64,000 nt of DNA from NCBI RefSeq assembly GCF_014863545.1, contig NZ_CP062260.1, forward strand, positions 5,039,501-5,103,500, written 5' to 3'. Position 1 is the first letter of the stretch; every line of letters begins with the position of its first letter. The translations under genes were made by a program, and so were the position numbers. This document shows, one piece after another, positions 1 to 64,000 of this stretch. The stretch comes from Paenibacillus sp. JNUCC32. GTDB lineage: Bacteria; Bacillota; Bacilli; Paenibacillales; Paenibacillaceae. The notes under the pieces were generated by a model. That model saw only the letters and a list, made by a program, of their open reading frames with translations. It made no database searches and was not told where the DNA came from.

Positions 1-96
1 TTCAAAGGCAAGGGCACCTCTCCAGTCGGTAACCATCGGCTTAGCAAACATATACAGCGCTCTCGATCCAGCGCCGACCAGCACGTACTTCTTCAT
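1..96 (-). CDS. Gfo/Idh/MocA-type oxidoreductase, N-terminus only
   Basis: The first 32 codons of a gene that runs off the left edge. The start ATG follows a good AAGGAGGAA ribosome-binding site. Residues 5-13 form a beta strand followed by a GAGSRA turn, which is the start of a Rossmann NAD(P) fold as found in Gfo/Idh/MocA dehydrogenases. It begins 16 bases after the permease stop, so it is probably the last visible gene of the sugar-uptake operon, acting on the imported sugar. The family is an inference from a short stretch; any Rossmann dehydrogenase is possible. Confidence 0.6.
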   Translation of the reverse strand, partial: MKKYVLVGAGSRALYMFAKPMVTDWRGALAFE

Positions 97-112
97 GTCG
101 TAAGTTCCTCCT

Positions 113-943
113 TCAGCCTTTCATCCCTGTCGAAGCGATGCCTTGAACAAATTGCTTCTGCGCGAACAGATAGACGATGACGACCGGCAGCGTCGTAATA
201 ACGGCCCCCGCCATCAGCAGCGCTTGATTGACGTTCTCCGATTTCAGGTAGAGCAAGCCGAGCGGCAATGTGTACAATTCCTTGTCTTGCAGGTAAATCA
301 GCGGGCCCAGCGTGTTGTTCCACGCGCCCATGAAGGTGAATACGCCCAGCGCGGCCAGCGCCGGCTTGCACAGCGGCAAATAAATTTTGAAGAATATGCC
401 CGGCGGGCTGCAGCCGTCGATCGTAGCCGATTCATACAGCTCTTTGGGCAAGGATTTAATGAACTGATGCATCAGGAAAATACCGAACGCCCCGCCCAGA
501 AAGCTGGGCACGATCAAAGGGTAATACGAATTCAACGCCCCGAATTCCTTCCAGATGAAATAGGTCGGGATCATGGTCACTTGCGACGGAATCATTAGGG
601 TAGCCAGCATGATCATATAGATCAGCCCCCGCAGCCGAAAGGTAAACATCGCCAGCCCGAAGGCCACGAAAGCGCTGGAGACCAAGGATCCCACCATCTC
701 GATCGAAACGATGAAAAAGCTGTTCAAGGTATATCGGCCGAAGTCGACTTTATTCCATATCGTCACATAGTTATCCCAATTCAGCGGATTCGGGATGAGC
801 TGCGGCGGCATCTGCGAGATGGCGCCAACCGTCTTCAGCGACGTGGACAGCATCCATATGAAAGGGAACACCATGAAAACCGCACCGGCAATCAGCAGCA
901 GGTACATCAGCACCTTAAGCAAGGGGTGAGTCGTCTTAGTCAT
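113..943 (-). CDS. Sugar ABC transporter permease (MalG type)
   Basis: Inner-membrane permease of a CUT1 carbohydrate importer, 276 residues, the usual length. It shows about six hydrophobic segments. The cytoplasmic EAA coupling loop lies at about residues 168-196 (ELYESATIDG then the KIYLPLCKP part), where the shared ATPase docks. The start overlaps the stop of the upstream permease by 8 bases, so translation is coupled. No ATPase gene lies nearby; such importers normally borrow a common MsmX-like ATPase encoded elsewhere. The substrate cannot be told from the sequence, but it is likely an oligosaccharide or glycoside. Confidence 0.93.
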   Translation of the reverse strand: MTKTTHPLLKVLMYLLLIAGAVFMVFPFIWMLSTSLKTVGAISQMPPQLIPNPLNWDNYVTIWNKVDFGRYTLNSFFIVSIEMVGSLVSSAFVAFGLAMFTFRLRGLIYMIMLATLMIPSQVTMIPTYFIWKEFGALNSYYPLIVPSFLGGAFGIFLMHQFIKSLPKELYESATIDGCSPPGIFFKIYLPLCKPALAALGVFTFMGAWNNTLGPLIYLQDKELYTLPLGLLYLKSENVNQALLMAGAVITTLPVVIVYLFAQKQFVQGIASTGMKG

Positions 944-1817
944 AGTGCACCCACTTTTTCTCGAAATACTTCTGGAACAACGTGAAGCTCAGGATGATGA
1001 CAAACAGCAGCCAGGCCGTTGCCGATGCCGGTCCCATCTTGAAGAGCAGGAACGCGTCCCGGTACACCAGCAGATTCGGCACCATATTTCTCTCCGGTAT
1101 GCCCGTGGTGATGGAGCCGAACAGACCGAGGAACACGTCGAATGCCTGGAATGCCGAGATGGTAGACAAAATCATGACGAGATACACCATCGGCGTCACC
1201 ATCGGGAATACCACCTTCGTCAGCTGCTTCCAGCCATTGGCGCCATCGATCTGCGAGGCTTCCAGCACCTCTTTCGGAACGTTCTGCATGCCGGCCAGAA
1301 TCATGATCATGGATTGGCCCACGCCCTTCCATACCTGAACGATCGCGATGCTGGATATGACCATCAGCCAATGGCTGCTGTCAATCCATTTGACGGGGGC
1401 AAGGCCGACAGACTCCAGCACCCAGTTAATCACGCCGTATTGATAGTTGAACATCCACACCCAGACCACGCCGCCGGCGATCCACGGTGTCACGACGGGG
1501 AGGAAATAGAACAGCCGGAACAAGCCCTTGGCCCGGATGGCCTGATTCAGCATGAATGCGATCACGAATGCCATTAACGTCTGAATCGGCACGAAGATGA
1601 GCGCAAACACAAACACGTTCCGGATGGACACCCAGAACTCGTGCTTGTTCAGGACGCGCACCCAGTTGTCCAGTCCGATCCACCTCGGCGGGTTAAACAA
1701 ATCCCACTCCGTGAAGGAAATATACGTGGAGAAGAGGATCGGAAATAAGAGAAAAACCACGACATTGATGACAAACGGCAATGTGAAGATATAACCCCAG
1801 TATCCTTGTTTCTGCAT
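936..1817 (-). CDS. Sugar ABC transporter permease (MalF type)
   Basis: First permease of the importer, 293 residues when started at the ATG at 1817, which follows AAAGGCAGGTG. An upstream in-frame start at 1862 would add 15 residues without membrane character, so I prefer the shorter form. Residues 1-15 lead straight into the first membrane helix. The EAA loop reads PKEVLEASQIDGANGW followed by a VVFPMVTP stretch. It sits 81 bases after the binding-protein gene and overlaps the next permease by 8 bases, giving the order binding protein, MalF, MalG, as usual for CUT1 operons. Confidence 0.93.
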   Translation of the reverse strand: MQKQGYWGYIFTLPFVINVVVFLLFPILFSTYISFTEWDLFNPPRWIGLDNWVRVLNKHEFWVSIRNVFVFALIFVPIQTLMAFVIAFMLNQAIRAKGLFRLFYFLPVVTPWIAGGVVWVWMFNYQYGVINWVLESVGLAPVKWIDSSHWLMVISSIAIVQVWKGVGQSMIMILAGMQNVPKEVLEASQIDGANGWKQLTKVVFPMVTPMVYLVMILSTISAFQAFDVFLGLFGSITTGIPERNMVPNLLVYRDAFLLFKMGPASATAWLLFVIILSFTLFQKYFEKKWVHYD

Positions 1818-1898
1818 GACACACCTGCCTTTCGTTAACGGAGCAGGGATGCAATCCGACACGTCGCCAAGACTGCATCCGCCCTGATCCCATGAAAG

Positions 1899-3212
1899 TT
1901 ATTTACCGGAGTCCAGCACATCCTGAACCTTGGCATGAATATCCTTCACGCCGTCTTCCACCGAAACGTTGCCCACCATGATTTCATTGACCACCTGCTG
2001 CACCAGAATGCGCCATTCGCTCCATGTAGCATTCTCGTCCAGGGTAACGCCGCCTTCGTTAATGCCGTCCGTGAAAGCCGCTTTGTTCAGCGGTTTGGTT
2101 GTGCTGTCCTTCAATTGATCCAGCGCCGACTTCTTCACGGGCAGCGTGGATCCCGTCTTGACGATGATATCCTGCACTTCATCGCCGAGGTAATATTTCA
2201 GGAACTCCCAGGCGGCATCCTTCGATTCCTGCTTCGCTCTGGAGGAGACCAGCCACGTGTTGGCTACCATCGGAACATAGCGCTTGCCGTCAACCCCTTT
2301 CGGAATTTTGACGACATCCCAGTTCGTATCGGCAAAGCTCTCGTTCATATTCACCTGCAGGCTGTATTGAAGGAAATACATCGCGGCCTTGCCGCTCGCG
2401 AATACTTCGAGCTCGCCGCCGTTCGCTTTCAGGTAATCGATATCGGCAAAATAGCCTTGATCCAAACCGTCATACAGCTGCTGTAATCCGGCCGCGGTTT
2501 TGGGATCGTCAAACCGCGATTTCGTCAGGGTGTCGTCCAAGGCCGAGCCGCCTGCCTGCTTGATCCAAGGAAACCAGCCGTTGGTTATGGAAAAGGAACC
2601 GATGAATCCGAATTGGCTGGTTTGGTCTCCTTCCTTGATCGTCAGCTGCTTGGAGGCTTCAATGAGGTCGTCAAAGGTCCAGTCGTCGGTCGGTACCGGC
2701 ACGCCGGCCTTCTCGAAGACATCCTGGTTGTACGCTAGCGCAATCGGGTTAATACCGTGGGGGACGCCCCAGATCTTCCCTTCCGGCGTTTTGGCGGAGA
2801 ACAGGCCGTCGATGTATTCGTCCGCTTTCAGGTCGGATTCAATGTAGGAGGACAAGTCCTCTGCCACACCGCGTTCCCCGTAGCTAAGTATGGTGGCGTT
2901 CTCTTGGAACCAGACATCCGGCATCGTGTTGCCTGCAATCTGCGTGGCGATCTTGGACGTAAAGTCCCCCCACGGCGCTTCTTGGATTTCAACGTTGATG
3001 TGGGGGTGGGACGCAATAAAACCGTCGATAATTTCTTTGCTCGTCACCTCATAGCTGCCAGGGAGCCCAATCTTGAGCGTCACCTTCTCTTTGCTGCCTT
3101 CCGCTTCCCCCGGCGAGACCTCCTCATCGGTTGACCCGCCGGATGAGGAGCATGCGGTGAACATCATCATAAACGCCAGCATCAAAGAGATTACCTTTAC
3201 CTTTTTAGACAT
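1899..3212 (-). CDS. Sugar ABC transporter substrate-binding lipoprotein
   Basis: Extracellular solute-binding protein (family 1), 437 residues. The N-terminus is a lipoprotein signal peptide with lipobox FTAC, cysteine at residue 21, followed by a serine/glycine linker. The body has features of the family such as GIPGSYEVT-like lobe strands and a PDVWFQ segment. It captures the sugar outside the membrane and delivers it to the two permeases encoded downstream. It is the first gene of the operon, which fits the need for more binding protein than permease. The leader carries a LacI-type operator just after the -10 box, so it is probably induced by the sugar through the neighbouring repressor. 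Confidence 0.95.
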   Translation of the reverse strand: MSKKVKVISLMLAFMMMFTACSSSGGSTDEEVSPGEAEGSKEKVTLKIGLPGSYEVTSKEIIDGFIASHPHINVEIQEAPWGDFTSKIATQIAGNTMPDVWFQENATILSYGERGVAEDLSSYIESDLKADEYIDGLFSAKTPEGKIWGVPHGINPIALAYNQDVFEKAGVPVPTDDWTFDDLIEASKQLTIKEGDQTSQFGFIGSFSITNGWFPWIKQAGGSALDDTLTKSRFDDPKTAAGLQQLYDGLDQGYFADIDYLKANGGELEVFASGKAAMYFLQYSLQVNMNESFADTNWDVVKIPKGVDGKRYVPMVANTWLVSSRAKQESKDAAWEFLKYYLGDEVQDIIVKTGSTLPVKKSALDQLKDSTTKPLNKAAFTDGINEGGVTLDENATWSEWRILVQQVVNEIMVGNVSVEDGVKDIHAKVQDVLDSGK

Positions 3213-3290
3213 TGAAAACCCTCCTTTTTGAATTACAAATAGAGATTGCGTGTTTTCTGCTCCAACTCATTCCAATGGTATTCATTTTAT

Positions 3291-3304
3291 AGTAATCGAT
3301 TTCT
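3291..3304. promoter_or_regulatory. LacI-family operator O1
   Basis: AGTAATCGATTTCT, a near-palindrome with the central CG typical of LacI-family operators (one mismatch between half-sites). It begins 6 bases downstream of the -10 box of the binding-protein promoter, so a bound repressor would cover the transcription start. Two similar sites lie at 3469-3482 and 4600-4613. Confidence 0.75.
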
Positions 3305-3310
3305 GTAACG

Positions 3311-3339
3311 AGTATAGCATGGAAGCCCTTTCTTGAATA
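3311..3339 (-). promoter_or_regulatory. Promoter of the first sugar-importer operon
   Basis: Reading on the minus strand, a TATACT -10 box (3311-3316) is preceded at 17 bases by a weak -35 (TATTCA, 3334-3339). The start of transcription would fall at about 3304, inside operator O1. The poor -35 leaves some doubt. Confidence 0.5.
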
Positions 3340-3468
3340 GAGTTTTCTATGCTCCCATCGATTATTTTTATAATATAAGTCTGACTTCGAGCGTTATATA
3401 AGGTATTCCGAGGTTTAACAGGGATTGTTTTCCACATGCTGAATCAAGAAACGGATAGGAAAAAAGTT

Positions 3469-3482
3469 AGTAATCGATATCT
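3469..3482. promoter_or_regulatory. LacI-family operator O2 (auxiliary)
   Basis: AGTAATCGATATCT, sharing the first ten bases with O1. It lies between the repressor's terminator and the importer promoter, about 178 bases from O1 centre to centre. Its place suggests an auxiliary site for looping; that is inference. Confidence 0.6.
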
Positions 3483-3497
3483 TTATTAACAACAAAT

Positions 3498-3530
3498 AAA
3501 GCCCGAGCGTTTTTGAAATGCCCGGGCTTT
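3498..3530 (-). terminator. Terminator of the LacI-family gene
   Basis: An 11-bp stem with one mismatch (AAAGCCCGAGC pairs with GCCCGGGCTTT) and an 11-base loop. On the minus strand it is followed by a T-rich ATTTGTTGTT tail, 16 bases after the repressor stop codon. Confidence 0.8.
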
Positions 3531-3545
3531 ATCCCATCCTTGTAT

Positions 3546-4583
3546 TCACTTGTTCTCCCGGATATCCCGGACCGATTTTCGCTCCAGCAATTTAGGCTGC
3601 AGCATAACATCAAACATCGGGCTATCGTCGCCCTGCATCATATCCAGCAGCATTTTGCAGGCCATCTTCCCCATCTCGTAATCGGGCTGCTTTATCGTTG
3701 TGAGCGGCGGATGAATCATCTGCCCCACGTCAATGCCGTCAAAGCCCATTACCGAAATCTGCTCCGGCACCTGAATGTCGCGCTGCGACAATTCGTTGAT
3801 CACCCCAAAGGCCATCATGTCATTGCACGCAAATATCGCCGTCGGCTGCGGCGAATGTTCCAGCAGTCTCTGCGTGAGCTGCTTGCCCGTATCGAATTCG
3901 GTGATCGCGTTATACACTTCCTCGGTCGGGGACTCGACCACCAGCGGTTTGAGACCTGCATCCTTCATCGCCGACATATAGCCCTGATGAATGCTTCGGC
4001 GGCTTGGACGATCCAGCTTGGAAGTGACATAACCGATGCGCGTATGCCCCTTCTCCTGCAGATGCTTGGTTGCGATGTAACCGGCCTTGTGGTAGTCGAA
4101 CTCGATCTGGTTAATGTTATCCTCATCGATCTTCTGATCGATGGCGATGACGTTCAGGCCAAGCTTCATCAGCTGGGTCAACTGGCTCTTATCCTTGGAG
4201 ATCGAGGAGATGATCAGGCCTTTGACCTGCTTCTCCATGATCGTCCTTAAATATTCATCCTCCAACGCCGGATCTTGCAGGGAATTGCATACGATAACCG
4301 TAAAATTATTCTGCCGGGCCACCTCTTCGATTCCGAAAATGACGGAAGAATAAAATGGGTTCACAATAGAAGGAATGATGACTCCGATCGTATTGCTGCT
4401 ATTCTTCTTCAGCTGTTTGCCGAGCATATTCGGAATATAATTGGACTCCTTCGCGATTTGCTGGATGCGCTCTTTAAGCTCCTTGCTGACAGGATAACTG
4501 CTGTTGCTTAACACGCGCGAAACCGTTGCCGAAGAAACGTTTGCCATCTTCGCTATATCATGTATCGTGGTCGGCTTCTTCAT
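3546..4583 (-). CDS. LacI-family transcriptional repressor
   Basis: Repressor of 345 residues. The N-terminal helix-turn-helix (TIHDIAKMANVSSATVSRVL) and hinge are followed by a periplasmic-binding-protein-like effector domain with the family's AIFACNDMMAFG and VMGFDGIDV segments. I start at the ATG at 4583, preceded by GTGAGGG; a GTG at 4595 would add four residues but leaves no room for a ribosome-binding site. It sits upstream of the sugar importer on the same strand, separated by a terminator. Matching operators lie at its own promoter and at the importer promoter, so it likely represses both until the imported sugar binds. Confidence 0.93.
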   Translation of the reverse strand: MKKPTTIHDIAKMANVSSATVSRVLSNSSYPVSKELKERIQQIAKESNYIPNMLGKQLKKNSSNTIGVIIPSIVNPFYSSVIFGIEEVARQNNFTVIVCNSLQDPALEDEYLRTIMEKQVKGLIISSISKDKSQLTQLMKLGLNVIAIDQKIDEDNINQIEFDYHKAGYIATKHLQEKGHTRIGYVTSKLDRPSRRSIHQGYMSAMKDAGLKPLVVESPTEEVYNAITEFDTGKQLTQRLLEHSPQPTAIFACNDMMAFGVINELSQRDIQVPEQISVMGFDGIDVGQMIHPPLTTIKQPDYEMGKMACKMLLDMMQGDDSPMFDVMLQPKLLERKSVRDIRENK

Positions 4584-4599
4584 AGGATCCCTCACTTAT

Positions 4600-4613
4600 A
4601 GTAATCGTTTACT
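4600..4613. promoter_or_regulatory. LacI-family operator O3 (autoregulatory)
   Basis: AGTAATCGTTTACT, a palindrome with one mismatch around a central CG. It lies 7 bases downstream of the repressor gene's -10 box, the same place O1 takes at the importer promoter. This is good evidence that the repressor binds it and controls its own synthesis. Confidence 0.72.
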
Positions 4614-4620
4614 ATTGTAA

Positions 4621-4649
4621 AGTATACAAATAGCTGACATAGAAAGCAA
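4621..4649 (-). promoter_or_regulatory. Promoter of the LacI-family gene
   Basis: Minus strand: TTGCTT (-35, 4644-4649), a 17-base spacer, and TATACT (-10, 4621-4626). Transcription would start near 4614, at the edge of operator O3. From 4650 to 4793 I see no gene or site. Confidence 0.7.
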
Positions 4650-4793
4650 TAAACCGATGAAAATATCCGTCAAGCTCACGCCCCGTTACATCTGCAGATC
4701 CCAATTTCTCGGCGCTAGCCCCAATGCCCGGAACGCTATTCAGTCGCTGGATGCGACGAACGCCAATATCGATTTGTCCTCCGTGCTTGCGAA

Positions 4794-4824
4794 CAAAAAA
4801 AGACCGCCGGGTCATCCCCGGCGG
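4794..4824 (-). terminator. Terminator of the asparaginase gene
   Basis: A perfect 8-bp GC stem (CCGCCGGG with CCCGGCGG) and short loop, followed on the minus strand by TCTTTTTTTG. It lies 73 bases after the asparaginase stop codon. Confidence 0.9.
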
Positions 4825-4897
4825 CAAATATATTGGTGGAAGGAATTTCATCGTTCAGTAGGAATAAGGAGCAGCTAAAAAATGACTGGGACTGAGA

Positions 4898-6118
4898 TTA
4901 CACTTCAGGCGTTCCGTAGGTTGCGAACCAACCCTTGATCGTATCGAAATCATCCGTAAAGGACAGGGAGAGCAGCAGCAGAACGCGGGCTTGTTGAGGA
5001 CTCAGGTTGTCGCCTGAAATGATGCCCTCTCCGCCGCCGTATACGCTGCCAGAGCCTGTACGGGTCGTAGTTACGAAGACCACCCCCTTTTCGATGGCTT
5101 CTTTGCGGGCGGCGCTCATCTCTCTCGAGATGCCGCCTGCGCCGGTACCGGAGGTGACGATGCCTTTAGCTCCATCTGCCACAAAGCCTTTGATCGCGCC
5201 GCCGCCGGCCTCCTGATAAGAAACCGCAATTTCGACCTTCGCCAGATCCCCTTTCGAGATTTTGCTCAGATCAAACACCGGTTTGCCCTGACCTTCCTCT
5301 TTCATTGCACGGAGGGGAGCCCGGTAGATACGGATATTCTCGTCATCGATATATCCGACCGCGCCCAGCATAGGCGTTTCGAACGTGTCGGTACGGTAGT
5401 CATTGGTCTTGGTTACGCCGCGCGCCAGATGAATCGTGTCATTCAGCATCAGCACCGTGCCGAAGGATTCCGTACGGCCGCTTCCGGCAAGCTTGATGGC
5501 GTTGTACAGGTTCGCTTGGGCATCGGAACCGATCACCGTCCAAGGTCTCATGGAACCGGTGATAACGACGGGTTTATCGCTTTGCACCGTCAGATCGAGG
5601 AAGTACGCAATCTCTTCCATCGTATCCGTCCCCGTTGTCACGACGACGCTATCGTACACCTCCAGCGCCTTGTCGACGGTCCGGGAAAGATCGTATAAAT
5701 CGGCCATGGTATAGGCGCTCGACCCGGAGTTGCCGAACTGGAGCGTACTGATATCCGCAATCTTGTCCGTATTCGGAAGCTCGCCCACCATGTTTTCAAT
5801 CTTCAGCGTACCTGCCCGATAGGATTGAAAGCTGGTAGCATCCGTCGATTGGCCCGCCAAAGTGCCGCCAGTCGCAACCACCAGCACGTTCGGCTTCGCC
5901 GATTGTTTAGAGGCCTCCGACAGGGGAGGAACCGTCGTATTCCGGCCTGGCGCCGCAGGAGTTTGCACGGGTGAAATCGCACTAACCGTCCCTTTCACTT
6001 CCGTTACCGTCGCAGCATGGGCCGCATACGTCCCAACAGGCGATAAAGAAATCACAAAAGCGGTAAATGCAGCGGTACTCCATACTGCTAACGGGCGTTT
6101 CGACTTTGGTTTCATCAT
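4898..6118 (-). CDS. ansB: Secreted L-asparaginase (type II)
   Basis: Hydrolyses L-asparagine to aspartate and ammonia outside the cytoplasm. The 406-residue protein starts at the first of two tandem ATGs, after AGAGGAGAG. An N-terminal signal peptide runs to about AAHAA. Both asparaginase signatures are present: VVATGGTLAGQ with the nucleophilic threonine, and TGTDTMEE with the second catalytic Thr-Asp pair. A proline-rich linker of about 50 residues separates the signal from the enzyme. It is a single-gene unit with its own promoter and terminator. Three exact GlnR/TnrA boxes upstream indicate nitrogen control, as known for secreted asparaginase (ansZ) of Bacillus subtilis. Confidence 0.95.
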   Translation of the reverse strand: MMKPKSKRPLAVWSTAAFTAFVISLSPVGTYAAHAATVTEVKGTVSAISPVQTPAAPGRNTTVPPLSEASKQSAKPNVLVVATGGTLAGQSTDATSFQSYRAGTLKIENMVGELPNTDKIADISTLQFGNSGSSAYTMADLYDLSRTVDKALEVYDSVVVTTGTDTMEEIAYFLDLTVQSDKPVVITGSMRPWTVIGSDAQANLYNAIKLAGSGRTESFGTVLMLNDTIHLARGVTKTNDYRTDTFETPMLGAVGYIDDENIRIYRAPLRAMKEEGQGKPVFDLSKISKGDLAKVEIAVSYQEAGGGAIKGFVADGAKGIVTSGTGAGGISREMSAARKEAIEKGVVFVTTTRTGSGSVYGGGEGIISGDNLSPQQARVLLLLSLSFTDDFDTIKGWFATYGTPEV

Positions 6119-6139
6119 GGCACTCTCCTCTGATGTTAA

Positions 6140-6156
6140 TGTGATATTATCTAACA
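6140..6156. promoter_or_regulatory. GlnR/TnrA box 1 (downstream of start)
   Basis: Exact match to TGTNAN7TNACA (TGTGA, seven bases, TAACA). It lies between the predicted transcription start and the asparaginase ATG, where a bound GlnR would block elongation or initiation. Confidence 0.75.
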
Positions 6157-6180
6157 TAAACCTATGTATTCGTTAGAATC

Positions 6181-6209
6181 ATTCTATTTAATGTTATTTA
6201 ATATAACAA
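6181..6209 (-). promoter_or_regulatory. Promoter of the asparaginase gene
   Basis: Minus strand: TTGTTA (-35, 6204-6209), a 17-base spacer and TAGAAT (-10, 6181-6186). A GlnR/TnrA box covers the -35 and spacer, and another lies just downstream of the start. Confidence 0.6.
6192..6208. promoter_or_regulatory. GlnR/TnrA box 2 (over the -35)
   Basis: Exact match to TGTNAN7TNACA with fully symmetric half-sites TGTTA and TAACA. It overlaps the -35 hexamer and spacer of the asparaginase promoter. Confidence 0.75.
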
Positions 6210-6225
6210 ATATTACATGCAGTAG

Positions 6226-6239
6226 AAAAAGCGTTTACA
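6226..6239. promoter_or_regulatory. cre-like site upstream of asparaginase
   Basis: On the minus strand it reads TGTAAACGCTTTTT, 13 of 14 positions of the CcpA consensus TGWAARCGYTWNCW. It lies just upstream of the asparaginase -35. Carbon control on top of nitrogen control is possible but is an inference. Confidence 0.4.
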
Positions 6240-6349
6240 ATGATAGTTTATAGATGATAATCCCTATTAATTTGCCTTTTTTGATAGATTTAAATTTAAT
6301 AAAATCCAGAAATATATGGAGCCCATCATCAGACATTCAGATTATTTAA

Positions 6350-6366
6350 TGTTATATAAATTAACA
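6350..6366. promoter_or_regulatory. GlnR/TnrA box 3 (upstream)
   Basis: Exact match to TGTNAN7TNACA (TGTTA, seven bases, TAACA), centred about 184 bases upstream of the predicted asparaginase transcription start. It is in the position of an upstream activating site. It lies 47 bases from the terminator of the neighbouring gene, so it probably serves asparaginase. Confidence 0.7.
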
Positions 6367-6405
6367 CAAAAAGCCGTCTGCAAACGATTCTATCCGAGCT
6401 ATAAA

Positions 6406-6450
6406 CAACAACAAGGGATAGTCCATCACCTTCCGGTCGGACTATCCCTT
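6406..6450 (-). terminator. Terminator of the ECF sigma operon
   Basis: A perfect 12-bp stem (AAGGGATAGTCC with GGACTATCCCTT), 14-base loop, followed on the minus strand by TTGTTGTTGTTT. It lies 57 bases after the lipoprotein stop codon. Confidence 0.85.
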
Positions 6451-6506
6451 GCACTTGTTATCATTCATTGCGCTTGCTGCGATTATCTTGTAGAAACGCC
6501 TCCTGC

Positions 6507-7145
6507 TTAATCCGCCTGTCCCGGTTCCTCCACAGCCCCTGCTTCGGTGACGCGGTACGCCATAATTTCACCATCGACCACGTGATAGATGGAATAAGAG
6601 TCCACCAAATTGTTCTCGTTAAAGCTAATCATGAGCTGCGCCTTCATGCTTCCGCTATCGAGGCCCTGAACATCTACCGAAACGGCGGTTTCGGGATAAT
6701 GGTAGCCTGCCTTGCCTGGATGATCATACTGCCACGAAGTGAATCCCCCGCCTTTAGCCGTCGTCTTCGCCTCCCCAAGCTGTTGCCGGACTTCTTCCAT
6801 CGTCTTGTTTATCAGCGACAGCTCTTTCAGGGAAGAAACAACATCTTCTCCCTGCTCTTTCGAGGTTGAAGCGTCTGCTTGAGGGGTTGCATTTTCCGCG
6901 GAAGGGGCCGGAACAGACGGCGACGGATCGGCTGCCTTCGCTACCGATTGATCTTCTGAAGCCTCGTCACTCTCTCCGGCAGGAGTTGCCTCTTTCTTCT
7001 CCTCCGGCTGCGGCTGCTTGGATAATTCAAGCCCTTGCACGGATGTGTTCACCGGCTCGCTCTCCACCAGGGGAGTTTCGTTGCTGCAGCCTCCGATCAC
7101 CAGCACGGCCACGACAGCAATCCATATCACGCTAATCTTGTTCAT
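6507..7145 (-). CDS. Lipoprotein of the ECF sigma operon
   Basis: Lipoprotein of 212 residues, last gene of the sigma/anti-sigma operon. A short signal peptide ends in the lipobox IGGC (Cys20). Residues 25-100 are a low-complexity linker rich in Pro, Glu, Ser and Ala. Residues 110-205 form a compact domain with a KTMEEVRQQLG start and a GGGFTSWQYDHPGKAGYHYP loop, then a C-terminal strand pair. I do not recognise a named family. The gene starts 6 bases after the anti-sigma gene stop, so it likely acts outside the membrane in the same envelope-stress circuit. Confidence 0.8.
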   Translation of the reverse strand: MNKISVIWIAVVAVLVIGGCSNETPLVESEPVNTSVQGLELSKQPQPEEKKEATPAGESDEASEDQSVAKAADPSPSVPAPSAENATPQADASTSKEQGEDVVSSLKELSLINKTMEEVRQQLGEAKTTAKGGGFTSWQYDHPGKAGYHYPETAVSVDVQGLDSGSMKAQLMISFNENNLVDSYSIYHVVDGEIMAYRVTEAGAVEEPGQAD

Positions 7146-7151
7146 TGCTCA

Positions 7152-7967
7152 CTACTCCTTCGTTGTCTCTCCATTATGATTGGAGGTAATATGGAATTCC
7201 TTCATCATGTTATGGAAGCGTGCACCGAAGCCTTCGGAGGCCTCCAGGAAGTACTGCTGCTTCACGACAAAGCTGCCGCCTTGCCCGTTATCGAACACGT
7301 AATACCGTATGACCGGATCATCCCACTCTTTGCCGCCGGTGCCGCCTACCGCACGCACCTCCCAGCCTTGAATCGGTTCATCCACGAGATTCGCCTCGAC
7401 CTTCGGATACGTTTGCAGCTCCTTCTGAAGCTGCTCCGCTGCGCTCTTCGGATCAATGCCCTCCTGCGAAATTTCCATGAACACCTCCGGATAGCGGTCA
7501 TCCGTCGGCTTCTCCTTCAATTCAATGCGGTCCACGCCCGATTGATGAACCATCTTAAACCGGCTCTCATCCATATAAATCACGTAATCCGCTCCCTCAT
7601 GCAGCTGATCCACGCTTGTTTCCGGCATGCCTTCCAGCTCCTGTTCAACCGTCTTCTGAGGAGCGAACCATTCCTTCACCTGATCAATGAACGCTTGGAC
7701 AGGTGCCGTCTGAAAGCTGACGGTCAGCACGATGGCTGCCGCAGCGGCGGTTCCCGCAATCCATCCGGCCGCTCTTCGTCCCGAACGGCGGCGCCCTTTC
7801 GATTCCCTTGGCGCGAAGCGGGTCTCCGGCTCCGCCGGCTGCTGGGCTTGCTCGTTATGAATCCGCTCCTTGATCGCCATCCAAATCTCGTCTTTATGTC
7901 GCATCGCGTCATCCGTCCCCTTTTTCAGGCCGTCTGCAATCTCTTGATCCCATGGATCACGTCCCAT
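7152..7967 (-). CDS. Anti-sigma factor, single-pass membrane protein
   Basis: Predicted anti-sigma factor of 271 residues. The N-terminal cytoplasmic part (1-65) is charged and contains KDEIWMAIKERIHNEQ, the kind of helix that binds ECF sigma factors; there is no zinc-binding HxxxCxxC motif. A basic KGRRRSGRR patch precedes one membrane helix (about 70-90). The large outer domain (95-270) has an IDQVKEWFAPQKTVEQELEG opening similar to DUF4367-type sensor domains. The start codon lies inside the end of the sigma gene (11-base overlap) with GGAGGG in front, a normal arrangement for co-translated sigma and anti-sigma. Confidence 0.82.
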   Translation of the reverse strand: MGRDPWDQEIADGLKKGTDDAMRHKDEIWMAIKERIHNEQAQQPAEPETRFAPRESKGRRRSGRRAAGWIAGTAAAAAIVLTVSFQTAPVQAFIDQVKEWFAPQKTVEQELEGMPETSVDQLHEGADYVIYMDESRFKMVHQSGVDRIELKEKPTDDRYPEVFMEISQEGIDPKSAAEQLQKELQTYPKVEANLVDEPIQGWEVRAVGGTGGKEWDDPVIRYYVFDNGQGGSFVVKQQYFLEASEGFGARFHNMMKEFHITSNHNGETTKE

Positions 7968-8499
7968 GCTGATTCCCTCCCCTATTCTGCAGCATCCATT
8001 CCTTTAATTTCTTTCTCGCTTTGAACAGCCTGGACTTCACCGTGTTGACGTTCAGCTCCATCATGTCCGCGATATCCTTCTCGGCTACATCATTCAAATA
8101 TTTCAAAATAACGGGAATCCTGTGCGGATCATCCAGCCGCTGCACCAGCTCATATACCTCGCCGTGCCGGTCAAATTCATAGGTGTCGCTCTCGGAGGGA
8201 AGATCCCTCTCCTCGGAAATTTCCGAAGGCACCATCTTCGCATGTTTCTTCAAATACCGGTTGCACTCGTTATAGAGAATCCGGTTGAACCACGGCTCAA
8301 AGGGTCTGCTCAAATCATAGGACCCCAGATTGCGGTAAACCCGGATAAACGTTTCCTGGACCACGTCGGCGGCGCTTGCCGAACTTCCGGTGACTGCGGC
8401 TGCCGTTCGAATCGCCCGATCCGCATATAAACGATACAATTGTTCGAACAGTTCATCGCTGTACTCCGTCTTTAATCGTTGTATAAGGTCGTGTACCAA
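7957..8499 (-). CDS. ECF-type RNA polymerase sigma factor
   Basis: Sigma-70 region 2 (residues about 15-80, ADVVQETFIRVYRNL) and region 4 (about 120-175, VILKYLNDVAEKDIADMME with NTVKSRLFKARKKL) are clear, so this is an ECF sigma factor. I place the start at a TTG at 8499, nine bases after AGGAGG, giving 180 residues; a GTG at 8530-8532 would put this ribosome-binding site inside the gene. Its partner anti-sigma gene overlaps its end. The trigger is unknown; the outer domains of the next two proteins suggest a cell-envelope signal. Confidence 0.92.
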   Translation of the reverse strand: MVHDLIQRLKTEYSDELFEQLYRLYADRAIRTAAAVTGSSASAADVVQETFIRVYRNLGSYDLSRPFEPWFNRILYNECNRYLKKHAKMVPSEISEERDLPSESDTYEFDRHGEVYELVQRLDDPHRIPVILKYLNDVAEKDIADMMELNVNTVKSRLFKARKKLKEWMLQNRGGNQHGT

Positions 8500-8535
8500 A
8501 CCGTGCTTGCCTCCTTTCACTTGGCCAATCACTTA

Positions 8536-8565
8536 CAATACCCCGGCATGCAGGCAAAAAGTTTT
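8536..8565 (-). promoter_or_regulatory. Possible ECF-type promoter of the sigma operon
   Basis: Minus strand: AAAACTTTTT at 8556-8565 resembles the AAC-containing -35 of ECF promoters, with GTATTG (8536-8541) at the -10 position. This would give autoregulation. Weak evidence from one site. Confidence 0.25.
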
Positions 8566-8589
8566 CGAGTACGTTATTTTTTTAGTATG

Positions 8590-8636
8590 TAAAAAAAGGA
8601 TACCCCGATGCCGCACGGCCGAAGTATCCTTTTTCT
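8590..8636 (-). terminator. Terminator of the MATE exporter gene
   Basis: An 11-bp stem (AAAAAGGATAC with GTATCCTTTTT), 20-base loop, and a T-run on the minus strand, 17 bases after the MATE stop codon. The A/T flanks make it workable in both directions. Confidence 0.85.
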
Positions 8637-8652
8637 ATATTATAACCAATCA

Positions 8653-10044
8653 TTAAGCTTGCGCCGGGATCGGTTCCATTGAGTGTGCCTGATGGCTCAC
8701 CGGCTCGACTTGCTCTGCCTTGCGGAGGTGCTTCTGCCCCCGCCAGCGGAAGAAAGACAACACGCCGCGCAAATACTCGTCGGCAATCATGCAGGAGTAG
8801 ATGCCGATAAGACCCCATCCCATGTGTATGCCAAGCACATAGGACAGCCCGGTGGCGACAAGCCACATCGAGCCAAGGGAAATGTACATGGTGAACCTGG
8901 TATCTCCGACGGCATTAAGCGAGTTGCCGAGCGCCATGTTGAGCATTTTGCCGGGCTGGAGAATCAGGTTCATCCCAAGAAGCGATGCCCCGATCGCAAC
9001 GATCGTCTTATCGTCCGTAAACAGCCCCAGCAGCTGTTTTCCGAAAACATACAGGATGAACGCATTGACGACCACGTAAATTGCCCCGATACCCAGTGCG
9101 CGGTACGCGCTTCGGTATGCCTCCCGGATCCGGCCTGCGCCGAACAGATGCGCGATCTGGATCTGGGCCGCCATCGCGATCGACGAGCCAAGCAGGAAGC
9201 AGAAGGATTCCAGCGTATTCATGTACGTACGGGCTGCCAGCTCGGCGGCACCCAGTGTTGCAATGAATGAGTAAATGATCAGCTGCGTAAAAACCCAGCA
9301 GGACATATTGATGCCGAGCGGCCAACCAATCTTCAGGATTTCGCCGAACAGCGGGCGGTCGAACACCCGGAATTCCTTCCATTTGATTCGGTATTCAAAG
9401 GAGCGCAGAAACATGTACACCAGCAAGAGAACGGCAAGCAACCGGCTGACCACCGTCGAAATCGCAACGCCGGTAAGCCCCCACTGCGGGAAGCCTAAAG
9501 CTCCGAATATAAACCCATAGTTCATAATGACGTGGATGATATTCATCCCGATAGCCACGTACATCGGCCCGCGCGTGTTGCCGGTATTGCGGATGACCGT
9601 GCTCATCGTAGCCATCATGGCAATCAATATCATTCCGCCGCCGACAATGGAGATATACGTTCCCGCAAGCGGAAGCAGATGCTCCGGCAGCTGCAGCACC
9701 GAGGCGATAGCCTCCGGCATTGCAAACAATATCACGCTGCACGCCAAGCCGATGATGGTGGTGGCGCTTACCGCCATGATGCCGATCGTTCGGGCATCCC
9801 CCGTCCGATGCGAGCCGATCTTTTGGGCAATGAGAATGCCGGCACCGCTGGCGACCGTCATGAACAGCGTCGTCATCGCCTGAAACAGCTGATTGGAGAA
9901 GCCGACCACGGCCACCGCATCGTCGGAAATCCGGCTGACCATCAATGTATCCACCGCTCCCAGCAGAAACTGCAGGAACAGCTCGATAAATATGGGCCAT
10001 GCGAGAACCCATAATGTAAATTTGTTTGTGTTTTTATCCAACAT
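8653..10044 (-). CDS. MATE-family multidrug/toxin exporter
   Basis: Polytopic membrane protein of 463 residues with about twelve hydrophobic segments in two repeated halves, as in MATE (NorM/MepA-like) sodium- or proton-driven exporters. Family marks include WPIFIELFLQFLLGAVDTLM in helix 1 and the matching IKIGWPLGINMSCWVF-like start of the second half. The start ATG at 10044 follows GGAGG; an upstream in-frame start at 10080 lacks one. It is transcribed alone, divergent from an AraC regulator gene, which may control it. Substrates are unknown. Confidence 0.9.
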   Translation of the reverse strand: MLDKNTNKFTLWVLAWPIFIELFLQFLLGAVDTLMVSRISDDAVAVVGFSNQLFQAMTTLFMTVASGAGILIAQKIGSHRTGDARTIGIMAVSATTIIGLACSVILFAMPEAIASVLQLPEHLLPLAGTYISIVGGGMILIAMMATMSTVIRNTGNTRGPMYVAIGMNIIHVIMNYGFIFGALGFPQWGLTGVAISTVVSRLLAVLLLVYMFLRSFEYRIKWKEFRVFDRPLFGEILKIGWPLGINMSCWVFTQLIIYSFIATLGAAELAARTYMNTLESFCFLLGSSIAMAAQIQIAHLFGAGRIREAYRSAYRALGIGAIYVVVNAFILYVFGKQLLGLFTDDKTIVAIGASLLGMNLILQPGKMLNMALGNSLNAVGDTRFTMYISLGSMWLVATGLSYVLGIHMGWGLIGIYSCMIADEYLRGVLSFFRWRGQKHLRKAEQVEPVSHQAHSMEPIPAQA

Positions 10045-10200
10045 TCCAACCTCCACCCATGATGTAAGGGTTAAACACAATTCATGATGAAACGGTCTTT
10101 AACCTTTTCAAATTATAGATGGTATACTGGAGTTATAATATCATTTTCCGAACGAAAACTTTCAAAATTCAAACCTCGCGAACCACGAAAGGGCTTTCTT

Positions 10201-11070
10201 ATGACGATCCTGAATTTTACCGTTCCGCCGCTGCCGGAATACATCAATAGCGGGCTTACCCGGGCTCCGATTCACAGTGGACATCCCAACCGCAAAAACA
10301 TCGGTATCTTTGATTTGCTCGTCGTTAGGAAGGGAGAGCTGCATGTCACCGAGAACGGAAATCCTTATGAGATCAAACCCGGCATGTTCCTGATCCTGCG
10401 TCCCGATACCCATCATTTCGGTACGAAAGGATGTACCGAGGAGACCGATTATTACTGGCTCCATTTCCAGACTTCCGGGGATTGGCACCCGGACGAGGCC
10501 TGCCAAGCGCCTAGAAGAGAGGAAGTTCCGGAGCTGAAGGCGATGACGCCGAACTATTTTTCCGTCAACATTCCCCAGTTCGGCACCCTGCCTCAGCCGG
10601 AAAAGGCCATGGAGCTCCTGGCTACCCTGTCTTCGCTGGTTCAGTACGGTCACCAGGCCAAAATCCTGTGGCGGCAGCAGGTGGTGTTCCAAGAGCTCAT
10701 CGAGCAGCTGGCCGCCGCATTGGATACGCCCCTCTCCTCGCCCTCCTCCGCTTGTGCCGAACGGGCCGCAGCTTATCTGCGGAAGCATTATCGCGAGGAG
10801 TTCAAGGTACAGGAGCTCGGCGACCGCATCAACTTCCACCCTGTCTATATCGCACGCTGCATGCAGAAGGAATTCGGCTGCTCGCCGGTTGAATATTTGC
10901 AGCGCTATCGAATCGAGCAGGCCAAGATGCTGCTGATGCAGACGGACTTCAGCATCAGCCGGATCGCGGAGGAGGTCGGTTTCAATCATGCGGCCTACTT
11001 CACCTCCTGTTTCACGAAGCAGGAAGGGATCTCGCCGCGCAAATACAGGCAGCGGTTCTTCATGAATTAA
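10201..11070 (+). CDS. AraC-family transcriptional regulator
   Basis: One-component regulator of 289 residues. An N-terminal cupin-like sensing domain (about 20-110, with KPGMFLILRPDTHHFG) is followed by a C-terminal AraC DNA-binding domain (about 190-285) with both helix-turn-helices: FKVQELGDRINFHPVYIARC and FSISRIAEEVGFNHAAYFTS. I start at the ATG at 10201 after GAAAGGG; an upstream ATG at 10084 would add 39 unconserved-looking residues. A TATACT/TATAAT-rich stretch at about 10121-10140 may hold its promoter. It is divergent from the MATE gene and may regulate it; the sensing domain suggests a sugar or small-molecule effector. Confidence 0.9.
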   Translation: MTILNFTVPPLPEYINSGLTRAPIHSGHPNRKNIGIFDLLVVRKGELHVTENGNPYEIKPGMFLILRPDTHHFGTKGCTEETDYYWLHFQTSGDWHPDEACQAPRREEVPELKAMTPNYFSVNIPQFGTLPQPEKAMELLATLSSLVQYGHQAKILWRQQVVFQELIEQLAAALDTPLSSPSSACAERAAAYLRKHYREEFKVQELGDRINFHPVYIARCMQKEFGCSPVEYLQRYRIEQAKMLLMQTDFSISRIAEEVGFNHAAYFTSCFTKQEGISPRKYRQRFFMN

Positions 11071-11101
11071 TTCATTTTTACGCAAAATCCAAGAAAGTGG
11101 C

Positions 11102-11130
11102 TTGCAACCTGGGCGGGAAGCCTTTATAAT
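11102..11130 (+). promoter_or_regulatory. Promoter of the Fur-controlled small unit
   Basis: TTGCAA (-35, 11102-11107), 17-base spacer, TATAAT (-10, 11125-11130). Transcription should start near 11137, directly in front of the Fur box. A leader of about 120 bases precedes the small gene. Confidence 0.75.
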
Positions 11131-11144
11131 GAGAATTAACCACA

Positions 11145-11159
11145 TGATAATGATTATCA
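11145..11159. promoter_or_regulatory. Fur box
   Basis: TGATAATGATTATCA, an exact copy of the Bacillus 7-1-7 Fur box (TGATAATNATTATCA). Extended to 19 bases it matches GATAATGATAATCATTATC at 17 positions. It covers about +8 to +23 of the predicted transcript, a classic repression position. Confidence 0.88.
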
Positions 11160-11257
11160 TTACCGGACAAGTGAGAATGTGTTGAGAATGTATTTATACT
11201 CAGGTTTACACGCTTTTCGCTTGAAGAGTTTATATACAAAGGAGAGCCGATTGACTT

Positions 11258-11410
11258 ATGAAAACGACTTCCCGCCGCTGTTCTCTGCAAATGGATGATT
11301 ATTTGGACCTGCTGAACCTCGCGATCCAGCTTGGAGACGTGAAGTGGCAGAAAGAAATCACCCGCAAAATGGAAATGACGCTGTCCACATTAGAGACTGC
11401 AGCTCAATAA
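11258..11410 (+). CDS. Fur-controlled 50-residue protein
   Basis: A 50-codon gene between a Fur-box promoter and a terminator. The start ATG lies about 12 bases after GGAGA, a little far; an in-frame stop just upstream rules out a longer form. The product has a polar N-terminus (KTTSRRCS) and a helical stretch DDYLDLLNLAIQLGDVKWQK continuing to a KMEMTL end. That stretch faintly resembles IDEAL-type helical motifs, but I do not recognise a family with confidence. It has equal acidic and basic residues, unlike the basic FbpA/B proteins of B. subtilis. Its role may lie in the iron-sparing response, by context only. Confidence 0.65.
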   Translation: MKTTSRRCSLQMDDYLDLLNLAIQLGDVKWQKEITRKMEMTLSTLETAAQ

Positions 11411-11443
11411 ATAACACAGGGATTACATAATCCTGCATATAGG

Positions 11444-11502
11444 AAAGACACCCGATCACTATTCCAGGCATGTCCTTGAAAAGCAGATCAGGTGTCTTTT
11501 TT
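11444..11502 (+). terminator. Terminator of the Fur-controlled unit
   Basis: Stem AAAGACACC-C-GATC pairs with GATC-A-GGTGTCTTT (one mismatch), 28-base loop, then TTTTTT on the plus strand. The minus-strand membrane-protein gene ending at 11544 may share it. Confidence 0.8.
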
Positions 11503-11543
11503 CCGTCTACTGTCGTTTCTTCTCCGGGTTCCGGCACTCTAAA

Positions 11544-12095
11544 CTACTTCTTCGCAAAACCATCCAAATCATGCTTCAACCTGTTGTTAAGCGCTACCAA
11601 TTCGTCGTAATCGGAAATGTCCAGATTGACTTCTCCCCCCTCAACCGAATCCGTAACGTAATACACCTTGTACATCAGGGAAATCAATGCTTCCGAATCC
11701 TTCATGATGATCGCGTACTTCTCGATGTCTTCCTCCGAGAACTCCCCGTTCTCCGCATAGCTTTCCCGTATGCTGTCGGACAGAGCCAGGAACTTTCCTG
11801 CGATGGGGTTAAGCAGCTGCGAACGGACGGCTTCATCCGCTGTCTTGGAATACGCTTCGATGGCCGCCAGCTTCAGCCGCACTTCCGCAAGGCGCGCTTC
11901 ATGAAGGGGCATGGACTTCAGCTCCAAAATGTCGGTGTAATGGCTCCATATTTGAAATAGAGATGTGCCCAATATGCTTTGCAAGGTCATTTTCGTTCCC
12001 TGTTCGATCTTCTTCTGATGTTCAATCAGAAACACGGTGCAGGCCAGCACCAATGCTACCATCCATACCCAGATCCATTTTGCTGAATTCGTCAT
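11544..12095 (-). CDS. Membrane-anchored protein of unknown function
   Basis: Protein of 183 residues, not recognised. One N-terminal membrane helix (about 6-24) with a short cytoplasmic end is followed by a soluble, mostly helical outer domain. The domain holds many charged heptad-like runs (for example LAEVRLKLAAIEAYSKTADE), which suggests a small helical bundle. Start ATG follows GGAGG. It is a single gene on the minus strand, convergent with the Fur-controlled unit. No catalytic motif is visible. Confidence 0.7.
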   Translation of the reverse strand: MTNSAKWIWVWMVALVLACTVFLIEHQKKIEQGTKMTLQSILGTSLFQIWSHYTDILELKSMPLHEARLAEVRLKLAAIEAYSKTADEAVRSQLLNPIAGKFLALSDSIRESYAENGEFSEEDIEKYAIIMKDSEALISLMYKVYYVTDSVEGGEVNLDISDYDELVALNNRLKHDLDGFAKK

Positions 12096-12174
12096 AACGC
12101 ACCTCCGACTCCTCTATTTTACCATATTAAGGATAAAACGAGATGGAATATATCATGGTCAGAGAGCAGAATAA

Positions 12175-12201
12175 ACGACCCAGTCCATAAGACTGGATCG
12201 T
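12175..12201 (-). terminator. Terminator of the esterase/NTF2 operon
   Basis: Stem ACGACCCAGTC with GACTGGATCGT (one mismatch), loop CATAA, followed on the minus strand by TTTATTCTG. It starts 10 bases after the last NTF2-like gene. Confidence 0.6.
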
Positions 12202-12210
12202 GCCGAATCT

Positions 12211-12615
12211 TTAGCTGCCTCGAATTTGGCGCCACATCGTCACCATGTCGATCCAACCGCGATGTTCGGTTATTTTACCATCGGCTACCCGATATTGACG
12301 GTACAGTGTCACATCAATGGTATTGCCTGTTGGAGAGTTGCCAAAAAACATGCCGGTATGCGTGCCTTTTACCGCCATTCTTACTAATACCTTATCCCCT
12401 TGGGCGATCATCTGTTCCACGGTATAGTGTTTATCCGGAAATGCCCCCAGTATGGTTAAGGCAAATTGTTTCAAGCCTTCTTTCGATTGATAAGAATGCT
12501 CTTGATAACCGGCCGATAAAAATTGATCCGTGCTGTCCATATCACTCTGATTCCAGAAACTCTCGATAAATGCGGATACCGTTTCCATATTGTTCTGTTC
12601 TATTGTTTTCATCAT
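12211..12615 (-). CDS. NTF2-like (SnoaL-type) protein, full-length copy
   Basis: Small alpha/beta-barrel protein of 134 residues of the SnoaL/ester-cyclase branch of the NTF2-like fold. Marks are the N-terminal FIESFWNQSD, the YQEHSYQSKEGL loop, FPDKHYTVEQ and the C-terminal ITEHRGWIDMV strand. Such proteins bind or isomerise small aromatic or polyketide-like ligands; the ligand here is unknown. Starts at the first of two tandem ATGs after AAAGGAG. The gene next to it (12672-13019) is a diverged copy that starts with the same residues (MKTIEQNN) and the same ribosome-binding leader, so the pair arose by tandem duplication. Confidence 0.82.
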   Translation of the reverse strand: MMKTIEQNNMETVSAFIESFWNQSDMDSTDQFLSAGYQEHSYQSKEGLKQFALTILGAFPDKHYTVEQMIAQGDKVLVRMAVKGTHTGMFFGNSPTGNTIDVTLYRQYRVADGKITEHRGWIDMVTMWRQIRGS

Positions 12616-12671
12616 ATAACATCTCCTTTGTTCGTTGGGTTTTCCGATTGCTTTACCGTGAACATCCGCAG

Positions 12672-13019
12672 CTACTTTGCCTGGATTTGGGGCAGCAGCG
12701 TCCCTGTATCGAACCAACCACTGTGATTCGTAATTTCGCCATCTACGATATGAAATTCCCGGAACTGGGTAATCTGAACGGATTTGCCCGTCGGCGGATT
12801 TCCTGCAAAGCTGGCATTATGCGTTCCTGTAATAACAATTCTTGCTATGACCTTCTCCCCTTGGGCTAAGGTATCGGCTAGCATATAGTGTTGATCCTCG
12901 AAGGCTTCTGCGATCTGTTCGGCAAAAAACTGATCCGTCTGATAAATATCCCCTTCATTCCATATCTCCTCGATCTTTGCGGTCACCATTTCGATATTGT
13001 TCTGCTCTATGGTCTTCAT
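12672..13019 (-). CDS. NTF2-like protein, shortened paralogue
   Basis: Paralogue of the next gene, 115 residues. It keeps the MKTIEQNN start, the AQGEKVIARI and GTHNASFAGNPPTG core and the ITNHSGWFDTG end, but lacks about 18 residues after FFAEQ, where the partner has the EHSYQSKEGL loop. In SnoaL-type enzymes that loop lines the ligand pocket, so this copy may have lost or changed ligand binding, or act in a heterodimer. Start ATG at 13019 follows AAAGGAG; a preceding ATG overlaps that site. It is the middle gene of the esterase operon. Confidence 0.78.
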   Translation of the reverse strand: MKTIEQNNIEMVTAKIEEIWNEGDIYQTDQFFAEQIAEAFEDQHYMLADTLAQGEKVIARIVITGTHNASFAGNPPTGKSVQITQFREFHIVDGEITNHSGWFDTGTLLPQIQAK

Positions 13020-13069
13020 GAAAAACATCTCCTTTGTTGGTTATTTGCATTATGAAAGCAGGCTGCTCT

Positions 13070-14266
13070 TTATCCCTCAAATAGAGACAATGGGATACTA
13101 TCAGCTAATGCTTTATATCCTGCATCGCTAAGATGCAGATGATCGCCATAATCATAGGCGGGAAGCAGTTCGTTTGGAGCTTCGGGATTAGCTAAGGCCT
13201 TGTCAAAGTCAAACATTCCATCGAATACATGTTGAGTACGAATCCACTGGTTGACTTCTTGGCGAACTCGTTCCTTTTCCTCCGAGTAATAATTTGCATT
13301 GCCGAACGGGGTGAGGGTGCCTATATATATGCGTACTCCTTTCGCATGCGCTTCGACAGCCACCTTCTTCATGCCCGCGATAATTTGATCTGCGGTCGCA
13401 TTCCCAAGGCCGATATCGTTGATGCCTTCAAAAAAAATCACGTCTGTAATTCCAGGATGAGAGAAAACGTCGTGAACTAAACGCGAAAGCACATTTTCTC
13501 CGGCTACGGGCAGACCAACGTCTGGACCGCTCTTTAGAATCTGATTCCCGACGATGCCGGAATTAAGGACCGCAATTTCCTGGTCAGTCTTTTCCCGAAC
13601 AAGACGATCGTAAAATAAATCTGGCCACCGGTGGTTAGATCCTGCGGTAGACGTACTCCCCTCTGTAATCGAGTCGCCTAGTGCAACAATCACTCGTGAA
13701 TTCCTTCCCTGGGATAATACCTCCATACCGGATACCCAATAGCAGGAGTGGGTCTTTTGCTTGAAGAATTCTGTACTGTTATCCGAAGCGTGATCCCCAT
13801 CGGCGATATAGCTGATTTGGGGTGGGGAAAAATGCCAAGTAGATGTTTTAGTTGATTGAGGAACATATATGCTTATGGCTACATCCACAGCTCCACTCAC
13901 GTTAAGATCCACGGGATCAGTATAGATTTCTCGTCCGGCAGGAATGATGATGATTGATTTCCGTTCGAATGTGACATGTCTATCGCTACCTGGAATCGTA
14001 TAACCATCTTTATTGGAAAGCGCTAAGTTTACGCTGCCGAATACTACCTGTTCGGAACCATACAGATTGGATAACTTCAATCGTATGGTAGAGCCGGCGG
14101 TATGGGGGTGTACGATCATGCGAATCGTCTGGTTATCCAATGTATCGATGGCGGTGAATCTTGCATCGTAGTAAGTCTGGCTTGCAAACCAGGAACCCAA
14201 CCAACGTTCGCCTGCCTCTACAGTTGTTCCTGCCGTCTTCTTTATACCTGGCTGAATTGCTTTCAC
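13070..14266 (-). CDS. GDSL-type (SGNH) esterase
   Basis: Hydrolase of 398 residues. The four SGNH blocks are present: GDSITEGS with the nucleophilic serine, an internal glycine block (AVLNSGIVGNQIL), FFEGINDIG with the block III asparagine, and DYGDHLHLSDAGY with the catalytic Asp/His. An N-terminal domain of about 170 residues (beta-rich, from RWLGSWFASQTYYDARF) precedes it, as in rhamnogalacturonan acetylesterase-like and sialate esterase-like members. No signal peptide. Start is a GTG at 14266, seven bases after AGGAG. It heads an operon with the two NTF2-like genes and has a 32-base palindromic operator just upstream. Confidence 0.88.
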   Translation of the reverse strand: MKAIQPGIKKTAGTTVEAGERWLGSWFASQTYYDARFTAIDTLDNQTIRMIVHPHTAGSTIRLKLSNLYGSEQVVFGSVNLALSNKDGYTIPGSDRHVTFERKSIIIIPAGREIYTDPVDLNVSGAVDVAISIYVPQSTKTSTWHFSPPQISYIADGDHASDNSTEFFKQKTHSCYWVSGMEVLSQGRNSRVIVALGDSITEGSTSTAGSNHRWPDLFYDRLVREKTDQEIAVLNSGIVGNQILKSGPDVGLPVAGENVLSRLVHDVFSHPGITDVIFFEGINDIGLGNATADQIIAGMKKVAVEAHAKGVRIYIGTLTPFGNANYYSEEKERVRQEVNQWIRTQHVFDGMFDFDKALANPEAPNELLPAYDYGDHLHLSDAGYKALADSIPLSLFEG

Positions 14267-14283
14267 ATGTATTCTCCTTTCCA

Positions 14284-14315
14284 CCTAATACGTAACTAAA
14301 TGGTCACGTATTAGG
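14284..14315. promoter_or_regulatory. Palindromic operator A of the ArsR-type circuit
   Basis: A 32-base inverted repeat with perfect 10-base arms CCTAATACGT and ACGTATTAGG. The inner 20 bases (14290-14309) fit ACGTnAC-N6-GTnACGT. It lies directly in front of the esterase ribosome-binding site. Two sites with the same pattern lie at 15098-15117 and 15125-15144, between the FMN reductase and ArsR-SRPBCC genes. Confidence 0.8.
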
Positions 14316-14393
14316 CGCATCGTTATACAGTCATCCGTAAAATGCACAGTTACCCATAGGATGGATCGCAGTTTAGAAATCCGTAAAGTCCTG

Positions 14394-14945
14394 TTACCGT
14401 AGTGACATGACACCAACAGAAAGCGACCGGGTCAGAACGAGAAACTTCTCTACAGCAGCATCAACCCTCTCCCTCAGCCCAGCATCTAATGGAACACCCT
14501 CCGCATCAAAGCCTTGCGATCCCACTCCGATAGAAATCCACTCCGGGCTGTTAACCCCATGCAAGTTGCGCATAATACTCTGAAGATGGGTCAGCGAACT
14601 CACCCCGACCGGTCCGCCTGCAGAGCTCACGGAAAGCACCGGTTTCCCCGATATATGACTTACATTCATGTAATCCAGGGCATTTTTGAGCACCCCTGAA
14701 ATCGAACCATGATATTCCGGTGTCGCGAAGATCAATCCGTCCGCACCTTTGACTATATCCAATACATACTGGACATTCGGGCTCAGTTCCACGTTGTCAG
14801 GCGAATAAAGCGGTAATTCCAATTCATTCAATTCGATACATGCGGCTGAAATTTGATGACCTTGCAGCAGCCTCCCGATATAGCGAAGCAATAACGTACT
14901 TGTAGCTCCTTGACGATTACTGCCCGCGATCATAACAATTTTCAT
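14394..14945 (-). CDS. NADPH-dependent FMN reductase family protein
   Basis: Flavodoxin-fold reductase of 183 residues. The FMN phosphate loop is GSNRQGATS (about 9-17), and the central FATPEYHGSISGVLKNALDY motif typical of YLR011w/chromate-azo-quinone reductases is complete, including the SSAGGPVG strand. It transfers electrons from NAD(P)H through FMN to quinones or nitro/azo compounds. Start ATG at 14945 after GAGG. Divergent from the ArsR-SRPBCC gene with two operators between them; upstream of and co-oriented with the esterase operon. Confidence 0.9.
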   Translation of the reverse strand: MKIVMIAGSNRQGATSTLLLRYIGRLLQGHQISAACIELNELELPLYSPDNVELSPNVQYVLDIVKGADGLIFATPEYHGSISGVLKNALDYMNVSHISGKPVLSVSSAGGPVGVSSLTHLQSIMRNLHGVNSPEWISIGVGSQGFDAEGVPLDAGLRERVDAAVEKFLVLTRSLSVGVMSLR

Positions 14946-15097
14946 ATGTTTCCTCATCCTCCCTGTACTTTTTAACCACTATGGATTCTTAATCATCCAG
15001 ACCTATGCTGTTTACTATGCTGCTTCGTCACTTTCATACCTCCCCATTCGTCCATTCAAAATGCCGTAAGCTGACAAACGATTCGTTGTATGATAAT

Positions 15098-15117
15098 ATG
15101 TGACTATACTGTCACGT
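15098..15117. promoter_or_regulatory. Palindromic operator C
   Basis: ATGTGACTATACTGTCACGT, one base off the ACGTnAC-N6-GTnACGT pattern shared with sites A and B. Centre-to-centre distance to B is 27 bases. It lies just downstream of the predicted -10 box of the reductase promoter. Confidence 0.7.
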
Positions 15118-15119
15118 TT

Positions 15120-15149
15120 ATAATACGTTACCATTAGGTCACGTGTCAA
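15120..15149 (-). promoter_or_regulatory. Promoter of the FMN reductase gene, with operator B in the spacer
   Basis: Minus strand: consensus TTGACA (-35, 15144-15149), 18-base spacer, TATTAT (-10, 15120-15125). Operator B (15125-15144, ACGTTAC-CATTAG-GTCACGT) fills the spacer, so bound repressor would exclude RNA polymerase. On the plus strand a TATAAT at 15119-15124 may serve the ArsR-SRPBCC gene. Leader sequence from 14946 to 15097 shows no other site. Confidence 0.72.
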
Positions 15150-15197
15150 TAGCCATTTGAATTTTCTTAGCATGCTGTTAAGAAGGAGATGTCACGA

Positions 15198-15965
15198 TTG
15201 GAAAATGAAGTATTTAAAGCACTGGCGGATCCCAGCCGGCGAACTCTCTTGGATCTGCTGTATAAATCAGATGGGCAGAGCTTAAGCGAGCTGTGCGTTC
15301 CCCTTGCGATGACCCGATTCGGCGTCATGAAGCATCTTCATATACTGGAGGAAGCCGGCCTTGTCACAACGAGAAAGGTAGGCCGGGAGAAGCTGCATTA
15401 TCTGAATTCCGTGCCGATCCGTCAAATATACGACCGGTGGGTCAGCAAGTACGCTGAGCCCTGGGCGCTGGAATTAACATCCCTTAAAAATGAATTGGAG
15501 CGTGAACCGGATATGGAACAGAAACCCCGTCATGTAAACCAGATTGCTATTAAAGCAGCACCCGAGCAAGTATGGCGCGCCATAACCGATCCAGCCAAGA
15601 CATCAAAGTTCTGGTACAACTGCTCGATCCAATCCAACTGGGAAATCGGTTCGCCATTCAACCTAAAGAACCCCGAGGGCAAGGTTCAAGCAGAGGGGAC
15701 CATAATAAGTATAGATCCGCCGCATAAGCTGGTTCTGAGTTGGAGGATGTTAATAACCGATGATACTGCCGGCGAAAAGCCCTCGCGCATTACGTGGGAA
15801 ATCGATCCCCATGCCGAGCTTAACGGCGTAACCCTGGTAACGGTTATCCATGATGAGTTTGATCAGGCGCTGCATACGGCTAACACGCTGAAGTTAGGCT
15901 TGCCGATCGTACTGTCGGGATTGAAGACCTTACTTGAAACGGGCTCAACGCTCACTAGTCAATAG
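15198..15965 (+). CDS. ArsR-type repressor fused to an SRPBCC ligand-binding domain
   Basis: Protein of 255 residues with two domains. Residues 1-95 are an ArsR winged helix (EVFKALADPSRRTLLDLLY, recognition part AMTRFGVMKHLHILEEAGL) without metal-binding cysteines. Residues about 115-250 are an AHSA1/SRPBCC hydrophobic-pocket domain (IAIKAAPEQVWRAITDPAKT, VLSWRM). This architecture suggests a small hydrophobic ligand rather than a metal as inducer. I start at a TTG at 15198, nine bases after AAGGAG; the ATG at 15189 abuts that site. Three matching palindromes near it and near the esterase operon mark likely targets, including its own promoter. Confidence 0.88.
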   Translation: MENEVFKALADPSRRTLLDLLYKSDGQSLSELCVPLAMTRFGVMKHLHILEEAGLVTTRKVGREKLHYLNSVPIRQIYDRWVSKYAEPWALELTSLKNELEREPDMEQKPRHVNQIAIKAAPEQVWRAITDPAKTSKFWYNCSIQSNWEIGSPFNLKNPEGKVQAEGTIISIDPPHKLVLSWRMLITDDTAGEKPSRITWEIDPHAELNGVTLVTVIHDEFDQALHTANTLKLGLPIVLSGLKTLLETGSTLTSQ

Positions 15966-16023
15966 TGGCGTCAACCGTGAAAAAGGGATCGGATGTAAAA
16001 TAACAGTCCCCGGTTCATATAAG

Positions 16024-16061
16024 AGGGAGAACCCTGCCGCTTGACGGACAAGGTTCTCCCT
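16024..16061. terminator. Hairpin between convergent genes
   Basis: A 10-bp stem (AGGGAGAACC with GGTTCTCCCT) and 18-base loop between the ArsR-SRPBCC gene (plus) and the response regulator gene (minus). The T-tracts on either side are short, so efficiency is uncertain. Confidence 0.5.
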
Positions 16062-16111
16062 TCATAGACAATATCATTTTGGCGTCTGGTCCTCCCAGCG
16101 TTTTTTTGAAA

Positions 16112-17695
16112 TCATTCCTGCTGCAAGCCTGCATCCGTCTGCACCTTGATCCGGTATTCATGCGGCGAGATGCCTTCCAGCTCTTTGAAGACGCGCGAGA
16201 ATTGCTTGGTGTTCTCAAACCCGACCGCTTTGCCGATGTCGGCAAGCTTCATGTCACCGTCCTGAAGCAGGTCCTTGGCTTTCGTTATTCGCAGCTTTTT
16301 GAGATAAACCACGAAATTTTCGCCCGTATGGGCCTTGAACGCTTCGCTAAAATACGAATAATTCAATGATACATAATTGCTGACCATTGCCATGTTCAGC
16401 GGCCTGTGATAATTCTCCTCCATGTAGCTGACCGCTGCCTTGATCTCGGAATGCTCGCTGTGGGCGGAACGGATCCCTTTCACATATTCGTTCACGTGCA
16501 GCAGCAGATGCTCCAGATTCCTGAAATACGTATGGAAATGACGGTAATTGTCCATCGTCCCAACCTTGCGGTACAGCTTCAACACTTCCACCATGGAGTC
16601 TCCGTACACGCGGAACACTTCGTCCAGCACCCGTTCATTAATCCGTTTGCTGACAAACTCCAAATAATCGATGGCCACATGGGGCATGTCATCGATATGG
16701 AAAATGTCCAGCAGCAGCGCCTTGATCTCCCGTTCCCGTTCCGTGCCGAGCATGTTGCCGAGCTTGCGGATATTCTCTTCCGGCACCGGGTACGTGTTCA
16801 GCTCCCCTTGAATGTCGTCATGGCTCATCAGTTTGACGTTGGGGTGAATGAACGTATAACTCAAAGCGGTCAGCGCCTGGTTGTAACAACTCCGAATATC
16901 CTCGAACCGGAAGCCTTTCCGGCTAATTCCGACGAAGAGCCCGTCCATCTCCCGCTCGGTAAACTGCCGTGCCAGCTTCTCGAATTGTCCGTCCGGACTG
17001 CCGATGAGCACGACCCTCCCCTTTCCGTCCAGGAAACACGCATTGATCCGCCCTTCCACCGAAGCCGTCATGTTATCAATCAGCTGCTTCAGCTCGTCCT
17101 TGTTCATGGAGTTGCCGTCTTCGTATTTGTATTTCATCACCGCTACCCGGAATGGCTTTACGAAGGAATCAAATCCGATTTCAGCCGCGGCAGCCTCCGG
17201 CTCCCCATCCACACTTTGGGGCCGCTCCAGGAGCTCCTTCAGCCGATGGGTCTGCAGCTGTTGAAGATATGCGTCACTGGCCGCCATGCGGTCACGCACG
17301 TCCGCTTGCCGGATCAAAACTTCTTCTGTCTTTCGGAGGGCAGCGAACAGTTCATCCCGTCGAATCGGCTTAAGAAGGTACTCTTTCACCTGGTACCGGA
17401 TCGCCGCCTTCGCATATTCAAAATCGTCATACCCGCTAAGAATCAGAAAGACGGGTTTAACTCCCAGCGGACCCTCCCGTTCAGCCAACGCCTCGATCAG
17501 GCGTATTCCGTCCATGACCGGCATTCGGATGTCCGTAATGACGATATCGGACGGTTGTTCGTTGTAGGCATCCAGTGCTTCCTGCCCTTGGGCAGCCAAA
17601 CGGATCTCGTATTGATCCGGGAACTCCCGTTCAATCATCGTTTTCAGGCCATACCGGATATTCTTTTCATCATCCACGATCATCAGACTTCTCAT
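16112..17695 (-). CDS. YesN-type response regulator with AraC output
   Basis: Cytoplasmic response regulator of 527 residues. The receiver domain (1-125) has the acidic pair VDDE, phosphorylation Asp in VITDIRMPVMDG, and the conserved lysine in LLKPIRRDEL. A middle region of about 270 residues follows. The C-terminal AraC DNA-binding domain (about 425-520) contains NMAMVSNYVSLNYSYFSEAF and KLADIGKAVGFENTKQFSRV. Start ATG at 17695 follows AGGAGG, 26 bases inside the end of the kinase gene, so the pair is co-translated. It likely activates the adjacent sugar importer operon in response to the sugar. Confidence 0.93.
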   Translation of the reverse strand: MRSLMIVDDEKNIRYGLKTMIEREFPDQYEIRLAAQGQEALDAYNEQPSDIVITDIRMPVMDGIRLIEALAEREGPLGVKPVFLILSGYDDFEYAKAAIRYQVKEYLLKPIRRDELFAALRKTEEVLIRQADVRDRMAASDAYLQQLQTHRLKELLERPQSVDGEPEAAAAEIGFDSFVKPFRVAVMKYKYEDGNSMNKDELKQLIDNMTASVEGRINACFLDGKGRVVLIGSPDGQFEKLARQFTEREMDGLFVGISRKGFRFEDIRSCYNQALTALSYTFIHPNVKLMSHDDIQGELNTYPVPEENIRKLGNMLGTEREREIKALLLDIFHIDDMPHVAIDYLEFVSKRINERVLDEVFRVYGDSMVEVLKLYRKVGTMDNYRHFHTYFRNLEHLLLHVNEYVKGIRSAHSEHSEIKAAVSYMEENYHRPLNMAMVSNYVSLNYSYFSEAFKAHTGENFVVYLKKLRITKAKDLLQDGDMKLADIGKAVGFENTKQFSRVFKELEGISPHEYRIKVQTDAGLQQE

Positions 17696-19595
17696 GTCCA
17701 CTGCCTCCTCCTGTTAACAGCACTTTAGGGAATGTCATGGTCACCTGCGTAAACTTCCCCTCTTCGCTCTTCACTTCGATTCCATATTCATTCCCATAGA
17801 ACAACCGGATTCGCTGGTGCACGTTTCGAAGCCCGATTCCACCGGCCTGCACGCCGCCGCGCCCATAATCTCCCGAAGGGAGCTCCTCGTCGTCCGCCGT
17901 TCGCAGAATCTCGCCCAGCCTGCCCAGCCGATAAGGCTCGATCCCGATTCCGTTGTCCGTGACGTTAATCGTAATCTGGTCCTCTTCCCATGCGATGACA
18001 TCGATCTTGATCTGCTTCTCCTGATCCGGAAACTCCGGCCAGGCATGCTTGACGGCATTTTCCACGATGGGCTGCAGCGACATTTTCAATACCTCGAGCT
18101 CCATGAATTCGGACGGAATGTTGAGTTCAAGCCGGATCGGCTCGTCGAACCGGATATTCATCACATCGATATAGTTGCGGATATGGCGAATCTCATCCCT
18201 CAGCTTAACGTACTCTCCCGACCATTTGAAGTTATAACGCATCATTCCGCCCAGGGAGGTCAGCGCGTCCGAAATCGTCCGCTGTCCCTCGATTTCGGCC
18301 AGCATTTTAATATTTTCCAGCGTGTTGTACAGGAAATGGGAATCGATCTGGCTGTGCAGCGTACGCAGCTCCGCCTCCTTGGTCACCGCCTGCTTGCGAA
18401 CCCCTTGGGCAATCAGTTCATTGATGGTGCGGATCAATTTGTTAAAATGATGCGCCAGTTCGCCCACCTCGCCGCCGCCTCGGATCGCAATGGCCGCGGT
18501 AACCTCTCCCTTGCGGACTCTCTTCATCGTCTCCGTTAAACGACGCAGGCTCTTCAGGATAATGGAATTCAAGTAATACGTAATAATCGACAGCAGAATG
18601 ATCAGCACGACGTTCGCGGCTATAATCTGTCCCTGGGCCTTGGATACGTTATTCAGCGCCCCTTCCAGGGAAACGATATTCAGCACGTGGGCATGAAGCC
18701 GCTCCATCGGCGTCGCAATCAGCAGGAACGAGGAACCGTCCAGGCTGAACCTGGCATGCATGGTCTCCTCGGAGTCGCCCGTCTGCAGCTTCAGCTTAGC
18801 GAATTGAAGCTCCACCTCGTCCCGGAGTCCCTCGTGACTGGTCATGAACGATTGGCTTCGATCCATGAACAGCTTCCCTTCCTGATCCACGATGACCATC
18901 TGCGAGCTGTCATCCACGATACCGGCAAAGGTCTTCGGGGCAAAATACTTGAGCAGCATATCCACCTGAATCACGCCGCTGTAATTCCCGTTATGGACTT
19001 GGCGGATCAAGGACACCTTCGGCTGCTCCTCGGACACGTCGGCGGCGTAGCGCTGCAGAATATCGGGATCGCGGTGGTTGAATACCCACATCTCCCCGCC
19101 GTCCAACTCCTTGACCTTGGGGAACCACGGCTCGCTTGCGATCCGTTTCTCATGGAAAATGATCGGCCACATCTCCGTCACGTTCGAGTTGTTGGTGTAT
19201 AACCGAAGATGCGTAATATTCGGATTGTTCGTTTGGATCCGTTGTATATCCTTGAAAGGCCCCCATGCCAAATCGATCAGCCATGCCGGCTCGGGCTCTT
19301 CATTGATCCGAAGATAATCCTTGATCCCGTCATCCGAAATCGCCAGCTGTGCGGCCATTTCGATCGCCTCGATCTGGTTCAGCATGTTCATCTTCTCGAT
19401 CTCCAGCAGGAACGAGTTCTGGTTAAGCGCATCGCTGATATAGGTATCCCGAATCTGCTTGAAAAAATAATTCGACACGATCATGCTCGGAATCAGCAAA
19501 ATCAAAATATAGGCAGCAACCAAACGGCTCTGCATCGACCTGCGGCCAATCCAATAGGTAAACGATTGTATAAGCGATGCCATTCGTTTCATCAT
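17670..19595 (-). CDS. YesM-type sensor histidine kinase
   Basis: Membrane sensor kinase of about 641 residues. Two membrane helices (about 23-45 and 295-315) flank an outer sensor domain, followed by HAMP, a His_kinase domain with LHSQIDSHFLYNTLENIK (phospho-histidine in the first His region, and Ser where most relatives have Pro before HFLYNTLE), and an HATPase domain with VENAVKHAW and DNGIGIEPYRL. The start is unsure: ATGs at 19616, 19595 and 19592 all lack a strong ribosome-binding site; I use 19595. It overlaps the response regulator gene by 26 bases. It lies after the binding protein gene, from which a hairpin separates it. Confidence 0.9.
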   Translation of the reverse strand: MMKRMASLIQSFTYWIGRRSMQSRLVAAYILILLIPSMIVSNYFFKQIRDTYISDALNQNSFLLEIEKMNMLNQIEAIEMAAQLAISDDGIKDYLRINEEPEPAWLIDLAWGPFKDIQRIQTNNPNITHLRLYTNNSNVTEMWPIIFHEKRIASEPWFPKVKELDGGEMWVFNHRDPDILQRYAADVSEEQPKVSLIRQVHNGNYSGVIQVDMLLKYFAPKTFAGIVDDSSQMVIVDQEGKLFMDRSQSFMTSHEGLRDEVELQFAKLKLQTGDSEETMHARFSLDGSSFLLIATPMERLHAHVLNIVSLEGALNNVSKAQGQIIAANVVLIILLSIITYYLNSIILKSLRRLTETMKRVRKGEVTAAIAIRGGGEVGELAHHFNKLIRTINELIAQGVRKQAVTKEAELRTLHSQIDSHFLYNTLENIKMLAEIEGQRTISDALTSLGGMMRYNFKWSGEYVKLRDEIRHIRNYIDVMNIRFDEPIRLELNIPSEFMELEVLKMSLQPIVENAVKHAWPEFPDQEKQIKIDVIAWEEDQITINVTDNGIGIEPYRLGRLGEILRTADDEELPSGDYGRGGVQAGGIGLRNVHQRIRLFYGNEYGIEVKSEEGKFTQVTMTFPKVLLTGGGSGHEKSDDRG

Positions 19596-19699
19596 GACTG
19601 TCACATCCCGTTTCATGAAATAACCGTAACCGAGTCCTGGATGGAAAGGCAGCAACAGCCGATCGGATACCATCCTATATTAGCTCGTGATGCGACAAA

Positions 19700-19737
19700 A
19701 GGCACCCTATTTCGACAAAATCGATCATAGGGTACCT
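19700..19737 (-). terminator. Terminator after the second binding-protein gene
   Basis: Stem AGGCACCCTAT with ATAGGGTACCT (one mismatch), 16-base loop, followed on the minus strand by TTTTGTCG. It lies 42 bases after the binding-protein stop. It would uncouple the importer genes from the kinase/regulator pair. Confidence 0.65.
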
Positions 19738-19778
19738 TGCGCCTGCATTCTGTTTTTTTCGCGCTCTAGAGAAAATCC

Positions 19779-21449
19779 TTACTTCAAGAATTCCTCAAGC
19801 TTCTTGACGTTCTCTTCATATTCTTTCTGTCTGTATTCCTGAACCTTCGCGAATCCGAGCGATTCGCGTTTCGCTTGGTAATCGTTCCAGATTTGATCGA
19901 ATTCGGCATCCGTTTTGGCAAAGATCAGCTTCGGCAGGATTTTGCCCCACTCGCTCATGACCTTGTCGTTAATGATGCCTTCCTCGGAGCCGGCATCCGG
20001 ATCCAGCTGATCGAATTGCGAGAAGCTCTGGGTCTTGCCGCGGGTCCAGTCTTCCATTTGCTTAAACGGCTCGACTGCAGCAGGCATCCAAGGCTGCGTA
20101 ACGTTATTATCCATCATCATCCAGAAGGTGTGGGATGCTCCGTACTTCTTGTCGAATGCGCCGCGGTCGCTGTTCAGCAGCTCTGCAACCTCAGGCAGGA
20201 ATTGGTCTTTGCCGTCAATCGTATCCCATGTCACGCCTTTTTCGCCCAAGTAGGTATCACGCTGGCCTTCTTCGGAGATCAGGTAATCCAGGAAGCGAAT
20301 GGCACGTGCTTTGTCTTTTACGTTCTTGGAGATCAAGGTTACCGTCCAGCCGGAGATCGAAGGACCCGACAAGGTCGGCTGATCCAGATTGGAGTTAGCC
20401 GGTCCGTCCACCGCGATGTACACGGAGTTCGGATCGTTTGCATACAGCGCGTTCTGCTGGTTCGCCATATCGCTGCGTTGGTACAGCATCGCGAAATAGC
20501 GGCCTTGTGCGATTTTTTCTTCCATCTGCGGACGTTTATCCACGAAAATATCCTTGGACATCAGACCTTTTTCATTCGCTGTACGTAACGTCTTCAACCA
20601 TCTTACATATTCCGGATCGGTGCTGCGGTCATACAGCTTTCCGTCTTTATCCTGCGGAATGGCGAGGAAATTCTGCAGGTAGCCCTCAAGGGAGCTGTTG
20701 CCTTTTTCATGGAAATCATGCAATCCAAACGGAATGAGCGGCTGTCCGTTCACGTCCGGGAACATTTTCTTGGCGTCCTCAAGCGCTTTCAGGAAACCTT
20801 CCGGCGTGCGCATATCCGGGCTTCCGAGCGCCTCATACATGTCTTTGCGGACCAGGAACGTTTGGTTGGAGGTAATGTTATCGCCAAACTTCTCATAGTC
20901 CTTCGGTGAAGAGGAGGCATTCGGATAACCGTAAATATTGCCGTCATCCTTGGTGTACCACGACACCTTCGCAGGGTCGGTTACTTTATAGAAATACGGA
21001 TCGTATTGGTCGGCCAGTTCGTTCAGCGGCAGAACGAGGTCGCCTTCGATCATTTTTTTGACAGCGTCTTCATACCATCCCAGCGTAATAAAATCAGGCA
21101 GTGTGCCGGAAGCGATCATCGTATTCATCTTCTCGGCTTCGTTACCGGCCGGTACGATGAAGTTGACGTTAACCCCCGTCTTCTTCGTTACGTATTGCGA
21201 CGTAATGTCCTCGCCCCATTTGTTCGGGAACCAGGCGAAGTTGATGTACCAATCAAACGTAATCGGGGAGGTATCGACTTCCCATCCCGGCTGATCCTGA
21301 GTCAATTTCACTTCTTCTGCCGGCTTTTCTTCCCCTTTTTCTTTTTCCGACGCGTTATTGTCACCGCCGGACGAGCATGCTGTTGTAAAGGCCATGACCA
21401 GTGCGAACATCAACAACAGAAGGCTCTTTGGCTTAAGCATCTTGCTCAT
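19779..21449 (-). CDS. Substrate-binding lipoprotein of the second sugar importer
   Basis: Large extracellular solute-binding protein (LplA type), 556 residues, about 120 longer than ordinary family 1 members, as usual for importers paired with LplB/LplC permeases and YesM/YesN regulators. Lipobox TTAC with cysteine at about residue 25, then a charged linker. Start ATG at 21449 after GGGG. It follows the two permease genes on the same strand, and is followed by a terminator. In the family these proteins bind complex oligosaccharides such as pectin or xylan fragments; the ligand here is not known. Confidence 0.93.
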   Translation of the reverse strand: MSKMLKPKSLLLLMFALVMAFTTACSSGGDNNASEKEKGEEKPAEEVKLTQDQPGWEVDTSPITFDWYINFAWFPNKWGEDITSQYVTKKTGVNVNFIVPAGNEAEKMNTMIASGTLPDFITLGWYEDAVKKMIEGDLVLPLNELADQYDPYFYKVTDPAKVSWYTKDDGNIYGYPNASSSPKDYEKFGDNITSNQTFLVRKDMYEALGSPDMRTPEGFLKALEDAKKMFPDVNGQPLIPFGLHDFHEKGNSSLEGYLQNFLAIPQDKDGKLYDRSTDPEYVRWLKTLRTANEKGLMSKDIFVDKRPQMEEKIAQGRYFAMLYQRSDMANQQNALYANDPNSVYIAVDGPANSNLDQPTLSGPSISGWTVTLISKNVKDKARAIRFLDYLISEEGQRDTYLGEKGVTWDTIDGKDQFLPEVAELLNSDRGAFDKKYGASHTFWMMMDNNVTQPWMPAAVEPFKQMEDWTRGKTQSFSQFDQLDPDAGSEEGIINDKVMSEWGKILPKLIFAKTDAEFDQIWNDYQAKRESLGFAKVQEYRQKEYEENVKKLEEFLK

Positions 21450-21534
21450 GTGTTTACCCCTTTTCTTATTTAAAAATATGATTATATAGAACTCCCGCCA
21501 CATTCGGCAAGAGAAGCTACCTGTAAGATTTCCC

Positions 21535-21556
21535 CTCCCCCGGGTCTCCCCGGGAG
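21535..21556 (-). other. Small GC hairpin between permease and binding-protein genes
   Basis: CTCCC/GGGAG and GGG/CCC stems around a TCT loop, with no T-run. It lies between the LplC-type permease and the binding-protein gene. It could protect the binding-protein mRNA from decay, which would raise its level over the permeases; this is inference from position. Confidence 0.3.
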
Positions 21557-21589
21557 ATGGAAAGGAAGGCTAACAACGAATCCTGTCAA

Positions 21590-22471
21590 TCAACCTTTAA
21601 TGGAGCCGATCATCATCCCTTTGACGAAGTATCGCTGCAGGAACGGATAAACGAATACGATCGGCGCCGTCGTTACGACCATGGTCGCCATTTTGATCGA
21701 TTGGGAAGTGACCGTCTTGGCTACGCCGCCCGGCACCTGGGCCATCATCTGATTGGAGCTCGATTGAGCGACGACCTTATACAGGTATGTCTGTATCGGC
21801 TGCAGGTCGGTATTGTTGATATAGATGACGCCGGTGAAATAGTCGTTCCACTGATAAACTCCGTGAAATAAGGCGATCGTTGCGATAACCGGCATGGATA
21901 CCGGCAGCACGACCCGGAGGAAGATCGACCAGTCGTTGGCCCCGTCAATCTTCGCCGCCTCCTCCAGACCGTCCGGAATTTCCCGGAAGAAGGTCATGAA
22001 GATGATGAGGTCAAAGAAACTGAACATGGCCGGTATGATGTACACAAGGAAGCTGTCGAGCATATTCAGATCCTTGATCAACAGATAGGTTGGAATCAGT
22101 CCGCCGCCGAAAAACATCGTTACCGTTCCGAGCAGAATATAGAATTTGCCGCCGATCAGACCTTTCCGCGAAAATGCATAAGCGACCATCGCGGTGAAGA
22201 GGACGTGGATGAACACGCCGATCACGGTTTTGGCTACGGTGATGCCCATCGCCGTCATGATGCCGGAGCTCTGAAACACCGCGCTGAAATTCTCGAAACT
22301 GAACATCCTCGGCCACCAGTAGATCCCTCCGCGCATGGCGTCCTGCCCGTCGTTGAAGGCATTTACCAGGACATACCAGATCGGGTAGATCGTCAGGAAG
22401 CATACGATCAGCATGCCGAAGTTATTAAATATATCAAAGAAGGCTTCGCCTTTGGTTCTGCGTTTAAGCAT
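21590..22471 (-). CDS. Sugar ABC permease (LplC/YtcP type)
   Basis: Inner-membrane permease, 293 residues, six hydrophobic segments. The EAA coupling loop reads IPDGLEEAAKIDGANDWSIF then RVVLPVSMP at about residues 185-215. The C-terminus RYFVKGMMIGSIKG is typical of the subfamily. It starts 22 bases after the LplB-type permease gene, with GGGAG in front. As with the other two importers in the window, no ATPase gene is linked. Confidence 0.94.
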   Translation of the reverse strand: MLKRRTKGEAFFDIFNNFGMLIVCFLTIYPIWYVLVNAFNDGQDAMRGGIYWWPRMFSFENFSAVFQSSGIMTAMGITVAKTVIGVFIHVLFTAMVAYAFSRKGLIGGKFYILLGTVTMFFGGGLIPTYLLIKDLNMLDSFLVYIIPAMFSFFDLIIFMTFFREIPDGLEEAAKIDGANDWSIFLRVVLPVSMPVIATIALFHGVYQWNDYFTGVIYINNTDLQPIQTYLYKVVAQSSSNQMMAQVPGGVAKTVTSQSIKMATMVVTTAPIVFVYPFLQRYFVKGMMIGSIKG

Positions 22472-22493
22472 GGAATATCATTCTCCCTTCTCG

Positions 22494-23489
22494 TTAGAAC
22501 AGCGAGGTGTCGTTCAGTTTTTTGGTCACCCTGTTCGCAATCAACAGCAGGATGATCGCAATGACGGACTTGAACAATGCAACGGCTTGCGCGTAGGAAT
22601 AACGTCCGTTCTGCATCCCGGTGTGGTATACGAAAATATCGATGACGTTGCTCGCGCTTTCGTTCAGCGAGTTCCGCAGCACCAAAATCTGATCGAAGTT
22701 GGAGTTCAGCACACCACCGACCGCAAGAATGAAGAGGATGGATATGGTCGACTTGATGCTGGGCAGCGTGATATACCACATTTTTTGAAACCGGCCGGCG
22801 CCGTCAATCGTGGAGGCCTCGTACATTTCCGGCGAAATACTGGCAATGGCCGCCAGATAGATAATCGCTGACCAACCGAGCTCCTTCCAGATATCCGAAG
22901 TGATAATGATTCCCCAGAAATATTTCGGTTCGGCCAGATACGTGATCGGCTCGTCGATAATATGCAGGGCCAGCAGGATATTGTTGATGATCCCGATATC
23001 CGCTAGCCAGGTCATCAGAATGCCTCCCAGGATGACCCATGACAAGAAGTGAGGCAGATAGGAGATCGTCTGGATCGTTCGCTTGTAGCGAACTGACCGG
23101 ATCTCGTTCAGAAAGAGCGCAAAAATGATCGGCAGCGGAAAACCGATAAACAGCTTCAGCAAGCTGATCCCGAGCGTGTTTCGCATAACGTTGGTGAAGT
23201 CCTCGTCCGAGAAAAATTCCTTAAAGTGCGCAAGCCCTACCCATGGAGCTTCGCCGATGGATTTGACAATGTTGAATTCTTTGAATGCAATGATGACACC
23301 GTACATGGGAATGTAGTTGAAGATGATCATCCACACAACGCCGAGCAGCGCCATAATTTGAAGATGTCGTTGGCCGTAGAGCTTTCTGAGCCACCTTTTT
23401 CTGTCGAGCTTCCTCTTATCCTGCACAGAAGGCTCCATCGAGGGACCGACACCGGTTTCGGATGCGTCGGCATGAAGTTGATTTTGCAT
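22494..23489 (-). CDS. Sugar ABC permease (LplB/YteP type)
   Basis: First gene of the second importer operon, 331 residues from the ATG at 23489 (GGAGG eight bases upstream; a TTG at 23504 lies in that site). A polar N-terminus of about 45 residues precedes six membrane segments. Family marks are YIPMYGVIIAFKEFN in the first loop, SYLPHFLSWVILGGI, and the EAA loop SPEMYEASTIDGAGRFQKMW. A CcpA-like site lies 32 bases in front of the start. Confidence 0.94.
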   Translation of the reverse strand: MQNQLHADASETGVGPSMEPSVQDKRKLDRKRWLRKLYGQRHLQIMALLGVVWMIIFNYIPMYGVIIAFKEFNIVKSIGEAPWVGLAHFKEFFSDEDFTNVMRNTLGISLLKLFIGFPLPIIFALFLNEIRSVRYKRTIQTISYLPHFLSWVILGGILMTWLADIGIINNILLALHIIDEPITYLAEPKYFWGIIITSDIWKELGWSAIIYLAAIASISPEMYEASTIDGAGRFQKMWYITLPSIKSTISILFILAVGGVLNSNFDQILVLRNSLNESASNVIDIFVYHTGMQNGRYSYAQAVALFKSVIAIILLLIANRVTKKLNDTSLF

Positions 23490-23520
23490 GGTTATGACCT
23501 CCAAGTTGATCCTTTCATTT

Positions 23521-23534
23521 TGTAAACCCTTACA
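23521..23534. promoter_or_regulatory. cre-like site of the second importer operon
   Basis: TGTAAACCCTTACA, which matches the CcpA consensus TGWAARCGYTWNCW at 13 of 14 positions; the central CG is CC. A site with the same deviation precedes the GH43 gene (38382-38395). Suggests repression when preferred sugars are present. Confidence 0.5.
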
Positions 23535-23682
23535 TTCTCTATATTTCTATTGTAAATCGTACATGGTCTGCATGTAAGGTTTCAGATTTCGTATCCAGGT
23601 GCTCATTTTTCGGGTAAACAACGGCAAGAACGAAAATTGCGCCCCCTGAACGAAATATCGTTCCCCTTCCTGACCGGGACAC

Positions 23683-23730
23683 AAAAAAAAGGCAATGAAC
23701 AGCAGCCTCAGTAGCTGCCATTCATGCCTT
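23683..23730 (-). terminator. Terminator of the 57-residue protein gene
   Basis: On the minus strand AAGGCATGAATGGCAGC pairs with GCTGCTGTTCATTGCCTT (small bulges), followed by TTTTTTTTG. It lies about 95 bases after the small gene; the stretch between shows nothing else. Confidence 0.75.
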
Positions 23731-23824
23731 CCTTCTTGCCGATGATGTTCTGCCCCAAGCCGATTCTCTGATCGCCGCGGCTTTCATCATCCTTGTTACT
23801 AACGTATATCAAACGGTTTCCCCG

Positions 23825-23998
23825 TTATTCCTGTTTGTCTTCCTCGCGCTGTTCCTGTTTGCTTTCGTGTTCCTGCTGGTATTTCTCACGCATTAGCTTC
23901 TGCATGATGAATTTTTCCTGATCGTTCAAGCCGCCTTGGTTCTCCTGAATGATCATGTTGTCAATGTTTCGCTTCAGTACCTCGGTTTGCGTGTTCAA
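23825..23998 (-). CDS. Small hydrophilic protein, TTG start
   Basis: A 57-residue protein that begins at a TTG nine bases after AAAGGAG; the ATG five bases upstream opens onto an immediate stop. The product is very hydrophilic and predicted helical: KRNIDNMIIQENQGGLNDQE, then FIMQKLMREKY, and a tail of Gln, Glu and Lys (HESKQEQREEDKQE). No cysteine and no membrane segment. I do not recognise the family. The good ribosome-binding site and own terminator support it as real. Its neighbours (ydjO and csp) are stress genes, but the spacing of about 190 bases suggests a separate unit. Confidence 0.65.
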   Translation of the reverse strand: MNTQTEVLKRNIDNMIIQENQGGLNDQEKFIMQKLMREKYQQEHESKQEQREEDKQE

Positions 23999-24186
23999 TA
24001 CATTTCACTCCTTTGAATTTTGCGTCCCTTATGCTGCGAAATCATTCTGACCCAGAATGTAAGGGTACACGTATTACTAACCATTCTCCTTCCAATGAAA
24101 CAGAAATAGACGGATTTACCATAAAATCCGAAGGTAGCTTCAAGAAGAATTAGTGTTTGCCCAGCGCTTTCTCTAGGTATTAGCTG

Positions 24187-24423
24187 CTATTTGCGCTCGA
24201 TCTGAATCCCCTTAGCAAGAGATTTCTGTTGTTTATTGGTATTAACTAGCTGCGGCAGGCTTCTCGTTTCCTTGACCATAGGGGAATGACACAAATGGCA
24301 TACCGGTTCCGTGTCGAACGCAAAATCGTCCCGCATCCACCCTTTGCAGTCTTCCTTCGTGCATGCCCACACTTCCGTTATTTCCTCAGGAATACTCTCC
24401 ATCGAGTTTTTACGCGAATACAT
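24187..24423 (-). CDS. ydjO: Cold-inducible YdjO-like zinc-ribbon protein
   Basis: 78-residue protein of the YdjO family. Four cysteines (21, 26, 42, 45) in CTKEDCKGWM and VCHLCHSPM form a probable zinc ribbon, with the family's WMRDDFAFDTEPVC core. It lies just downstream of a cold-shock gene on the same strand, the order commonly seen in Bacilli, and is separated from it by a strong terminator, so it depends on readthrough or its own promoter. YdjO is known to be induced by cold in B. subtilis; its molecular task is not known. Confidence 0.88.
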   Translation of the reverse strand: MYSRKNSMESIPEEITEVWACTKEDCKGWMRDDFAFDTEPVCHLCHSPMVKETRSLPQLVNTNKQQKSLAKGIQIERK

Positions 24424-24468
24424 GAACGCTCCTCCTTATTCTCGTCTTAGAAAATAGAAACGCCGTAT

Positions 24469-24506
24469 AAAAGAAAACTGCCCTTAATGTCGCACATTAA
24501 GGGCAG
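24469..24506 (-). terminator. Terminator of the cold-shock gene
   Basis: Perfect 12-bp stem (CTGCCCTTAATG with CATTAAGGGCAG), 5-base loop, followed on the minus strand by TTTTCTTTT. It lies 14 bases after the csp stop codon. Confidence 0.93.
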
Positions 24507-24519
24507 TCTTCAATTGTAA

Positions 24520-24720
24520 TTACAATTTAACAACGTTCTCAGCTTGTGGTCCACGGTTTCCTTCAACGATGTTGAATTCAACGCGTTGGCCTTCGTCAAG
24601 CGTTTTGAAGCCGTCGCCTTGGATCGCGCTGAAGTGAACGAATACATCGTTTCCGCCTTCAACTTCGATGAAACCAAAGCCCTTTTCAGCATTAAACCAT
24701 TTAACAGTTCCTGTTTGCAT
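24520..24720 (-). CDS. csp: Cold-shock protein (CspA family)
   Basis: 66-residue single-stranded nucleic-acid-binding protein with both RNA-binding motifs, KGFGFIEV (RNP1) and VFVHFSAI (RNP2), and the typical start [12 protein letters not shown]. It acts as an RNA chaperone that melts mRNA structure, most needed after cold shock. Start ATG follows AAGGAGG. The transcript has a leader of about 130 bases that contains a strong hairpin with a U-run (24776-24836), an unusual attenuator-like element. A terminator follows directly. Confidence 0.96.
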
Positions 24721-24775
24721 GGGGGAATCCTCCTTGATATATATTTACATGACCTTTTTTCTTCGCAGACGGAAT

Positions 24776-24836
24776 AAAAAAATTCACATATTGCACAAGG
24801 TTACCAGAAATGACAACCCTCTACAATATGTGAATT
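24776..24836 (-). promoter_or_regulatory. Terminator-like hairpin inside the csp leader
   Basis: A perfect 13-bp inverted repeat (AATTCACATATTG, 24824-24836 with 24781-24793) and 30-base loop. On the minus strand it is followed directly by five more T residues, so the transcript reads as an intrinsic terminator. It lies after the csp promoter and 55 bases before the csp start. It could act as an attenuator or thermosensor; the AT-rich stem would respond to temperature. Confidence 0.65.
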
Positions 24837-24857
24837 CAGGTCGATTTCGATATTCAT

Positions 24858-24886
24858 ATCTTAACACATTTGAATGACGATAGCAA
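24858..24886 (-). promoter_or_regulatory. Promoter of the csp transcript
   Basis: Minus strand: TTGCTA (-35, 24881-24886), 17-base spacer, TAAGAT (-10, 24858-24863). Transcription should start near 24851, so the leader hairpin begins at about +15. No better promoter is visible between the hairpin and the gene. Confidence 0.6.
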
Positions 24887-24960
24887 ATACCTAAGCAAAA
24901 GATTCTGCGGAAAAATTAAAGTTGTCTTCTTCGGCATCATTCCGATTAAGCACAAGCAGG

Positions 24961-24998
24961 CATATATAACTCCCGGCATATACCGGGAGTTATATATG
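24961..24998. other. Perfect 16-bp inverted repeat
   Basis: CATATATAACTCCCGG pairs without a mismatch with its partner across a 6-base loop. It follows the pyridoxamine-oxidase-like gene on the minus strand and may end its transcript, but neither side has a T-run. It could instead be a protein-binding palindrome. Confidence 0.5.
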
Positions 24999-25024
24999 GA
25001 GTAGGAATTATGCCAGTAACACCG

Positions 25025-25489
25025 CTACTTCCGCAATTCCTCAAGCGTTTCCTTCCACCGTTCCAATGCTTGATCCGGCTCGTGCAGCTGAAACCTGATA
25101 GCCGACGTAATATCCGCATACTTCGCGATATCCTCGCGAACGGCGACTACCTCGGCATCGAAACGCTGCCGCGGATGCCGGGCATCGGGCAGATCAGGAA
25201 GCGCCTGGAGGCGCAGCCGAACATAATGAGCCGCACCATCATGAATGGCTACCAAGGTTGCCTGTCCGGACCGAAGGAGATTGCCTGTCGTAACCGTTCC
25301 CTGCCATAATGCAATCCGAATCCGGTTCCGGTCCAAGGCCAGAACCTCCCCCACGCTGAGCATGGCCGTATTCGGCCATCCATCTTCCGTTACGCTCAAT
25401 AGCAGCATCGCTTCGTACTGCTTCGACTCCAGATCGGAGCCGTCCAGCCATTGGCACAATCCTTCTGATATTGCCGCCTGTTCCTTCAC
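25025..25489 (-). CDS. Pyridoxamine 5'-phosphate oxidase-like flavin-binding protein
   Basis: Split-barrel protein of about 154 residues of the PNPOx-like superfamily. The core is LLLSVTEDGWPNTAMLSVGE, IRIALWQGTVTTGNLLRSGQ and ATLVAIHDGAAHYVRLRLQ. Members bind FMN or F420 or act in small-molecule redox; many have no known role. I start at a GTG at 25489 after AGGAGAG; an ATG at 25516, directly after the GH5 stop (TAAATG), would add nine residues but has a weak ribosome-binding site. It is the last gene of the GH5 unit. Confidence 0.75.
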   Translation of the reverse strand: MKEQAAISEGLCQWLDGSDLESKQYEAMLLLSVTEDGWPNTAMLSVGEVLALDRNRIRIALWQGTVTTGNLLRSGQATLVAIHDGAAHYVRLRLQALPDLPDARHPRQRFDAEVVAVREDIAKYADITSAIRFQLHEPDQALERWKETLEELRK

Positions 25490-25516
25490 AGCACCATCTC
25501 TCCTCACCTTATCCAT

Positions 25517-27157
25517 TTAACGCGCTTCGGTAAATTCCAGCCAATCCAGCTCGATGCGGCCCTTATTCACCATGAAGACCAGATCCACGGGGCCTTCCTC
25601 AATCGGCATCCCCCCGGCCAGCCTATGAACGTGCCACTGTCCTTCGCCCGGGCCCGACAAGGAGATGGCTTCAGGCTCCCGATCCCCGATCTGCAGCATG
25701 ATATCCACCGTACCTTCCGGAATCAGGGCCCGAACATCCAGATGAAAGATGCCTGCGCCAGCGCAAAGCGCATCATAAGCAAGCCAATCGCCCTCCCGGA
25801 GCTGCACGCATACCAGGTTATCCTCTGCCCACGGTTTGCCGCCTTCCGAAGCGTAGCTCGGCTTCTCCGCCTTGCCCGTCATCATCCGCATCGGAACGCC
25901 GTCAGAAATGCGGAAGCCGATATCCTGGCTGGCCTTCGTCTCGACATGATACGAAACGCCCTCGCCCCGATACCCGTAAAACTCCGCCGGAATCTGAATG
26001 GGCAGCCGACGCAGCAGCGACCGGGCTACGTTCGGGTAGGCATCGCAGGCTTCCAGCGGAAGACGGTCCAGGTATTCGCCAAGAATCGCTTCCGCTTCGG
26101 CTGGAGACGGCTTCGCACCGCCTTCCAGGTAACCCGTCAGCTTATCCCACCCTTCCGGCATGCGAATCGAGAACGGCGAATTCCGGGTGTTCATCTTCTT
26201 CCAGGTCCAGAAGTTCCAGGATATGTTATGGTCCTCGAACATCCGGAAGGCCCCCGTATACCACTGCGGGTTGTTCTCCCCGCCTTCTCCCATGAAGATC
26301 GGCACATTCCATTCCTCGCGCAGATCGATATACTTCTGAATGCTCTCCGTGTCGGGATTGTTCCAATATTTATGGAACTGCAGCATCAGGTTATCATCGA
26401 ATTTATCGTCAAAAATACTCCAGTCCGTAGACCAGTGCACACCTTCCAGAATGATCATATGACGCTTGTCCACTTCGCGTATGGCCGCGGTGATTTCCTT
26501 ATACAGCGGCATCACCCGGTCATTGTACTCGCTGAACCAGTCGGGCAGCGGTTCGTTAAGCAGGTCGTAACCGGCAACGATCCACTCGTCTTTATATCGT
26601 TCCGCCAGCATACGCCACAGCGCCACGGTCCGCTCCGCGTTCAGCCGATCCGTGAACAGCTCCGGCAAATCCCGCTCGGAATCGTCGATATTGGCGCCGG
26701 TCTGCCCGCCGGGCGCGCCATGCAAATCCAGAATAACATACAGCGAATACGTCCTGCACCAATCGATCACCCGATCGATGAGCCTCAGATGGCCTTCATG
26801 ATAGGCAAACGGCGGATGCTGCCCTTCCTCCATGATAAACCTGGCATTGATCGGCACCCGGATGGAATTGAAGCCTTCCGCTGCGATCTGCCGGATATCG
26901 GCTTCCGAGATATACCGATCATAATAGGTCTCCCAGAATGCGGCCGCCTTCTCCTCGCCGATCAGCTCCCTGATCATGCCTTCGATGCGCCGCGGGCGGT
27001 CTCCCTGCTCCGGCATCTTCCACATGTAGCCTTCCGGCAGCAGCCAGCTGCCAAGCCCGACCCCCTGCAGCAGAATTTCCTGCCCGTCCCCATTCACCAC
27101 GCGTTTGCCGTCCGCCTTAACGAAACCGCTTACCAAAGGATTTCTGCTATCATTCAT
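25517..27157 (-). CDS. Intracellular glycoside hydrolase family 5 glucanase/glucosidase
   Basis: 546-residue retaining glycosidase. The GH5 barrel (about 15-390) has QGVGLGSWLLPEGYMW near the N-terminus, GFNSIRVPIN, the acid/base Glu202 in YDLLNEPLPDW, and the nucleophile Glu291 in IFMGEGGENN. Residues about 410-546 form a beta-sandwich tail (carbohydrate-binding-like). No signal peptide, so it probably splits imported beta-glucosides or oligosaccharides in the cytoplasm. It resembles exo-1,3-glucanase-like GH5 members in the early GSWLLPEG motif. Start ATG follows GAGGGG. Confidence 0.92.
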   Translation of the reverse strand: MNDSRNPLVSGFVKADGKRVVNGDGQEILLQGVGLGSWLLPEGYMWKMPEQGDRPRRIEGMIRELIGEEKAAAFWETYYDRYISEADIRQIAAEGFNSIRVPINARFIMEEGQHPPFAYHEGHLRLIDRVIDWCRTYSLYVILDLHGAPGGQTGANIDDSERDLPELFTDRLNAERTVALWRMLAERYKDEWIVAGYDLLNEPLPDWFSEYNDRVMPLYKEITAAIREVDKRHMIILEGVHWSTDWSIFDDKFDDNLMLQFHKYWNNPDTESIQKYIDLREEWNVPIFMGEGGENNPQWYTGAFRMFEDHNISWNFWTWKKMNTRNSPFSIRMPEGWDKLTGYLEGGAKPSPAEAEAILGEYLDRLPLEACDAYPNVARSLLRRLPIQIPAEFYGYRGEGVSYHVETKASQDIGFRISDGVPMRMMTGKAEKPSYASEGGKPWAEDNLVCVQLREGDWLAYDALCAGAGIFHLDVRALIPEGTVDIMLQIGDREPEAISLSGPGEGQWHVHRLAGGMPIEEGPVDLVFMVNKGRIELDWLEFTEAR

Positions 27158-27332
27158 ATTGGCATCCCCTCGCTTCCATGTCTGTAACGAATGTAATTGA
27201 CCTGTACCATCTCAACGACGACATTCCACCCATAGGCCAAACATCAAACAAAATATAACATGTCATGCAGGACAATAAGCCTCATTCCGAAAATCAGGGA
27301 ATCATCCTGAAATATCGGCCGCCGGCCAATAG

Positions 27333-27369
27333 AAAAAGGCGCTCTCCTCCTATCGAAGATAACGCCTTT
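27333..27369 (-). terminator. Terminator of the acyltransferase gene
   Basis: AAAGGCG pairs with CGCCTTT; the minus strand continues into TTTTTC. It lies 15 bases after the stop codon. No other site is visible between 27158 and 27332. Confidence 0.75.
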
Positions 27370-27383
27370 CCAATAATCCAAAA

Positions 27384-28565
27384 TTAAGATGACACCTCCG
27401 TCACTGGCTTGACCGGAACCGAAGGAATGGATGCTTTTCCCTTCCGCAAGCTGCCCGGCAGTTTACCGAAGAAGATCCAGGTCCAGCCTCCAAGGCGGCT
27501 AATGCCGTAGACCGCTATATACGAAACCGCGACCGCGCTGACAAGCCCGCCGGCATACCACGCGAGCAGCAGCCAGGAGTTCTCCGTCCGCGGAGGAAAG
27601 TCCCGGTAAAAGAGCAGCACCAGCGGATGCACCAGATAAACACCGAAGGAATACACCCCGAGCCGTCTGAACCCGTTCAACCACCAAGCGCTCTTATTCC
27701 CGAACAGCAGCGCGACCTGGAGCATAACCAGGGCGGTGGTTAACGTATGCACATTCCAAAAGGCATCGTAAAGCAGCGGGTGATATTCCGTCCCCAGCAG
27801 CCGCTGATTGTATCGAAGGCCGATATGCGCCAGCGCGGCGCCCAGCCATACCGCCCAGAGCAAGATCCAGCCCAGCTTTCGCAGCGCCGGTCTTGCAGCC
27901 TGCTGCGCTGAAGTCAGCCAGTTCTTAACCCGGTCATAGTAGATACCTATCCATGCCCCGAGAAAATAATACGACAGAAACGACGGCGACCAGCTGTTCC
28001 GGTTCGTTACGTCCCACCAGGCATCATTGCCGATGTAGAACAACCACTGCAGTACAATGCCGACCAGCACGCAGACCGCCGCGAAGCCGCGGAATCGCTT
28101 GAGCAGCATCAATACGAGCGGGAACAGCACGTAGAACTGAATGTTAATGAAAATGAAATACAAGTGCGTGTAGGATTTTCCCGTCGCCAGCTTGGGCCAG
28201 AAGCTCTCCAGCATCGCCGCCAGATCGGACTCGCCCCCGCGATGATACCAGGCCACCGTAAAGAACAAAACCGAGAACAGCACATACGGCACCAGGATAT
28301 ACATCAGCCGGTTTTTGAAGAAGCGCCCAAGGTCACGGCCCTTGAACGGGCGGTGATAATAGTTATAGAACAGCACGAAGCTGCTCAGAAATATGAAGGT
28401 CGTCGTTCCAACCTTCGAAAATATGTTCAGGAAGTTATACAAGCCAAAAAAATCGTCCCCGCGCATCTGAACTGTGGCGAACGACGTCGCATGCACCATC
28501 AGCACGCCCATCATCGCAAAGCCCCGAACCAGGTCGATTTCGGTTAATTTTGCACGTTTCTCCAT
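27384..28565 (-). CDS. Acyltransferase-3 family membrane protein
   Basis: 393-residue integral membrane O-acyltransferase with about ten hydrophobic segments. The N-terminus EIDLVRGFAMMGVLMVH contains the conserved Arg of the family, and the second helix FLSSFVLFYNYYHRPFKGRD the RxRR-like basic loop. Such proteins move acetyl or other acyl groups onto cell-surface polysaccharides or peptidoglycan, or succinyl groups onto exported glucans. Start ATG follows AAGGAGG. A TATAAT on the minus strand at 28595-28600 may be its -10 box. Single-gene unit, divergent from glnQHMP. Confidence 0.88.
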   Translation of the reverse strand: MEKRAKLTEIDLVRGFAMMGVLMVHATSFATVQMRGDDFFGLYNFLNIFSKVGTTTFIFLSSFVLFYNYYHRPFKGRDLGRFFKNRLMYILVPYVLFSVLFFTVAWYHRGGESDLAAMLESFWPKLATGKSYTHLYFIFINIQFYVLFPLVLMLLKRFRGFAAVCVLVGIVLQWLFYIGNDAWWDVTNRNSWSPSFLSYYFLGAWIGIYYDRVKNWLTSAQQAARPALRKLGWILLWAVWLGAALAHIGLRYNQRLLGTEYHPLLYDAFWNVHTLTTALVMLQVALLFGNKSAWWLNGFRRLGVYSFGVYLVHPLVLLFYRDFPPRTENSWLLLAWYAGGLVSAVAVSYIAVYGISRLGGWTWIFFGKLPGSLRKGKASIPSVPVKPVTEVSS

Positions 28566-28757
28566 GTTGCCTCCTTCATAAGATTACGCCCCCTATTATA
28601 TCTCACTCCCCACCGCTTGGATACTAAATTTTCCTAAAAGTGGCATGGAACAAGCTCCCTTTGCCATACCAGTGTAAAAAGGGCCTGGCACCCAAACAGG
28701 ACAATAGCTTACATGCATGCAGGCGTCCAATTCGAAGTGAATAGGAGGGGATTTCTA

Positions 28758-29486
28758 CTGATTGAATTTAGCCGCGTCAACAAATTTTTCGGAACCTTCC
28801 ATGTTCTGAAAGAAATCGACCTGACCATTTCCCAGGGGGAAGTCGTTGTCATCGTTGGACCTTCCGGCTCCGGCAAGAGCACGCTCCTGCGCTGCATCAA
28901 TCGGCTTGAAAGCATTACGGATGGCGAGCTCGTCGTGAATGGCGTCAAGCTGCATGACAGAAAGATCGACATCAATACATTCAGGCGGGATATCGGGATG
29001 GTCTTCCAGCACTTTAACCTGTATCCGCACAAAAAGGTGATCGACAACATCATTCTCGCGCCCATGAAGGTGCTGGGAATGTCGAAAGCGGAGGCGACGG
29101 AAAAAGCGATGACGTACCTGCAGCGGGTCGGGATCGCCGACAAAGCGAACAGTTACCCTTCCCAGCTCTCGGGCGGGCAGCAGCAGCGGGTCGCGATTGC
29201 CCGCGGATTGACGATGAATCCGAAGATCATGCTGTTTGACGAACCGACGTCCGCGCTTGACCCGGAGATGATCGGCGAGGTGCTCGATGTTATGCGCTCG
29301 CTCGCCCACCAAGGCATGACCATGGCCGTCGTTACGCATGAGATGGGCTTCGCGCGCGAAGCCGCGGACCGGATCGTCTTTATGGACGAAGGCCGGATCA
29401 TCGAGGACGCCCCGGCTGCCGAGTTCTTCAATCAGCCGAAGGAAGAAAGAGCGCGGGCGTTTCTGAGCCGCCTGCTGCATCACTAG
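28758..29486 (+). CDS. glnQ: Glutamine/polar amino-acid ABC transporter ATPase, probable CTG start
   Basis: ATP-binding subunit of a polar amino-acid importer. Walker A is GPSGSGKST, the signature LSGGQQQR, Walker [14 protein letters not shown] and the H-loop VTHEMGFA. Relatives begin MIEFxxVNKxFG; here the matching codon is CTG at 28758, nine bases after AGGAGG, which gives 242 residues, the usual GlnQ length. The only upstream ATG in frame (28713) would place the ribosome-binding site inside the gene. First gene of a four-gene operon in the B. subtilis order glnQ-H-M-P. Confidence 0.9.
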
Positions 29487-29601
29487 CCGGTGACCCTTGG
29501 GATATGGCATGTGCGGACGAAGATGGAACTTCGCCAATGCTGCACCTTCGGGGCCTAACGCATGAAGAGAAAATAACTTTTTTAAGGGGGAAGCGAAAGA
29601 T

Positions 29602-30411
29602 ATGAAGAGAAGATTTACGAGGACCTTCAGGTGGAGCGCGGCCCTGCTGGCGCTCGTCATCATGCTGATCGCATCCGGATGCGGGGGGGCCGGCAGCACG
29701 GACACCCTGGAGGCGATCAAAAAACGGGGCAAGCTGGTGGCCGGCGTGAAATATGATACGAAGCTGTTCGGACTGCAGGACCCGGCCACTGGCAATGTAG
29801 AGGGCTTCGATATCGACATCGCCAAAGCGCTCGCCAAAAAAATTCTCGGCGACGAGACCAAGGTCGAGCTGAAGGAGGTCACCTCCAAGACCCGGATCGA
29901 CATGCTGAAGAACGGGGATATCGACATCATTATTGCCACGATGACCATTACGGAAGAACGCAAGGAACAGGTGGATTTCAGCGATGTCTATTTTGAGGCA
30001 GGCCAATCCCTGCTGGTGAAGAAGGGCAGCCCGATCACGGGTCTGGAAAGCCTGAACAAGGATACGAAGGTGCTCACGGTAAAAGGCTCCACGTCCGCGC
30101 AAAATATCCGCGAGAAAGCGCCCGACGCGGTTATTCTCGAATTCGAGAATTATCAGGATGCCTTCACCGCGCTCAAAGCCGGACAGGGGGATGCCCTGAC
30201 CACCGACAATTCCATCCTGCTCGGCATGCAGCAGCAGGACCCGAGCTTCGAGCTGGTCGGCGGCAACTTTACCGATGAGCCGTACGGCATGGCGATCAAG
30301 AAAGGAAACCCGGAATTCGTGAAGACCGTCAACGAGCTGTTGAAGGAGCTGAAGGACAGCGGCGAATACGACAAACTGTATGAGCAATGGATGGGCGTAA
30401 AGCCGGAATAA
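29602..30411 (+). CDS. glnH: Glutamine-binding lipoprotein
   Basis: Family 3 solute-binding protein, 269 residues. The signal peptide ends in lipobox ASGC (Cys27). The body shows the family's VEGFDIDIAKALAKKILGD and DIIIATMTITEERKEQVDFS blocks, and the amino-acid carboxylate-binding Arg in the same region. It captures glutamine or a related amino acid for the two permeases encoded next. Start ATG after GGGGG. A structured 67-base hairpin follows its stop and may stabilise its mRNA. Confidence 0.93.
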   Translation: MKRRFTRTFRWSAALLALVIMLIASGCGGAGSTDTLEAIKKRGKLVAGVKYDTKLFGLQDPATGNVEGFDIDIAKALAKKILGDETKVELKEVTSKTRIDMLKNGDIDIIIATMTITEERKEQVDFSDVYFEAGQSLLVKKGSPITGLESLNKDTKVLTVKGSTSAQNIREKAPDAVILEFENYQDAFTALKAGQGDALTTDNSILLGMQQQDPSFELVGGNFTDEPYGMAIKKGNPEFVKTVNELLKELKDSGEYDKLYEQWMGVKPE

Positions 30412-30430
30412 CCGCCGCAAGACTTGGCCT

Positions 30431-30497
30431 GGCCGGGCCGAAGGAGGCTTGCCCCTAACCGGGAGCCATCACGGTTTCCTCCCAGAATGGCCCGGCC
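30431..30497 (+). other. Nested RNA hairpin between glnH and glnM
   Basis: Outer stem GGCCGGGCC/GGCCCGGCC (9 bp), middle stem GGAGG/CCTCC, inner stem AACCG/CGGTT, with a ten-base loop. No T-run follows. Its place directly after the binding-protein gene suggests a 3' stabiliser or partial processing site that lets glnH outnumber the permeases. Confidence 0.5.
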
Positions 30498-30546
30498 TTC
30501 ATTCGACCGGCCGAACGATCATCATCCCCATTGGAGGTGAAGCCTT

Positions 30547-31206
30547 GTGACCTTGTGGGATTTCAACATTCTGGTCGAGCATTGGGATCAATTCATGGCC
30601 GGCCTGGGCCAGACCATTCTCGCCAGCCTGCTGGGACTGATCGGCAGCTTGGTGCTGGGCACCTTCATCGCCATTATGCGGATTGCTCCATTCCGCGTCT
30701 TGAAGGCGATCGGCACCATTTATGTCGAGTTTATCCGTAATATCCCGCTCCTCGTGGTTGTCTTTTTCTTTTTCCTGGGCCTGCCCGCCCTCGGCATACC
30801 GGTCGACCCGTTCACCTCGGGCACGCTCGGGCTGATGGTGTATACGGCTGCCTTCATTGCCGAAGCCATTCGGGCAGGCATTCAGGCGGTACCGTCAGGG
30901 CAGTCGGAAGCGGCTCGCTCCTCCGGGCTGAGTTATATCCAGAATATGCGCTACATCATTCTTCCGCAGGCGGTCAAAATCGTACTGCCGGCCATCGGCA
31001 ACCAATTGATCAACCTGGTCAAAAACTCCTCGGTCCTGGGCGTTATCGCCGGACTCGACCTGATGTATTATGCCGATCTCATAAACCTGAGCACCTTCAA
31101 AGGCATACCCGTCTATACGTTTGTGGCCCTGTTCTACCTGCTCCTGACCGTTCCGCTCAGTCTCGCGGTCCACTATATGGAGCGCCGATTCGCGAGAAGC
31201 AATTGA
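30547..31206 (+). CDS. glnM: Glutamine ABC permease 1
   Basis: His/Glu/Gln/Arg/opine-type membrane permease of 219 residues with about five helices. The coupling motif reads AEAIRAGIQAVPSGQSEAAR with SGLSYIQNMRYIILPQA at about 100-140. Starts at a GTG seven bases after GGAGGTG. Works as a heterodimer with the next gene's product. A related gene order in B. subtilis is glnQHMP. Confidence 0.92.
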   Translation: MTLWDFNILVEHWDQFMAGLGQTILASLLGLIGSLVLGTFIAIMRIAPFRVLKAIGTIYVEFIRNIPLLVVVFFFFLGLPALGIPVDPFTSGTLGLMVYTAAFIAEAIRAGIQAVPSGQSEAARSSGLSYIQNMRYIILPQAVKIVLPAIGNQLINLVKNSSVLGVIAGLDLMYYADLINLSTFKGIPVYTFVALFYLLLTVPLSLAVHYMERRFARSN

Positions 31207-31249
31207 TGTTACGTTCGAAGTTTGCCTAATATACAGGAGGTGGCATGAG

Positions 31250-31900
31250 ATGGATTTTATCGGTGCATACTCCTGGCCAAACCTGCGATATCTCCTTCAA
31301 GGCTTTTGGATCACGGTGCAGGTTGCCGGCTTATCCATTATATTCAGCTTCATCATCGGAACCGTGCTCGGGACCGTGAGGTATACGAAGACCCCCTTCC
31401 TGTCGAGGACCACGGCTTTTTTGGTGGATATTATCCGCAATCTGCCGCTGCTGCTGATCATATTCTTCATCGGCATGGTGCTGCCCCAAACCGGGATTCG
31501 AATCCCGACCTTCTGGGCGGCTGTTGTCGGACTGAGCATTTTTGAAGGGGCCATGATCGCCGAGATCGTCCGCAGCGGCCTCGTATCGGTGGATAAAGGC
31601 CAAATCGAAGCGGCCCGGGCCTCGGGCCTCTCTTATATGCAGACACTGCGGCACGTCATTCTTCCGCTGGCGCTGCGCCGGATGTCCCCGCCCATGGTGA
31701 GCCAGTTCATCTCGCTCATTAAAGACACGTCGCTCGCCGTGATCATTTCGCTGCCTGAGCTGATGCGCAACGTGCAAATCCTAAGCGGTTCCAGCTATTC
31801 CTATGTCATCCCGGCCCTTGTCTTTGCATCCTTGCTGTACTTTACGCTGAATTATCTGCTGTCCATCATCGCCAAGCGGCTGGAAGCAAGGCAGATATAG
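31250..31900 (+). CDS. glnP: Glutamine ABC permease 2
   Basis: Second permease of the importer, 216 residues. The coupling motif AEIVRSGLVSVDKGQIEAAR and SGLSYMQTLRHVILPLA mirrors the first permease; the two are paralogues. Start ATG follows GGAGGTGG, 43 bases after glnM. No terminator is obvious behind it; the 260 bases up to the next gene show none of the usual sites. Confidence 0.92.
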   Translation: MDFIGAYSWPNLRYLLQGFWITVQVAGLSIIFSFIIGTVLGTVRYTKTPFLSRTTAFLVDIIRNLPLLLIIFFIGMVLPQTGIRIPTFWAAVVGLSIFEGAMIAEIVRSGLVSVDKGQIEAARASGLSYMQTLRHVILPLALRRMSPPMVSQFISLIKDTSLAVIISLPELMRNVQILSGSSYSYVIPALVFASLLYFTLNYLLSIIAKRLEARQI

Positions 31901-32164
31901 CCCCTGCTAAGCGTTTGGCAACTCTCTGCATGGACTGCCACCATCATGTTACAAAAAGGGCGCCTGCCTTCCATACGCGTGTACGTCCAATCTGCTCCGC
32001 AGCCAATTATGGCTTGCGGGGTATTTGCCGTTTCTGCAGCATCCAGCCCCCTGCGCATTCTAAACCAGGCTCTCCCCCTCCCATCCATTCTTGGGCAAGC
32101 GCCTGCAACAATGGCGATACTCTCCTCGTCTAAATACATAATCATCCCGAAAGGAGACGCCGAT

Positions 32165-32662
32165 ATGAAAAAAGGCTTTCTCGCCATGATGGCTCTTTCC
32201 CTTACGATTGGACTATGGCTTGGCACAGATCACTCCACGGCATCCGCCTTGTCATGCGCGGAGCCTCGCAAGGTTACCGAGGAGTTAAAAACCTCGGATG
32301 CGGTATTCAGGGGCACGTTGGCCTCATCCCACCCTAAAGCCGATATATCCAAAAGCAAATATGTATTCCAGGTTTCCGAGTGGTGGAAGGGAGAATCGGA
32401 TGCCCCTGCCGTTACCCTATATTCCAATGGCTGGGAATCCTTTGAAACAGGCAAGGAATATATCGTGTTCGCCGACAAAAGCGGGCAAAAGCTCAAACCC
32501 CATCTATGCGGGAATACGGGTCCTTCCTCATCCGTTGACGTAACTTCGCTGGGAGAAGGCATCCAGCCCGAGAAGCCCGCTCCATCGGCCGAAAGCCCAA
32601 GGCCGGGCGGCTTCCTGGCAGGTTTGATTGAACTCATTCGTTTCCTGCAGGGCAAATATTAA
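32165..32662 (+). CDS. Secreted protein with a netrin/TIMP-like domain
   Basis: 165-residue exported protein. Signal peptide to about STASA, then a small beta-barrel domain: conserved cysteine in ALSCAEPRK, SDAVFRGTLAS, VFQVSEWWKG, a GKEYIVFADK strand and a second cysteine in LKPHLCGNTG. This pattern (two cysteines bridging the barrel, DAVFxG, WKG) resembles the tissue-inhibitor-of-metalloproteinase (NTR-like) domains of bacterial secreted proteins. A Pro-rich linker leads to a hydrophobic C-terminal helix (GFLAGLIELIRFLQGKY). Starts at the ATG after AAAGGAG. Function unknown; protease or ligand binding is conjecture. Confidence 0.75.
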   Translation: MKKGFLAMMALSLTIGLWLGTDHSTASALSCAEPRKVTEELKTSDAVFRGTLASSHPKADISKSKYVFQVSEWWKGESDAPAVTLYSNGWESFETGKEYIVFADKSGQKLKPHLCGNTGPSSSVDVTSLGEGIQPEKPAPSAESPRPGGFLAGLIELIRFLQGKY

Positions 32663-32798
32663 TCCTGCCGGCAACCGGCGTTCTGCTTAAGGCTGCCTGA
32701 AAGCACCTGCCCGCTCACGCGAAAAAAACACAACCATTCTCCATGTCATCCGTATACAACGTAAAAGAACTGCGTTTTACACGACAGGAGGAGGAGAA

Positions 32799-33233
32799 AT
32801 GATCAAACGATTATTGCTGATTTCACTTGTACTGGGAGTTCTCTCCGGATGTTCCTTGGTGGACAGCGTGAACAATTCCTTGGATTATACGAAGGAAGCT
32901 ACGACCTTTATCAATGAAGCTTCCCAATTTGCCGAGTCCATCCCGGAGCTCGCCCAGCAGGCAGCCACCAATACGGATGCCAAGGAAACGCTGACCCAGC
33001 AACTCGAAGCGATGAAAACCCGGATCTCGGAGTTTAACGGCATCGAAGCCCCTGCCTTTGCGCAGACGATCCATGAACAGCTGGTCGGATTAAACGACAC
33101 GCTGCTGACCGACATCAACGGTTATATGGATCGAATCCAGAACGGAGTGACCGACTTCCAGAATTCCAACATCGTTCAAACCGTCAATAAAATTAACGAA
33201 ACGATGGATATGCTCCAAAATCTCCAGCCATAA
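32799..33233 (+). CDS. DUF6376-like lipoprotein
   Basis: 144-residue lipoprotein. Lipobox LSGC (Cys18) followed by SLVDSVNNSLDYTKEATTFI, a start I associate with the DUF6376 family of Bacilli. The rest is helical with repeated EATxFINEASQFAESIPEL-like amphipathic turns and a C-terminal KINETMDMLQNL. Function not known; a helical outer-face protein of the cell membrane. Start ATG follows AGGAGGAGG. A strong hairpin follows. Confidence 0.8.
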   Translation: MIKRLLLISLVLGVLSGCSLVDSVNNSLDYTKEATTFINEASQFAESIPELAQQAATNTDAKETLTQQLEAMKTRISEFNGIEAPAFAQTIHEQLVGLNDTLLTDINGYMDRIQNGVTDFQNSNIVQTVNKINETMDMLQNLQP

Positions 33234-33253
33234 TCATGCAATCCCTTGCCGAC

Positions 33254-33294
33254 AGCATAGCAGCCCTGCTCTTCAGGAGCAGGGCTGCTATGCT
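33254..33294. terminator. Long hairpin between convergent lipoprotein genes
   Basis: A perfect 18-bp stem (AGCATAGCAGCCCTGCTC) with loop TTCAG, between the plus-strand lipoprotein gene and the minus-strand gene ending at 33322. Weak T-tails, but the stem is very stable and probably stops both. Confidence 0.75.
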
Positions 33295-33321
33295 TGCTTC
33301 GTTATGTATGTGTTTCGTTCC

Positions 33322-34428
33322 TCACTCAAAAAAGGATTCCAGATTGGCGGTAAGCGTCTGCTTTACGACATAACGCGTCCCGTCTTCGCTTGGGGCCATA
33401 ATCCAGGATGTCCCTTGGTAGCCTGCTTCATCCCGAGGGTCCCAGGCCACAATGAACTGCCAACCGTCGCCGAAGCGTTCATCGTATTCTTGGCTGTAAC
33501 CGTCTGCGATATTCTCGCGCGAAACCGATTCGATGGACATATGCTGAACGCTTTCAAAAGATTTCATCCATTCCGTAAATTCCACCATGTCCCGGTCATA
33601 CTGACCTGAGAAATATCCCTCGCCCCCGCCCGACATCGCGTGAAAGGTTTCTGCATCCTCCGCCTGCGCTGCCTGATACAGCAAGGAAACGGTCTGCACC
33701 GGGTTCCATACGGGCTGCTTCGCTTTCGCGGCAAAGAATGCCCTGTCTTCAGCGGTATGCTGGATTTCTACCGCGATAAGCTCTTCCATCGTCGCTTCCC
33801 TTCCAAGCTCGTAAGCCCCCGGATAAACCGTGGATTGCTCCACCACTTTAAGCCCATCCGCGAACGCCGTCACAAACCACAGATTCTGATCGCCCTGGCT
33901 GAGCTCCTCCAGTACGATTTCGGCCTGGCTCCCGTACGTAAGGGATAATAACCGGCTGCTTACCTCATCCAGCCCTTCTTTATCAAACACCTTGAAGCGT
34001 TCCGCTCTCACTTCACGTTTGCCCGCCTCTTCGAACAGCACCTTCAGCATGGCGGGGGACATTCGGACGCTCGGAATGTCTGCATGACGGAAATACGAAG
34101 CGGAATCGTTAGCCTGAAGCGATTCGTACATGTCGAGAACCGCTTCGACGGGATCGCGATCAGACTCTCCCTTCGGCTGCTCAGCCTCTTGCTTGACCTG
34201 GCGATGGTCCGGATCTTCCTGCGGGAATGCCGTACGCAAACTCTCCTTAGCCGCCGACGGCATTTCCGCTGGTTTCGCGGCTTCCCCTCCTCCCGGTGCG
34301 GCGACAGTCGACGGCGTTGTCTGAACGGCTATCGGCGCCTCCTTCGCGCAAGCTGTCAGCATCATCATGATGACGGCCAGAACCATGAGCTGTCCATTCC
34401 GCCGATATGGCCGCTTCCCCCTTTTCAT
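33322..34428 (-). CDS. Lipoprotein of unknown function
   Basis: 368-residue lipoprotein from the ATG at 34428 (GGGGGTGAAC upstream; in-frame starts farther up lack a site). Lipobox LTAC (Cys29), then a linker to about 95 rich in Ala, Glu, Pro and Gln. Two similar halves follow: VLDMYESLQANDSASYFRHA and VSLLYQAAQAEDAETFHAMS head domains of about 120 residues, which looks like an internal duplication of an NTF2- or DUF4878-like fold. No catalytic motif. Single gene. Confidence 0.75.
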   Translation of the reverse strand: MKRGKRPYRRNGQLMVLAVIMMMLTACAKEAPIAVQTTPSTVAAPGGGEAAKPAEMPSAAKESLRTAFPQEDPDHRQVKQEAEQPKGESDRDPVEAVLDMYESLQANDSASYFRHADIPSVRMSPAMLKVLFEEAGKREVRAERFKVFDKEGLDEVSSRLLSLTYGSQAEIVLEELSQGDQNLWFVTAFADGLKVVEQSTVYPGAYELGREATMEELIAVEIQHTAEDRAFFAAKAKQPVWNPVQTVSLLYQAAQAEDAETFHAMSGGGEGYFSGQYDRDMVEFTEWMKSFESVQHMSIESVSRENIADGYSQEYDERFGDGWQFIVAWDPRDEAGYQGTSWIMAPSEDGTRYVVKQTLTANLESFFE

Positions 34429-34530
34429 TTCGTTCACCCCCGTTATATAACGAAAAACCGGCATAACACCGACACCGACCTCTTTATATTCATCATCGTC
34501 ATTATGGAGTGGAATGTTTATCATGGACAT

Positions 34531-34572
34531 AAAAAAAGCTCCCGCCAGGTTTAAAAACCTGTTCGAGAGCTT
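34531..34572 (-). terminator. Terminator of the nitroreductase gene
   Basis: On the minus strand AAGCTC...AGGTTTTTAAACCT...GAGCTT forms a stem with an inner stem, followed by TTTTTTTATG. It lies 20 bases after the stop codon. Confidence 0.75.
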
Positions 34573-34592
34573 CTGTTCCTATCTTGCATCCC

Positions 34593-35219
34593 TTAAAATC
34601 GGTTATAGCTCACAAATTCCAATACCGGCTTGCGGTAGCCGCGGGGACGCGGTTTGCGCGCATCCTCCTTGCCGATCGCGATCAGCATGGCGGGCACATA
34701 AGCGTCCGGAATGTTCAGTTCCTTCTGCAGGGCATCGGGATCAAATCCGATCATCGGGCAGGTATCCCATCCCTTGTCCTTGGCCACCATCATCAATAAC
34801 ATCGCGGATAGGCTGGCATTCCGAATGGCTTCATCCCTCATAAAGGTTTCTCCGCCCGCTTCATAAAAGCTCGTGACCGATTCAACCGTCATGTCATATT
34901 CAAGCTTGTCGATCACGCCCAAATTCAGAAAGCCCTCGTTCATTCTTCCGATATCCTCGTAGGCCTGCTTATTCCCCAGCACCACGATGACGGCCGACGC
35001 GGTGAGTATCTTATGCTGCTTGTTGGCGGCTTCGTAAACTGTGTGCTTGATATCGGGATCCTTAACCACCACATAGTGCGTATGCTGTAAATTAAAAGCC
35101 GAAGGAGCATATTTAACCTCATTAAAGATATCGTTCAAATCCTGATCCGGGATTTCAATCCCTTCCATAAACAGATTAGCCGACCTCCGGCTCTTAATTA
35201 ATGTAGTAAGATCACTCAT
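34593..35219 (-). CDS. mhqN: Nitroreductase, MhqN-like
   Basis: 208-residue FMN-dependent nitroreductase. Marks: LIKSRRSANLF at the N-terminus for FMN phosphate binding, APSAFNLQHTHYVVV for the flavin site, MMVAKDKGWDTCPMIGFD and the C-terminal GYRKP. It would reduce quinones or nitro compounds with NAD(P)H. It directly follows a DoxX gene, behind paired palindromes; in B. subtilis the MhqR-controlled mhqNOP genes encode a nitroreductase, a dioxygenase and a DoxX protein. That parallel suggests response to quinones. Symbol by this analogy. Confidence 0.85.
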   Translation of the reverse strand: MSDLTTLIKSRRSANLFMEGIEIPDQDLNDIFNEVKYAPSAFNLQHTHYVVVKDPDIKHTVYEAANKQHKILTASAVIVVLGNKQAYEDIGRMNEGFLNLGVIDKLEYDMTVESVTSFYEAGGETFMRDEAIRNASLSAMLLMMVAKDKGWDTCPMIGFDPDALQKELNIPDAYVPAMLIAIGKEDARKPRPRGYRKPVLEFVSYNRF

Positions 35220-35240
35220 ATCTGCACGCCCCCATCATGA

Positions 35241-35638
35241 TTAGTTAAAGATTACCGCATCGAGCGAATATGCGCCTGCACCCGTGAGTGCCAATGCAAC
35301 GGCCACTGCGATCAACAGCAAATTATACTCGTATCCATTCGCTGTGGACCAATACCCGTTCCGGCCATGCACCTTCACGATTGCGCCCAGCATCGTCAGC
35401 GTGATCAGCGCTGCGCCGAGCACCGTGAGAAATCCGGCTGCCAGCAGCAGCCCGCCAACCAGCTCCATCAGACCTGACAACACCGCGATCGCGACGCCGG
35501 GCTTAATGCCCACCGATTCCATCCAGCCGCCGGTCCCTTTCGGCCCGTAACCGCCAAACCACCCAAACAGCTTCTGCGCGCCGTGAACGATAACCCAACC
35601 ACCAAACGAAGTATCAACAATCCAATATCTATAGCCAT
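35241..35638 (-). pseudogene. mhqP: DoxX-family membrane protein with a frameshift (mhqP-like)
   Basis: The start ([20 protein letters not shown] at 35638 after GGAGG) and the rest ([20 protein letters not shown] followed by [20 protein letters not shown]) are both typical of DoxX, but lie in different frames. The break is at about 35586, where GGG TTA TCG TT is followed by CAC GGC; at least one base, or one plus whole codons, is missing. The downstream part has a good reading frame and three membrane helices. It may be a true inactivation or a base-calling error. The gene is followed by the nitroreductase after 21 bases. Confidence 0.85.
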
Positions 35639-35697
35639 TTTATACGCCTCCATATTCAGTTTCATTATTTATAGAAATTCATCGACACGATCCATCG

Positions 35698-35717
35698 ATA
35701 TCTTAATATAAAGATAT
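35698..35717. promoter_or_regulatory. Palindromic operator 1 of the nitroreductase/DoxX unit
   Basis: ATATCTTAATATAAAGATAT, a 20-base palindrome with one mismatch, 60 bases upstream of the DoxX start. It resembles MarR-family operators of the MhqR type (TATCT...AGATA). Confidence 0.65.
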
Positions 35718-35809
35718 ATAGGTGTAGAATGATTAACCTGGTTTACTTCGCTAACGTTTATGCACTTTATACTTACTCCTTTCAATCGACTAACTTTTAT
35801 ATAGTCACT

Positions 35810-35827
35810 TAACTTAATATTAAGATA
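35810..35827. promoter_or_regulatory. Palindromic operator 2 of the nitroreductase/DoxX unit
   Basis: TAACTTAATATTAAGATA, with a perfect 12-base core CTTAATATTAAG. It lies 111 bases from operator 1, so a promoter between or over them could be looped off. The rest of 35639-35872 is AT-rich with no gene I trust. Confidence 0.6.
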
Positions 35828-35872
35828 TATGATGCAGGCTCTCCTGTCAACCGTTATTTTTAAATACAGCTC

Positions 35873-35900
35873 AAAAAAAAGACCCGCCAAGTGGCGGATC
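35873..35900 (-). terminator. Terminator of the GH43 gene
   Basis: Stem GATCCGCC with GGCGGGTC, loop ACTT, then TTTTTTTT on the minus strand, 51 bases after the GH43 stop. Confidence 0.9.
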
Positions 35901-35950
35901 CCCTGAATATATGAGCGGCTGCCGCGATGGAGCCTCATGACGACGGCCGA

Positions 35951-38356
35951 TTACTCGGCCAGCTTCTTGATTTCACTGTCGGTCAGCGCCTTGCTGTACA
36001 TCCGCACCTCATCCAAGCTTCCGTTAAAGTAAGGATCGGCCGCGAACCGGCTTTTCCCTAAATAAGCTTCCGTTGTCAGCAGCCCGCTTGGATTCAGCTT
36101 CATGTGATCGCCCGAGGCAACCATCTGTCCGTTCACGTATAACTTGCCCGTATCCCCCTGAAGGGTCACGGCTACATGCGTCCACGCATTCACCGGAAGC
36201 GGCGCGCTGCCAAGGAGGCTCTGGTCTCCGCCGCTGCCGTGAATCGTAAACTGAAGGACGCCGGCGTGTTGGGATGGCGTCAGGAACATATGCCTGGCAA
36301 GCCCGCTGCCGGCATCCAGCACCCGCTGCCACGGTGCTCCTCCCTTCCAATAAACCCAGGCCGCAAAGGTGAAGTCCTCTGTATCGGTGACCCGATTCGG
36401 CAGTTCAATATAGCCGTCCGAGCCGTTAAAGTCCATGCCGCCTCCATGCCGGCTCTTCTCATTCCACCGGACTCCGCCAAGGACCTTTCCATGAAATCCG
36501 TTTTCCGAGACGTCGAACGCCGCGCCTTCTTTATTCTCGCTGAACGGATAGCTCAGCAGCAGCGGCCCTGCCGACTGCTGCAGCACGGTTACGTCAAACG
36601 CTTTGGCAGCCTTTGCTTTACCGCTCGTAATCTGAGCGGTCAGCGTAACCCTCGCGTCCCCCGCCCCGGCAGCAGGACGATTCAGCTTTCCCTCCGCCGA
36701 TATGACTTCGGGATGAGAGGAGGTCCAGCGAATGACGGCACCTCCGGAAGCCTCGGACGGCAAAGCCAGATCGTAGAAAACTTCGCTCACATCCCCGAGG
36801 GAAAGGTCCCTCTTCACGGCATCCACGAGTTCCCTGTCGCTGCGATCAAGCTGACGTACGCCCCACATCGCGGTACCGTCCGCCGAAAGGGCCGTGAAGG
36901 TCATCGTCTGCCGCTTCACTTCGGGGTCCCATTGCGGAGTCATTACGCCTTTATAACGCTTTCCATCCAGCGTAAGCGTCACATCCCGCTTTCCGCTGAT
37001 CTTCCAAGCCCCCTCGGCTGCACCTGTTACTTTGCCGTTCTTATGAAGCTCGATCGGCACCGATTCTTTGACGACGGACGAAATATCTTTCCCGTGTTGA
37101 ATCAGCTTATAGTCTCCGGCCGCATCTTTCGGCGTGACTTTCTTAGCCTCCGTGGCCTCCTCGCCCGCATAACGGTATGGAGCCGATACCGGCCAGCTGT
37201 CCTGATTCATATACAACTCATGCACCCGAATCTCATGCTCTTCCCCGCGCTGCGGGAAGCGGCTGTGAAAAATAAGGAATGTTCGTTTGCTCCGCTCATC
37301 GTAATAGACGGAGTTATGGCCAGGCGACACGGCCCCGGTGCCGATCCCCGCCCCCGGATCACCGACCAGGCGCTTGAACAAGTAGTTCCCCATCAGCTTC
37401 ACGCCATACGGCTCAATCGAACGATCGTCAAAAAGCGGAAGGGAAGGATCAGCCTTCACTTCTCTCATGTCATTGCCCTCCGCATCGTAGAAAGGACCAT
37501 CCGGATTTTTGGATCGGACCACCCGCATATTGTAGCCGCCAACCGCATCCAACCCCCCGTACGACAGGTACAGGTAGTAATAGTCCGTGGCCGGGTGATA
37601 AACCATGTAAGGCCCTTCGATCCGGCTGTGATTGCCTCCCAGCAGCTTCTTCCCGTATCCTTGCCCAGGCAGCGGTTTTCCGGTCTTGGGATCCATCTCC
37701 ATAATGAAAATGCCGCCGGAATAGGAGCCGTATACCATCCACAGCTTGCCGTTCTTATCGAAGAACACATCCGGATCGACGACATTCGGGTGCTTTGTTG
37801 CATCATAGATGGTTCCATCCTCACTGATCTCGTCCCACATGCCGGATTTCAGAATGATGCCGGTGTCCTTATACGGGCCTTCGATCCGATCGGCAACGGC
37901 GATCCCCATGGCGGATCGCGGGGAATCCCCTTTGCAGGCGTTATAGTACATATAGAATTTGCCGTCTGCCAGCTGAATCACGTCGGCCGCCCACAATGTG
38001 TCGCTTTGCGCCCATTCCAGCGTTTCTCTCAATTCCTCCGTTACGTTCGGAATCAGCGGATTGCCGGTCGCGACCCCGGACGCGACCATGTCCCAGCTCA
38101 TCAAGTCCTTCGATTTGGCCGCGGCCAGATGGGAACCGAACACATAGTAGGTATCCCCTGTTTTGATCACGGACGGATCGTGCACGGAAGCCTCCCGGAA
38201 GATCGGTGCCTTCTCCCCCTTCTTCAGCGGAGCCGCTTCCGCGTACACGTCAGGAACGCCGGCCGCAGGTCCTTGGCCTGCCGTACTTAAGCCTCCTGCC
38301 ATTAACATTGCGGCAATTCCTGCGGCAGCCGTCTTACGCAGCATGTTCTTGTTCAT
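35951..38356 (-). CDS. Secreted GH43 arabinanase-like enzyme with LamG domain
   Basis: 801-residue exported enzyme. Signal peptide to about residue 40. The GH43 five-blade propeller spans about 50-390: catalytic base Asp in ASVHDPSVIKTGDTYYVFG, pKa-modulating Asp in VVDPDVFFDKNGKLWMVYGS, and acid Glu in SRIEGPYMVYH. A GH43 C-terminal beta domain (410-510, GDYKLIQHGKD), an Ig-like linker domain (520-590, RWTSSHPEVISAEG) and a LamG/concanavalin-like domain (620-800, GGGMDFNGSDGYIELP) follow. The set matches endo-arabinanases that cut the arabinan side chains of pectin. A CcpA-like site precedes it. Confidence 0.92.
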   Translation of the reverse strand: MNKNMLRKTAAAGIAAMLMAGGLSTAGQGPAAGVPDVYAEAAPLKKGEKAPIFREASVHDPSVIKTGDTYYVFGSHLAAAKSKDLMSWDMVASGVATGNPLIPNVTEELRETLEWAQSDTLWAADVIQLADGKFYMYYNACKGDSPRSAMGIAVADRIEGPYKDTGIILKSGMWDEISEDGTIYDATKHPNVVDPDVFFDKNGKLWMVYGSYSGGIFIMEMDPKTGKPLPGQGYGKKLLGGNHSRIEGPYMVYHPATDYYYLYLSYGGLDAVGGYNMRVVRSKNPDGPFYDAEGNDMREVKADPSLPLFDDRSIEPYGVKLMGNYLFKRLVGDPGAGIGTGAVSPGHNSVYYDERSKRTFLIFHSRFPQRGEEHEIRVHELYMNQDSWPVSAPYRYAGEEATEAKKVTPKDAAGDYKLIQHGKDISSVVKESVPIELHKNGKVTGAAEGAWKISGKRDVTLTLDGKRYKGVMTPQWDPEVKRQTMTFTALSADGTAMWGVRQLDRSDRELVDAVKRDLSLGDVSEVFYDLALPSEASGGAVIRWTSSHPEVISAEGKLNRPAAGAGDARVTLTAQITSGKAKAAKAFDVTVLQQSAGPLLLSYPFSENKEGAAFDVSENGFHGKVLGGVRWNEKSRHGGGMDFNGSDGYIELPNRVTDTEDFTFAAWVYWKGGAPWQRVLDAGSGLARHMFLTPSQHAGVLQFTIHGSGGDQSLLGSAPLPVNAWTHVAVTLQGDTGKLYVNGQMVASGDHMKLNPSGLLTTEAYLGKSRFAADPYFNGSLDEVRMYSKALTDSEIKKLAE

Positions 38357-38381
38357 ACGATTCTCCCTCGCCTCGATTTTT

Positions 38382-38395
38382 TGTAAACCCTTTCA
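38382..38395. promoter_or_regulatory. cre-like site of the GH43 gene
   Basis: TGTAAACCCTTTCA, 13 of 14 consensus positions; the same central CC deviation as the site at 23521-23534. It lies 26 bases upstream of the start codon. Confidence 0.5.
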
Positions 38396-38561
38396 TAAAT
38401 AAAAAAACAAGATGTCCATTATGGCGATACCTCTGGCTGTTTAATTTAGAATAATATAAAACATTTTATATTCGATAAGATATTAACACTGAGCCTTATG
38501 AAATATCAATGCTAATTCTTCATGTTTTTCTCCATAAATTAATTAATGGTAGGAAAGACCC

Positions 38562-38598
38562 AAAAAAACCTGATCCAACACGGATCAGGTTTTTGTTT
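38562..38598 (-). terminator. Terminator of the GH8 gene
   Basis: Perfect 13-bp stem (AAAAACCTGATCC with GGATCAGGTTTTT), 5-base loop, T-run on both sides. It lies 33 bases after the GH8 stop. Confidence 0.93.
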
Positions 38599-38630
38599 TA
38601 TATTTATATAAAACTAAAGGGCGTTATGCG

Positions 38631-39854
38631 TTAATATGTCCACCAATTTCCCGACATGACCATCATCGAGAACAGCTTGATGCTCTCCTCATAATATCCC
38701 TCTGCAGATGCGTTCGCCGTATAATTCCATACCGAATTCAGCCAGCTCTGGTGACTGGACGAAGTCATCGCGCTTACGCCGAACGGTGCATAGAACGCTC
38801 CGCTGTTATAAGTCACCAGCGCGGTCCCGTTCAGATTATACCCTGCCTTGATATTGGCAGGATTGCTGTTTGCAGCCGACTTAATGAACGTGTTCATTTT
38901 ATTCAATTGATTCAGCGCGCGCGTATCGCCGGTCATCAGATAGTCGGTCGTAATCCGCCATGGAGTCCGGGCCGAGTTGTAGTAATATTTCCCGTCGTTC
39001 GCCCCCTCCAGGAATCCCGCTGCCGCTGGCTGATAATTGCCGCCCGACATGACGACGAAATCCGGAAGCAAACCGGTATTGGAGCTGTAACCGTTATAGA
39101 TGGAGTTGATGATCGTATAGGTTTTGTTAATGACGTTATCCCAACGGGCATCGCCGGTAGCCGCACGGAACGCCTTCATATGGTTCAGCATGAAATCCGA
39201 TGGCCGCGTGGCGGTATTGTAGTTGCCGCTGGTAGCCCAATCGCCCAAACGCAGCGTCCATTGCGACTGATTGACGTCATTGCTCATGATGGCATTGATG
39301 ATATCCTTCGCGGCCTGCAGGTAATTGATCGATCCGCTGCTTCCCCACTGCTTGTCCGCAAGCAGGAGTGCGTATGCAATATCCATATCGCCGTCCGTTG
39401 CCGAGTTGGCCCCCTCTATATTCTGGAAGCTGCTGTTCTGTTTCCACGCCATCAGATACGGATTGTTATCACTCGGATGCGCCTTGTAATAGCGATATAA
39501 CCCATCGAAATACGACTGCGCATTACTGTCGTATCCCGCCATCAGAACGGTGAAAATCATTCCGTAACCGTGAGCCTCGGATACCGTCTCGCCCGCGGAA
39601 TTGTATTTGACGTAATATTGCCCGGTTGCAGCCGGCTTCAGAAAAGACCCTTTCCAGCTGTTCCATTTGCTCTTGACCGCATTGTCCATCGCGGTCTGCG
39701 TTACGTTGTTCGGCTTAATCGAACCGCTCGTATAGGACGTATGCTGGGGAAAGGGCTTGTTGGCCGCCAGGGACAACCCGGCCGGCAAGATCAGCAGAAC
39801 AGCGCAGAAAAGCGCCGCCGACTTACGGATAATCGAATTTCGGAATACTTTCAT
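38631..39854 (-). CDS. Secreted GH8 endoglucanase/chitosanase
   Basis: 407-residue exported enzyme of the inverting (alpha/alpha)6-barrel family 8. Signal peptide to about LSLAA. Marks: FPQHTSYTSGSIKPNN at the mature N-terminus, the general acid Glu in TVSEAHGYGMIF, and ATDGDMDIAYALLLAD with the family's conserved Asp. The sequence order resembles Paenibacillus/Bacillus GH8 chitosanases and lichenases; which polymer it cuts (chitosan, beta-1,3-1,4-glucan or cellulose) cannot be told. Start ATG at 39854 after AAAGGAG. Long leader of about 195 bases from a strong promoter. Confidence 0.92.
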   Translation of the reverse strand: MKVFRNSIIRKSAALFCAVLLILPAGLSLAANKPFPQHTSYTSGSIKPNNVTQTAMDNAVKSKWNSWKGSFLKPAATGQYYVKYNSAGETVSEAHGYGMIFTVLMAGYDSNAQSYFDGLYRYYKAHPSDNNPYLMAWKQNSSFQNIEGANSATDGDMDIAYALLLADKQWGSSGSINYLQAAKDIINAIMSNDVNQSQWTLRLGDWATSGNYNTATRPSDFMLNHMKAFRAATGDARWDNVINKTYTIINSIYNGYSSNTGLLPDFVVMSGGNYQPAAAGFLEGANDGKYYYNSARTPWRITTDYLMTGDTRALNQLNKMNTFIKSAANSNPANIKAGYNLNGTALVTYNSGAFYAPFGVSAMTSSSHQSWLNSVWNYTANASAEGYYEESIKLFSMMVMSGNWWTY

Positions 39855-40055
39855 CAACGTTTCGCTCCTTTGGTTTTCGAATTGGAAAGCCATGACCGCT
39901 ACAGCCTGGTAAACCGGTTTCGGTATAAACCACCACCCTTCCCATGATCGATGGAAACGAGGAGACTGCCCGTATGTAAAGTACCACGAAGTTAGCTGAT
40001 GTCCGATATGCAACTGCCTCCATATACAAAGAGGTAGGATCCATATCTACATACA

Positions 40056-40084
40056 AGTATAATAGAATTGTATATTATTGTAAA
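40056..40084 (-). promoter_or_regulatory. Promoter of the GH8 gene
   Basis: Minus strand: TTTACA (-35, 40079-40084), 17-base spacer, TATACT (-10, 40056-40061). The leader (39855-40049) has a perfect palindrome AAACCGGTTT at 39911-39920, a possible LacI-type site, and nothing else I can name. Confidence 0.65.
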
Positions 40085-40122
40085 TTAGTAGTTTACCGGT
40101 CATGATTCGTCTACCAGCATGA

Positions 40123-40171
40123 ATAGCCGTCTTTCCGCAAGCAGCATCCCACTGCCCGGAAAGACGGCTAT
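40123..40171 (-). terminator. Hairpin after the FAD-oxidoreductase gene
   Basis: Perfect 15-bp stem (ATAGCCGTCTTTCCG with CGGAAAGACGGCTAT), 19-base loop, 41 bases after the stop. No T-run, so it may act as a rho-dependent or stabilising 3' end. Confidence 0.65.
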
Positions 40172-40211
40172 CGTTATTTCGGTAGGCATTCCCCTTATTT
40201 CCGACAAGACG

Positions 40212-41786
40212 TCAAACGGCATGAACGGACGGCCATGACCGTTCGATCCCCTGTTCCGTCAGTCGCCGCTGAAAAGCTTCCAAGTGGTCCGGGGTATTCC
40301 GTACTTCCCGCGGCTTCAGTCCATGCTCTATGCAGTAAGCGGCTAAAAAACCGGCTGCCTCGCCGATGTTCCATTCCACAGGATGCAGACGATAACACCC
40401 ATTCGTGATATGCGTCGTGCCGATATTCTTGCAGGCTGCCAGCACATTGGCTACCCGTACCGGAATCAGGCTCCCCATCGGAATTTGGAAGGGCAGGCTC
40501 GAAATATCGATATACGTCCGCAATCCCGTGCTTGGATGCAGATCGATCCGGTAGCAGCCGATGCCAACGGAATCGCGGAACGTCTCCGCCCGCCCGTCCG
40601 GACGGCATTCGGCGGCAATATGCTGCTCCTTCACGGTAAATTCGGCGCGGATCCGGCGGGATTCACGGATATAAGGGGCTTTTGCCAAGCCATCTTTCGT
40701 TCCCATCACGTCCGGCCGAAGCCGGAGTCCGGGATACCCCTTTCCTCCATCGGGCCGCGGGGCTTCCGTCTGCATCCAATAGAGCAGGGACAAACTCAGC
40801 TGCCTGGATTCCTCCAGATGCCGTTCCCGCTCTTCCGGGACGACATCGATAATGGAGCCGAGCCAATAATCGTTCTGCGGCCAGTTCACGACCGTGACGC
40901 TGCTGTCAAACAACCCGCCTTCGAAATGCTCCGGATTCAGGATCTGCCGGTATTTCCACAGGGAAAACGATCGGCCGTCCGGAAATAAGCTGTAGGTGAC
41001 CGGCTCCAGCGTATGCGGTACTAGCCCCGTCCAGCTCAGCATGGCATCGGGCCAGAAATCCGCCCGGTAGCTCTTCCAGAAATCGTACCGAATCGGCTTC
41101 GGGATGGTATGATCCTCGCCCTCCCGGTAATCCATCGCGAAGCACCAAGTGAAAGCCTGCATGTCCGCCCGGTCCGCCGGACCGGATAATGCATGCGGTT
41201 CACCGGTCTCTTCCGCCGACTCGGAACCCGTCACGTATTCGATGCCGGCCAGCGGAAGCAAATCCCCTTCCTCGGTAGCATCGAGGAAAAATGCGCCGGT
41301 CAGCTTGACGATGTCGCCGGATCTGCTGTCCCGCAGCCGGACGGATGTTACCTGATCCCCGCCGGACTCCGCTTCCACCAGCGCATGCTCCGTAAGGATC
41401 GTTAACCTTCCGCTGTGCACGTAAGGTGCCAGCATCCCCTGCAGCACGGCCAGCGCCGCTCTCGGCTCATGGGCAATGCCGCTGACCAGTGCGCTGCCTG
41501 GATTCAGATAACGCTCTTGCCGCGATTCGGCCCGGAGCGGAAATAACTCCTTATAATAATCGCGGATCCGATTCCGGAATTCACGGTAGCTGGCCGTGCA
41601 GCCAAACTGCTCGATCCAGGGATGCTCGTCGGGCGGTACGCCCTGACTTGTAATCTGGCCGCCGAGCCAATCGCTCTCTTCGGTCATAATCACGCGTTTT
41701 CCCGCCTTCGCCGCCGCAAGCGCAGCGGCGCAGCCGCCGAGTCCTCCGCCCAGAATGATGATATCCGCCTCTATATGATTCTGCAT
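40212..41786 (-). CDS. FAD-dependent oxidoreductase
   Basis: 524-residue flavoprotein. N-terminal FAD/Rossmann motif ADIIILGGGLGGCAAALAAA, then WLGGQITSQGVP; the C-terminal half has CRPDGRAETFRDSVGIGCY and NVLAACKNIGTTHI, as in FAD_oxidored (PF12831-type) proteins. Relatives are often found in sugar-acid or glycoside degradation operons, where they oxidise hydroxyl groups. Start ATG at 41786 after GAGGTG; an in-frame start at 41915 overlaps the neighbour. Last gene of the third importer operon. Confidence 0.85.
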   Translation of the reverse strand: MQNHIEADIIILGGGLGGCAAALAAAKAGKRVIMTEESDWLGGQITSQGVPPDEHPWIEQFGCTASYREFRNRIRDYYKELFPLRAESRQERYLNPGSALVSGIAHEPRAALAVLQGMLAPYVHSGRLTILTEHALVEAESGGDQVTSVRLRDSRSGDIVKLTGAFFLDATEEGDLLPLAGIEYVTGSESAEETGEPHALSGPADRADMQAFTWCFAMDYREGEDHTIPKPIRYDFWKSYRADFWPDAMLSWTGLVPHTLEPVTYSLFPDGRSFSLWKYRQILNPEHFEGGLFDSSVTVVNWPQNDYWLGSIIDVVPEERERHLEESRQLSLSLLYWMQTEAPRPDGGKGYPGLRLRPDVMGTKDGLAKAPYIRESRRIRAEFTVKEQHIAAECRPDGRAETFRDSVGIGCYRIDLHPSTGLRTYIDISSLPFQIPMGSLIPVRVANVLAACKNIGTTHITNGCYRLHPVEWNIGEAAGFLAAYCIEHGLKPREVRNTPDHLEAFQRRLTEQGIERSWPSVHAV

Positions 41787-41814
41787 ATGCACCGCACCTC
41801 GATATCGCTGTATT

Positions 41815-42840
41815 CTAGTCGGCCTTGGCACCAACCGTCTCATGATCGTATTTAAATATCGTTCCGAGCGTCGTTGACCCGGGGCCGTACCGCTCATAAG
41901 CCTTGCCCGCCTCATCTACGGGAACCACATGGGAGATCAGCGGTTTGATCGAGATTCTCCCTTCGGCCAGCAAACGAATATATTCCGCAATGTTGCGGCC
42001 TTCCGTCCAGCGCACAAAGCCGATCGGATAATCCGTATTGTTGAGTTCATAGCTTGCGTCGTACCGGCCCGGACCGCCGGCCCGCGATATGAGCACCTGC
42101 GCTTCCTTGCCAAACATCAGCCCTCTGGAGTAGGTTGTAGACAAATCGCCGACGATGACGATTTTCCCCTTATCCCGAATCCATCCCATTGACGCGTTGA
42201 TAAGCTCTTCACCGGGACCGCTTGCGCACAGGATGACGCTGTCGGCTCCATGTCCGCCCGTCATCCGCCCAACCTGCTCCTCAAGCTGCTCCTTGTTATC
42301 ATAAGCATAGGCAATATGCTGCCTCATCCCCTGCACCCGCTCCGGGTTCAGGTCAAATCCCGCAACGGGGCAAGCCGCCGCATGCGCGATCTGGGCAATG
42401 ATCTGCCCCAGGATGCCCAGCCCGACCACCACGGCCGATTCGCCGAAGCGCAGATCCGCAACCCGCAGGGCATGGATCGCAATCGCTCCCAGCCCCGCAA
42501 AAGCGGCTTCCTGCGGATCCACCCCGTCCGGGACGATGGCCGTCAGGTTCGAAGGCACGGTAAGCCACTGGGCATGGCGCACGTAAGGTGCTCCATAGCA
42601 GGCCACCCGTTGACCCACGGCAAGCCCCTTCACGCCTTCACCCAAGTCTTCGACGATACCCACCGCGCTGTAACCCATAATGACTTTTTGATCCGAAGCC
42701 TTTCGTATAAAGATCATTTCCGTACCCGGACTGACCGCCGAGTATTCGGTGCGAATCCGCACATGACCCGCCGGCAATTCCGCCGGCCTCTCGATATGAT
42801 CAACGATCACGTTTCCATGAATCGTGGCAACAGCCTTCAT
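41815..42840 (-). CDS. Zinc-type (MDR) alcohol/polyol dehydrogenase-like protein
   Basis: 341-residue medium-chain dehydrogenase. NAD(P) fold marks are VVGLGILGQIIAQIA and a DLNPERVQG second strand. It lacks the usual Cys/His zinc ligands (the GHE motif is replaced by SPGTEM), so it belongs to the zinc-free branch that includes oxidoreductases of carbohydrate operons. Start ATG follows GGAGGG. It sits 28 bases before the FAD-oxidoreductase; the two probably convert the imported sugar. Confidence 0.87.
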   Translation of the reverse strand: MKAVATIHGNVIVDHIERPAELPAGHVRIRTEYSAVSPGTEMIFIRKASDQKVIMGYSAVGIVEDLGEGVKGLAVGQRVACYGAPYVRHAQWLTVPSNLTAIVPDGVDPQEAAFAGLGAIAIHALRVADLRFGESAVVVGLGILGQIIAQIAHAAACPVAGFDLNPERVQGMRQHIAYAYDNKEQLEEQVGRMTGGHGADSVILCASGPGEELINASMGWIRDKGKIVIVGDLSTTYSRGLMFGKEAQVLISRAGGPGRYDASYELNNTDYPIGFVRWTEGRNIAEYIRLLAEGRISIKPLISHVVPVDEAGKAYERYGPGSTTLGTIFKYDHETVGAKAD

Positions 42841-42860
42841 TTGGACCCTCCTGCTCCACC

Positions 42861-45101
42861 TTATTTTCCTGATGCTTTCCGATATTCGCTCGGCGAGACG
42901 CCGCTGTATTTCTTAAAGGTCGTCGTAAATGTGGAAGAGTTCGAATACCCTGTTTTCTCTCCGATTTCCGCAATGCTGAGGTCCGTGTTCCGCAGATATT
43001 CACGCGCATGCGATAATCGGACTTTGTTCAAGTACTCCACGTAGTTCACGCCGAATGTTTTCTTGAAATAATTGGAGAAGTATTTCGAGCTGGTATCCAG
43101 CACTTCGGCCATATGATCCAAATAGAGGTTCTCCATGTAATGCAGTTCGATGTATTGGGAGATGAATGCGGGATTCAGCTTGCTTCGCGGATCGTGGTTC
43201 CGCGTATTGGCCACCACGCGCATCACTTCCATCAGCGCCTTCTGAATCTCTTCATAGGTGAAGGCTTGATCGACCTTGCGGATGAAATCACTCTCCAGCC
43301 GGAACAGCTCGTTGCGGTCAACGGACGGCGAATCCGCCTGCTTCATGACGAGGAAGAACATGCTCTTCGCAATATGCACCATCTGATGGTGATGGATGCG
43401 AAGATCCGCATTCTGCTGGAAAATATCGCTTACGATCTGCAGTCCCTCATCCACCTTGCCGCTTAGCATGCAGTTGCTCAGCTTCTCGATCTTCTGAAGC
43501 GGATAATAAATATCCGGGACGTACCGAATCTGCTCCGCATCGACCAAGTCCGTGTCCGCATTCACATTTCGGTACAACCGCCCATCATTAATATTCCGGT
43601 ATGCTTCGGAGCAATTGCTGATTTTGGATTCGTACGTTCGGCTGACGCAGCCCCACACCGTGAACGTATCATGATAATCCTCGTTGCACCGCCTAACATA
43701 CTCCTCGAATTTCCTGACCAGCTGCTTGCGCTCGGACGGCTGATCCAGACCGATTAACGCTAGGAATTTCAGTTCTTCGACATGATAAACCACCACATGT
43801 CCATAGCGCTCCTCCAGGCCGCCCCGGATCTGAGACGTCAGCTCTTCCAGGACAAAATCCGACTTGGCCGCCCCCTTGCCGGCAGGCTGCAAATACACGG
43901 CCGCCATCATGAAATGCCGGCACTGGAAGAAATGCGTGTAGTGCTTCTGCATCTGCATTTCCTGCTCGCGCGAATGGTGATGGCCGTCCAGCGTTTGCAG
44001 GAACACGCTTCGGCGGATATCCTCATCCACCAGATCCATCTGCTTCTTGAGGGATTCGTTCTCCCGCTGCACCTTGACGATGCCGCTCTGGATTTTCACG
44101 AAATCATTCCCTCGAAGAGAACTGCCCCCGAGCAGCTGCACGATGTTCTTCACCGGCCGGTACAGATAAATGCTGAGCAGCACCGACAGCATGACGTTTA
44201 ACGCAATCGCGCCGTACATAATCCACGTATTGGCATCGGTGACGGAATCGATATTTTGAAACTTGTACGGCATTTTATTGATATATATAAAACCGTTATA
44301 GTCCGATTTGTAGAAATTGTACTCAAAATCGTCGTGCGTGAGGGAGGCTTCCTGCGACGGGTTAAAGTACACGTCGTTCAGAATGCCCACCAAATCCAGA
44401 TCCTTCTCGGTGCTCAAGATGACGTTCCGGTTCGCATCCAGCACGATAAGCGAGGCCCCGGGAATCATGGAATTCAAATCGACCCCCTTAAGCAGCCGGT
44501 TTACGTTAATCAGGATCATCAGGTTTTTGTTCGACATTCTGACCTTGTTGCCGTCTACGGCAATCATCAGGTTCCGGCCGTACCCGCTGCTCTGATCCGC
44601 ATAAACCTCCGCTGGAAAAACCGTAAGCTCGTGCTCCGATCGGGTAAACGTCTTCCAGAACATCGAGTTGAACTTCTGGGATTTATACCGCCTGTCAAAC
44701 AATGCGTCCAGATTGCTGGTTCCGCGTGTCGTAATGGCCAAATCGTGATTGTCGAACGAAATGACCACATCTTCCACGATATCCACGTTGGATACGATGC
44801 TGGTGACGCTGTCCTGCAGAGAGATGACTTTCTCCATGTCAAGTTTGCCGTTATCCAGCTGCATCCGGTCCGAAGGAAGCGCATGAATGTTAAAAATCAA
44901 ATTGTTAATGGAGGAGAAACTGGTATCAAACGACTGAATAATGTTTCTGATCACCATCCGGTTGTTCTCGCTCACCTTGTCGTAAATTCCGGTAATGGAA
45001 TTCTTGTACACGATGTAATTGAATATGAACATGATGCCGATGACCAGTTGCAGAGCGAAGAAAATCTGGAGCAAGCCTCTGTTGGCGATCAATCGATTCA
45101 T
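42861..45101 (-). CDS. Membrane-bound AraC-type regulator (YesS-like)
   Basis: 746-residue regulator that spans the membrane. A first helix (about 9-31), an outer sensor domain of about 260 residues (dCache-like, with DTSFSSINNLIFNIH), a second helix (about 290-310), a cytoplasmic linker, and a C-terminal AraC DNA-binding domain (about 640-740) with NLYLDHMAEVLDTSSKYFSN and LSIAEIGEKTGYSNSSTFTT. It resembles YesS of B. subtilis, which senses rhamnogalacturonan fragments. It lies inside the importer operon, so the sensor is induced with its targets. Confidence 0.92.
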   Translation of the reverse strand: MNRLIANRGLLQIFFALQLVIGIMFIFNYIVYKNSITGIYDKVSENNRMVIRNIIQSFDTSFSSINNLIFNIHALPSDRMQLDNGKLDMEKVISLQDSVTSIVSNVDIVEDVVISFDNHDLAITTRGTSNLDALFDRRYKSQKFNSMFWKTFTRSEHELTVFPAEVYADQSSGYGRNLMIAVDGNKVRMSNKNLMILINVNRLLKGVDLNSMIPGASLIVLDANRNVILSTEKDLDLVGILNDVYFNPSQEASLTHDDFEYNFYKSDYNGFIYINKMPYKFQNIDSVTDANTWIMYGAIALNVMLSVLLSIYLYRPVKNIVQLLGGSSLRGNDFVKIQSGIVKVQRENESLKKQMDLVDEDIRRSVFLQTLDGHHHSREQEMQMQKHYTHFFQCRHFMMAAVYLQPAGKGAAKSDFVLEELTSQIRGGLEERYGHVVVYHVEELKFLALIGLDQPSERKQLVRKFEEYVRRCNEDYHDTFTVWGCVSRTYESKISNCSEAYRNINDGRLYRNVNADTDLVDAEQIRYVPDIYYPLQKIEKLSNCMLSGKVDEGLQIVSDIFQQNADLRIHHHQMVHIAKSMFFLVMKQADSPSVDRNELFRLESDFIRKVDQAFTYEEIQKALMEVMRVVANTRNHDPRSKLNPAFISQYIELHYMENLYLDHMAEVLDTSSKYFSNYFKKTFGVNYVEYLNKVRLSHAREYLRNTDLSIAEIGEKTGYSNSSTFTTTFKKYSGVSPSEYRKASGK

Positions 45102-45166
45102 ACGGATTCACCTCTCTTGGATGTCATCCCTTCATATTCAACATGATAGCCCCCGGCACCTTCCCA

Positions 45167-46048
45167 TCACCCCTTTTCGGAACCGAGCATGACCCCTTTG
45201 GCAAAATACTTCTGGGCAAACGGATAGATCAGCAGCACCGGAATCATCGACAACACGATCGTTGCGTTCTTCATGGCCTGCGGAGCAAGCGCCGACGCAT
45301 CCACCAGGCTCGGATTGCTTCCGTTCTCGCTGAAAATCAGCATATCCCGAAGCACGACCTGAAGCGGGTACATATTCGCGTCGTTCAGGTAAATCAGCGG
45401 GATAAAGAAGCTGTTCCAATGGCCCATGAAATAAAACAATCCGATCGAGGCCAGTGCCGGTTTGGACAGCGGAAGCACAATCTGGAACAGGATGCGGTAC
45501 TCGGAAGCGCCGTCGACGACGGCTGCCTCGCGCAGGGATTCCGACATGTTCTCGTAGAAGCTTTTGAGGATCAACAGCTCAAAGGTCCAGATCGCATTCG
45601 GAAGCACGAGTGCCCATACGCTGTCCAGCAGGCCAAGCTCGGATACGATCAGGTAGTTCGGAATGATCCCCGGGTTCAGGAACATGGTCATGATGATTGC
45701 CAACAGGAAAAACTTGCGTCCGAAGAAATTTTTGCGAGCGAGCGGATAAGCCGCTACCGCCGTAAGCAGCAGGTTAATGGCCGTACCGAGCGCTGTATAA
45801 AAAATCGTGTTCAGATAGGCGCGCGGCACCCGGTCGTCGTTCAGCACCTGGGCATAAGCGTCGAGATTAAAACCCTTGGGAAACAAGGTGATATTCCCTT
45901 GCACCACTTCGGAAGTCGCGCTGAGGGAAACGGCGGTGATATAGACGACGGGGTACACGGTAATAATGGCAAGGCATGTCAGAATCAGCGTGTTGATAAT
46001 GCCGAATAACGAGATGTTTCGAAGGCTGAATCGTTTGTTGTTTACCAT
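45167..46048 (-). CDS. Sugar ABC permease of the third importer (LplC/YtcP type)
   Basis: 293 residues, six membrane segments. The EAA loop is MSESLREAAVVDGASEYRIL with FQIVLPLSKPALASI; the C-terminus FAKGVMLGSEKG is typical. Start ATG follows GGAGGT and overlaps the previous permease by 7 bases. It is about the same length as the second importer's LplC and likely diverged from it. Confidence 0.94.
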   Translation of the reverse strand: MVNNKRFSLRNISLFGIINTLILTCLAIITVYPVVYITAVSLSATSEVVQGNITLFPKGFNLDAYAQVLNDDRVPRAYLNTIFYTALGTAINLLLTAVAAYPLARKNFFGRKFFLLAIIMTMFLNPGIIPNYLIVSELGLLDSVWALVLPNAIWTFELLILKSFYENMSESLREAAVVDGASEYRILFQIVLPLSKPALASIGLFYFMGHWNSFFIPLIYLNDANMYPLQVVLRDMLIFSENGSNPSLVDASALAPQAMKNATIVLSMIPVLLIYPFAQKYFAKGVMLGSEKG

Positions 46049-47007
46049 AGTCCGCTACCTCCCAGTCGCTTGCTGAAGTAGTTGGAGGACAACAGCAATA
46101 TCATGGCGACAACGGCTTCGAACAAGCCTACGGCCGCGCCATAGCTATAATTGCTCTCCAGAAGGCCTTTCCGGTAGACATAAGTCGAGAATACGTCCGC
46201 CACCTCGTAAGTCATCGGATTGTAAAGCAGCAATACCTTTTCGTATCCGATCCGAAGCATCGATCCGGTCTTCAAGACAAACATGATAATAATCGTTGGA
46301 AGAATGGCGGGAATCGTGATTTTAAAAATCATGTGGCGCCTTTTGGCACCGTCCACCTTAGCTGCTTCGTAAAGCGACGGGCTGATCCCTGCAATCGCAG
46401 CCATATAGATGATGGCTTCATAACCGACGGTTGCCCAGATATCCGATGAAACATAGATGGTTCTAAACCAGCTCGGCTCAATGAGAAAATACGTCTTCTC
46501 GAAACCTAACGCCGCGATCAGCTGGTTAATGATCCCCTGATTGGGCGACAGGAAGTCGATAATCATGCTGCTTATAATGACCACGGACAGGAACGAAGGC
46601 AGATAGCTGAGCGTTTGAACCGACTTTTTGAACCATTTCACTCTGACCTCGTTAAGGAGAATCGCCAGAATGATGGGAAAAGGAAAGCCGAAAATCAGAT
46701 TGTATACGCCAAGAAGGAGCGTATTCTTGAACAGCAGCCAGAAATCCGGACTGCCGAAAAATTTCTCGAAATGCTTGAGCCCTACCCATTCGCTCTCCAT
46801 GATGCCGGTAAATACGCTGTAGTCCTTGAAGGCAATGATCAAGCCGTACAGGGGCCCGTATCGGAAAATAACGTAAAACAACAGGCACGGGATAAACAGA
46901 ATCAACAGCTGTCTGTCCCGCTTCATATGCTGAAAGGCCGAAACCATTCTTCTCCCAAACCCGCCGCGGGGTTTGGCGAGATTTGTCTCTGTCCCTGCAC
47001 TTGACAT
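46042..47007 (-). CDS. Sugar ABC permease of the third importer (LplB/YteP type)
   Basis: 321 residues. N-terminal FRYGPLYGLIIAFKDYSVF, the SYLPSFLSVVIISSM block and EAA loop SPSLYEAAKVDGAKRRHMIF. Start ATG follows AAGGAGGG, 79 bases after the binding-protein stop. No linked ATPase. Confidence 0.94.
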   Translation of the reverse strand: MSSAGTETNLAKPRGGFGRRMVSAFQHMKRDRQLLILFIPCLLFYVIFRYGPLYGLIIAFKDYSVFTGIMESEWVGLKHFEKFFGSPDFWLLFKNTLLLGVYNLIFGFPFPIILAILLNEVRVKWFKKSVQTLSYLPSFLSVVIISSMIIDFLSPNQGIINQLIAALGFEKTYFLIEPSWFRTIYVSSDIWATVGYEAIIYMAAIAGISPSLYEAAKVDGAKRRHMIFKITIPAILPTIIIMFVLKTGSMLRIGYEKVLLLYNPMTYEVADVFSTYVYRKGLLESNYSYGAAVGLFEAVVAMILLLSSNYFSKRLGGSGLW

Positions 47008-47086
47008 GGTGTTCCCTCCTTAAGATGATGAGCAGCACCCGAGCGTCGTACCCGGATGCCGCCATCACTCTTATTTCTTCTGCGAA

Positions 47087-48694
47087 TTATTTCGTGGCTT
47101 CATCCAATCTCTTCTGGGCTGCGTTGAAAATATCGACGATCTGCTTGGCTCCCTGCTTCTCAGCCTGCGCCTGCCATTGCTGCCACTGCGCATCGCCGTA
47201 GTTTTTGTTGAGAATGTATTTCGCGTTAAATTCATCCGCCAATTTCTTCAGGGAGGTTTGGATTTCCGCAATCTTTGCGGTTTCGTCATCCGTAAAGTTC
47301 ACGACCGGATCCAGCGGCTCGAATTTATTGCCGTTCAGGAGCTTATCCTGAGCCTCCTGCTCCTTCTCCGTATAGTTGAAGTACACGCTGCGCTTGTCGG
47401 AATTGACATACAATCCTTGCAGCCACAGGCCATAGCGGTCCTCCAGCACGCTGATATCCACCAGCGGCACGTCGGTCAGCTCCGGATAGACGGCTTTATC
47501 GCCTTCCATCTTGAACGTCTCGCCTTCCACGCCCATCGTCACCAGCGTGGCGCCGGACGGGCTCGTCAGGTAATCGAGCAGCTTCAGGGAAGCTTCCTTG
47601 TTGTCGTTGTTGGCTACCGCGATGCTGAAGCCGTTCGTGATGCTCTCGATCGTCTTGCCGTTGCCGGTCGGTCCGACCGGATTGCCGTATCGCAGGTCAT
47701 AGTTCGGATTTTGGTCCTTGACCTGGTTGTAGAACAGGTCCAAACGTCCGATCCAGTCATAGGTGACAAAGGATTTATTGCCTGACGTCATTTTCGCCGT
47801 CCAGGAATCGTCGGTGTCCGTCATGAATTCCGGATCGAGGAGTCCCTCGTTGTACAGCTTCTTCATGAAATCGAGCATTTCTTTGTGCTCAGGCTGTATG
47901 GTAGCGTACTTCCATACCTTGGCCGTCTCGTCGTAATACGTCGGATAGTTGGCTCCGCCGATTCCCCAGCCGAAGGCCCAATCGCGGAAAATGTTCTCTT
48001 TCGTTTTCGAGGCGTAAGGATAGGAATCCGGATAGGCTTCCTTCAACTTTTTGAGGGCCTGATAGAATTCGTCGGTATTCGTCCATTCCTTGATGCCCAG
48101 CTCATCGAAGATGTCTTTGCGGTACAGGAAGCCGTGGTTCACGTCACGGTTGATGTTTGCAACCGGCCAGGTATAGATGTTGCCGGATTCGTCTCCGTAG
48201 GACGGAATGACCCAAGGATTCTCGTCCACATACATTCTTTTGAAGTTCGGCAGCATGTCGACATATTCGTTAATGGCAACGACCGCTTTCTGCTTGCCGA
48301 TCTTCTTCAGCTCCGGAGGCGTCAATCCGTGGATGATGTCCGGGAGCTTGCCGGATGCAACGGTTACTTTCAGCTTGTCTTGAAACGTAGCCGAAGAATA
48401 GGGTTGGAAATTCACTTTGATGCCGGTACGCTTCTCGATCTCCTTGGCAAGCAAGGAATCGTTCAGGTTGGTCTTCTCGCTGACGACCATCCAATTGATC
48501 GTTGTCGGTTTATCGACCAGCGGAAGCGCGAGACCGCCAGTATCCCCATATTGATCCGGATCTGCCGGTGCCGTTGGAGGTGCTGTTTCTCCGTCCGTTC
48601 CGGGAGCTGCCTCTTTATTTCCTCCGCTGCATGCGGCCAAGATTGAAATGATTAATGTGAACACGAGTGCCATGCGAAACCATTTTTTTGTCAT
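47087..48694 (-). CDS. Substrate-binding lipoprotein of the third importer (LplA type)
   Basis: 535-residue binding protein, first gene of the operon. Lipobox LAAC (Cys22), then a Pro/Thr linker. Family marks: INWMVVSEKTNLNDSLLAKE, a PDIIHGLTPPELKK lobe and ETFKMEGDKAVYPELTDVPL. Length and order match importers for rhamnogalacturonan or xylan oligosaccharides in Bacilli. Start ATG follows GAGGAGGAAC. Confidence 0.94.
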   Translation of the reverse strand: MTKKWFRMALVFTLIISILAACSGGNKEAAPGTDGETAPPTAPADPDQYGDTGGLALPLVDKPTTINWMVVSEKTNLNDSLLAKEIEKRTGIKVNFQPYSSATFQDKLKVTVASGKLPDIIHGLTPPELKKIGKQKAVVAINEYVDMLPNFKRMYVDENPWVIPSYGDESGNIYTWPVANINRDVNHGFLYRKDIFDELGIKEWTNTDEFYQALKKLKEAYPDSYPYASKTKENIFRDWAFGWGIGGANYPTYYDETAKVWKYATIQPEHKEMLDFMKKLYNEGLLDPEFMTDTDDSWTAKMTSGNKSFVTYDWIGRLDLFYNQVKDQNPNYDLRYGNPVGPTGNGKTIESITNGFSIAVANNDNKEASLKLLDYLTSPSGATLVTMGVEGETFKMEGDKAVYPELTDVPLVDISVLEDRYGLWLQGLYVNSDKRSVYFNYTEKEQEAQDKLLNGNKFEPLDPVVNFTDDETAKIAEIQTSLKKLADEFNAKYILNKNYGDAQWQQWQAQAEKQGAKQIVDIFNAAQKRLDEATK

Positions 48695-48940
48695 TTGCGT
48701 TCCTCCTCTAAATCCATCATTTGAATGCGGCTGACTGAATCTGTGCGATCGCTACTCTACCCCCGTCATTTCTTCTCATCTGTGTGTCTGCTTACTCATC
48801 CGGTCTACGTTTGTAAATCAAGATGCTTCCTATCATGCCTCCTTGTTGACGAAGATCCCGGCCTGTCGCAGGAATATTCTAAAATGATCGGGCATCCGCT
48901 GCCGAGGGTCCGGCACGGAATTTTCTACCCATCCACATCA

Positions 48941-48954
48941 TAAAAACGCTTCCA
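48941..48954. promoter_or_regulatory. Weak cre-like site of the third importer operon
   Basis: Minus strand TGGAAGCGTTTTTA, 12 of 14 consensus positions with an intact central CG. The 48695-49081 stretch (about 390 bases) is otherwise a long leader/promoter region in which I see no gene and no clear promoter hexamers. Confidence 0.3.
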
Positions 48955-49081
48955 TGATTCGTAAAGAAGCGTATTTCTGCGAGATGGCGTTTTTTCTTCT
49001 TCAAGCGGGCGAAATGCCGAAAACCCGCATAACATCAGGCTTTTTGAGCATGTGGAAAATGCTAAAGCGGTAGAAATAGAT

Positions 49082-49115
49082 AAAAAAATAGAGGGATTTC
49101 ATCACGAAATCCCTC
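49082..49115 (-). terminator. Terminator of the serine dehydratase operon
   Basis: Perfect 10-bp stem (GAGGGATTTC with GAAATCCCTC), 5-base loop, TATTTTTTTATC on the minus strand, 85 bases after the sdaAA stop. Confidence 0.88.
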
Positions 49116-49199
49116 ACGGAAGATGTTAAATTTCTTCTCTTCCCCATCGTATATTCATGAAGCAGAACATCATCGGCGTCCATCAAAACGGGTGTGAAT

Positions 49200-50132
49200 T
49201 CAATCACTCGTTTCTTCTTTTTTCGCTTTGGCACCCTGCTCCCGCAATTTTTTGCCTTCCTTGCCGTATAGATCCTTCAGGATTTTCTTGCCGGTCGGCG
49301 TCTGCGCAAGTCCGCCCTTCGCCGTTTCCCTGTGCTTGGACGGCATGGCCGTGCCAACCTCCAGCATCACGTCGATCACTTCGTCGGATGGAATGACGCT
49401 GCGCACGCCGGCAAGCGCCATATCCGATGCCGCCAGCGCCGTCACGGCGCCGAAGCCGTTGCGCACGATGCAAGGAATCTCGACAAGCCCGCCCACCGGG
49501 TCGCAGATAAGTCCCAAGGAATTCTTTAGCGCAAGCCCGACGGCGTGAACAGCCTGCTCCGGCGTCCCTCCCCGCAGCTCCGTCAAAGCGCCTGCCGCCA
49601 TACCGATAGCTGAGCCGACTTCAGCTTGGCAGCCGCCCTCCGCACCGGAAATAAACGAGTTATTGGCAATGACGTAGCCGATTGCGCCAGCGCTGAACAG
49701 CCCCATCACCAAATGCTCGTCTTCCCAGCCGAAGCGTTCCTGCGTGCTGACGAACACCCCGGGAATAATGCCGCATGAGCCCGCCGTCGGCGTCGCCACG
49801 ATGCGCCCCATGGAGGCATTCACCTCGGACACGGACAGGGCGTAGGCCAGCGCCGTGCAAGCGTCGGTACCAAGCGCGGGTACCCCGCTGCTCATATATT
49901 GATGAACGCGCACGGCATCGCCGCCGGTCAGGCCGCTTTTGGAAGGGACGGGTTCATGGATTCCCCGGTGCACCGCTTCCTTCATGATGCCGTAGTAATC
50001 GGCCATTTGCTTGAACGTCTCGTCCCGGCTTTTCCCCGTTTCCTTGATCTGTTCATTTAGCATCAGCTGGCCGATCGTCACCTGATCCTCCCGGCAGCAT
50101 GCAATGATCTGCTCCAGCGTAGAAAACTTCAT
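49200..50132 (-). CDS. sdaAA: L-serine dehydratase, alpha subunit
   Basis: 310-residue catalytic subunit. Deaminates L-serine to pyruvate and ammonia with a [4Fe-4S] cluster. The cysteines are in GSCGIIPGVF, GGCQAEVGSA and LICDPVGG. Start ATG follows GAGGAGG and overlaps the beta-subunit stop (ATGA). The C-terminus is rich in Lys/Glu (KEGKKLREQGAKAKKEET). Last gene of the run. Confidence 0.96.
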   Translation of the reverse strand: MKFSTLEQIIACCREDQVTIGQLMLNEQIKETGKSRDETFKQMADYYGIMKEAVHRGIHEPVPSKSGLTGGDAVRVHQYMSSGVPALGTDACTALAYALSVSEVNASMGRIVATPTAGSCGIIPGVFVSTQERFGWEDEHLVMGLFSAGAIGYVIANNSFISGAEGGCQAEVGSAIGMAAGALTELRGGTPEQAVHAVGLALKNSLGLICDPVGGLVEIPCIVRNGFGAVTALAASDMALAGVRSVIPSDEVIDVMLEVGTAMPSKHRETAKGGLAQTPTGKKILKDLYGKEGKKLREQGAKAKKEETSD

Positions 50133-50812
50133 GACTGCGCCTCCTCTACTGTCAAATCCGCGATGACGACCCGATGCACGCTCGGCAGTCCTTCGATATG
50201 CTTCATCAATTCGGCCGGAACCGCTTCGTCCGACTCCACCACCGTCATGGCATCGCCGCCCCTTCCCTTGCGGTCCACGTCCATATAGGCAATGTTGACG
50301 CCGCCGGCCTCCAGGAGCCGGGTGATATGCGCGACCATGCCCGGCGTATCGTCATGAAAGACCAGCAGCACCGGATAATTCATCGTAAACTTGACGTCGA
50401 AACCGTTCACGCGCAGCATTTCCACGCTGCCTCCGCCAATGGAAGCGCCCGCAATGACATCGGTATGATCGCCGTCGGTCAGCCTCAGCTCCACGGTATT
50501 CGGGTGAAAGGCCACATTCTGTGCCGTCTTGAAGGTAAGTTCAATGCCTGCCGCTTCGGCAAGCTCGATCGAATTCCGGATGCGCATATCGTCCGTGGCA
50601 AAATCAAGCAGCCCGCCGACGACAGCCAGATCGGTGCCGTGGCCGCGGTAGGTTTCGGCAAAAGATCCATAGAACACAATTTCCGCCTGATCGGGGAATG
50701 CTCCAAATATGCGCCGCGCGGCTCTTCCGATCCGCACGGCCCCAGCGGTATGGGAGCTGGAAGGCCCCACCATGCTGGGCCCAATAATAGAAAACACATC
50801 TTTAAACCGCAT
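50129..50812 (-). CDS. sdaAB: L-serine dehydratase, beta subunit
   Basis: 227 residues. N-terminal SIIGPSMVGPSSSHTAGAVR block of the serine-dehydratase beta fold, and a C-terminal ACT domain (about 145-220, VLLVFHDDTPGMVAHITRLL) that may sense an amino acid. It starts 39 bases after the DHDPS-like gene, so the four genes probably form one transcript. Confidence 0.95.
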   Translation of the reverse strand: MRFKDVFSIIGPSMVGPSSSHTAGAVRIGRAARRIFGAFPDQAEIVFYGSFAETYRGHGTDLAVVGGLLDFATDDMRIRNSIELAEAAGIELTFKTAQNVAFHPNTVELRLTDGDHTDVIAGASIGGGSVEMLRVNGFDVKFTMNYPVLLVFHDDTPGMVAHITRLLEAGGVNIAYMDVDRKGRGGDAMTVVESDEAVPAELMKHIEGLPSVHRVVIADLTVEEAQS

Positions 50813-50851
50813 GCGCGATTCCCCACTTTCGACTATTCTGCCCTCATTGTA

Positions 50852-51934
50852 TCAGTCTGCCAGCCAACTTTCCAAGTGCTCCCGAATAAAATCGTCATCG
50901 TTTAAATGGGGATAGTCCCGGTAGACCCGATCAATCTCTTCCGATTGTCCGGGAGACAGCGTTTCATGCGGATTCAGGCACCATGTGCCTTGCAGCAGTC
51001 CCTGTCTGCGGAGCACCTCATGAATGCCCGGGATGCAGCCCGCAAACTGATGCGCGGGATCGAAGAAGGCCGCATTGGAGTCGGTAATCTCGACGTTGCG
51101 CGTCAGCCATTCCTTTGCGAACTGCTCCTGCTTGCGCGCCTCTTTGATTTCCTCCAGCAGCTCCACAGCTTTCCTGGTCCAGACCGCCCAGTGACCGAGC
51201 AGACCGCCGACGATAGGCTTGGCGACCGGCGTTCCGTCCACCTGGAATCGATAGGTCGTCAGCAAATCGTTGACGATGTTATCGTCATTCCCCGTATAGA
51301 GCGCAATATCGTCTCTGCGGCTCGAATAACAGACGGCACGAACGACGTCAATCGTCTGATAGCGGTTGAAGGGGGCCATCTTGATCGCTACGATATTCGG
51401 AATTTCTGCGAAGGCACGCCAGAATTCGAAGGAGAAGATGTTGCCGCCAACCGATGGCTGAAGATAGAACCCGATCACCGGCATTCTCTGCGCGATCTCT
51501 TCCGTGCGCTTCAGAATATCCTCTTCGCTCCAGCCGCTTAACCCGCCCATGCTGAGCAGGACGGCATCATAGCCGAGCCTGCGGGCGATCTCCGTTTCCT
51601 CCACGGCTTGCTCCGTGGGGCCGCACACGCCGGCCACCATCAAGAAGGGGCGGTCAAGCTCCGCCCTGCGGACCTCTTCCGCCGCCAACCGCAGCACCGG
51701 TTCATACAAGTCGATGCCTTTATCGCGGATCTCGAATTGGGTAGAGTGAACGCCGACCGCCACACCGCCCGCACCGGATGCGGCGTAATAACGGGTCAAC
51801 GCCCGCTGGCGGCGTTCGTCCAGCTTCCGGTTCTCGTCCAAAGCCAGCGGATGCGCCGGTATGACGAGCCCTTCGTGAAGAGCTTTCAGCTTCTCGGGGG
51901 CCAACCTCTGCATTGCAGGAATCTGTCCGCTCAT
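50852..51934 (-). CDS. DHDPS/N-acetylneuraminate-lyase family aldolase
   Basis: 360 residues, a class I aldolase of the DapA family. The Schiff-base lysine is in NIVAIKMAPFNRYQ; the Gly-rich strand IALYTGNDDNIVND follows. About 60 residues longer than DapA, with an extended C-terminus (DYPHLNDDDFIREHLESWL). The start ATG overlaps the epimerase stop as TAATG. The substrate is unknown; linkage to serine dehydratase hints at a keto-acid or hydroxy-amino-acid pathway ending in pyruvate. Confidence 0.88.
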   Translation of the reverse strand: MSGQIPAMQRLAPEKLKALHEGLVIPAHPLALDENRKLDERRQRALTRYYAASGAGGVAVGVHSTQFEIRDKGIDLYEPVLRLAAEEVRRAELDRPFLMVAGVCGPTEQAVEETEIARRLGYDAVLLSMGGLSGWSEEDILKRTEEIAQRMPVIGFYLQPSVGGNIFSFEFWRAFAEIPNIVAIKMAPFNRYQTIDVVRAVCYSSRRDDIALYTGNDDNIVNDLLTTYRFQVDGTPVAKPIVGGLLGHWAVWTRKAVELLEEIKEARKQEQFAKEWLTRNVEITDSNAAFFDPAHQFAGCIPGIHEVLRRQGLLQGTWCLNPHETLSPGQSEEIDRVYRDYPHLNDDDFIREHLESWLAD

Positions 51935-52950
51935 TAGAATTTCCCCTTTCTCTCTTGGAAGTGCGTCGGCTTGTTCCAGCTCTCGCCGCCGGATTGCACC
52001 CATGCTGCCGTCCAATCTAGCATCTGCAGCAGAGACACCTTCGGATAACCGAAGAGCTGGTGGGATTTCGAGGCGTTGTTCAGGAGTGCGGTCTCGGATT
52101 CCGTACCTGTAAAGGTCACTTCCTTGCCCATCCGTGCCGCCAATTCCTGTGCCGCCCAGCGGATCGACATCGTCTCCGGTCCGGTAATGTTGATGATTTC
52201 GGGAGGCGCGCTGCAATGTAGGAGCGAACGGAGCGCCATCTCGTTGGCATCCCCTTGCCATATGATATTCGCATGCCCCATCGCCAGGTGAATCGGCCGG
52301 TCCTCATGGATCGATCTGGCAAGCTCATGCAGAACGCCGTACCGCATATCGATGGCGTAATTCAGACGGTAGATTGCCATCGGCGTACCATTCTGGTGGG
52401 AGAAATATTCAAAGACGCGCTCTCTGCCGAGACAGGATTGCGCATATTCCCCGACCGGCTCCGGCGCAACGGATTCGTTGACTCCGCCGCTGCCCACCGG
52501 CGAGAACGGATACACATTCCCCGATGAGAACACCACCATGCGGGATTGCTTGAATTTCTCGGCCACCCTGCCCGGCAAATACGAGTTCATCGCCCAAGTA
52601 AAATATTCGCGGCCGGTCGTGCCGAATTTGTTGCCGGCCATATAGATCACGTTTGGAGCCTCGGGCAGCTGCTGCAGCTCCCTGTCGTTCAGCAGGTCAC
52701 ACGAAATCGTCTGTACGCCCGCCTCCTCCAGCTCGCGCCTGGCCTCCTGGTTCGAGAACCGGGATACGCCGATGATCCGTTTGCCGCCACCGCCTTCGCG
52801 CACGGCGTTGGCGGCCAGCCTTGCAAGGCTGGGCCCCATTTTTCCGCCGACGCCAAGCACCAGGATATCCCCTTCCAAAGACGCCAAATCGGCAACAAGC
52901 TGTGCTGAAGGCTCCGCCAGCTTCGCTTCTAATGCTGCAACGGTTAACAT
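51934..52950 (-). CDS. NAD-dependent epimerase/dehydratase family protein
   Basis: 338 residues with an extended SDR fold: GDILVLGVGGKMGPSLARLA for NAD binding, and SSGNVYPFSP plus YAQSCLGRERVFEYF for the Ser/Tyr/Lys-type site (Tyr followed by CLGR instead of the usual xxxK, so catalysis may differ). Starts at the ATG at 52950 after GGAGGAG; a TTG just upstream lies inside that site. First gene of the run that continues into the aldolase and serine dehydratase. Confidence 0.87.
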   Translation of the reverse strand: MLTVAALEAKLAEPSAQLVADLASLEGDILVLGVGGKMGPSLARLAANAVREGGGGKRIIGVSRFSNQEARRELEEAGVQTISCDLLNDRELQQLPEAPNVIYMAGNKFGTTGREYFTWAMNSYLPGRVAEKFKQSRMVVFSSGNVYPFSPVGSGGVNESVAPEPVGEYAQSCLGRERVFEYFSHQNGTPMAIYRLNYAIDMRYGVLHELARSIHEDRPIHLAMGHANIIWQGDANEMALRSLLHCSAPPEIINITGPETMSIRWAAQELAARMGKEVTFTGTESETALLNNASKSHQLFGYPKVSLLQMLDWTAAWVQSGGESWNKPTHFQERKGKF

Positions 52951-53047
52951 GAACAATCTCCTCCTCCGATTGATGATTCTTCTTCATCATACGGCCCCGT
53001 TTGATATAAAGACAAATCTTTAAATCGTCTTTAAATAAACGGCACAC

Positions 53048-53074
53048 AAAAAAAGCCCCCTGATGTCAGGGAGC
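53048..53074 (-). terminator. Terminator overlapping the small membrane protein's stop codon
   Basis: Stem GCTCCCTGA with TCAGGGGGC around CA, then TTTTTTTG on the minus strand. The left arm contains the last codons and TGA of the small gene, so termination immediately follows translation. Confidence 0.85.
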
Positions 53075-53221
53075 AAACGAAACGTTCAGCACGATATATC
53101 GAAGCACGAAGAAGGCAGCGATAAAAAGGGAAGCCAGTCCGAGCAGCGTAAAAATGAAGATTTTCTCTAAGCGGGAAAACGGGGCTCTCGTTCGCTTCAA
53201 GTCCATCACCTCATCTTCCAT
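53066..53221 (-). CDS. Small single-pass membrane protein
   Basis: About 51 residues: a short acidic/basic N-terminus (EDEVMDLKRTRAPFSRLEK) and one membrane helix (about 21-42). The start is unsure. The ATG at 53221 lacks a clear ribosome-binding site, while a TTG at 53200 follows GAGGTG and would give 44 residues. Begins 20-41 bases after the GGDEY regulator, so it shares its transcript. No family recognised. It may anchor or report to the regulator, but there is no direct evidence. Confidence 0.7.
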   Translation of the reverse strand: MEDEVMDLKRTRAPFSRLEKIFIFTLLGLASLFIAAFFVLRYIVLNVSFAP

Positions 53222-53241
53222 TATAGGAAACGCCTGATATC

Positions 53242-54573
53242 TTATTCCAAAAAGGTGAATCGGAAGATTTGCCTCGGCCTTCCTCTCGGCACCTTCTCGA
53301 TCCCCGAAATCTCCACCAACCCGTTGTCGGTCCAAAGCTGAAGCAGCCGATGCGCGCTGCGGACGGTAATGTCCAGCAGGTGGGCGAGCTCATGTACCTT
53401 GTATTCGTATTTACCCGAACGGGCGCGCTGGTTCAGCAGCTTGCTCAAATAGGCGCTCGTCATGCCCGCATCCTCTGCCCGCTTGATCAGCCCTGCATCC
53501 GTAAAAGACAGCACCTCCAGCACGGGATCGGCCATCTCCAGCGGCCCTATCAGCGTACCATCCTCACGCACGATAAAACAGGCGTTGCCGCCAACCTCCT
53601 TGGACTTCCGCATCGCGATGCGCGCATGGGTTCCGGCCATACTGGCCGACCTGCCGAATCCCATGCCGATGCTGAGCGAAATGCCGTAGGTTTTGTTCAC
53701 GTCTTTGGCCAAGGGGATCGTTTTGTAACCTCCGGTTTCCCGTTCGAAGATGCCGCGCGTCGTGAAAAACAGATACTCGTCCCCGCCCAGATGGGTCAGA
53801 TAACCATCCAGGGATTCCACATAATCGAGCACCATCCGGTGAATATCGAGCTTCAGCTTCTGCACCTCATGCTCATTGTTCCGTCTCAGCGCCTGCGTGC
53901 CGAAATCGTCTATATTTATCATCCCGACCACAATCTGGCCTTCCCAGCTGCGGCGGGATGCCGTGGACAGCAGGGCTCGCTCTAGCGATACCACGATATC
54001 CTGATCGGAAGGAAGCAGCCATTCATTGGGTATTCCGAGCCGCGTCAGTTCTTGGGCCACGGATTCCACGCCCGTGAATGCAACAGAGCAACTGCCGGAT
54101 TCGTATTGATGGCGATGAAACGCGATCAGGCTGCTCTTCGGGGCGTAAGCCGGCCCGTCGTAGACGACAGCCTGTACAGCAGGGATGCCCAGATCCTTCA
54201 TGGTCCGAACCACCATCGTCTCGGTTAGGGTGTCCACCGATATGCCTCCATCCAGTCGTTCCTGCTGTCCGGCATGGAACAGCGCTTTATATAAACCCGC
54301 GTCCGTGACGGGAACGTAATGTACAGGGATCTTGACCTGACCGAGCTCCTTCACCTTGCGCTGGGACAACGGATCCGAGAGGAACAACACTTCGACTTCG
54401 CTCCCGATCCGCTCCGCCAGTGCAGGCGCTTCGTCTTCATCCTGGAAAACCAGCGGCGCAGGGTCAAAGGAAGGAAAGGTTTCTATGACCTTCATGATCT
54501 TGTCAACGATCGTCCGGGTTCCGATAATACCGATGCGGATTTGCTGGACAGGGGGGCGGGTCCGCTCCGTCAT
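53242..54573 (-). CDS. Regulator with receptor-like, GGDEY and helix-turn-helix parts
   Basis: 443 residues, no family I can name. The N-terminal part (1-190) has a Rossmann-like start (IRIGIIGTRTIVDKIMKVIE) and a second alpha/beta half, like PrpR/PucR-type ligand receptors. The middle (205-330) looks like a GGDEF domain: VGMINIDDFGTQAL, then HLGGDEYLFFTT with GGDEY in place of GGDEF, so c-di-GMP or nucleotide binding is possible though activity is doubtful. The C-terminal 110 residues hold a helix-turn-helix (VHELAHLLDITVRSAHRLLQ). No membrane segment. Confidence 0.7.
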   Translation of the reverse strand: MTERTRPPVQQIRIGIIGTRTIVDKIMKVIETFPSFDPAPLVFQDEDEAPALAERIGSEVEVLFLSDPLSQRKVKELGQVKIPVHYVPVTDAGLYKALFHAGQQERLDGGISVDTLTETMVVRTMKDLGIPAVQAVVYDGPAYAPKSSLIAFHRHQYESGSCSVAFTGVESVAQELTRLGIPNEWLLPSDQDIVVSLERALLSTASRRSWEGQIVVGMINIDDFGTQALRRNNEHEVQKLKLDIHRMVLDYVESLDGYLTHLGGDEYLFFTTRGIFERETGGYKTIPLAKDVNKTYGISLSIGMGFGRSASMAGTHARIAMRKSKEVGGNACFIVREDGTLIGPLEMADPVLEVLSFTDAGLIKRAEDAGMTSAYLSKLLNQRARSGKYEYKVHELAHLLDITVRSAHRLLQLWTDNGLVEISGIEKVPRGRPRQIFRFTFLE

Positions 54574-54714
54574 GATGCCTTCACTCCCATCTTTCCCATT
54601 TCCGAGAAGCCGTGCATGAGCAGGCCGGTACGGATACCTAAATCATACCCGCTATCGAAAATTTGGCAAGCGGAAGCTGGACTCCCCCTAAACAGGCCCC
54701 TGCCATTTCACAGC

Positions 54715-54740
54715 AAAAAAGAGCCGTAACGGCTCTTTTC
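54715..54740 (-). terminator. Terminator of the SRPBCC gene
   Basis: 11-bp AAAAGAGCCGT/ACGGCTCTTTT stem with TTTTTT on the minus strand, 52 bases after the stop. Symmetric, so it may stop both strands. Confidence 0.85.
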
Positions 54741-54791
54741 AGGATTGCTTCGCACCATTTATACGGCAGGGCGAAGCTGTTGTCCTTGAGA

Positions 54792-55244
54792 CTACCAGCC
54801 CAGATCCAGGGTTTTTCCCGTCTCCGCATAGGTCTTCAAAATGCTCATGACCATCCACCAGCTGTCCGCCGCCTTGGCGCGAGACGGATGATCGGGCGTG
54901 TACTGATCATTGACGAGCGTCAGCTTGGTACAGTTCCCTACCGGCTCGAGGGTGAACGTGATGCGGGACTCCAGCTCCTCATGGTTCGCATAATACGACG
55001 GACCGGGATGCTCGGACAGGCTCAGCACCTTTTGCGGCTCATAAGCCAGAACATTCCCGTAAACATGAACCGTCTCCTCCCCGTCATTCCCCGGGCCTAC
55101 ATAAGCGAAAGGCTCTCCAACTCGGAAGGAAGACCTCAGCTCGCTCCCGAAAAAGGTAGCTCGAGTCCCCTCCGGCGAAATCAAGACTTCCCATACCTTC
55201 TCCGGCGAGGCTCCGATATAAAACTCATATTGCAGCGGCTCCAT
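54792..55244 (-). CDS. AHSA1/SRPBCC-domain protein
   Basis: 150 residues forming one SRPBCC hydrophobic-pocket domain: EFYIGASPEKVWEVLISPEG, a GNVLAYEPQKVLSLSEHP strand and the C-terminal DSWWMVMSILKTYAETG helix. Members bind lipids or small ligands and are often linked to ArsR-type regulators; here no ArsR gene is adjacent. Start ATG follows AGGAGG. Divergent from an AraC regulator. Confidence 0.88.
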   Translation of the reverse strand: MEPLQYEFYIGASPEKVWEVLISPEGTRATFFGSELRSSFRVGEPFAYVGPGNDGEETVHVYGNVLAYEPQKVLSLSEHPGPSYYANHEELESRITFTLEPVGNCTKLTLVNDQYTPDHPSRAKAADSWWMVMSILKTYAETGKTLDLGW

Positions 55245-55449
55245 GCAGTTTCCTCCTACCCTCTATATAATGCGCAGGAAGACCGGCTTGTCCTCCTGTG
55301 ATATGATGATGTTATCAAGCAGCCGCATCCAAGTATTGTAAAAATGCGACGGGTTGCTTCCAGTGAACATGGCGTGCAATCAAGTCCCGTACGAGGACCG
55401 TGCCGTGCCAAATCAAGCCTGCTGCGGAATTATCGGAGGTGGTTATGTC

Positions 55450-56250
55450 ATGATACGGCGTTCTCATCAGCCCAGCCTCGGCATCTTGAACATGAAAAAA
55501 GCCGGAGAGAAATTCCAGCTCTTGCGCGTCCCTCCGTCGGAGGACCTTTCCCATTTCATCAGGCATTACTGGATCATTCATTGGGATTTAACCGGCCAGG
55601 AGCCCCATCAGCAGGATGTCGTTCCCAACCCTTGTGCCAATCTGGTCGTTCAATCCCGTCGGACCGCTTTTTACGGCGTATCGAGCACGAGACATTCCCA
55701 CCATCTGGAGGGCAGGGGGCAAGTATTCGGCGTCAAATTCAGGCCCGGCGGATTCCATCCGTTCGCGAACATGGCCATGGACCGTCTAACGGATTCCTCC
55801 ATAGGCACCATGGAGATTCTTCAGGTTGAGCCTCAAGTGCTGGAAGACCAGCTATTGACTGCAGAGCAGCCGGATCACAAGGTCCACCGCATGGAGGAGC
55901 TCTTTCGCCGCATACTGCCCGACAAAGATGAATCGATTGAACGAATCAACGCGATCGTGGATGAGATTCATCGAAACCGCGACATCCTCCGGGTGGAACA
56001 GCTTAGCGATGGGTTCCGGATGAGCCCGAGATCGCTTCAGCGTCTATTCAAGTCATACGTCGGGGTGAGCCCCAAATGGGTCATCCGCCTGTACCGGCTG
56101 CAGAATGCCGCCGAGATGCTCGAAGGCCCCGATCATCAGGATATGCTGAAATTAGCCATGGACATGGGATATTATGACCAATCGCATTTTATACGGGATT
56201 TCAAAGCGGTGATTGGTAAGACGCCGGAAGTTTATATGAAGAAACGATAA
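55450..56250 (+). CDS. AraC-family regulator with DUF6597-like sensor
   Basis: 266 residues. The N-terminal domain (about 20-130: LRVPPSEDLSHFIRHYWIIH, VVPNPCANLVVQ, VFGVKFRPGGFHPF) is the DUF6597/YqhC-like effector part, followed by the AraC DNA-binding domain (160-262, VEQLSDGFRMSPRSLQRLFK and MLKLAMDMGYYDQSHFIRDF). ATG at 55450 after GGAGGTG. The next gene begins 19 bases on, so the pair forms an operon. Confidence 0.88.
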   Translation: MIRRSHQPSLGILNMKKAGEKFQLLRVPPSEDLSHFIRHYWIIHWDLTGQEPHQQDVVPNPCANLVVQSRRTAFYGVSSTRHSHHLEGRGQVFGVKFRPGGFHPFANMAMDRLTDSSIGTMEILQVEPQVLEDQLLTAEQPDHKVHRMEELFRRILPDKDESIERINAIVDEIHRNRDILRVEQLSDGFRMSPRSLQRLFKSYVGVSPKWVIRLYRLQNAAEMLEGPDHQDMLKLAMDMGYYDQSHFIRDFKAVIGKTPEVYMKKR

Positions 56251-56269
56251 ATCTAAGGGAGGTAACAGC

Positions 56270-56728
56270 ATGTTTACGATACAGGCGATCGGAACGATCC
56301 ATAACGAAAGAAAGGCGATTCAGGATGATTACTGGGGGGATGTCATCTCGAAGATCAAGCTGGGCGAAGAATGGAATGAAAGCTCCCTGGATGGGATTGA
56401 GACGTTCAGCCACCTTGAAATCATTTATGTCTTCCATCTCGTCCAGGATGACAGCATCCAATACACGGCGAGACATCCGCGAAATAATCCGAGCTTTCCC
56501 AAGGTCGGTATCTTCGCCCAGCGCGGCAAGAACCGTCCCAACAAGCTAGGAGCCACCATAGTGGAGCTGGTAAGCAGAGAGGGCAGGTCCGTTTTCGTTA
56601 AAGGGCTGGATGCCGTAGACGGGACTCCCGTCGTTGATATCAAGCCTGTCATGAAAGAATTTTTGCCGAAGACAAAGACCAAGCAGCCCCAATGGGCTAC
56701 GGACATCATGTCCCGTTACTGGGAATAA
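56270..56728 (+). CDS. TrmO-like tRNA methyltransferase family protein
   Basis: 152 residues of the UPF0066/YaeB fold. Marks: IQAIGTIHNERK, FSHLEIIYVFHLV, GIFAQRGKNRPNKLGATIVE and the near-C-terminal VDGTPVVDIKPV. TrmO methylates threonylcarbamoyl-adenosine 37 in tRNA using S-adenosylmethionine. This member is shorter than E. coli TrmO and may have a different substrate. Start ATG follows GGGAGG. Translationally linked to the AraC gene. Confidence 0.88.
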   Translation: MFTIQAIGTIHNERKAIQDDYWGDVISKIKLGEEWNESSLDGIETFSHLEIIYVFHLVQDDSIQYTARHPRNNPSFPKVGIFAQRGKNRPNKLGATIVELVSREGRSVFVKGLDAVDGTPVVDIKPVMKEFLPKTKTKQPQWATDIMSRYWE

Positions 56729-56752
56729 TGATTAAGATTCTTCATAATTACC

Positions 56753-56813
56753 AAAAAACAGCGCTGCCGCCTGTCCTTTGAGGTTCAGGGACCGGCCTAA
56801 GCCAGCGCTGTTT
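56753..56813. terminator. Bidirectional terminator between convergent genes
   Basis: Stem AAACAGCGCTG with CAGCGCTGTTT, 36-base loop, TTTTTT on the minus side and GTTTCTGTTG on the plus side. Serves both the TrmO-like gene and the kinase gene. Confidence 0.85.
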
Positions 56814-56857
56814 CTGTTGATCCGCATCATGCTGCATAACCTTAATGGTTAATCAGA

Positions 56858-58483
56858 TTAATTAGAAAGGCTCTGACCCGAGACCGGCAGACGGATCTCA
56901 ACCGATGTTCCCCGCTCTTCCTCGCTCCGGATGACGATCCGGCCATTGTGGCTCTCCATGATGCGGTGAACGATCATGATGCCCAGCCCATTGCCGTCCG
57001 GCTTGGTGGTATGGAAGGGTTCCCCAATCCGCCGAAGCACGTCCTCCGTCATGCCGGAGCCGTTATCCGTAAAGGTCACGCGCTGATATTCATCCTCCAC
57101 ATCCATCTGAATGTGAATGTTTCCGCCATACGGAAGGGCCTCCATCGCATTTTTCAAGATATTGAGAAAAACTTGCTTGATCTGGTTCCGGTCGCATAGA
57201 ATCGTTGCATTCCGGCCGAAACATTGAGTCATCTTTATGCCGCCAAGGCTTGCCTGAATGGCAAACAAATGAAGCACTTCCTCCAGAATCTCGCCGCAAT
57301 TCTCAAGCTTAAACACAGCCGCCTGGGGCTTGCCCAGGATCATGAATTCCCCTACCATCAGATTGGCCCGCTCCAGCTCGGACATGATCAGGTCATAGTG
57401 CCGGAGAGCGGCATCCTTATTGGCCAGCTGAAGCATTCCTTTTACCGTCGTGAGGGGATTGCGGACTTCATGGGCGATGCTGACGGCAACCTGGCCGGCA
57501 AACACCAGCTTCTCCGTATTCCGCAGCACTTCCTCCGTACGCTTCATCTCCGTAATGTCGCGCAGGGAGCCCACGACCCGCATAAGCTGCCCTTCCCGGT
57601 CATACACCGGCTGAACATCCAGGATATAGTGGTGCATGCTTCCGAATAACTCAAGGGACAGCTCTTCTCCGATGCAAATCTCCTGTCCGTGTATCACCCG
57701 CTCATAATACTCGCCAATCGGCTTGATGCCGAACACCGGGCGGCCCACGTATTTCGTCCGGTCACGGTCACCGGCATCCGGGGACAGCAGGCTTACGCTG
57801 GTTTCGTTCATCTGCAGGATCTGGCCCTCCGCATCGGTGATGATCACGCCGTAATGCTTCGTTCCCAGCAGCACCTGGTTCAAGGTTTGCAGCTGCGTGT
57901 TCTGTTTGCGGGTCACCATCTCCCGTTCCAGGGAATCGGCCATCGTGCAGAGCAAGGCATATAAATGCGGGTGAACAAACTCCTTGTTCGTCATTAGGGA
58001 GATCGTCCCTATGATCGCCTTCCCGTCTTCGCCGTGAAAGGGAGCCGAATAACAGGCCATGCGGTGAAGAATGTGATGAAAATGATCTTCTCCTATCAAC
58101 GTAAACGGCCGTTTGTACCGAAGGCACAGATCTATCGAGCTGGGGCCGTCTTCTTGGGAATACCCGCTGCCCTCCATGATGCCCAAATAACGGGCCGTTT
58201 CTATGATGGTCGGGTCCCCCTCCATATCAAGAATGAAGCCCTCGTTATCCGTCATCGTAATCACGACAGGGTTCCCGGATCCGGAGGAAAGGAATTTATT
58301 CACGAAGACTTGGATCACTTCGATATATTCGTTATATTTGGCACGCCTTGCAGCCAGTGCTTCAGCATTCAATCGATAAGTATGTGTTGGAAGAAGCTCC
58401 GGGTTCATCCCCTTGTCTATACACTGCTGCTTTGCTTGTTGAATGATCTCCTGATCGGTTATCACACCAAATCGATTGTTCAA
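56858..58483 (-). CDS. Soluble sensor kinase with GAF- and PAS-type domains
   Basis: About 541 residues. Start TTG at 58483, nine bases after AAGGGG; a GTG two codons upstream sits in that site. N-terminal part (60-200) resembles the GAF sensor of AcoR-like activators (VVITMTDNEGFILDMEGDPT). A PAS domain (210-320, GVIITDAEGQILQMNET), a HisKA dimerisation helix with HEVRNPLTTVKGMLQL, and an HATPase domain with DNGSGMTEDVLRR and GNGLGIMIVHRI follow. It lacks a response regulator nearby and a membrane segment. Such orphan kinases feed the sporulation phosphorelay (KinA/E type), a plausible but unproved role. Confidence 0.9.
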   Translation of the reverse strand: MNNRFGVITDQEIIQQAKQQCIDKGMNPELLPTHTYRLNAEALAARRAKYNEYIEVIQVFVNKFLSSGSGNPVVITMTDNEGFILDMEGDPTIIETARYLGIMEGSGYSQEDGPSSIDLCLRYKRPFTLIGEDHFHHILHRMACYSAPFHGEDGKAIIGTISLMTNKEFVHPHLYALLCTMADSLEREMVTRKQNTQLQTLNQVLLGTKHYGVIITDAEGQILQMNETSVSLLSPDAGDRDRTKYVGRPVFGIKPIGEYYERVIHGQEICIGEELSLELFGSMHHYILDVQPVYDREGQLMRVVGSLRDITEMKRTEEVLRNTEKLVFAGQVAVSIAHEVRNPLTTVKGMLQLANKDAALRHYDLIMSELERANLMVGEFMILGKPQAAVFKLENCGEILEEVLHLFAIQASLGGIKMTQCFGRNATILCDRNQIKQVFLNILKNAMEALPYGGNIHIQMDVEDEYQRVTFTDNGSGMTEDVLRRIGEPFHTTKPDGNGLGIMIVHRIMESHNGRIVIRSEEERGTSVEIRLPVSGQSLSN

Positions 58484-58695
58484 AATCACATACCCCTTTT
58501 TATCATACTGCCACTTTCATGTCACATATGTTTATTCTAACACTTTTATCGGCAAATGGAGCCCAACCGTAAACTTAATGAGCATGCGAATATGCAGCCT
58601 TCATCTTATCATGGGAAAGAGCTCTATATCTCCCTCCTTTTTATGTAACTATTTACAGGAAATATCCGTTTAGACTATAAAGGAGATGAGAATCC

Positions 58696-59313
58696 ATGTT
58701 CAAACGTCATGCTGCTTATTACGGCTTCGCTCTTGCTCTTCTGATTCTTGTAACAGCCTGCTCGAGCACCCCATCCAAAGCGCCGGCTTCGTCGCCCTCC
58801 GAAGCTGCGAAGAGTGCAGTGACGGACCATGAAAGTCCGGCGGAGCGCGTATTATCATTGTTCGAAGGAGAGGACATGAGTGCCGAGGATAAAGCCACGA
58901 ACATGCTGGCTCACTTGGAGGGCATGGACTGGACGGAATATAACCGCCTGAGCAGCGGCAAAACGCTGGAAACGCTGGAGCTGCTGTATACCCACCGCTC
59001 CCTCATCCAAACCGAGCATTATACGAGCCTGTTCCTCGCAACAACGAATCTCGACGGTGCCTCTGCCGAGCAATATGCCGCCATCGTCGGTGAATTGTTT
59101 ACGAAAGACAGGGAGGGCGTGGTGCAGGCACTTGCTGATTTGGGTGACGAAGCAAGTAAGCAAAGCGTCATCTCAAGCATAGCGTACCATCTCGGTTACC
59201 AGGATGTTGCCCAAGTGAAACAAGAAATCCATCAATGGCAAACGAACAAGGTGCTACATGATGCCGAGAAGGACGTCATCGCCTCCCTCATAGCGGCACT
59301 CGACAATCCATAA
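58696..59313 (+). CDS. Lipoprotein of unknown function
   Basis: 205-residue lipoprotein. Lipobox VTAC (Cys16) and a Ser/Ala/Pro linker to about 45, then a helical body (AERVLSLFEGEDMSAEDKAT, MLAHLEGMDWTEYNRL, VKQEIHQWQTNKVLHDAEKD) rich in acidic residues. Not recognised. Start ATG follows AAGGAGATG. It is divergent from the kinase and shares a terminator with the aspartase gene. Confidence 0.75.
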   Translation: MFKRHAAYYGFALALLILVTACSSTPSKAPASSPSEAAKSAVTDHESPAERVLSLFEGEDMSAEDKATNMLAHLEGMDWTEYNRLSSGKTLETLELLYTHRSLIQTEHYTSLFLATTNLDGASAEQYAAIVGELFTKDREGVVQALADLGDEASKQSVISSIAYHLGYQDVAQVKQEIHQWQTNKVLHDAEKDVIASLIAALDNP

Positions 59314-59316
59314 ATG

Positions 59317-59360
59317 CAAAAAATAGAGCTGACCCCGAATGGAATCGGGGTCAGCTCTAT
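59317..59360 (-). terminator. Terminator of the aspartase gene
   Basis: 16-bp perfect stem (ATAGAGCTGACCCCGA with TCGGGGTCAGCTCTAT), 6-base loop, and TTTTTTG on the minus strand, 25 bases after the aspA stop. Also faces the lipoprotein gene on the plus strand. Confidence 0.93.
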
Positions 59361-59384
59361 CACTCGTTATCGTTAAAGACATCC

Positions 59385-60815
59385 TTATTGATTCAACAGG
59401 AACTCTTCTCCTGCAATGCCCGGCGAGGTCATGTGATAAGGATCCAGAATGACCAGAATCTGCTCCTCTGTCAAAAGCCCCTGTTCCAGGATGATCTCCT
59501 TGATGCTTTGGCCTGTCTTCTGCGCTTCCTTTACCAGCCTGGAGGCTACGTCATAGCCCAAATGCGGGTTCAATGCCGTAATGATGCCATAGCTGTTATC
59601 CACGAAGTATTTGCAGCGTTCCTTATTGGCTGTAAGATCAACCATCAGATTCTTGTAGAACACATCCATGCCGTTCTTCAGGATTTTCAGGGAGTGCATC
59701 AGATTGTTGGCGGCCACCGGAACCATGACGTTAAGCTCGAATTGCCCGGCTTCGCAAGCCAAACTGATCGTATGGTCATTGCCGATGACCTGGAACGACA
59801 CCTGGTTCATGACCTCCGCCATCACGGGATTGACCTTGCCCGGCATGATCGACGAGCCCGGCTGTCTCGGAGGCACGTTCAGCTCGTTCAAGCCGGCTCT
59901 CGGTCCGGAAGCCATCAGGCGGATGTCGTTGCACATTTTCGAGAAGTTCACCGCACACACTTTGAGCGCAGCCGACAATTCCATGTAAGCATCCGTGTTC
60001 TGGGTGGCATCCACCAAATCCTCGGCTTGCTTCAGGGAGAAACCTGTCTGCTCAATCAAATGCTGGACGACGCTCTGCATATAGTCCGGCGTTGCATTTA
60101 ACCCGGTGCCTACGGCCGTCGCGCCCATATTCACAACCAATAATCCTTGCGCTGCCCGCTCGATGCGGTGGATGTCCCTTGTCAGCACGTTGGCATAAGC
60201 CCCGAACTCTTGTCCAAGCCGGATCGGTACCGCATCCTGCAGATGCGTGCGTCCCATCTTGATGACATCGTCGAATTCCTTGGCCTTGTCCTGAATGCCG
60301 GCGACCAAGGTCCGGAACACGCCAAGGAGATCCTGGGTCAGACGGTACGACGCAATGCGGATCGCCGTCGGAATGGCATCATTCGTGGATTGCGACATAT
60401 TGACATGATTATTAGGATTGCAGTAGAAATATTCGGCCTTCTGTTTTCCCAAAATCTCCAGCGCCCGGTTCGCCAGTACCTCATTCATGTTCATATTGAT
60501 CGAAGTGCCCGCCCCGCCCTGAATGGAATCGACAATGAATTCGGAACGGAGATTGCCTGCGATGATCTCGTCTGCCGCCTCTATAATGGCGCTGCCTATC
60601 TTTTTCGGCAGCAGGCCAAGTTCCATATTAGCCAGCGCGGCCGCTTTCTTTACTTCTCCGAGAGCAGAAATGAGCTCGGCATGAATGGGCACCCCGCTGA
60701 TCGGAAAATTCTCTACCGCCCGGACCGTATTGATGCCGTAATAGGCATCTATAGGAAGCTGTTTTTCCCCCAGAAAATCTTTCTCCACTCGATACTGCAT
60801 ATCCATGGACAACAT
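59385..60815 (-). CDS. aspA: Aspartate ammonia-lyase
   Basis: Splits L-aspartate to fumarate and ammonia. Class II fumarase/aspartase signature SSIMPGKVNPV and the DYMQSVVQHLIEQTG, SQSTNDAIPTAIRIA and AVPIRLGQEFGAYAN blocks are all present. Length 476 residues from the ATG at 60815, with AAAGGCG about eight bases upstream; other in-frame starts lie at 60854 and 60821. It follows asparaginase chemistry (asparagine to aspartate to fumarate), though the genes are 53 kb apart in the window. Confidence 0.95.
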   Translation of the reverse strand: MLSMDMQYRVEKDFLGEKQLPIDAYYGINTVRAVENFPISGVPIHAELISALGEVKKAAALANMELGLLPKKIGSAIIEAADEIIAGNLRSEFIVDSIQGGAGTSINMNMNEVLANRALEILGKQKAEYFYCNPNNHVNMSQSTNDAIPTAIRIASYRLTQDLLGVFRTLVAGIQDKAKEFDDVIKMGRTHLQDAVPIRLGQEFGAYANVLTRDIHRIERAAQGLLVVNMGATAVGTGLNATPDYMQSVVQHLIEQTGFSLKQAEDLVDATQNTDAYMELSAALKVCAVNFSKMCNDIRLMASGPRAGLNELNVPPRQPGSSIMPGKVNPVMAEVMNQVSFQVIGNDHTISLACEAGQFELNVMVPVAANNLMHSLKILKNGMDVFYKNLMVDLTANKERCKYFVDNSYGIITALNPHLGYDVASRLVKEAQKTGQSIKEIILEQGLLTEEQILVILDPYHMTSPGIAGEEFLLNQ

Positions 60816-61068
60816 CACCATCGCCTTTTGATTATTTTGTATCTTGCTTGTCACCTGTTATCATCCAGCTTGCCCGGATATATACAGAATTCTGCCTTTC
60901 AACTTGAAATCCTCTATAGCTTACGCGTTTTGTTAGGGAATATTGAATAATATGTGTGATTGCGCAAAAAATGAGGCTTTCTCTAAGTATAATTACCCAG
61001 AAAAAGCCCCTCTTACCCCAAACGGCTTGATTTCCATTGACGTCCGTCACGATGGATGGTTACAAACT

Positions 61069-62433
61069 CTAAGCCATGGAGGTCTTCCTATGCACCGGGA
61101 AGCCTAACGAAATCACGGCGCCTCCCTCTTGGCGATTCCCCGCCGTGATCAGGCCTCCGCAGCGCTCCACGATGGCCCGGGCAATCGCCAAACCGAGTCC
61201 CGTCTCCCCGTTCTTGCCCTTCACAAACCGATGGAACAGATAAGGCAGCAGCTCCTCGGAGATCCCTTCGCCGTCATCGGATACGGTGAGCACCACCCGA
61301 CCTTTTTGGAGACCGGCTTGAATGTAAATATGCTTGCTTGCATGCCTCGCCCCGTTCGAAACGATGTTCAGCAGCGCCTGCAGCAGCTTATCCCGGTCGG
61401 CATACACCGTTAACGATTCGTTATCCCCGTACGAAAGATGCACGAACAGCCCTTTTTTCACCAGAACCGGATTGATCCTCTCGATCGTTTCCTCTACAAG
61501 CTCTTTCATATTGACTTCTGCGGCCTTGAAAATATCATCTTCGCTGTCCAGCTTGGCCAGCAGCGTCATCTCGGTCACGATATTTCTCATCCGGCCGCTC
61601 TCGCTCATAATGATATCGAGCCCTTTGCGAATATCCTCCCCTTCGAATATGCCGTCCCGGATTCCCTCCGCATATCCGGATATGGACATGAGCGGCGACT
61701 TCAGCTCGTGCGAAGCATTCTGGAAAAATTGTTTCTGCACATGATTGTACCGCTCCAGCTCACCGGCCATTTCGTAGACGGACTCTGCCACGGCGCCGAG
61801 CTCCCCGCTTGCCGACACGCGCCGGACTTCGGAGAATTGGCGCTCCTTCACCTTCTTCAATTCTTCCCGCAGATGCATCAGCGGCTTAATCAGCCGCTTG
61901 GTGATGAATAGGCTTAAGATCACCATGACCACGGCCCCTGCGCCGAATACGAGCATCAAGCGCCCCAGCAGCGCTTGCTCAATCGCCTTGATTTTGCTCA
62001 CTGGCGTAATCAGCGTCATCGTCCCTTGGGGAACCGCCGTAACCTCGGTTAGGAATTGCCCGTCCACCGATGAGGATTTAAACGAAGCTATGCTATCGGG
62101 TCTGGCTGCTGCTATGCCCATGTACTGGGCGGTAGGGGTTACAGGAGTCGAGCGGACTATATTCCCTTGGCTGTCCTGAATAATAACGCCTACCTCGGCA
62201 ACCTGCGCAGAGGCAAACCCGCTAACGGTCAAAGGCTCGCTCTCGATAGGGATGCTCTGTGCAGCCGCTGTTTCCAGCTTTGCCGTTAGCGCCGCCCCAA
62301 TGGACTGCATGTCCTTTCTTTGCGTGCCGATAAAGTGGTCCAGCAGCACATAATGAATGACGACGGCCGTCACGGACAGCACGAGTATAAGCGACAAAGC
62401 GAACGCAAGATTGATCTGATGGACCAGCTTCAT
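61069..62433 (-). CDS. Membrane sensor histidine kinase (HAMP/HisKA)
   Basis: 454 residues. Two membrane helices (about 10-32 and 160-182) enclose a small outer sensor domain. HAMP (185-235) is followed by HisKA with FFQNASHELKSPLMSISGYA (phospho-His in SHELKSP) and HATPase with NIVSNGARHA, DDGEGISEE and GLGLAIARAI. The ATG overlaps the response regulator stop as ATGA. Start chosen after GGAGG. Confidence 0.93.
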   Translation of the reverse strand: MKLVHQINLAFALSLILVLSVTAVVIHYVLLDHFIGTQRKDMQSIGAALTAKLETAAAQSIPIESEPLTVSGFASAQVAEVGVIIQDSQGNIVRSTPVTPTAQYMGIAAARPDSIASFKSSSVDGQFLTEVTAVPQGTMTLITPVSKIKAIEQALLGRLMLVFGAGAVVMVILSLFITKRLIKPLMHLREELKKVKERQFSEVRRVSASGELGAVAESVYEMAGELERYNHVQKQFFQNASHELKSPLMSISGYAEGIRDGIFEGEDIRKGLDIIMSESGRMRNIVTEMTLLAKLDSEDDIFKAAEVNMKELVEETIERINPVLVKKGLFVHLSYGDNESLTVYADRDKLLQALLNIVSNGARHASKHIYIQAGLQKGRVVLTVSDDGEGISEELLPYLFHRFVKGKNGETGLGLAIARAIVERCGGLITAGNRQEGGAVISLGFPVHRKTSMA

Positions 62434-63149
62434 ATCGATGATTCCTCCCCATCCGTTCTCATTCGGTATCCATGTCCCCATATGGCCTCGATCGGCAGCT
62501 GCTCCACTTTCTTGCGCAGCCGTTTAATGAGATGGTCAACCGCCCGGTCGCTCCCGAAATAATCGTCCCCCCATACGGAGGTCAGCAGTTCGTCCCTGGT
62601 AAACGCACGGTTCGGATGCTCGGCAAACACTCTCAGCATCTCGAATTCTTTGTTGGTCATATCCACTTCTTCCCCGTTCCAGAACACGCGCCTCTCCTCC
62701 AGCAGTAACTGAAGCCGCCCATTGCTAAGCTCCGGGGAAGCGGCCGCAAGCCGCGGGACATTCTCCGCTCGGTTGAATTTGTACCAACGGCTCAGCTGCC
62801 GTTTGATTCGGGCGACCAGCTCGCGAGGGCTGAACGGCTTGACCATATAGTCGTCGCTTCCCAGCTCAAGCCCCAATATTTTATCCACCTCGCTGTCCTT
62901 GGCCGAGATCATGATGATCGGGACCTCGGCTTCCGCGCGGATCCGCCGACACAATTCGAAACCGTCCATGCCGGGCAGCATAATATCGAGCACCCACATA
63001 TCCGGCGGATTCGTTCTCCACATGTCCCAGCCTTCCTCCGCCGTGCCAAGGCCCACCGTCCGGTAACCCTCCTTGCGCAAATAAGCCTCCACCAAATTTC
63101 GTATATGCAAATCGTCATCCACAACGGCGATGAGATAGGTTTGGTTCAT
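62430..63149 (-). CDS. OmpR-type response regulator
   Basis: 239 residues. Receiver domain with VDDD, phosphorylation Asp in VLDIMLPGMDG and Lys in MVKPFSPREL, and a C-terminal winged helix (EVDMTNKEFEMLRVFAEHPN, AVDHLIKRLRKKVE). Partner of the overlapping kinase gene. It is divergent from the secreted-protein gene at 63311, a candidate target. Start ATG after GGAGGT. Confidence 0.94.
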   Translation of the reverse strand: MNQTYLIAVVDDDLHIRNLVEAYLRKEGYRTVGLGTAEEGWDMWRTNPPDMWVLDIMLPGMDGFELCRRIRAEAEVPIIMISAKDSEVDKILGLELGSDDYMVKPFSPRELVARIKRQLSRWYKFNRAENVPRLAAASPELSNGRLQLLLEERRVFWNGEEVDMTNKEFEMLRVFAEHPNRAFTRDELLTSVWGDDYFGSDRAVDHLIKRLRKKVEQLPIEAIWGHGYRMRTDGEESSI

Positions 63150-63310
63150 ATCATTACCTCCGAGCTTCATCTCCTCTTTAGTATACCAATCGGCACAAAG
63201 CGAATGGGGAATGCCATTGTTTTTCCACAAATACACCAATGTTCTGCCAATGCTGATTCGTACACTGGGTACTGTAAGACAAACCAACCCCGATAAGGAG
63301 TGTTAATACG

Positions 63311-64000
63311 ATGAAACACAAACTATTTGGCAAGCTCGCCCTATCCGCTGCCCTTCTTGGAACAGCAGCTCTTCCCGTCCATGCCTCGGGTGCCGAAACC
63401 CCAGCCGATGCACCGAACCAAACAGGTAAAAGCGCGCCCGTTGCCACCACGGCAACCATTTCCGTTATGCCGAATCCGTTGGAATTGGCTGAAAAATACG
63501 CGCCGGAAACGGTTCAGGACTGGAAGGATACGCTGGCGAAATACGGGAAGCTTGCCGGAACCGAGGGAACCTTCTTTTTCTCGGAGGCCGCGGCTGTCAC
63601 TGCAGATAACGGCAAGGTAAAGCCGGTCGCGGCAGAAGGCGAATTCGGAATATCCATTGCCGTGAAGGCTGTTCCGGCTGAAGCTGTCAAGGGATTCGTG
63701 GACAGTGGCGATATCAAGGATATACAGATTACCAAGATTAAGGAGCTTGCCCCTCTCGAAAGTACCGCCATCAAAGCAGCGGAAGCCGTGAAAACTGATG
63801 CCGGCAACGGGAAACACGACGTGATCCGTTTCGAGACAGCCAGCGTGAAGGCAGTGAAGCTCAGCGATGCAGAAAGTTTGGAAGTGAAGATCGACGATGA
63901 GGATCTGGCGTTTATCCATGCCAGAATCGACCTCTTCAAAGCGATGGATTCCAAGGACGCCGACGCCATTAAAAAAGCGCTGGCGAAACTGCTGGACCAA
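63311..64000 (+). CDS. Secreted protein, cut by the window edge
   Basis: 230 codons are in the window and the frame stays open at the end. A signal peptide (MKHKLFGKLALSAALLGTAA, ending near ALPVHASG) is followed by a lysine-, alanine- and valine-rich outer domain: NPLELAEKYAPETVQDWKDT, TFFFSEAAAV and a later FIHARIDLFKAMDSKDADAI. No family is recognised. Start ATG follows AAGGAGTG. It lies divergent from the two-component pair, which may control it. Confidence 0.75.
   Translation, partial: MKHKLFGKLALSAALLGTAALPVHASGAETPADAPNQTGKSAPVATTATISVMPNPLELAEKYAPETVQDWKDTLAKYGKLAGTEGTFFFSEAAAVTADNGKVKPVAAEGEFGISIAVKAVPAEAVKGFVDSGDIKDIQITKIKELAPLESTAIKAAEAVKTDAGNGKHDVIRFETASVKAVKLSDAESLEVKIDDEDLAFIHARIDLFKAMDSKDADAIKKALAKLLDQ

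Follow-up and report, generated by a model that had tools for sequence, protein, structure and literature searches.

Organization of the locus

The window analyzed here, a stretch of 64,000 nucleotides from Paenibacillus sp. JNUCC32 (contig NZ_CP062260.1), carries a complete small unit at 11102–11502, in which the promoter, the exact Fur box, the leader of about 120 nt, the 50-codon frame and the terminator-like hairpin listed in a preliminary description of this DNA were all found in place (Table 1). The unit is preceded on the same strand by an AraC-family gene (HTH_18, 3.2e-22) that extends to 11070, and followed by an ORF on the opposite strand (11544–12095), for which no Pfam family was above cut-off.

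Table 1 Features of the small transcription unit (window coordinates)
Feature	Position	Strand	Basis or remark
Sigma-A-type promoter, TTGCAA-17-TATAAT	11102..11130	+	Promoter scan; 10/12 consensus positions
Fur box TGATAATGATTATCA, exact 7-1-7	11145..11159	+	Counted from the inferred transcription start, about +8 to +22
Two TGAGAATG half-site-like repeats, 3' of the Fur box	11172..11190	+	By eye; partly retained in some close relatives
5' leader, inferred transcription start to start codon, about 121 nt	11137..11257	+	Start inferred from the -10 element
Shine-Dalgarno (SD) sequence AAAGGAGAG	11238..11246	+	Read from the sequence
50-residue protein MKTTSRRCSLQMDDYLDLLNLAIQLGDVKWQKEITRKMEMTLSTLETAAQ, ATG at 11258	11258..11410	+	ORF list and conservation
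Small 3' UTR hairpin GGGATTACATAATCCT	11419..11434	+	Folding; by eye partly retained in some close relatives
Terminator-like stem-loop ending in a T run	11441..11502	+	Folding

The promoter match taken alone is weak and does not go beyond chance, since three promoter-like sites were counted in 600 nt against 1.3 expected from shuffled sequences. The stretch 11408–11505 folds at -28.6 kcal/mol (z -4.19), with none of 200 shuffles being equally stable; a simple terminator scan left the plus-strand stem unflagged, probably because this stem is long and interrupted. The two TGAGAATG repeats could serve as extra Fur half-sites in this clade.

The Fur box in the genome

Boxes of the exact type occur six times in the 7.0-Mb genome, the one described here included, and sites with at most two mismatches occur 51 times, against 13 for a reversed control pattern. 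Within the window, the box of the small gene is the sole match with at most two mismatches, where 0.33 were expected and 28 of 100 shuffles gave at least one. The 15 places with zero or one mismatch, less the unit itself and allowing for one overlapping pair, left 13 other sites, and 12 of these precede iron-related gene families according to a Pfam scan of the 12 proteins: eight Peripla_BP_2 proteins, one FecCD protein, two pyridine-nucleotide reductases and one ABM monooxygenase, the reductases and the monooxygenase being taken by us to serve iron use. In two of the eight Peripla_BP_2 proteins the domain lies behind AraC domains, and one of these two (L093) is just under the cut-off for the binding domain. 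Judged by the genes behind these 13 sites, the Fur box of the small gene is one of a group of sites that stand, for the most part, in front of iron genes.

The 13th site, a one-mismatch box (L092:1501–1515; G000:C1:1516783), precedes a large secreted chitinase-like ORF, which makes it an unusual candidate Fur target. The possibility that this near-box marks another Fur-controlled sRNA was rejected, as the chitinase-like ORF, identified from its sequence, follows it.

Distribution of the gene and its linkage to the Fur box

A strong match to the protein (best E ≤5e-10) was found in 59 of 61 genomes of the same genus, the source genome counted, and the short form is absent from the remaining two (G020 and G029) in this search. 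At all 60 loci compared, 59 from the genus and one from a member of another family (G065), a box matching at least 12 of the 14 positions lies within 400 nt upstream of the gene. A second, overlapping set, made up of the best 80 of 163 relatives, covers Paenibacillus, Fontibacillus, Saccharibacillus, one Paenibacillaceae MAG and one record titled Bacillus; here, a box of at least 12/14 was present within 300 nt in 79 of 80 loci and, after correction of the start codon, in 80 of 80, with 71 boxes being exact. Control ORFs of at least 150 codons from the same loci, whether real or not, reached 13/14 in 0 of 328 cases and 12/14 in two. An order-wide search added 29 loci, all with a box of at least 13/14, nine of the genomes being shared with the 60-locus set. 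The presence of the gene behind Fur boxes in other Paenibacillaceae, which the preliminary description had raised as a point to be checked, is thus borne out across Paenibacillus, Fontibacillus and Saccharibacillus.

In the order as a whole, the short form (best E ≤1.3e-17) was counted by eye in 140 of 296 genomes, a sample that lies apart from G020 and G029. The carriers are all sampled members of the genera g1 (51), g24 (54), g25 (14) and g26 (20), which belong to the family of the source genome, together with G065 from another family; the other 156 genomes have weaker matches or none. A pattern combining the box with an SD sequence matched in 33 of 60 genomes, mostly at places other than this gene. 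Seven loci of one clade (L018, L041, L053, L055, L057, L058 and L060) carry a differing 12/14 form of the box before the same gene, exemplified by TGAGAAAGATTATCATTGAGAATGA, which contains two overlapping sites.

An SD-like motif was present upstream in 78 of 80 loci, and a terminator-like structure, by our own criterion, lay no more than 170 nt after the stop codon in 62 of 80, with none in the other 18. At least six kinds of neighbourhood layout were seen, and no constant neighbour or operon partner was found among the gene neighbourhoods compared. One large clade (cluster 3, 24 loci) has the same downstream gene on the same strand; because of this gene and the 18 loci with no terminator-like structure, a monocistronic organization is not proven everywhere.

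The conserved product of the unit

The preliminary description had allowed the transcript to act as an sRNA, to encode a peptide, or to do both. In the 32-codon core of the reading frame, pN/pS was 0.124 (nine loci), 0.049 (37 loci) and 0.151 (seven loci) in three clades, which cover 53 of the 60 loci, seven belonging to no clade, and in each of the three the base conservation was lowest at third codon positions. The frame is kept and the changes are mostly synonymous, an outcome on which the preliminary description had let its reading depend.

The remainder of the transcript behaves differently. Among ten members of the clade, with L101 excluded for its 213-nt leader, identity was 0.75 in the coding sequence and 0.74 in the promoter with the box, against 0.60 in the SD stretch, 0.52 in the leader between the box and the SD sequence and 0.41 in the 3' 90 nt. 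Moreover, the distance from the box to the start codon ranges from 28 to 213 nt in the 80 loci, with a median of 61 nt. Since the length and sequence of the leader and the 3' region drift and the coding sequence is under selection, the comparison identifies the protein, not an sRNA, as the conserved product. The proposal that the transcript acts as an sRNA was accordingly not supported, and an sRNA residing in the leader was rejected as the main function.

A dual-function transcript, that is, a regulatory RNA with the peptide as its second product, would be consistent with the folding of the whole transcript, which is more stable than that of shuffles (z -2.29, with 2 of 100 equally stable), and with the identity among five close relatives, which reaches 0.96 in the SD region and 0.89 in the promoter-box segment, with 0.85 in the coding sequence, 0.71 in the leader and 0.57 in the 3' region. 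The 3' hairpins by themselves, however, are far more stable than their shuffles, and much of the stability of the whole may be due to them; no Rfam family, FsrA (RF02273) included, reached its gathering score in the window; and the divergence of the leader and 3' region among the ten members, the variable box-to-start distance and the concentration of changes at third codon positions within the coding sequence all point the other way. We consider this alternative unlikely, although the RNA may have a minor role, and retain the peptide as the conserved product.

Features and relatives of the protein

The core of the family follows the consensus L-x(2)-DDYLDLLNLA-x(3)-GD-x-KWQKEI-x-RKL. Ten columns (M1, D13, D14, Y15, L16, D17, A22, D27, W30 and I34) are invariant in 40 of 45 distinct sequences, and seven of them (D13, D14, L16, A22, D27, W30 and I34) in 43 more diverse ones; neither alignment, of 40 and of 43 sequences, contains an invariant Cys or His, and no membrane-spanning stretch was seen by eye in the aligned members. 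The protein probably folds into a pair of short helices with a G-D turn between them. Its description as not basic holds for the clade of the window protein (pI 6.08) and fails for the family, in which the median pI is 8.6, with values of at least 8 in 49 of 80 members and below 7 in 24.

The nearest described family is DUF7667 (PF24704), made up of Paenibacillus chromosomal and phage proteins whose function is uncharacterized. It was scored by all 43 members (best E 2.3e-5; 24.9 bits for L019), and the window protein obtained 21.3 bits, where the cut-off is 27, over profile positions 41–69 of 76 only. Profile comparison (hhalign) gave a probability of 87.6%, with none of 150 shuffles as good, and P0078, one of the 120 homologues listed out of 385, has a precomputed PF24704 assignment. 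The sub-threshold similarity and this assignment place the family at the edge of DUF7667: homology to the C-terminal half of DUF7667 is supported, whereas the small protein lacks the N-terminal half and stays below the curated cut-off. The DUF7667 proteins inspected (L178–L190; phage H4–H13) end in the same core, and 39 Paenibacillus phage records were found. Of 30 genomes searched for DUF7667 itself, 14 contain it at E ≤0.001, and in 13 of these the score is above cut-off.

Other collections added little. Eleven further Pfam families gave one to five weak matches each among the 43 members, which were taken as chance, as were four NCBIfam families at E ≥0.024 among the same members; the window protein had no NCBIfam match. 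A search of solved structures returned no meaningful relative (best E 0.34), the phage collection queried with the window protein gave E 8 matches in two records of the same Vibrio phage, and the plasmid collection gave a partial match in one Paenibacillus record (9e-4).

Longer Paenibacillus paralogues of 98–114 residues, including L061:749–1090 (core at G000:C1:20343–20468), L062, L063, L065, L066, L067, L070 and others, share the DDYLDL...GD..WQ core at their N-terminus (hhalign 99.1%, 0 of 150 shuffles) and differ in having a conserved C-terminal addition (ELW..D.IN..L, WELK..R). No good Fur box was found within 400 nt upstream of the nine aligned ones, the best matching 8–10 of 14 positions, and no Pfam family was above cut-off in those scanned. 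The L061 paralogue adjoins a response regulator and the L070 paralogue a histidine kinase. A further protein of 135 residues (L069:708–1112), encoded upstream of a PAS histidine kinase, has no Pfam match; it combines a CxxC-type, possibly zinc-binding N-terminus with a weakly similar core, ALDLLTIAIQMHDEKWEGELKKRL, at its end, and ORFs of about 137 codons with matches like that of L069 are present in many genomes.

Discussion

Proposed function

We propose that the small gene stands alone and is repressed by Fur-Fe(II). In low iron, Fur would leave the box just 3' of the promoter and the mRNA would be made, its function being to specify a soluble protein about 50 residues long. This protein would bind another macromolecule and so act in trans; its part in the iron-starvation (iron-sparing) response of lineages in which FsrA and FbpB were not detected would probably be that of an adaptor or inhibitor. 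Action in trans is the most likely mode because the neighbourhood layouts differ in at least six ways and no neighbour is constant. We consider it reasonably probable, judging from the sequence comparisons, that the gene encodes a Fur-repressed, trans-acting protein of the iron-starvation response; that its role there is iron sparing is less certain, and we propose it tentatively.

A direct role in iron uptake, for instance through modulation of a transporter for siderophores or haem, or the binding of ferrous iron by the acidic motif, would agree with the operator type that the gene has in common with uptake genes and with the conservation of DDYxD and D27. Yet no uptake gene was recognized in the 22 largest neighbour clusters, for each of which a single representative was considered over its first 90 residues, and the aligned members show neither a membrane-spanning stretch nor an invariant Cys or His; such a role seems unlikely.

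The names of the 120 homologues listed out of 385 are mostly "hypothetical protein", with a few referring to a sporulation inhibitor or histidine kinase, IDEAL or MarR. Sda has a helical-hairpin fold and binds to a kinase domain, and an Sda-like antikinase, a two-helix protein blocking a sporulation histidine kinase under iron shortage, would fit the similar length, the similar run (by eye) of an acidic start, AV, an aromatic residue and EI, and the UniRef names beginning with "Sporulation histidine kinase" (P0028, P0061) or "Sporulation inhibitor A" (P0045) among those listed relatives, but we hold it to be unlikely, given a profile probability (hhalign) of 0.2% against 19 Sda sequences from relatives, with 78 of 150 column shuffles scoring as high, and separate Sda genes above cut-off in 19 of 21 genomes. 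Membership in Sda (PF08970, no match among the 43 members) was rejected at the sequence level on these profile scores, and so was membership in IDEAL (PF08858), which had no match among the 43 members and an hhalign probability of 0.4%, with 106 of 150 shuffles as high; the likeness to both is confined to their being short proteins or domains and to the few relatives that bear such names. A Fur-repressed protein acting in trans remains our preferred reading.

Significance

Among the papers listed from the open-licence literature, covered at the level of titles and abstract openings, no paper describing this protein was found, and none for DUF7667. In P. riograndensis, 34 small-protein transcripts are reported (PMC5670726), and the gene may be among them. 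The present analysis adds a second small protein with a Fur box upstream, unrelated by profile to FbpA and FbpB. Nearly every member sampled from four genera carries it, its invariant core is sharply delimited, and an sRNA partner has so far not been found. The analysis also points to a protein family for which a separate curated description is lacking, in a genus some of whose species promote plant growth, and it makes it possible to ask directly if an iron-sparing response can rest on one small protein without further partners of that system.

Comparison with the FsrA/Fbp system of Bacillus

The iron-sparing response of B. subtilis is made up of FsrA together with FbpA, FbpB and FbpC, and the mode of action of the Fbp proteins is described as still open (PMC7430163; PMC12871923).

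The FsrA model, built from other lineages and run with stricter filters, stayed below cut-off in all 60 genomes searched (37 of the same genus and 23 others), a result that a diverged sRNA could escape. Weak sub-threshold matches, 18 in all, occurred in 17 of the 60 genomes, and in the eight loci viewed, a Fur-like site of 12/14 was present in two, the others having at most 11/14: in L071 the site lies 213 nt before the weak match, and in L077 it lies on the far side. The source genome has two such matches. One of them (G000:C1:5106753), 3.3 kb beyond the window, was discarded as a candidate, the best Fur site in its 3-kb locus being 10/14; the second is at 3583479. FbpB was above cut-off in 0 of 40 genomes (25 of the same genus) and FbpA in one of 60 (37 of the same genus), namely G001, where the match contains an internal stop and falls short of the cut-off unless its neighbours in the frame are included. 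In each of the FsrA, FbpB and FbpA searches, one of 14 control genomes passed, presumably B. subtilis, which is among the matching ones.

At the protein level, neither the window protein nor any of the 43 members matched PF13076 or PF13040 at E ≤10 in a Pfam scan whose HMMER filters discard most very weak matches. The view that the protein does not resemble the Fbp proteins was therefore upheld for FbpA and FbpB, to which it is unrelated by profile, and the protein of the window clade also differs from FbpA–C in not being basic (pI 6.1). At the same time, FbpA, FbpB and FbpC with FsrA are the closest functional analogue, the likeness being that of a very short protein under predicted Fur control: the product is Fbp-like in its predicted control and its size, yet no member of FbpA or FbpB. 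In these bacteria the small protein may take the place that the FsrA RNA and the Fbp proteins, to which it is unrelated, have in Bacillus. A more far-reaching version, which we regard as doubtful and put forward as speculation, is that in Paenibacillus and its near relatives a single Fur-controlled two-helix protein has taken over from the FsrA/Fbp machinery of iron sparing. This protein, whose module also occurs in the DUF7667 proteins of Paenibacillus phages and in the longer paralogues, would redirect iron use through a protein partner and not through RNA pairing.
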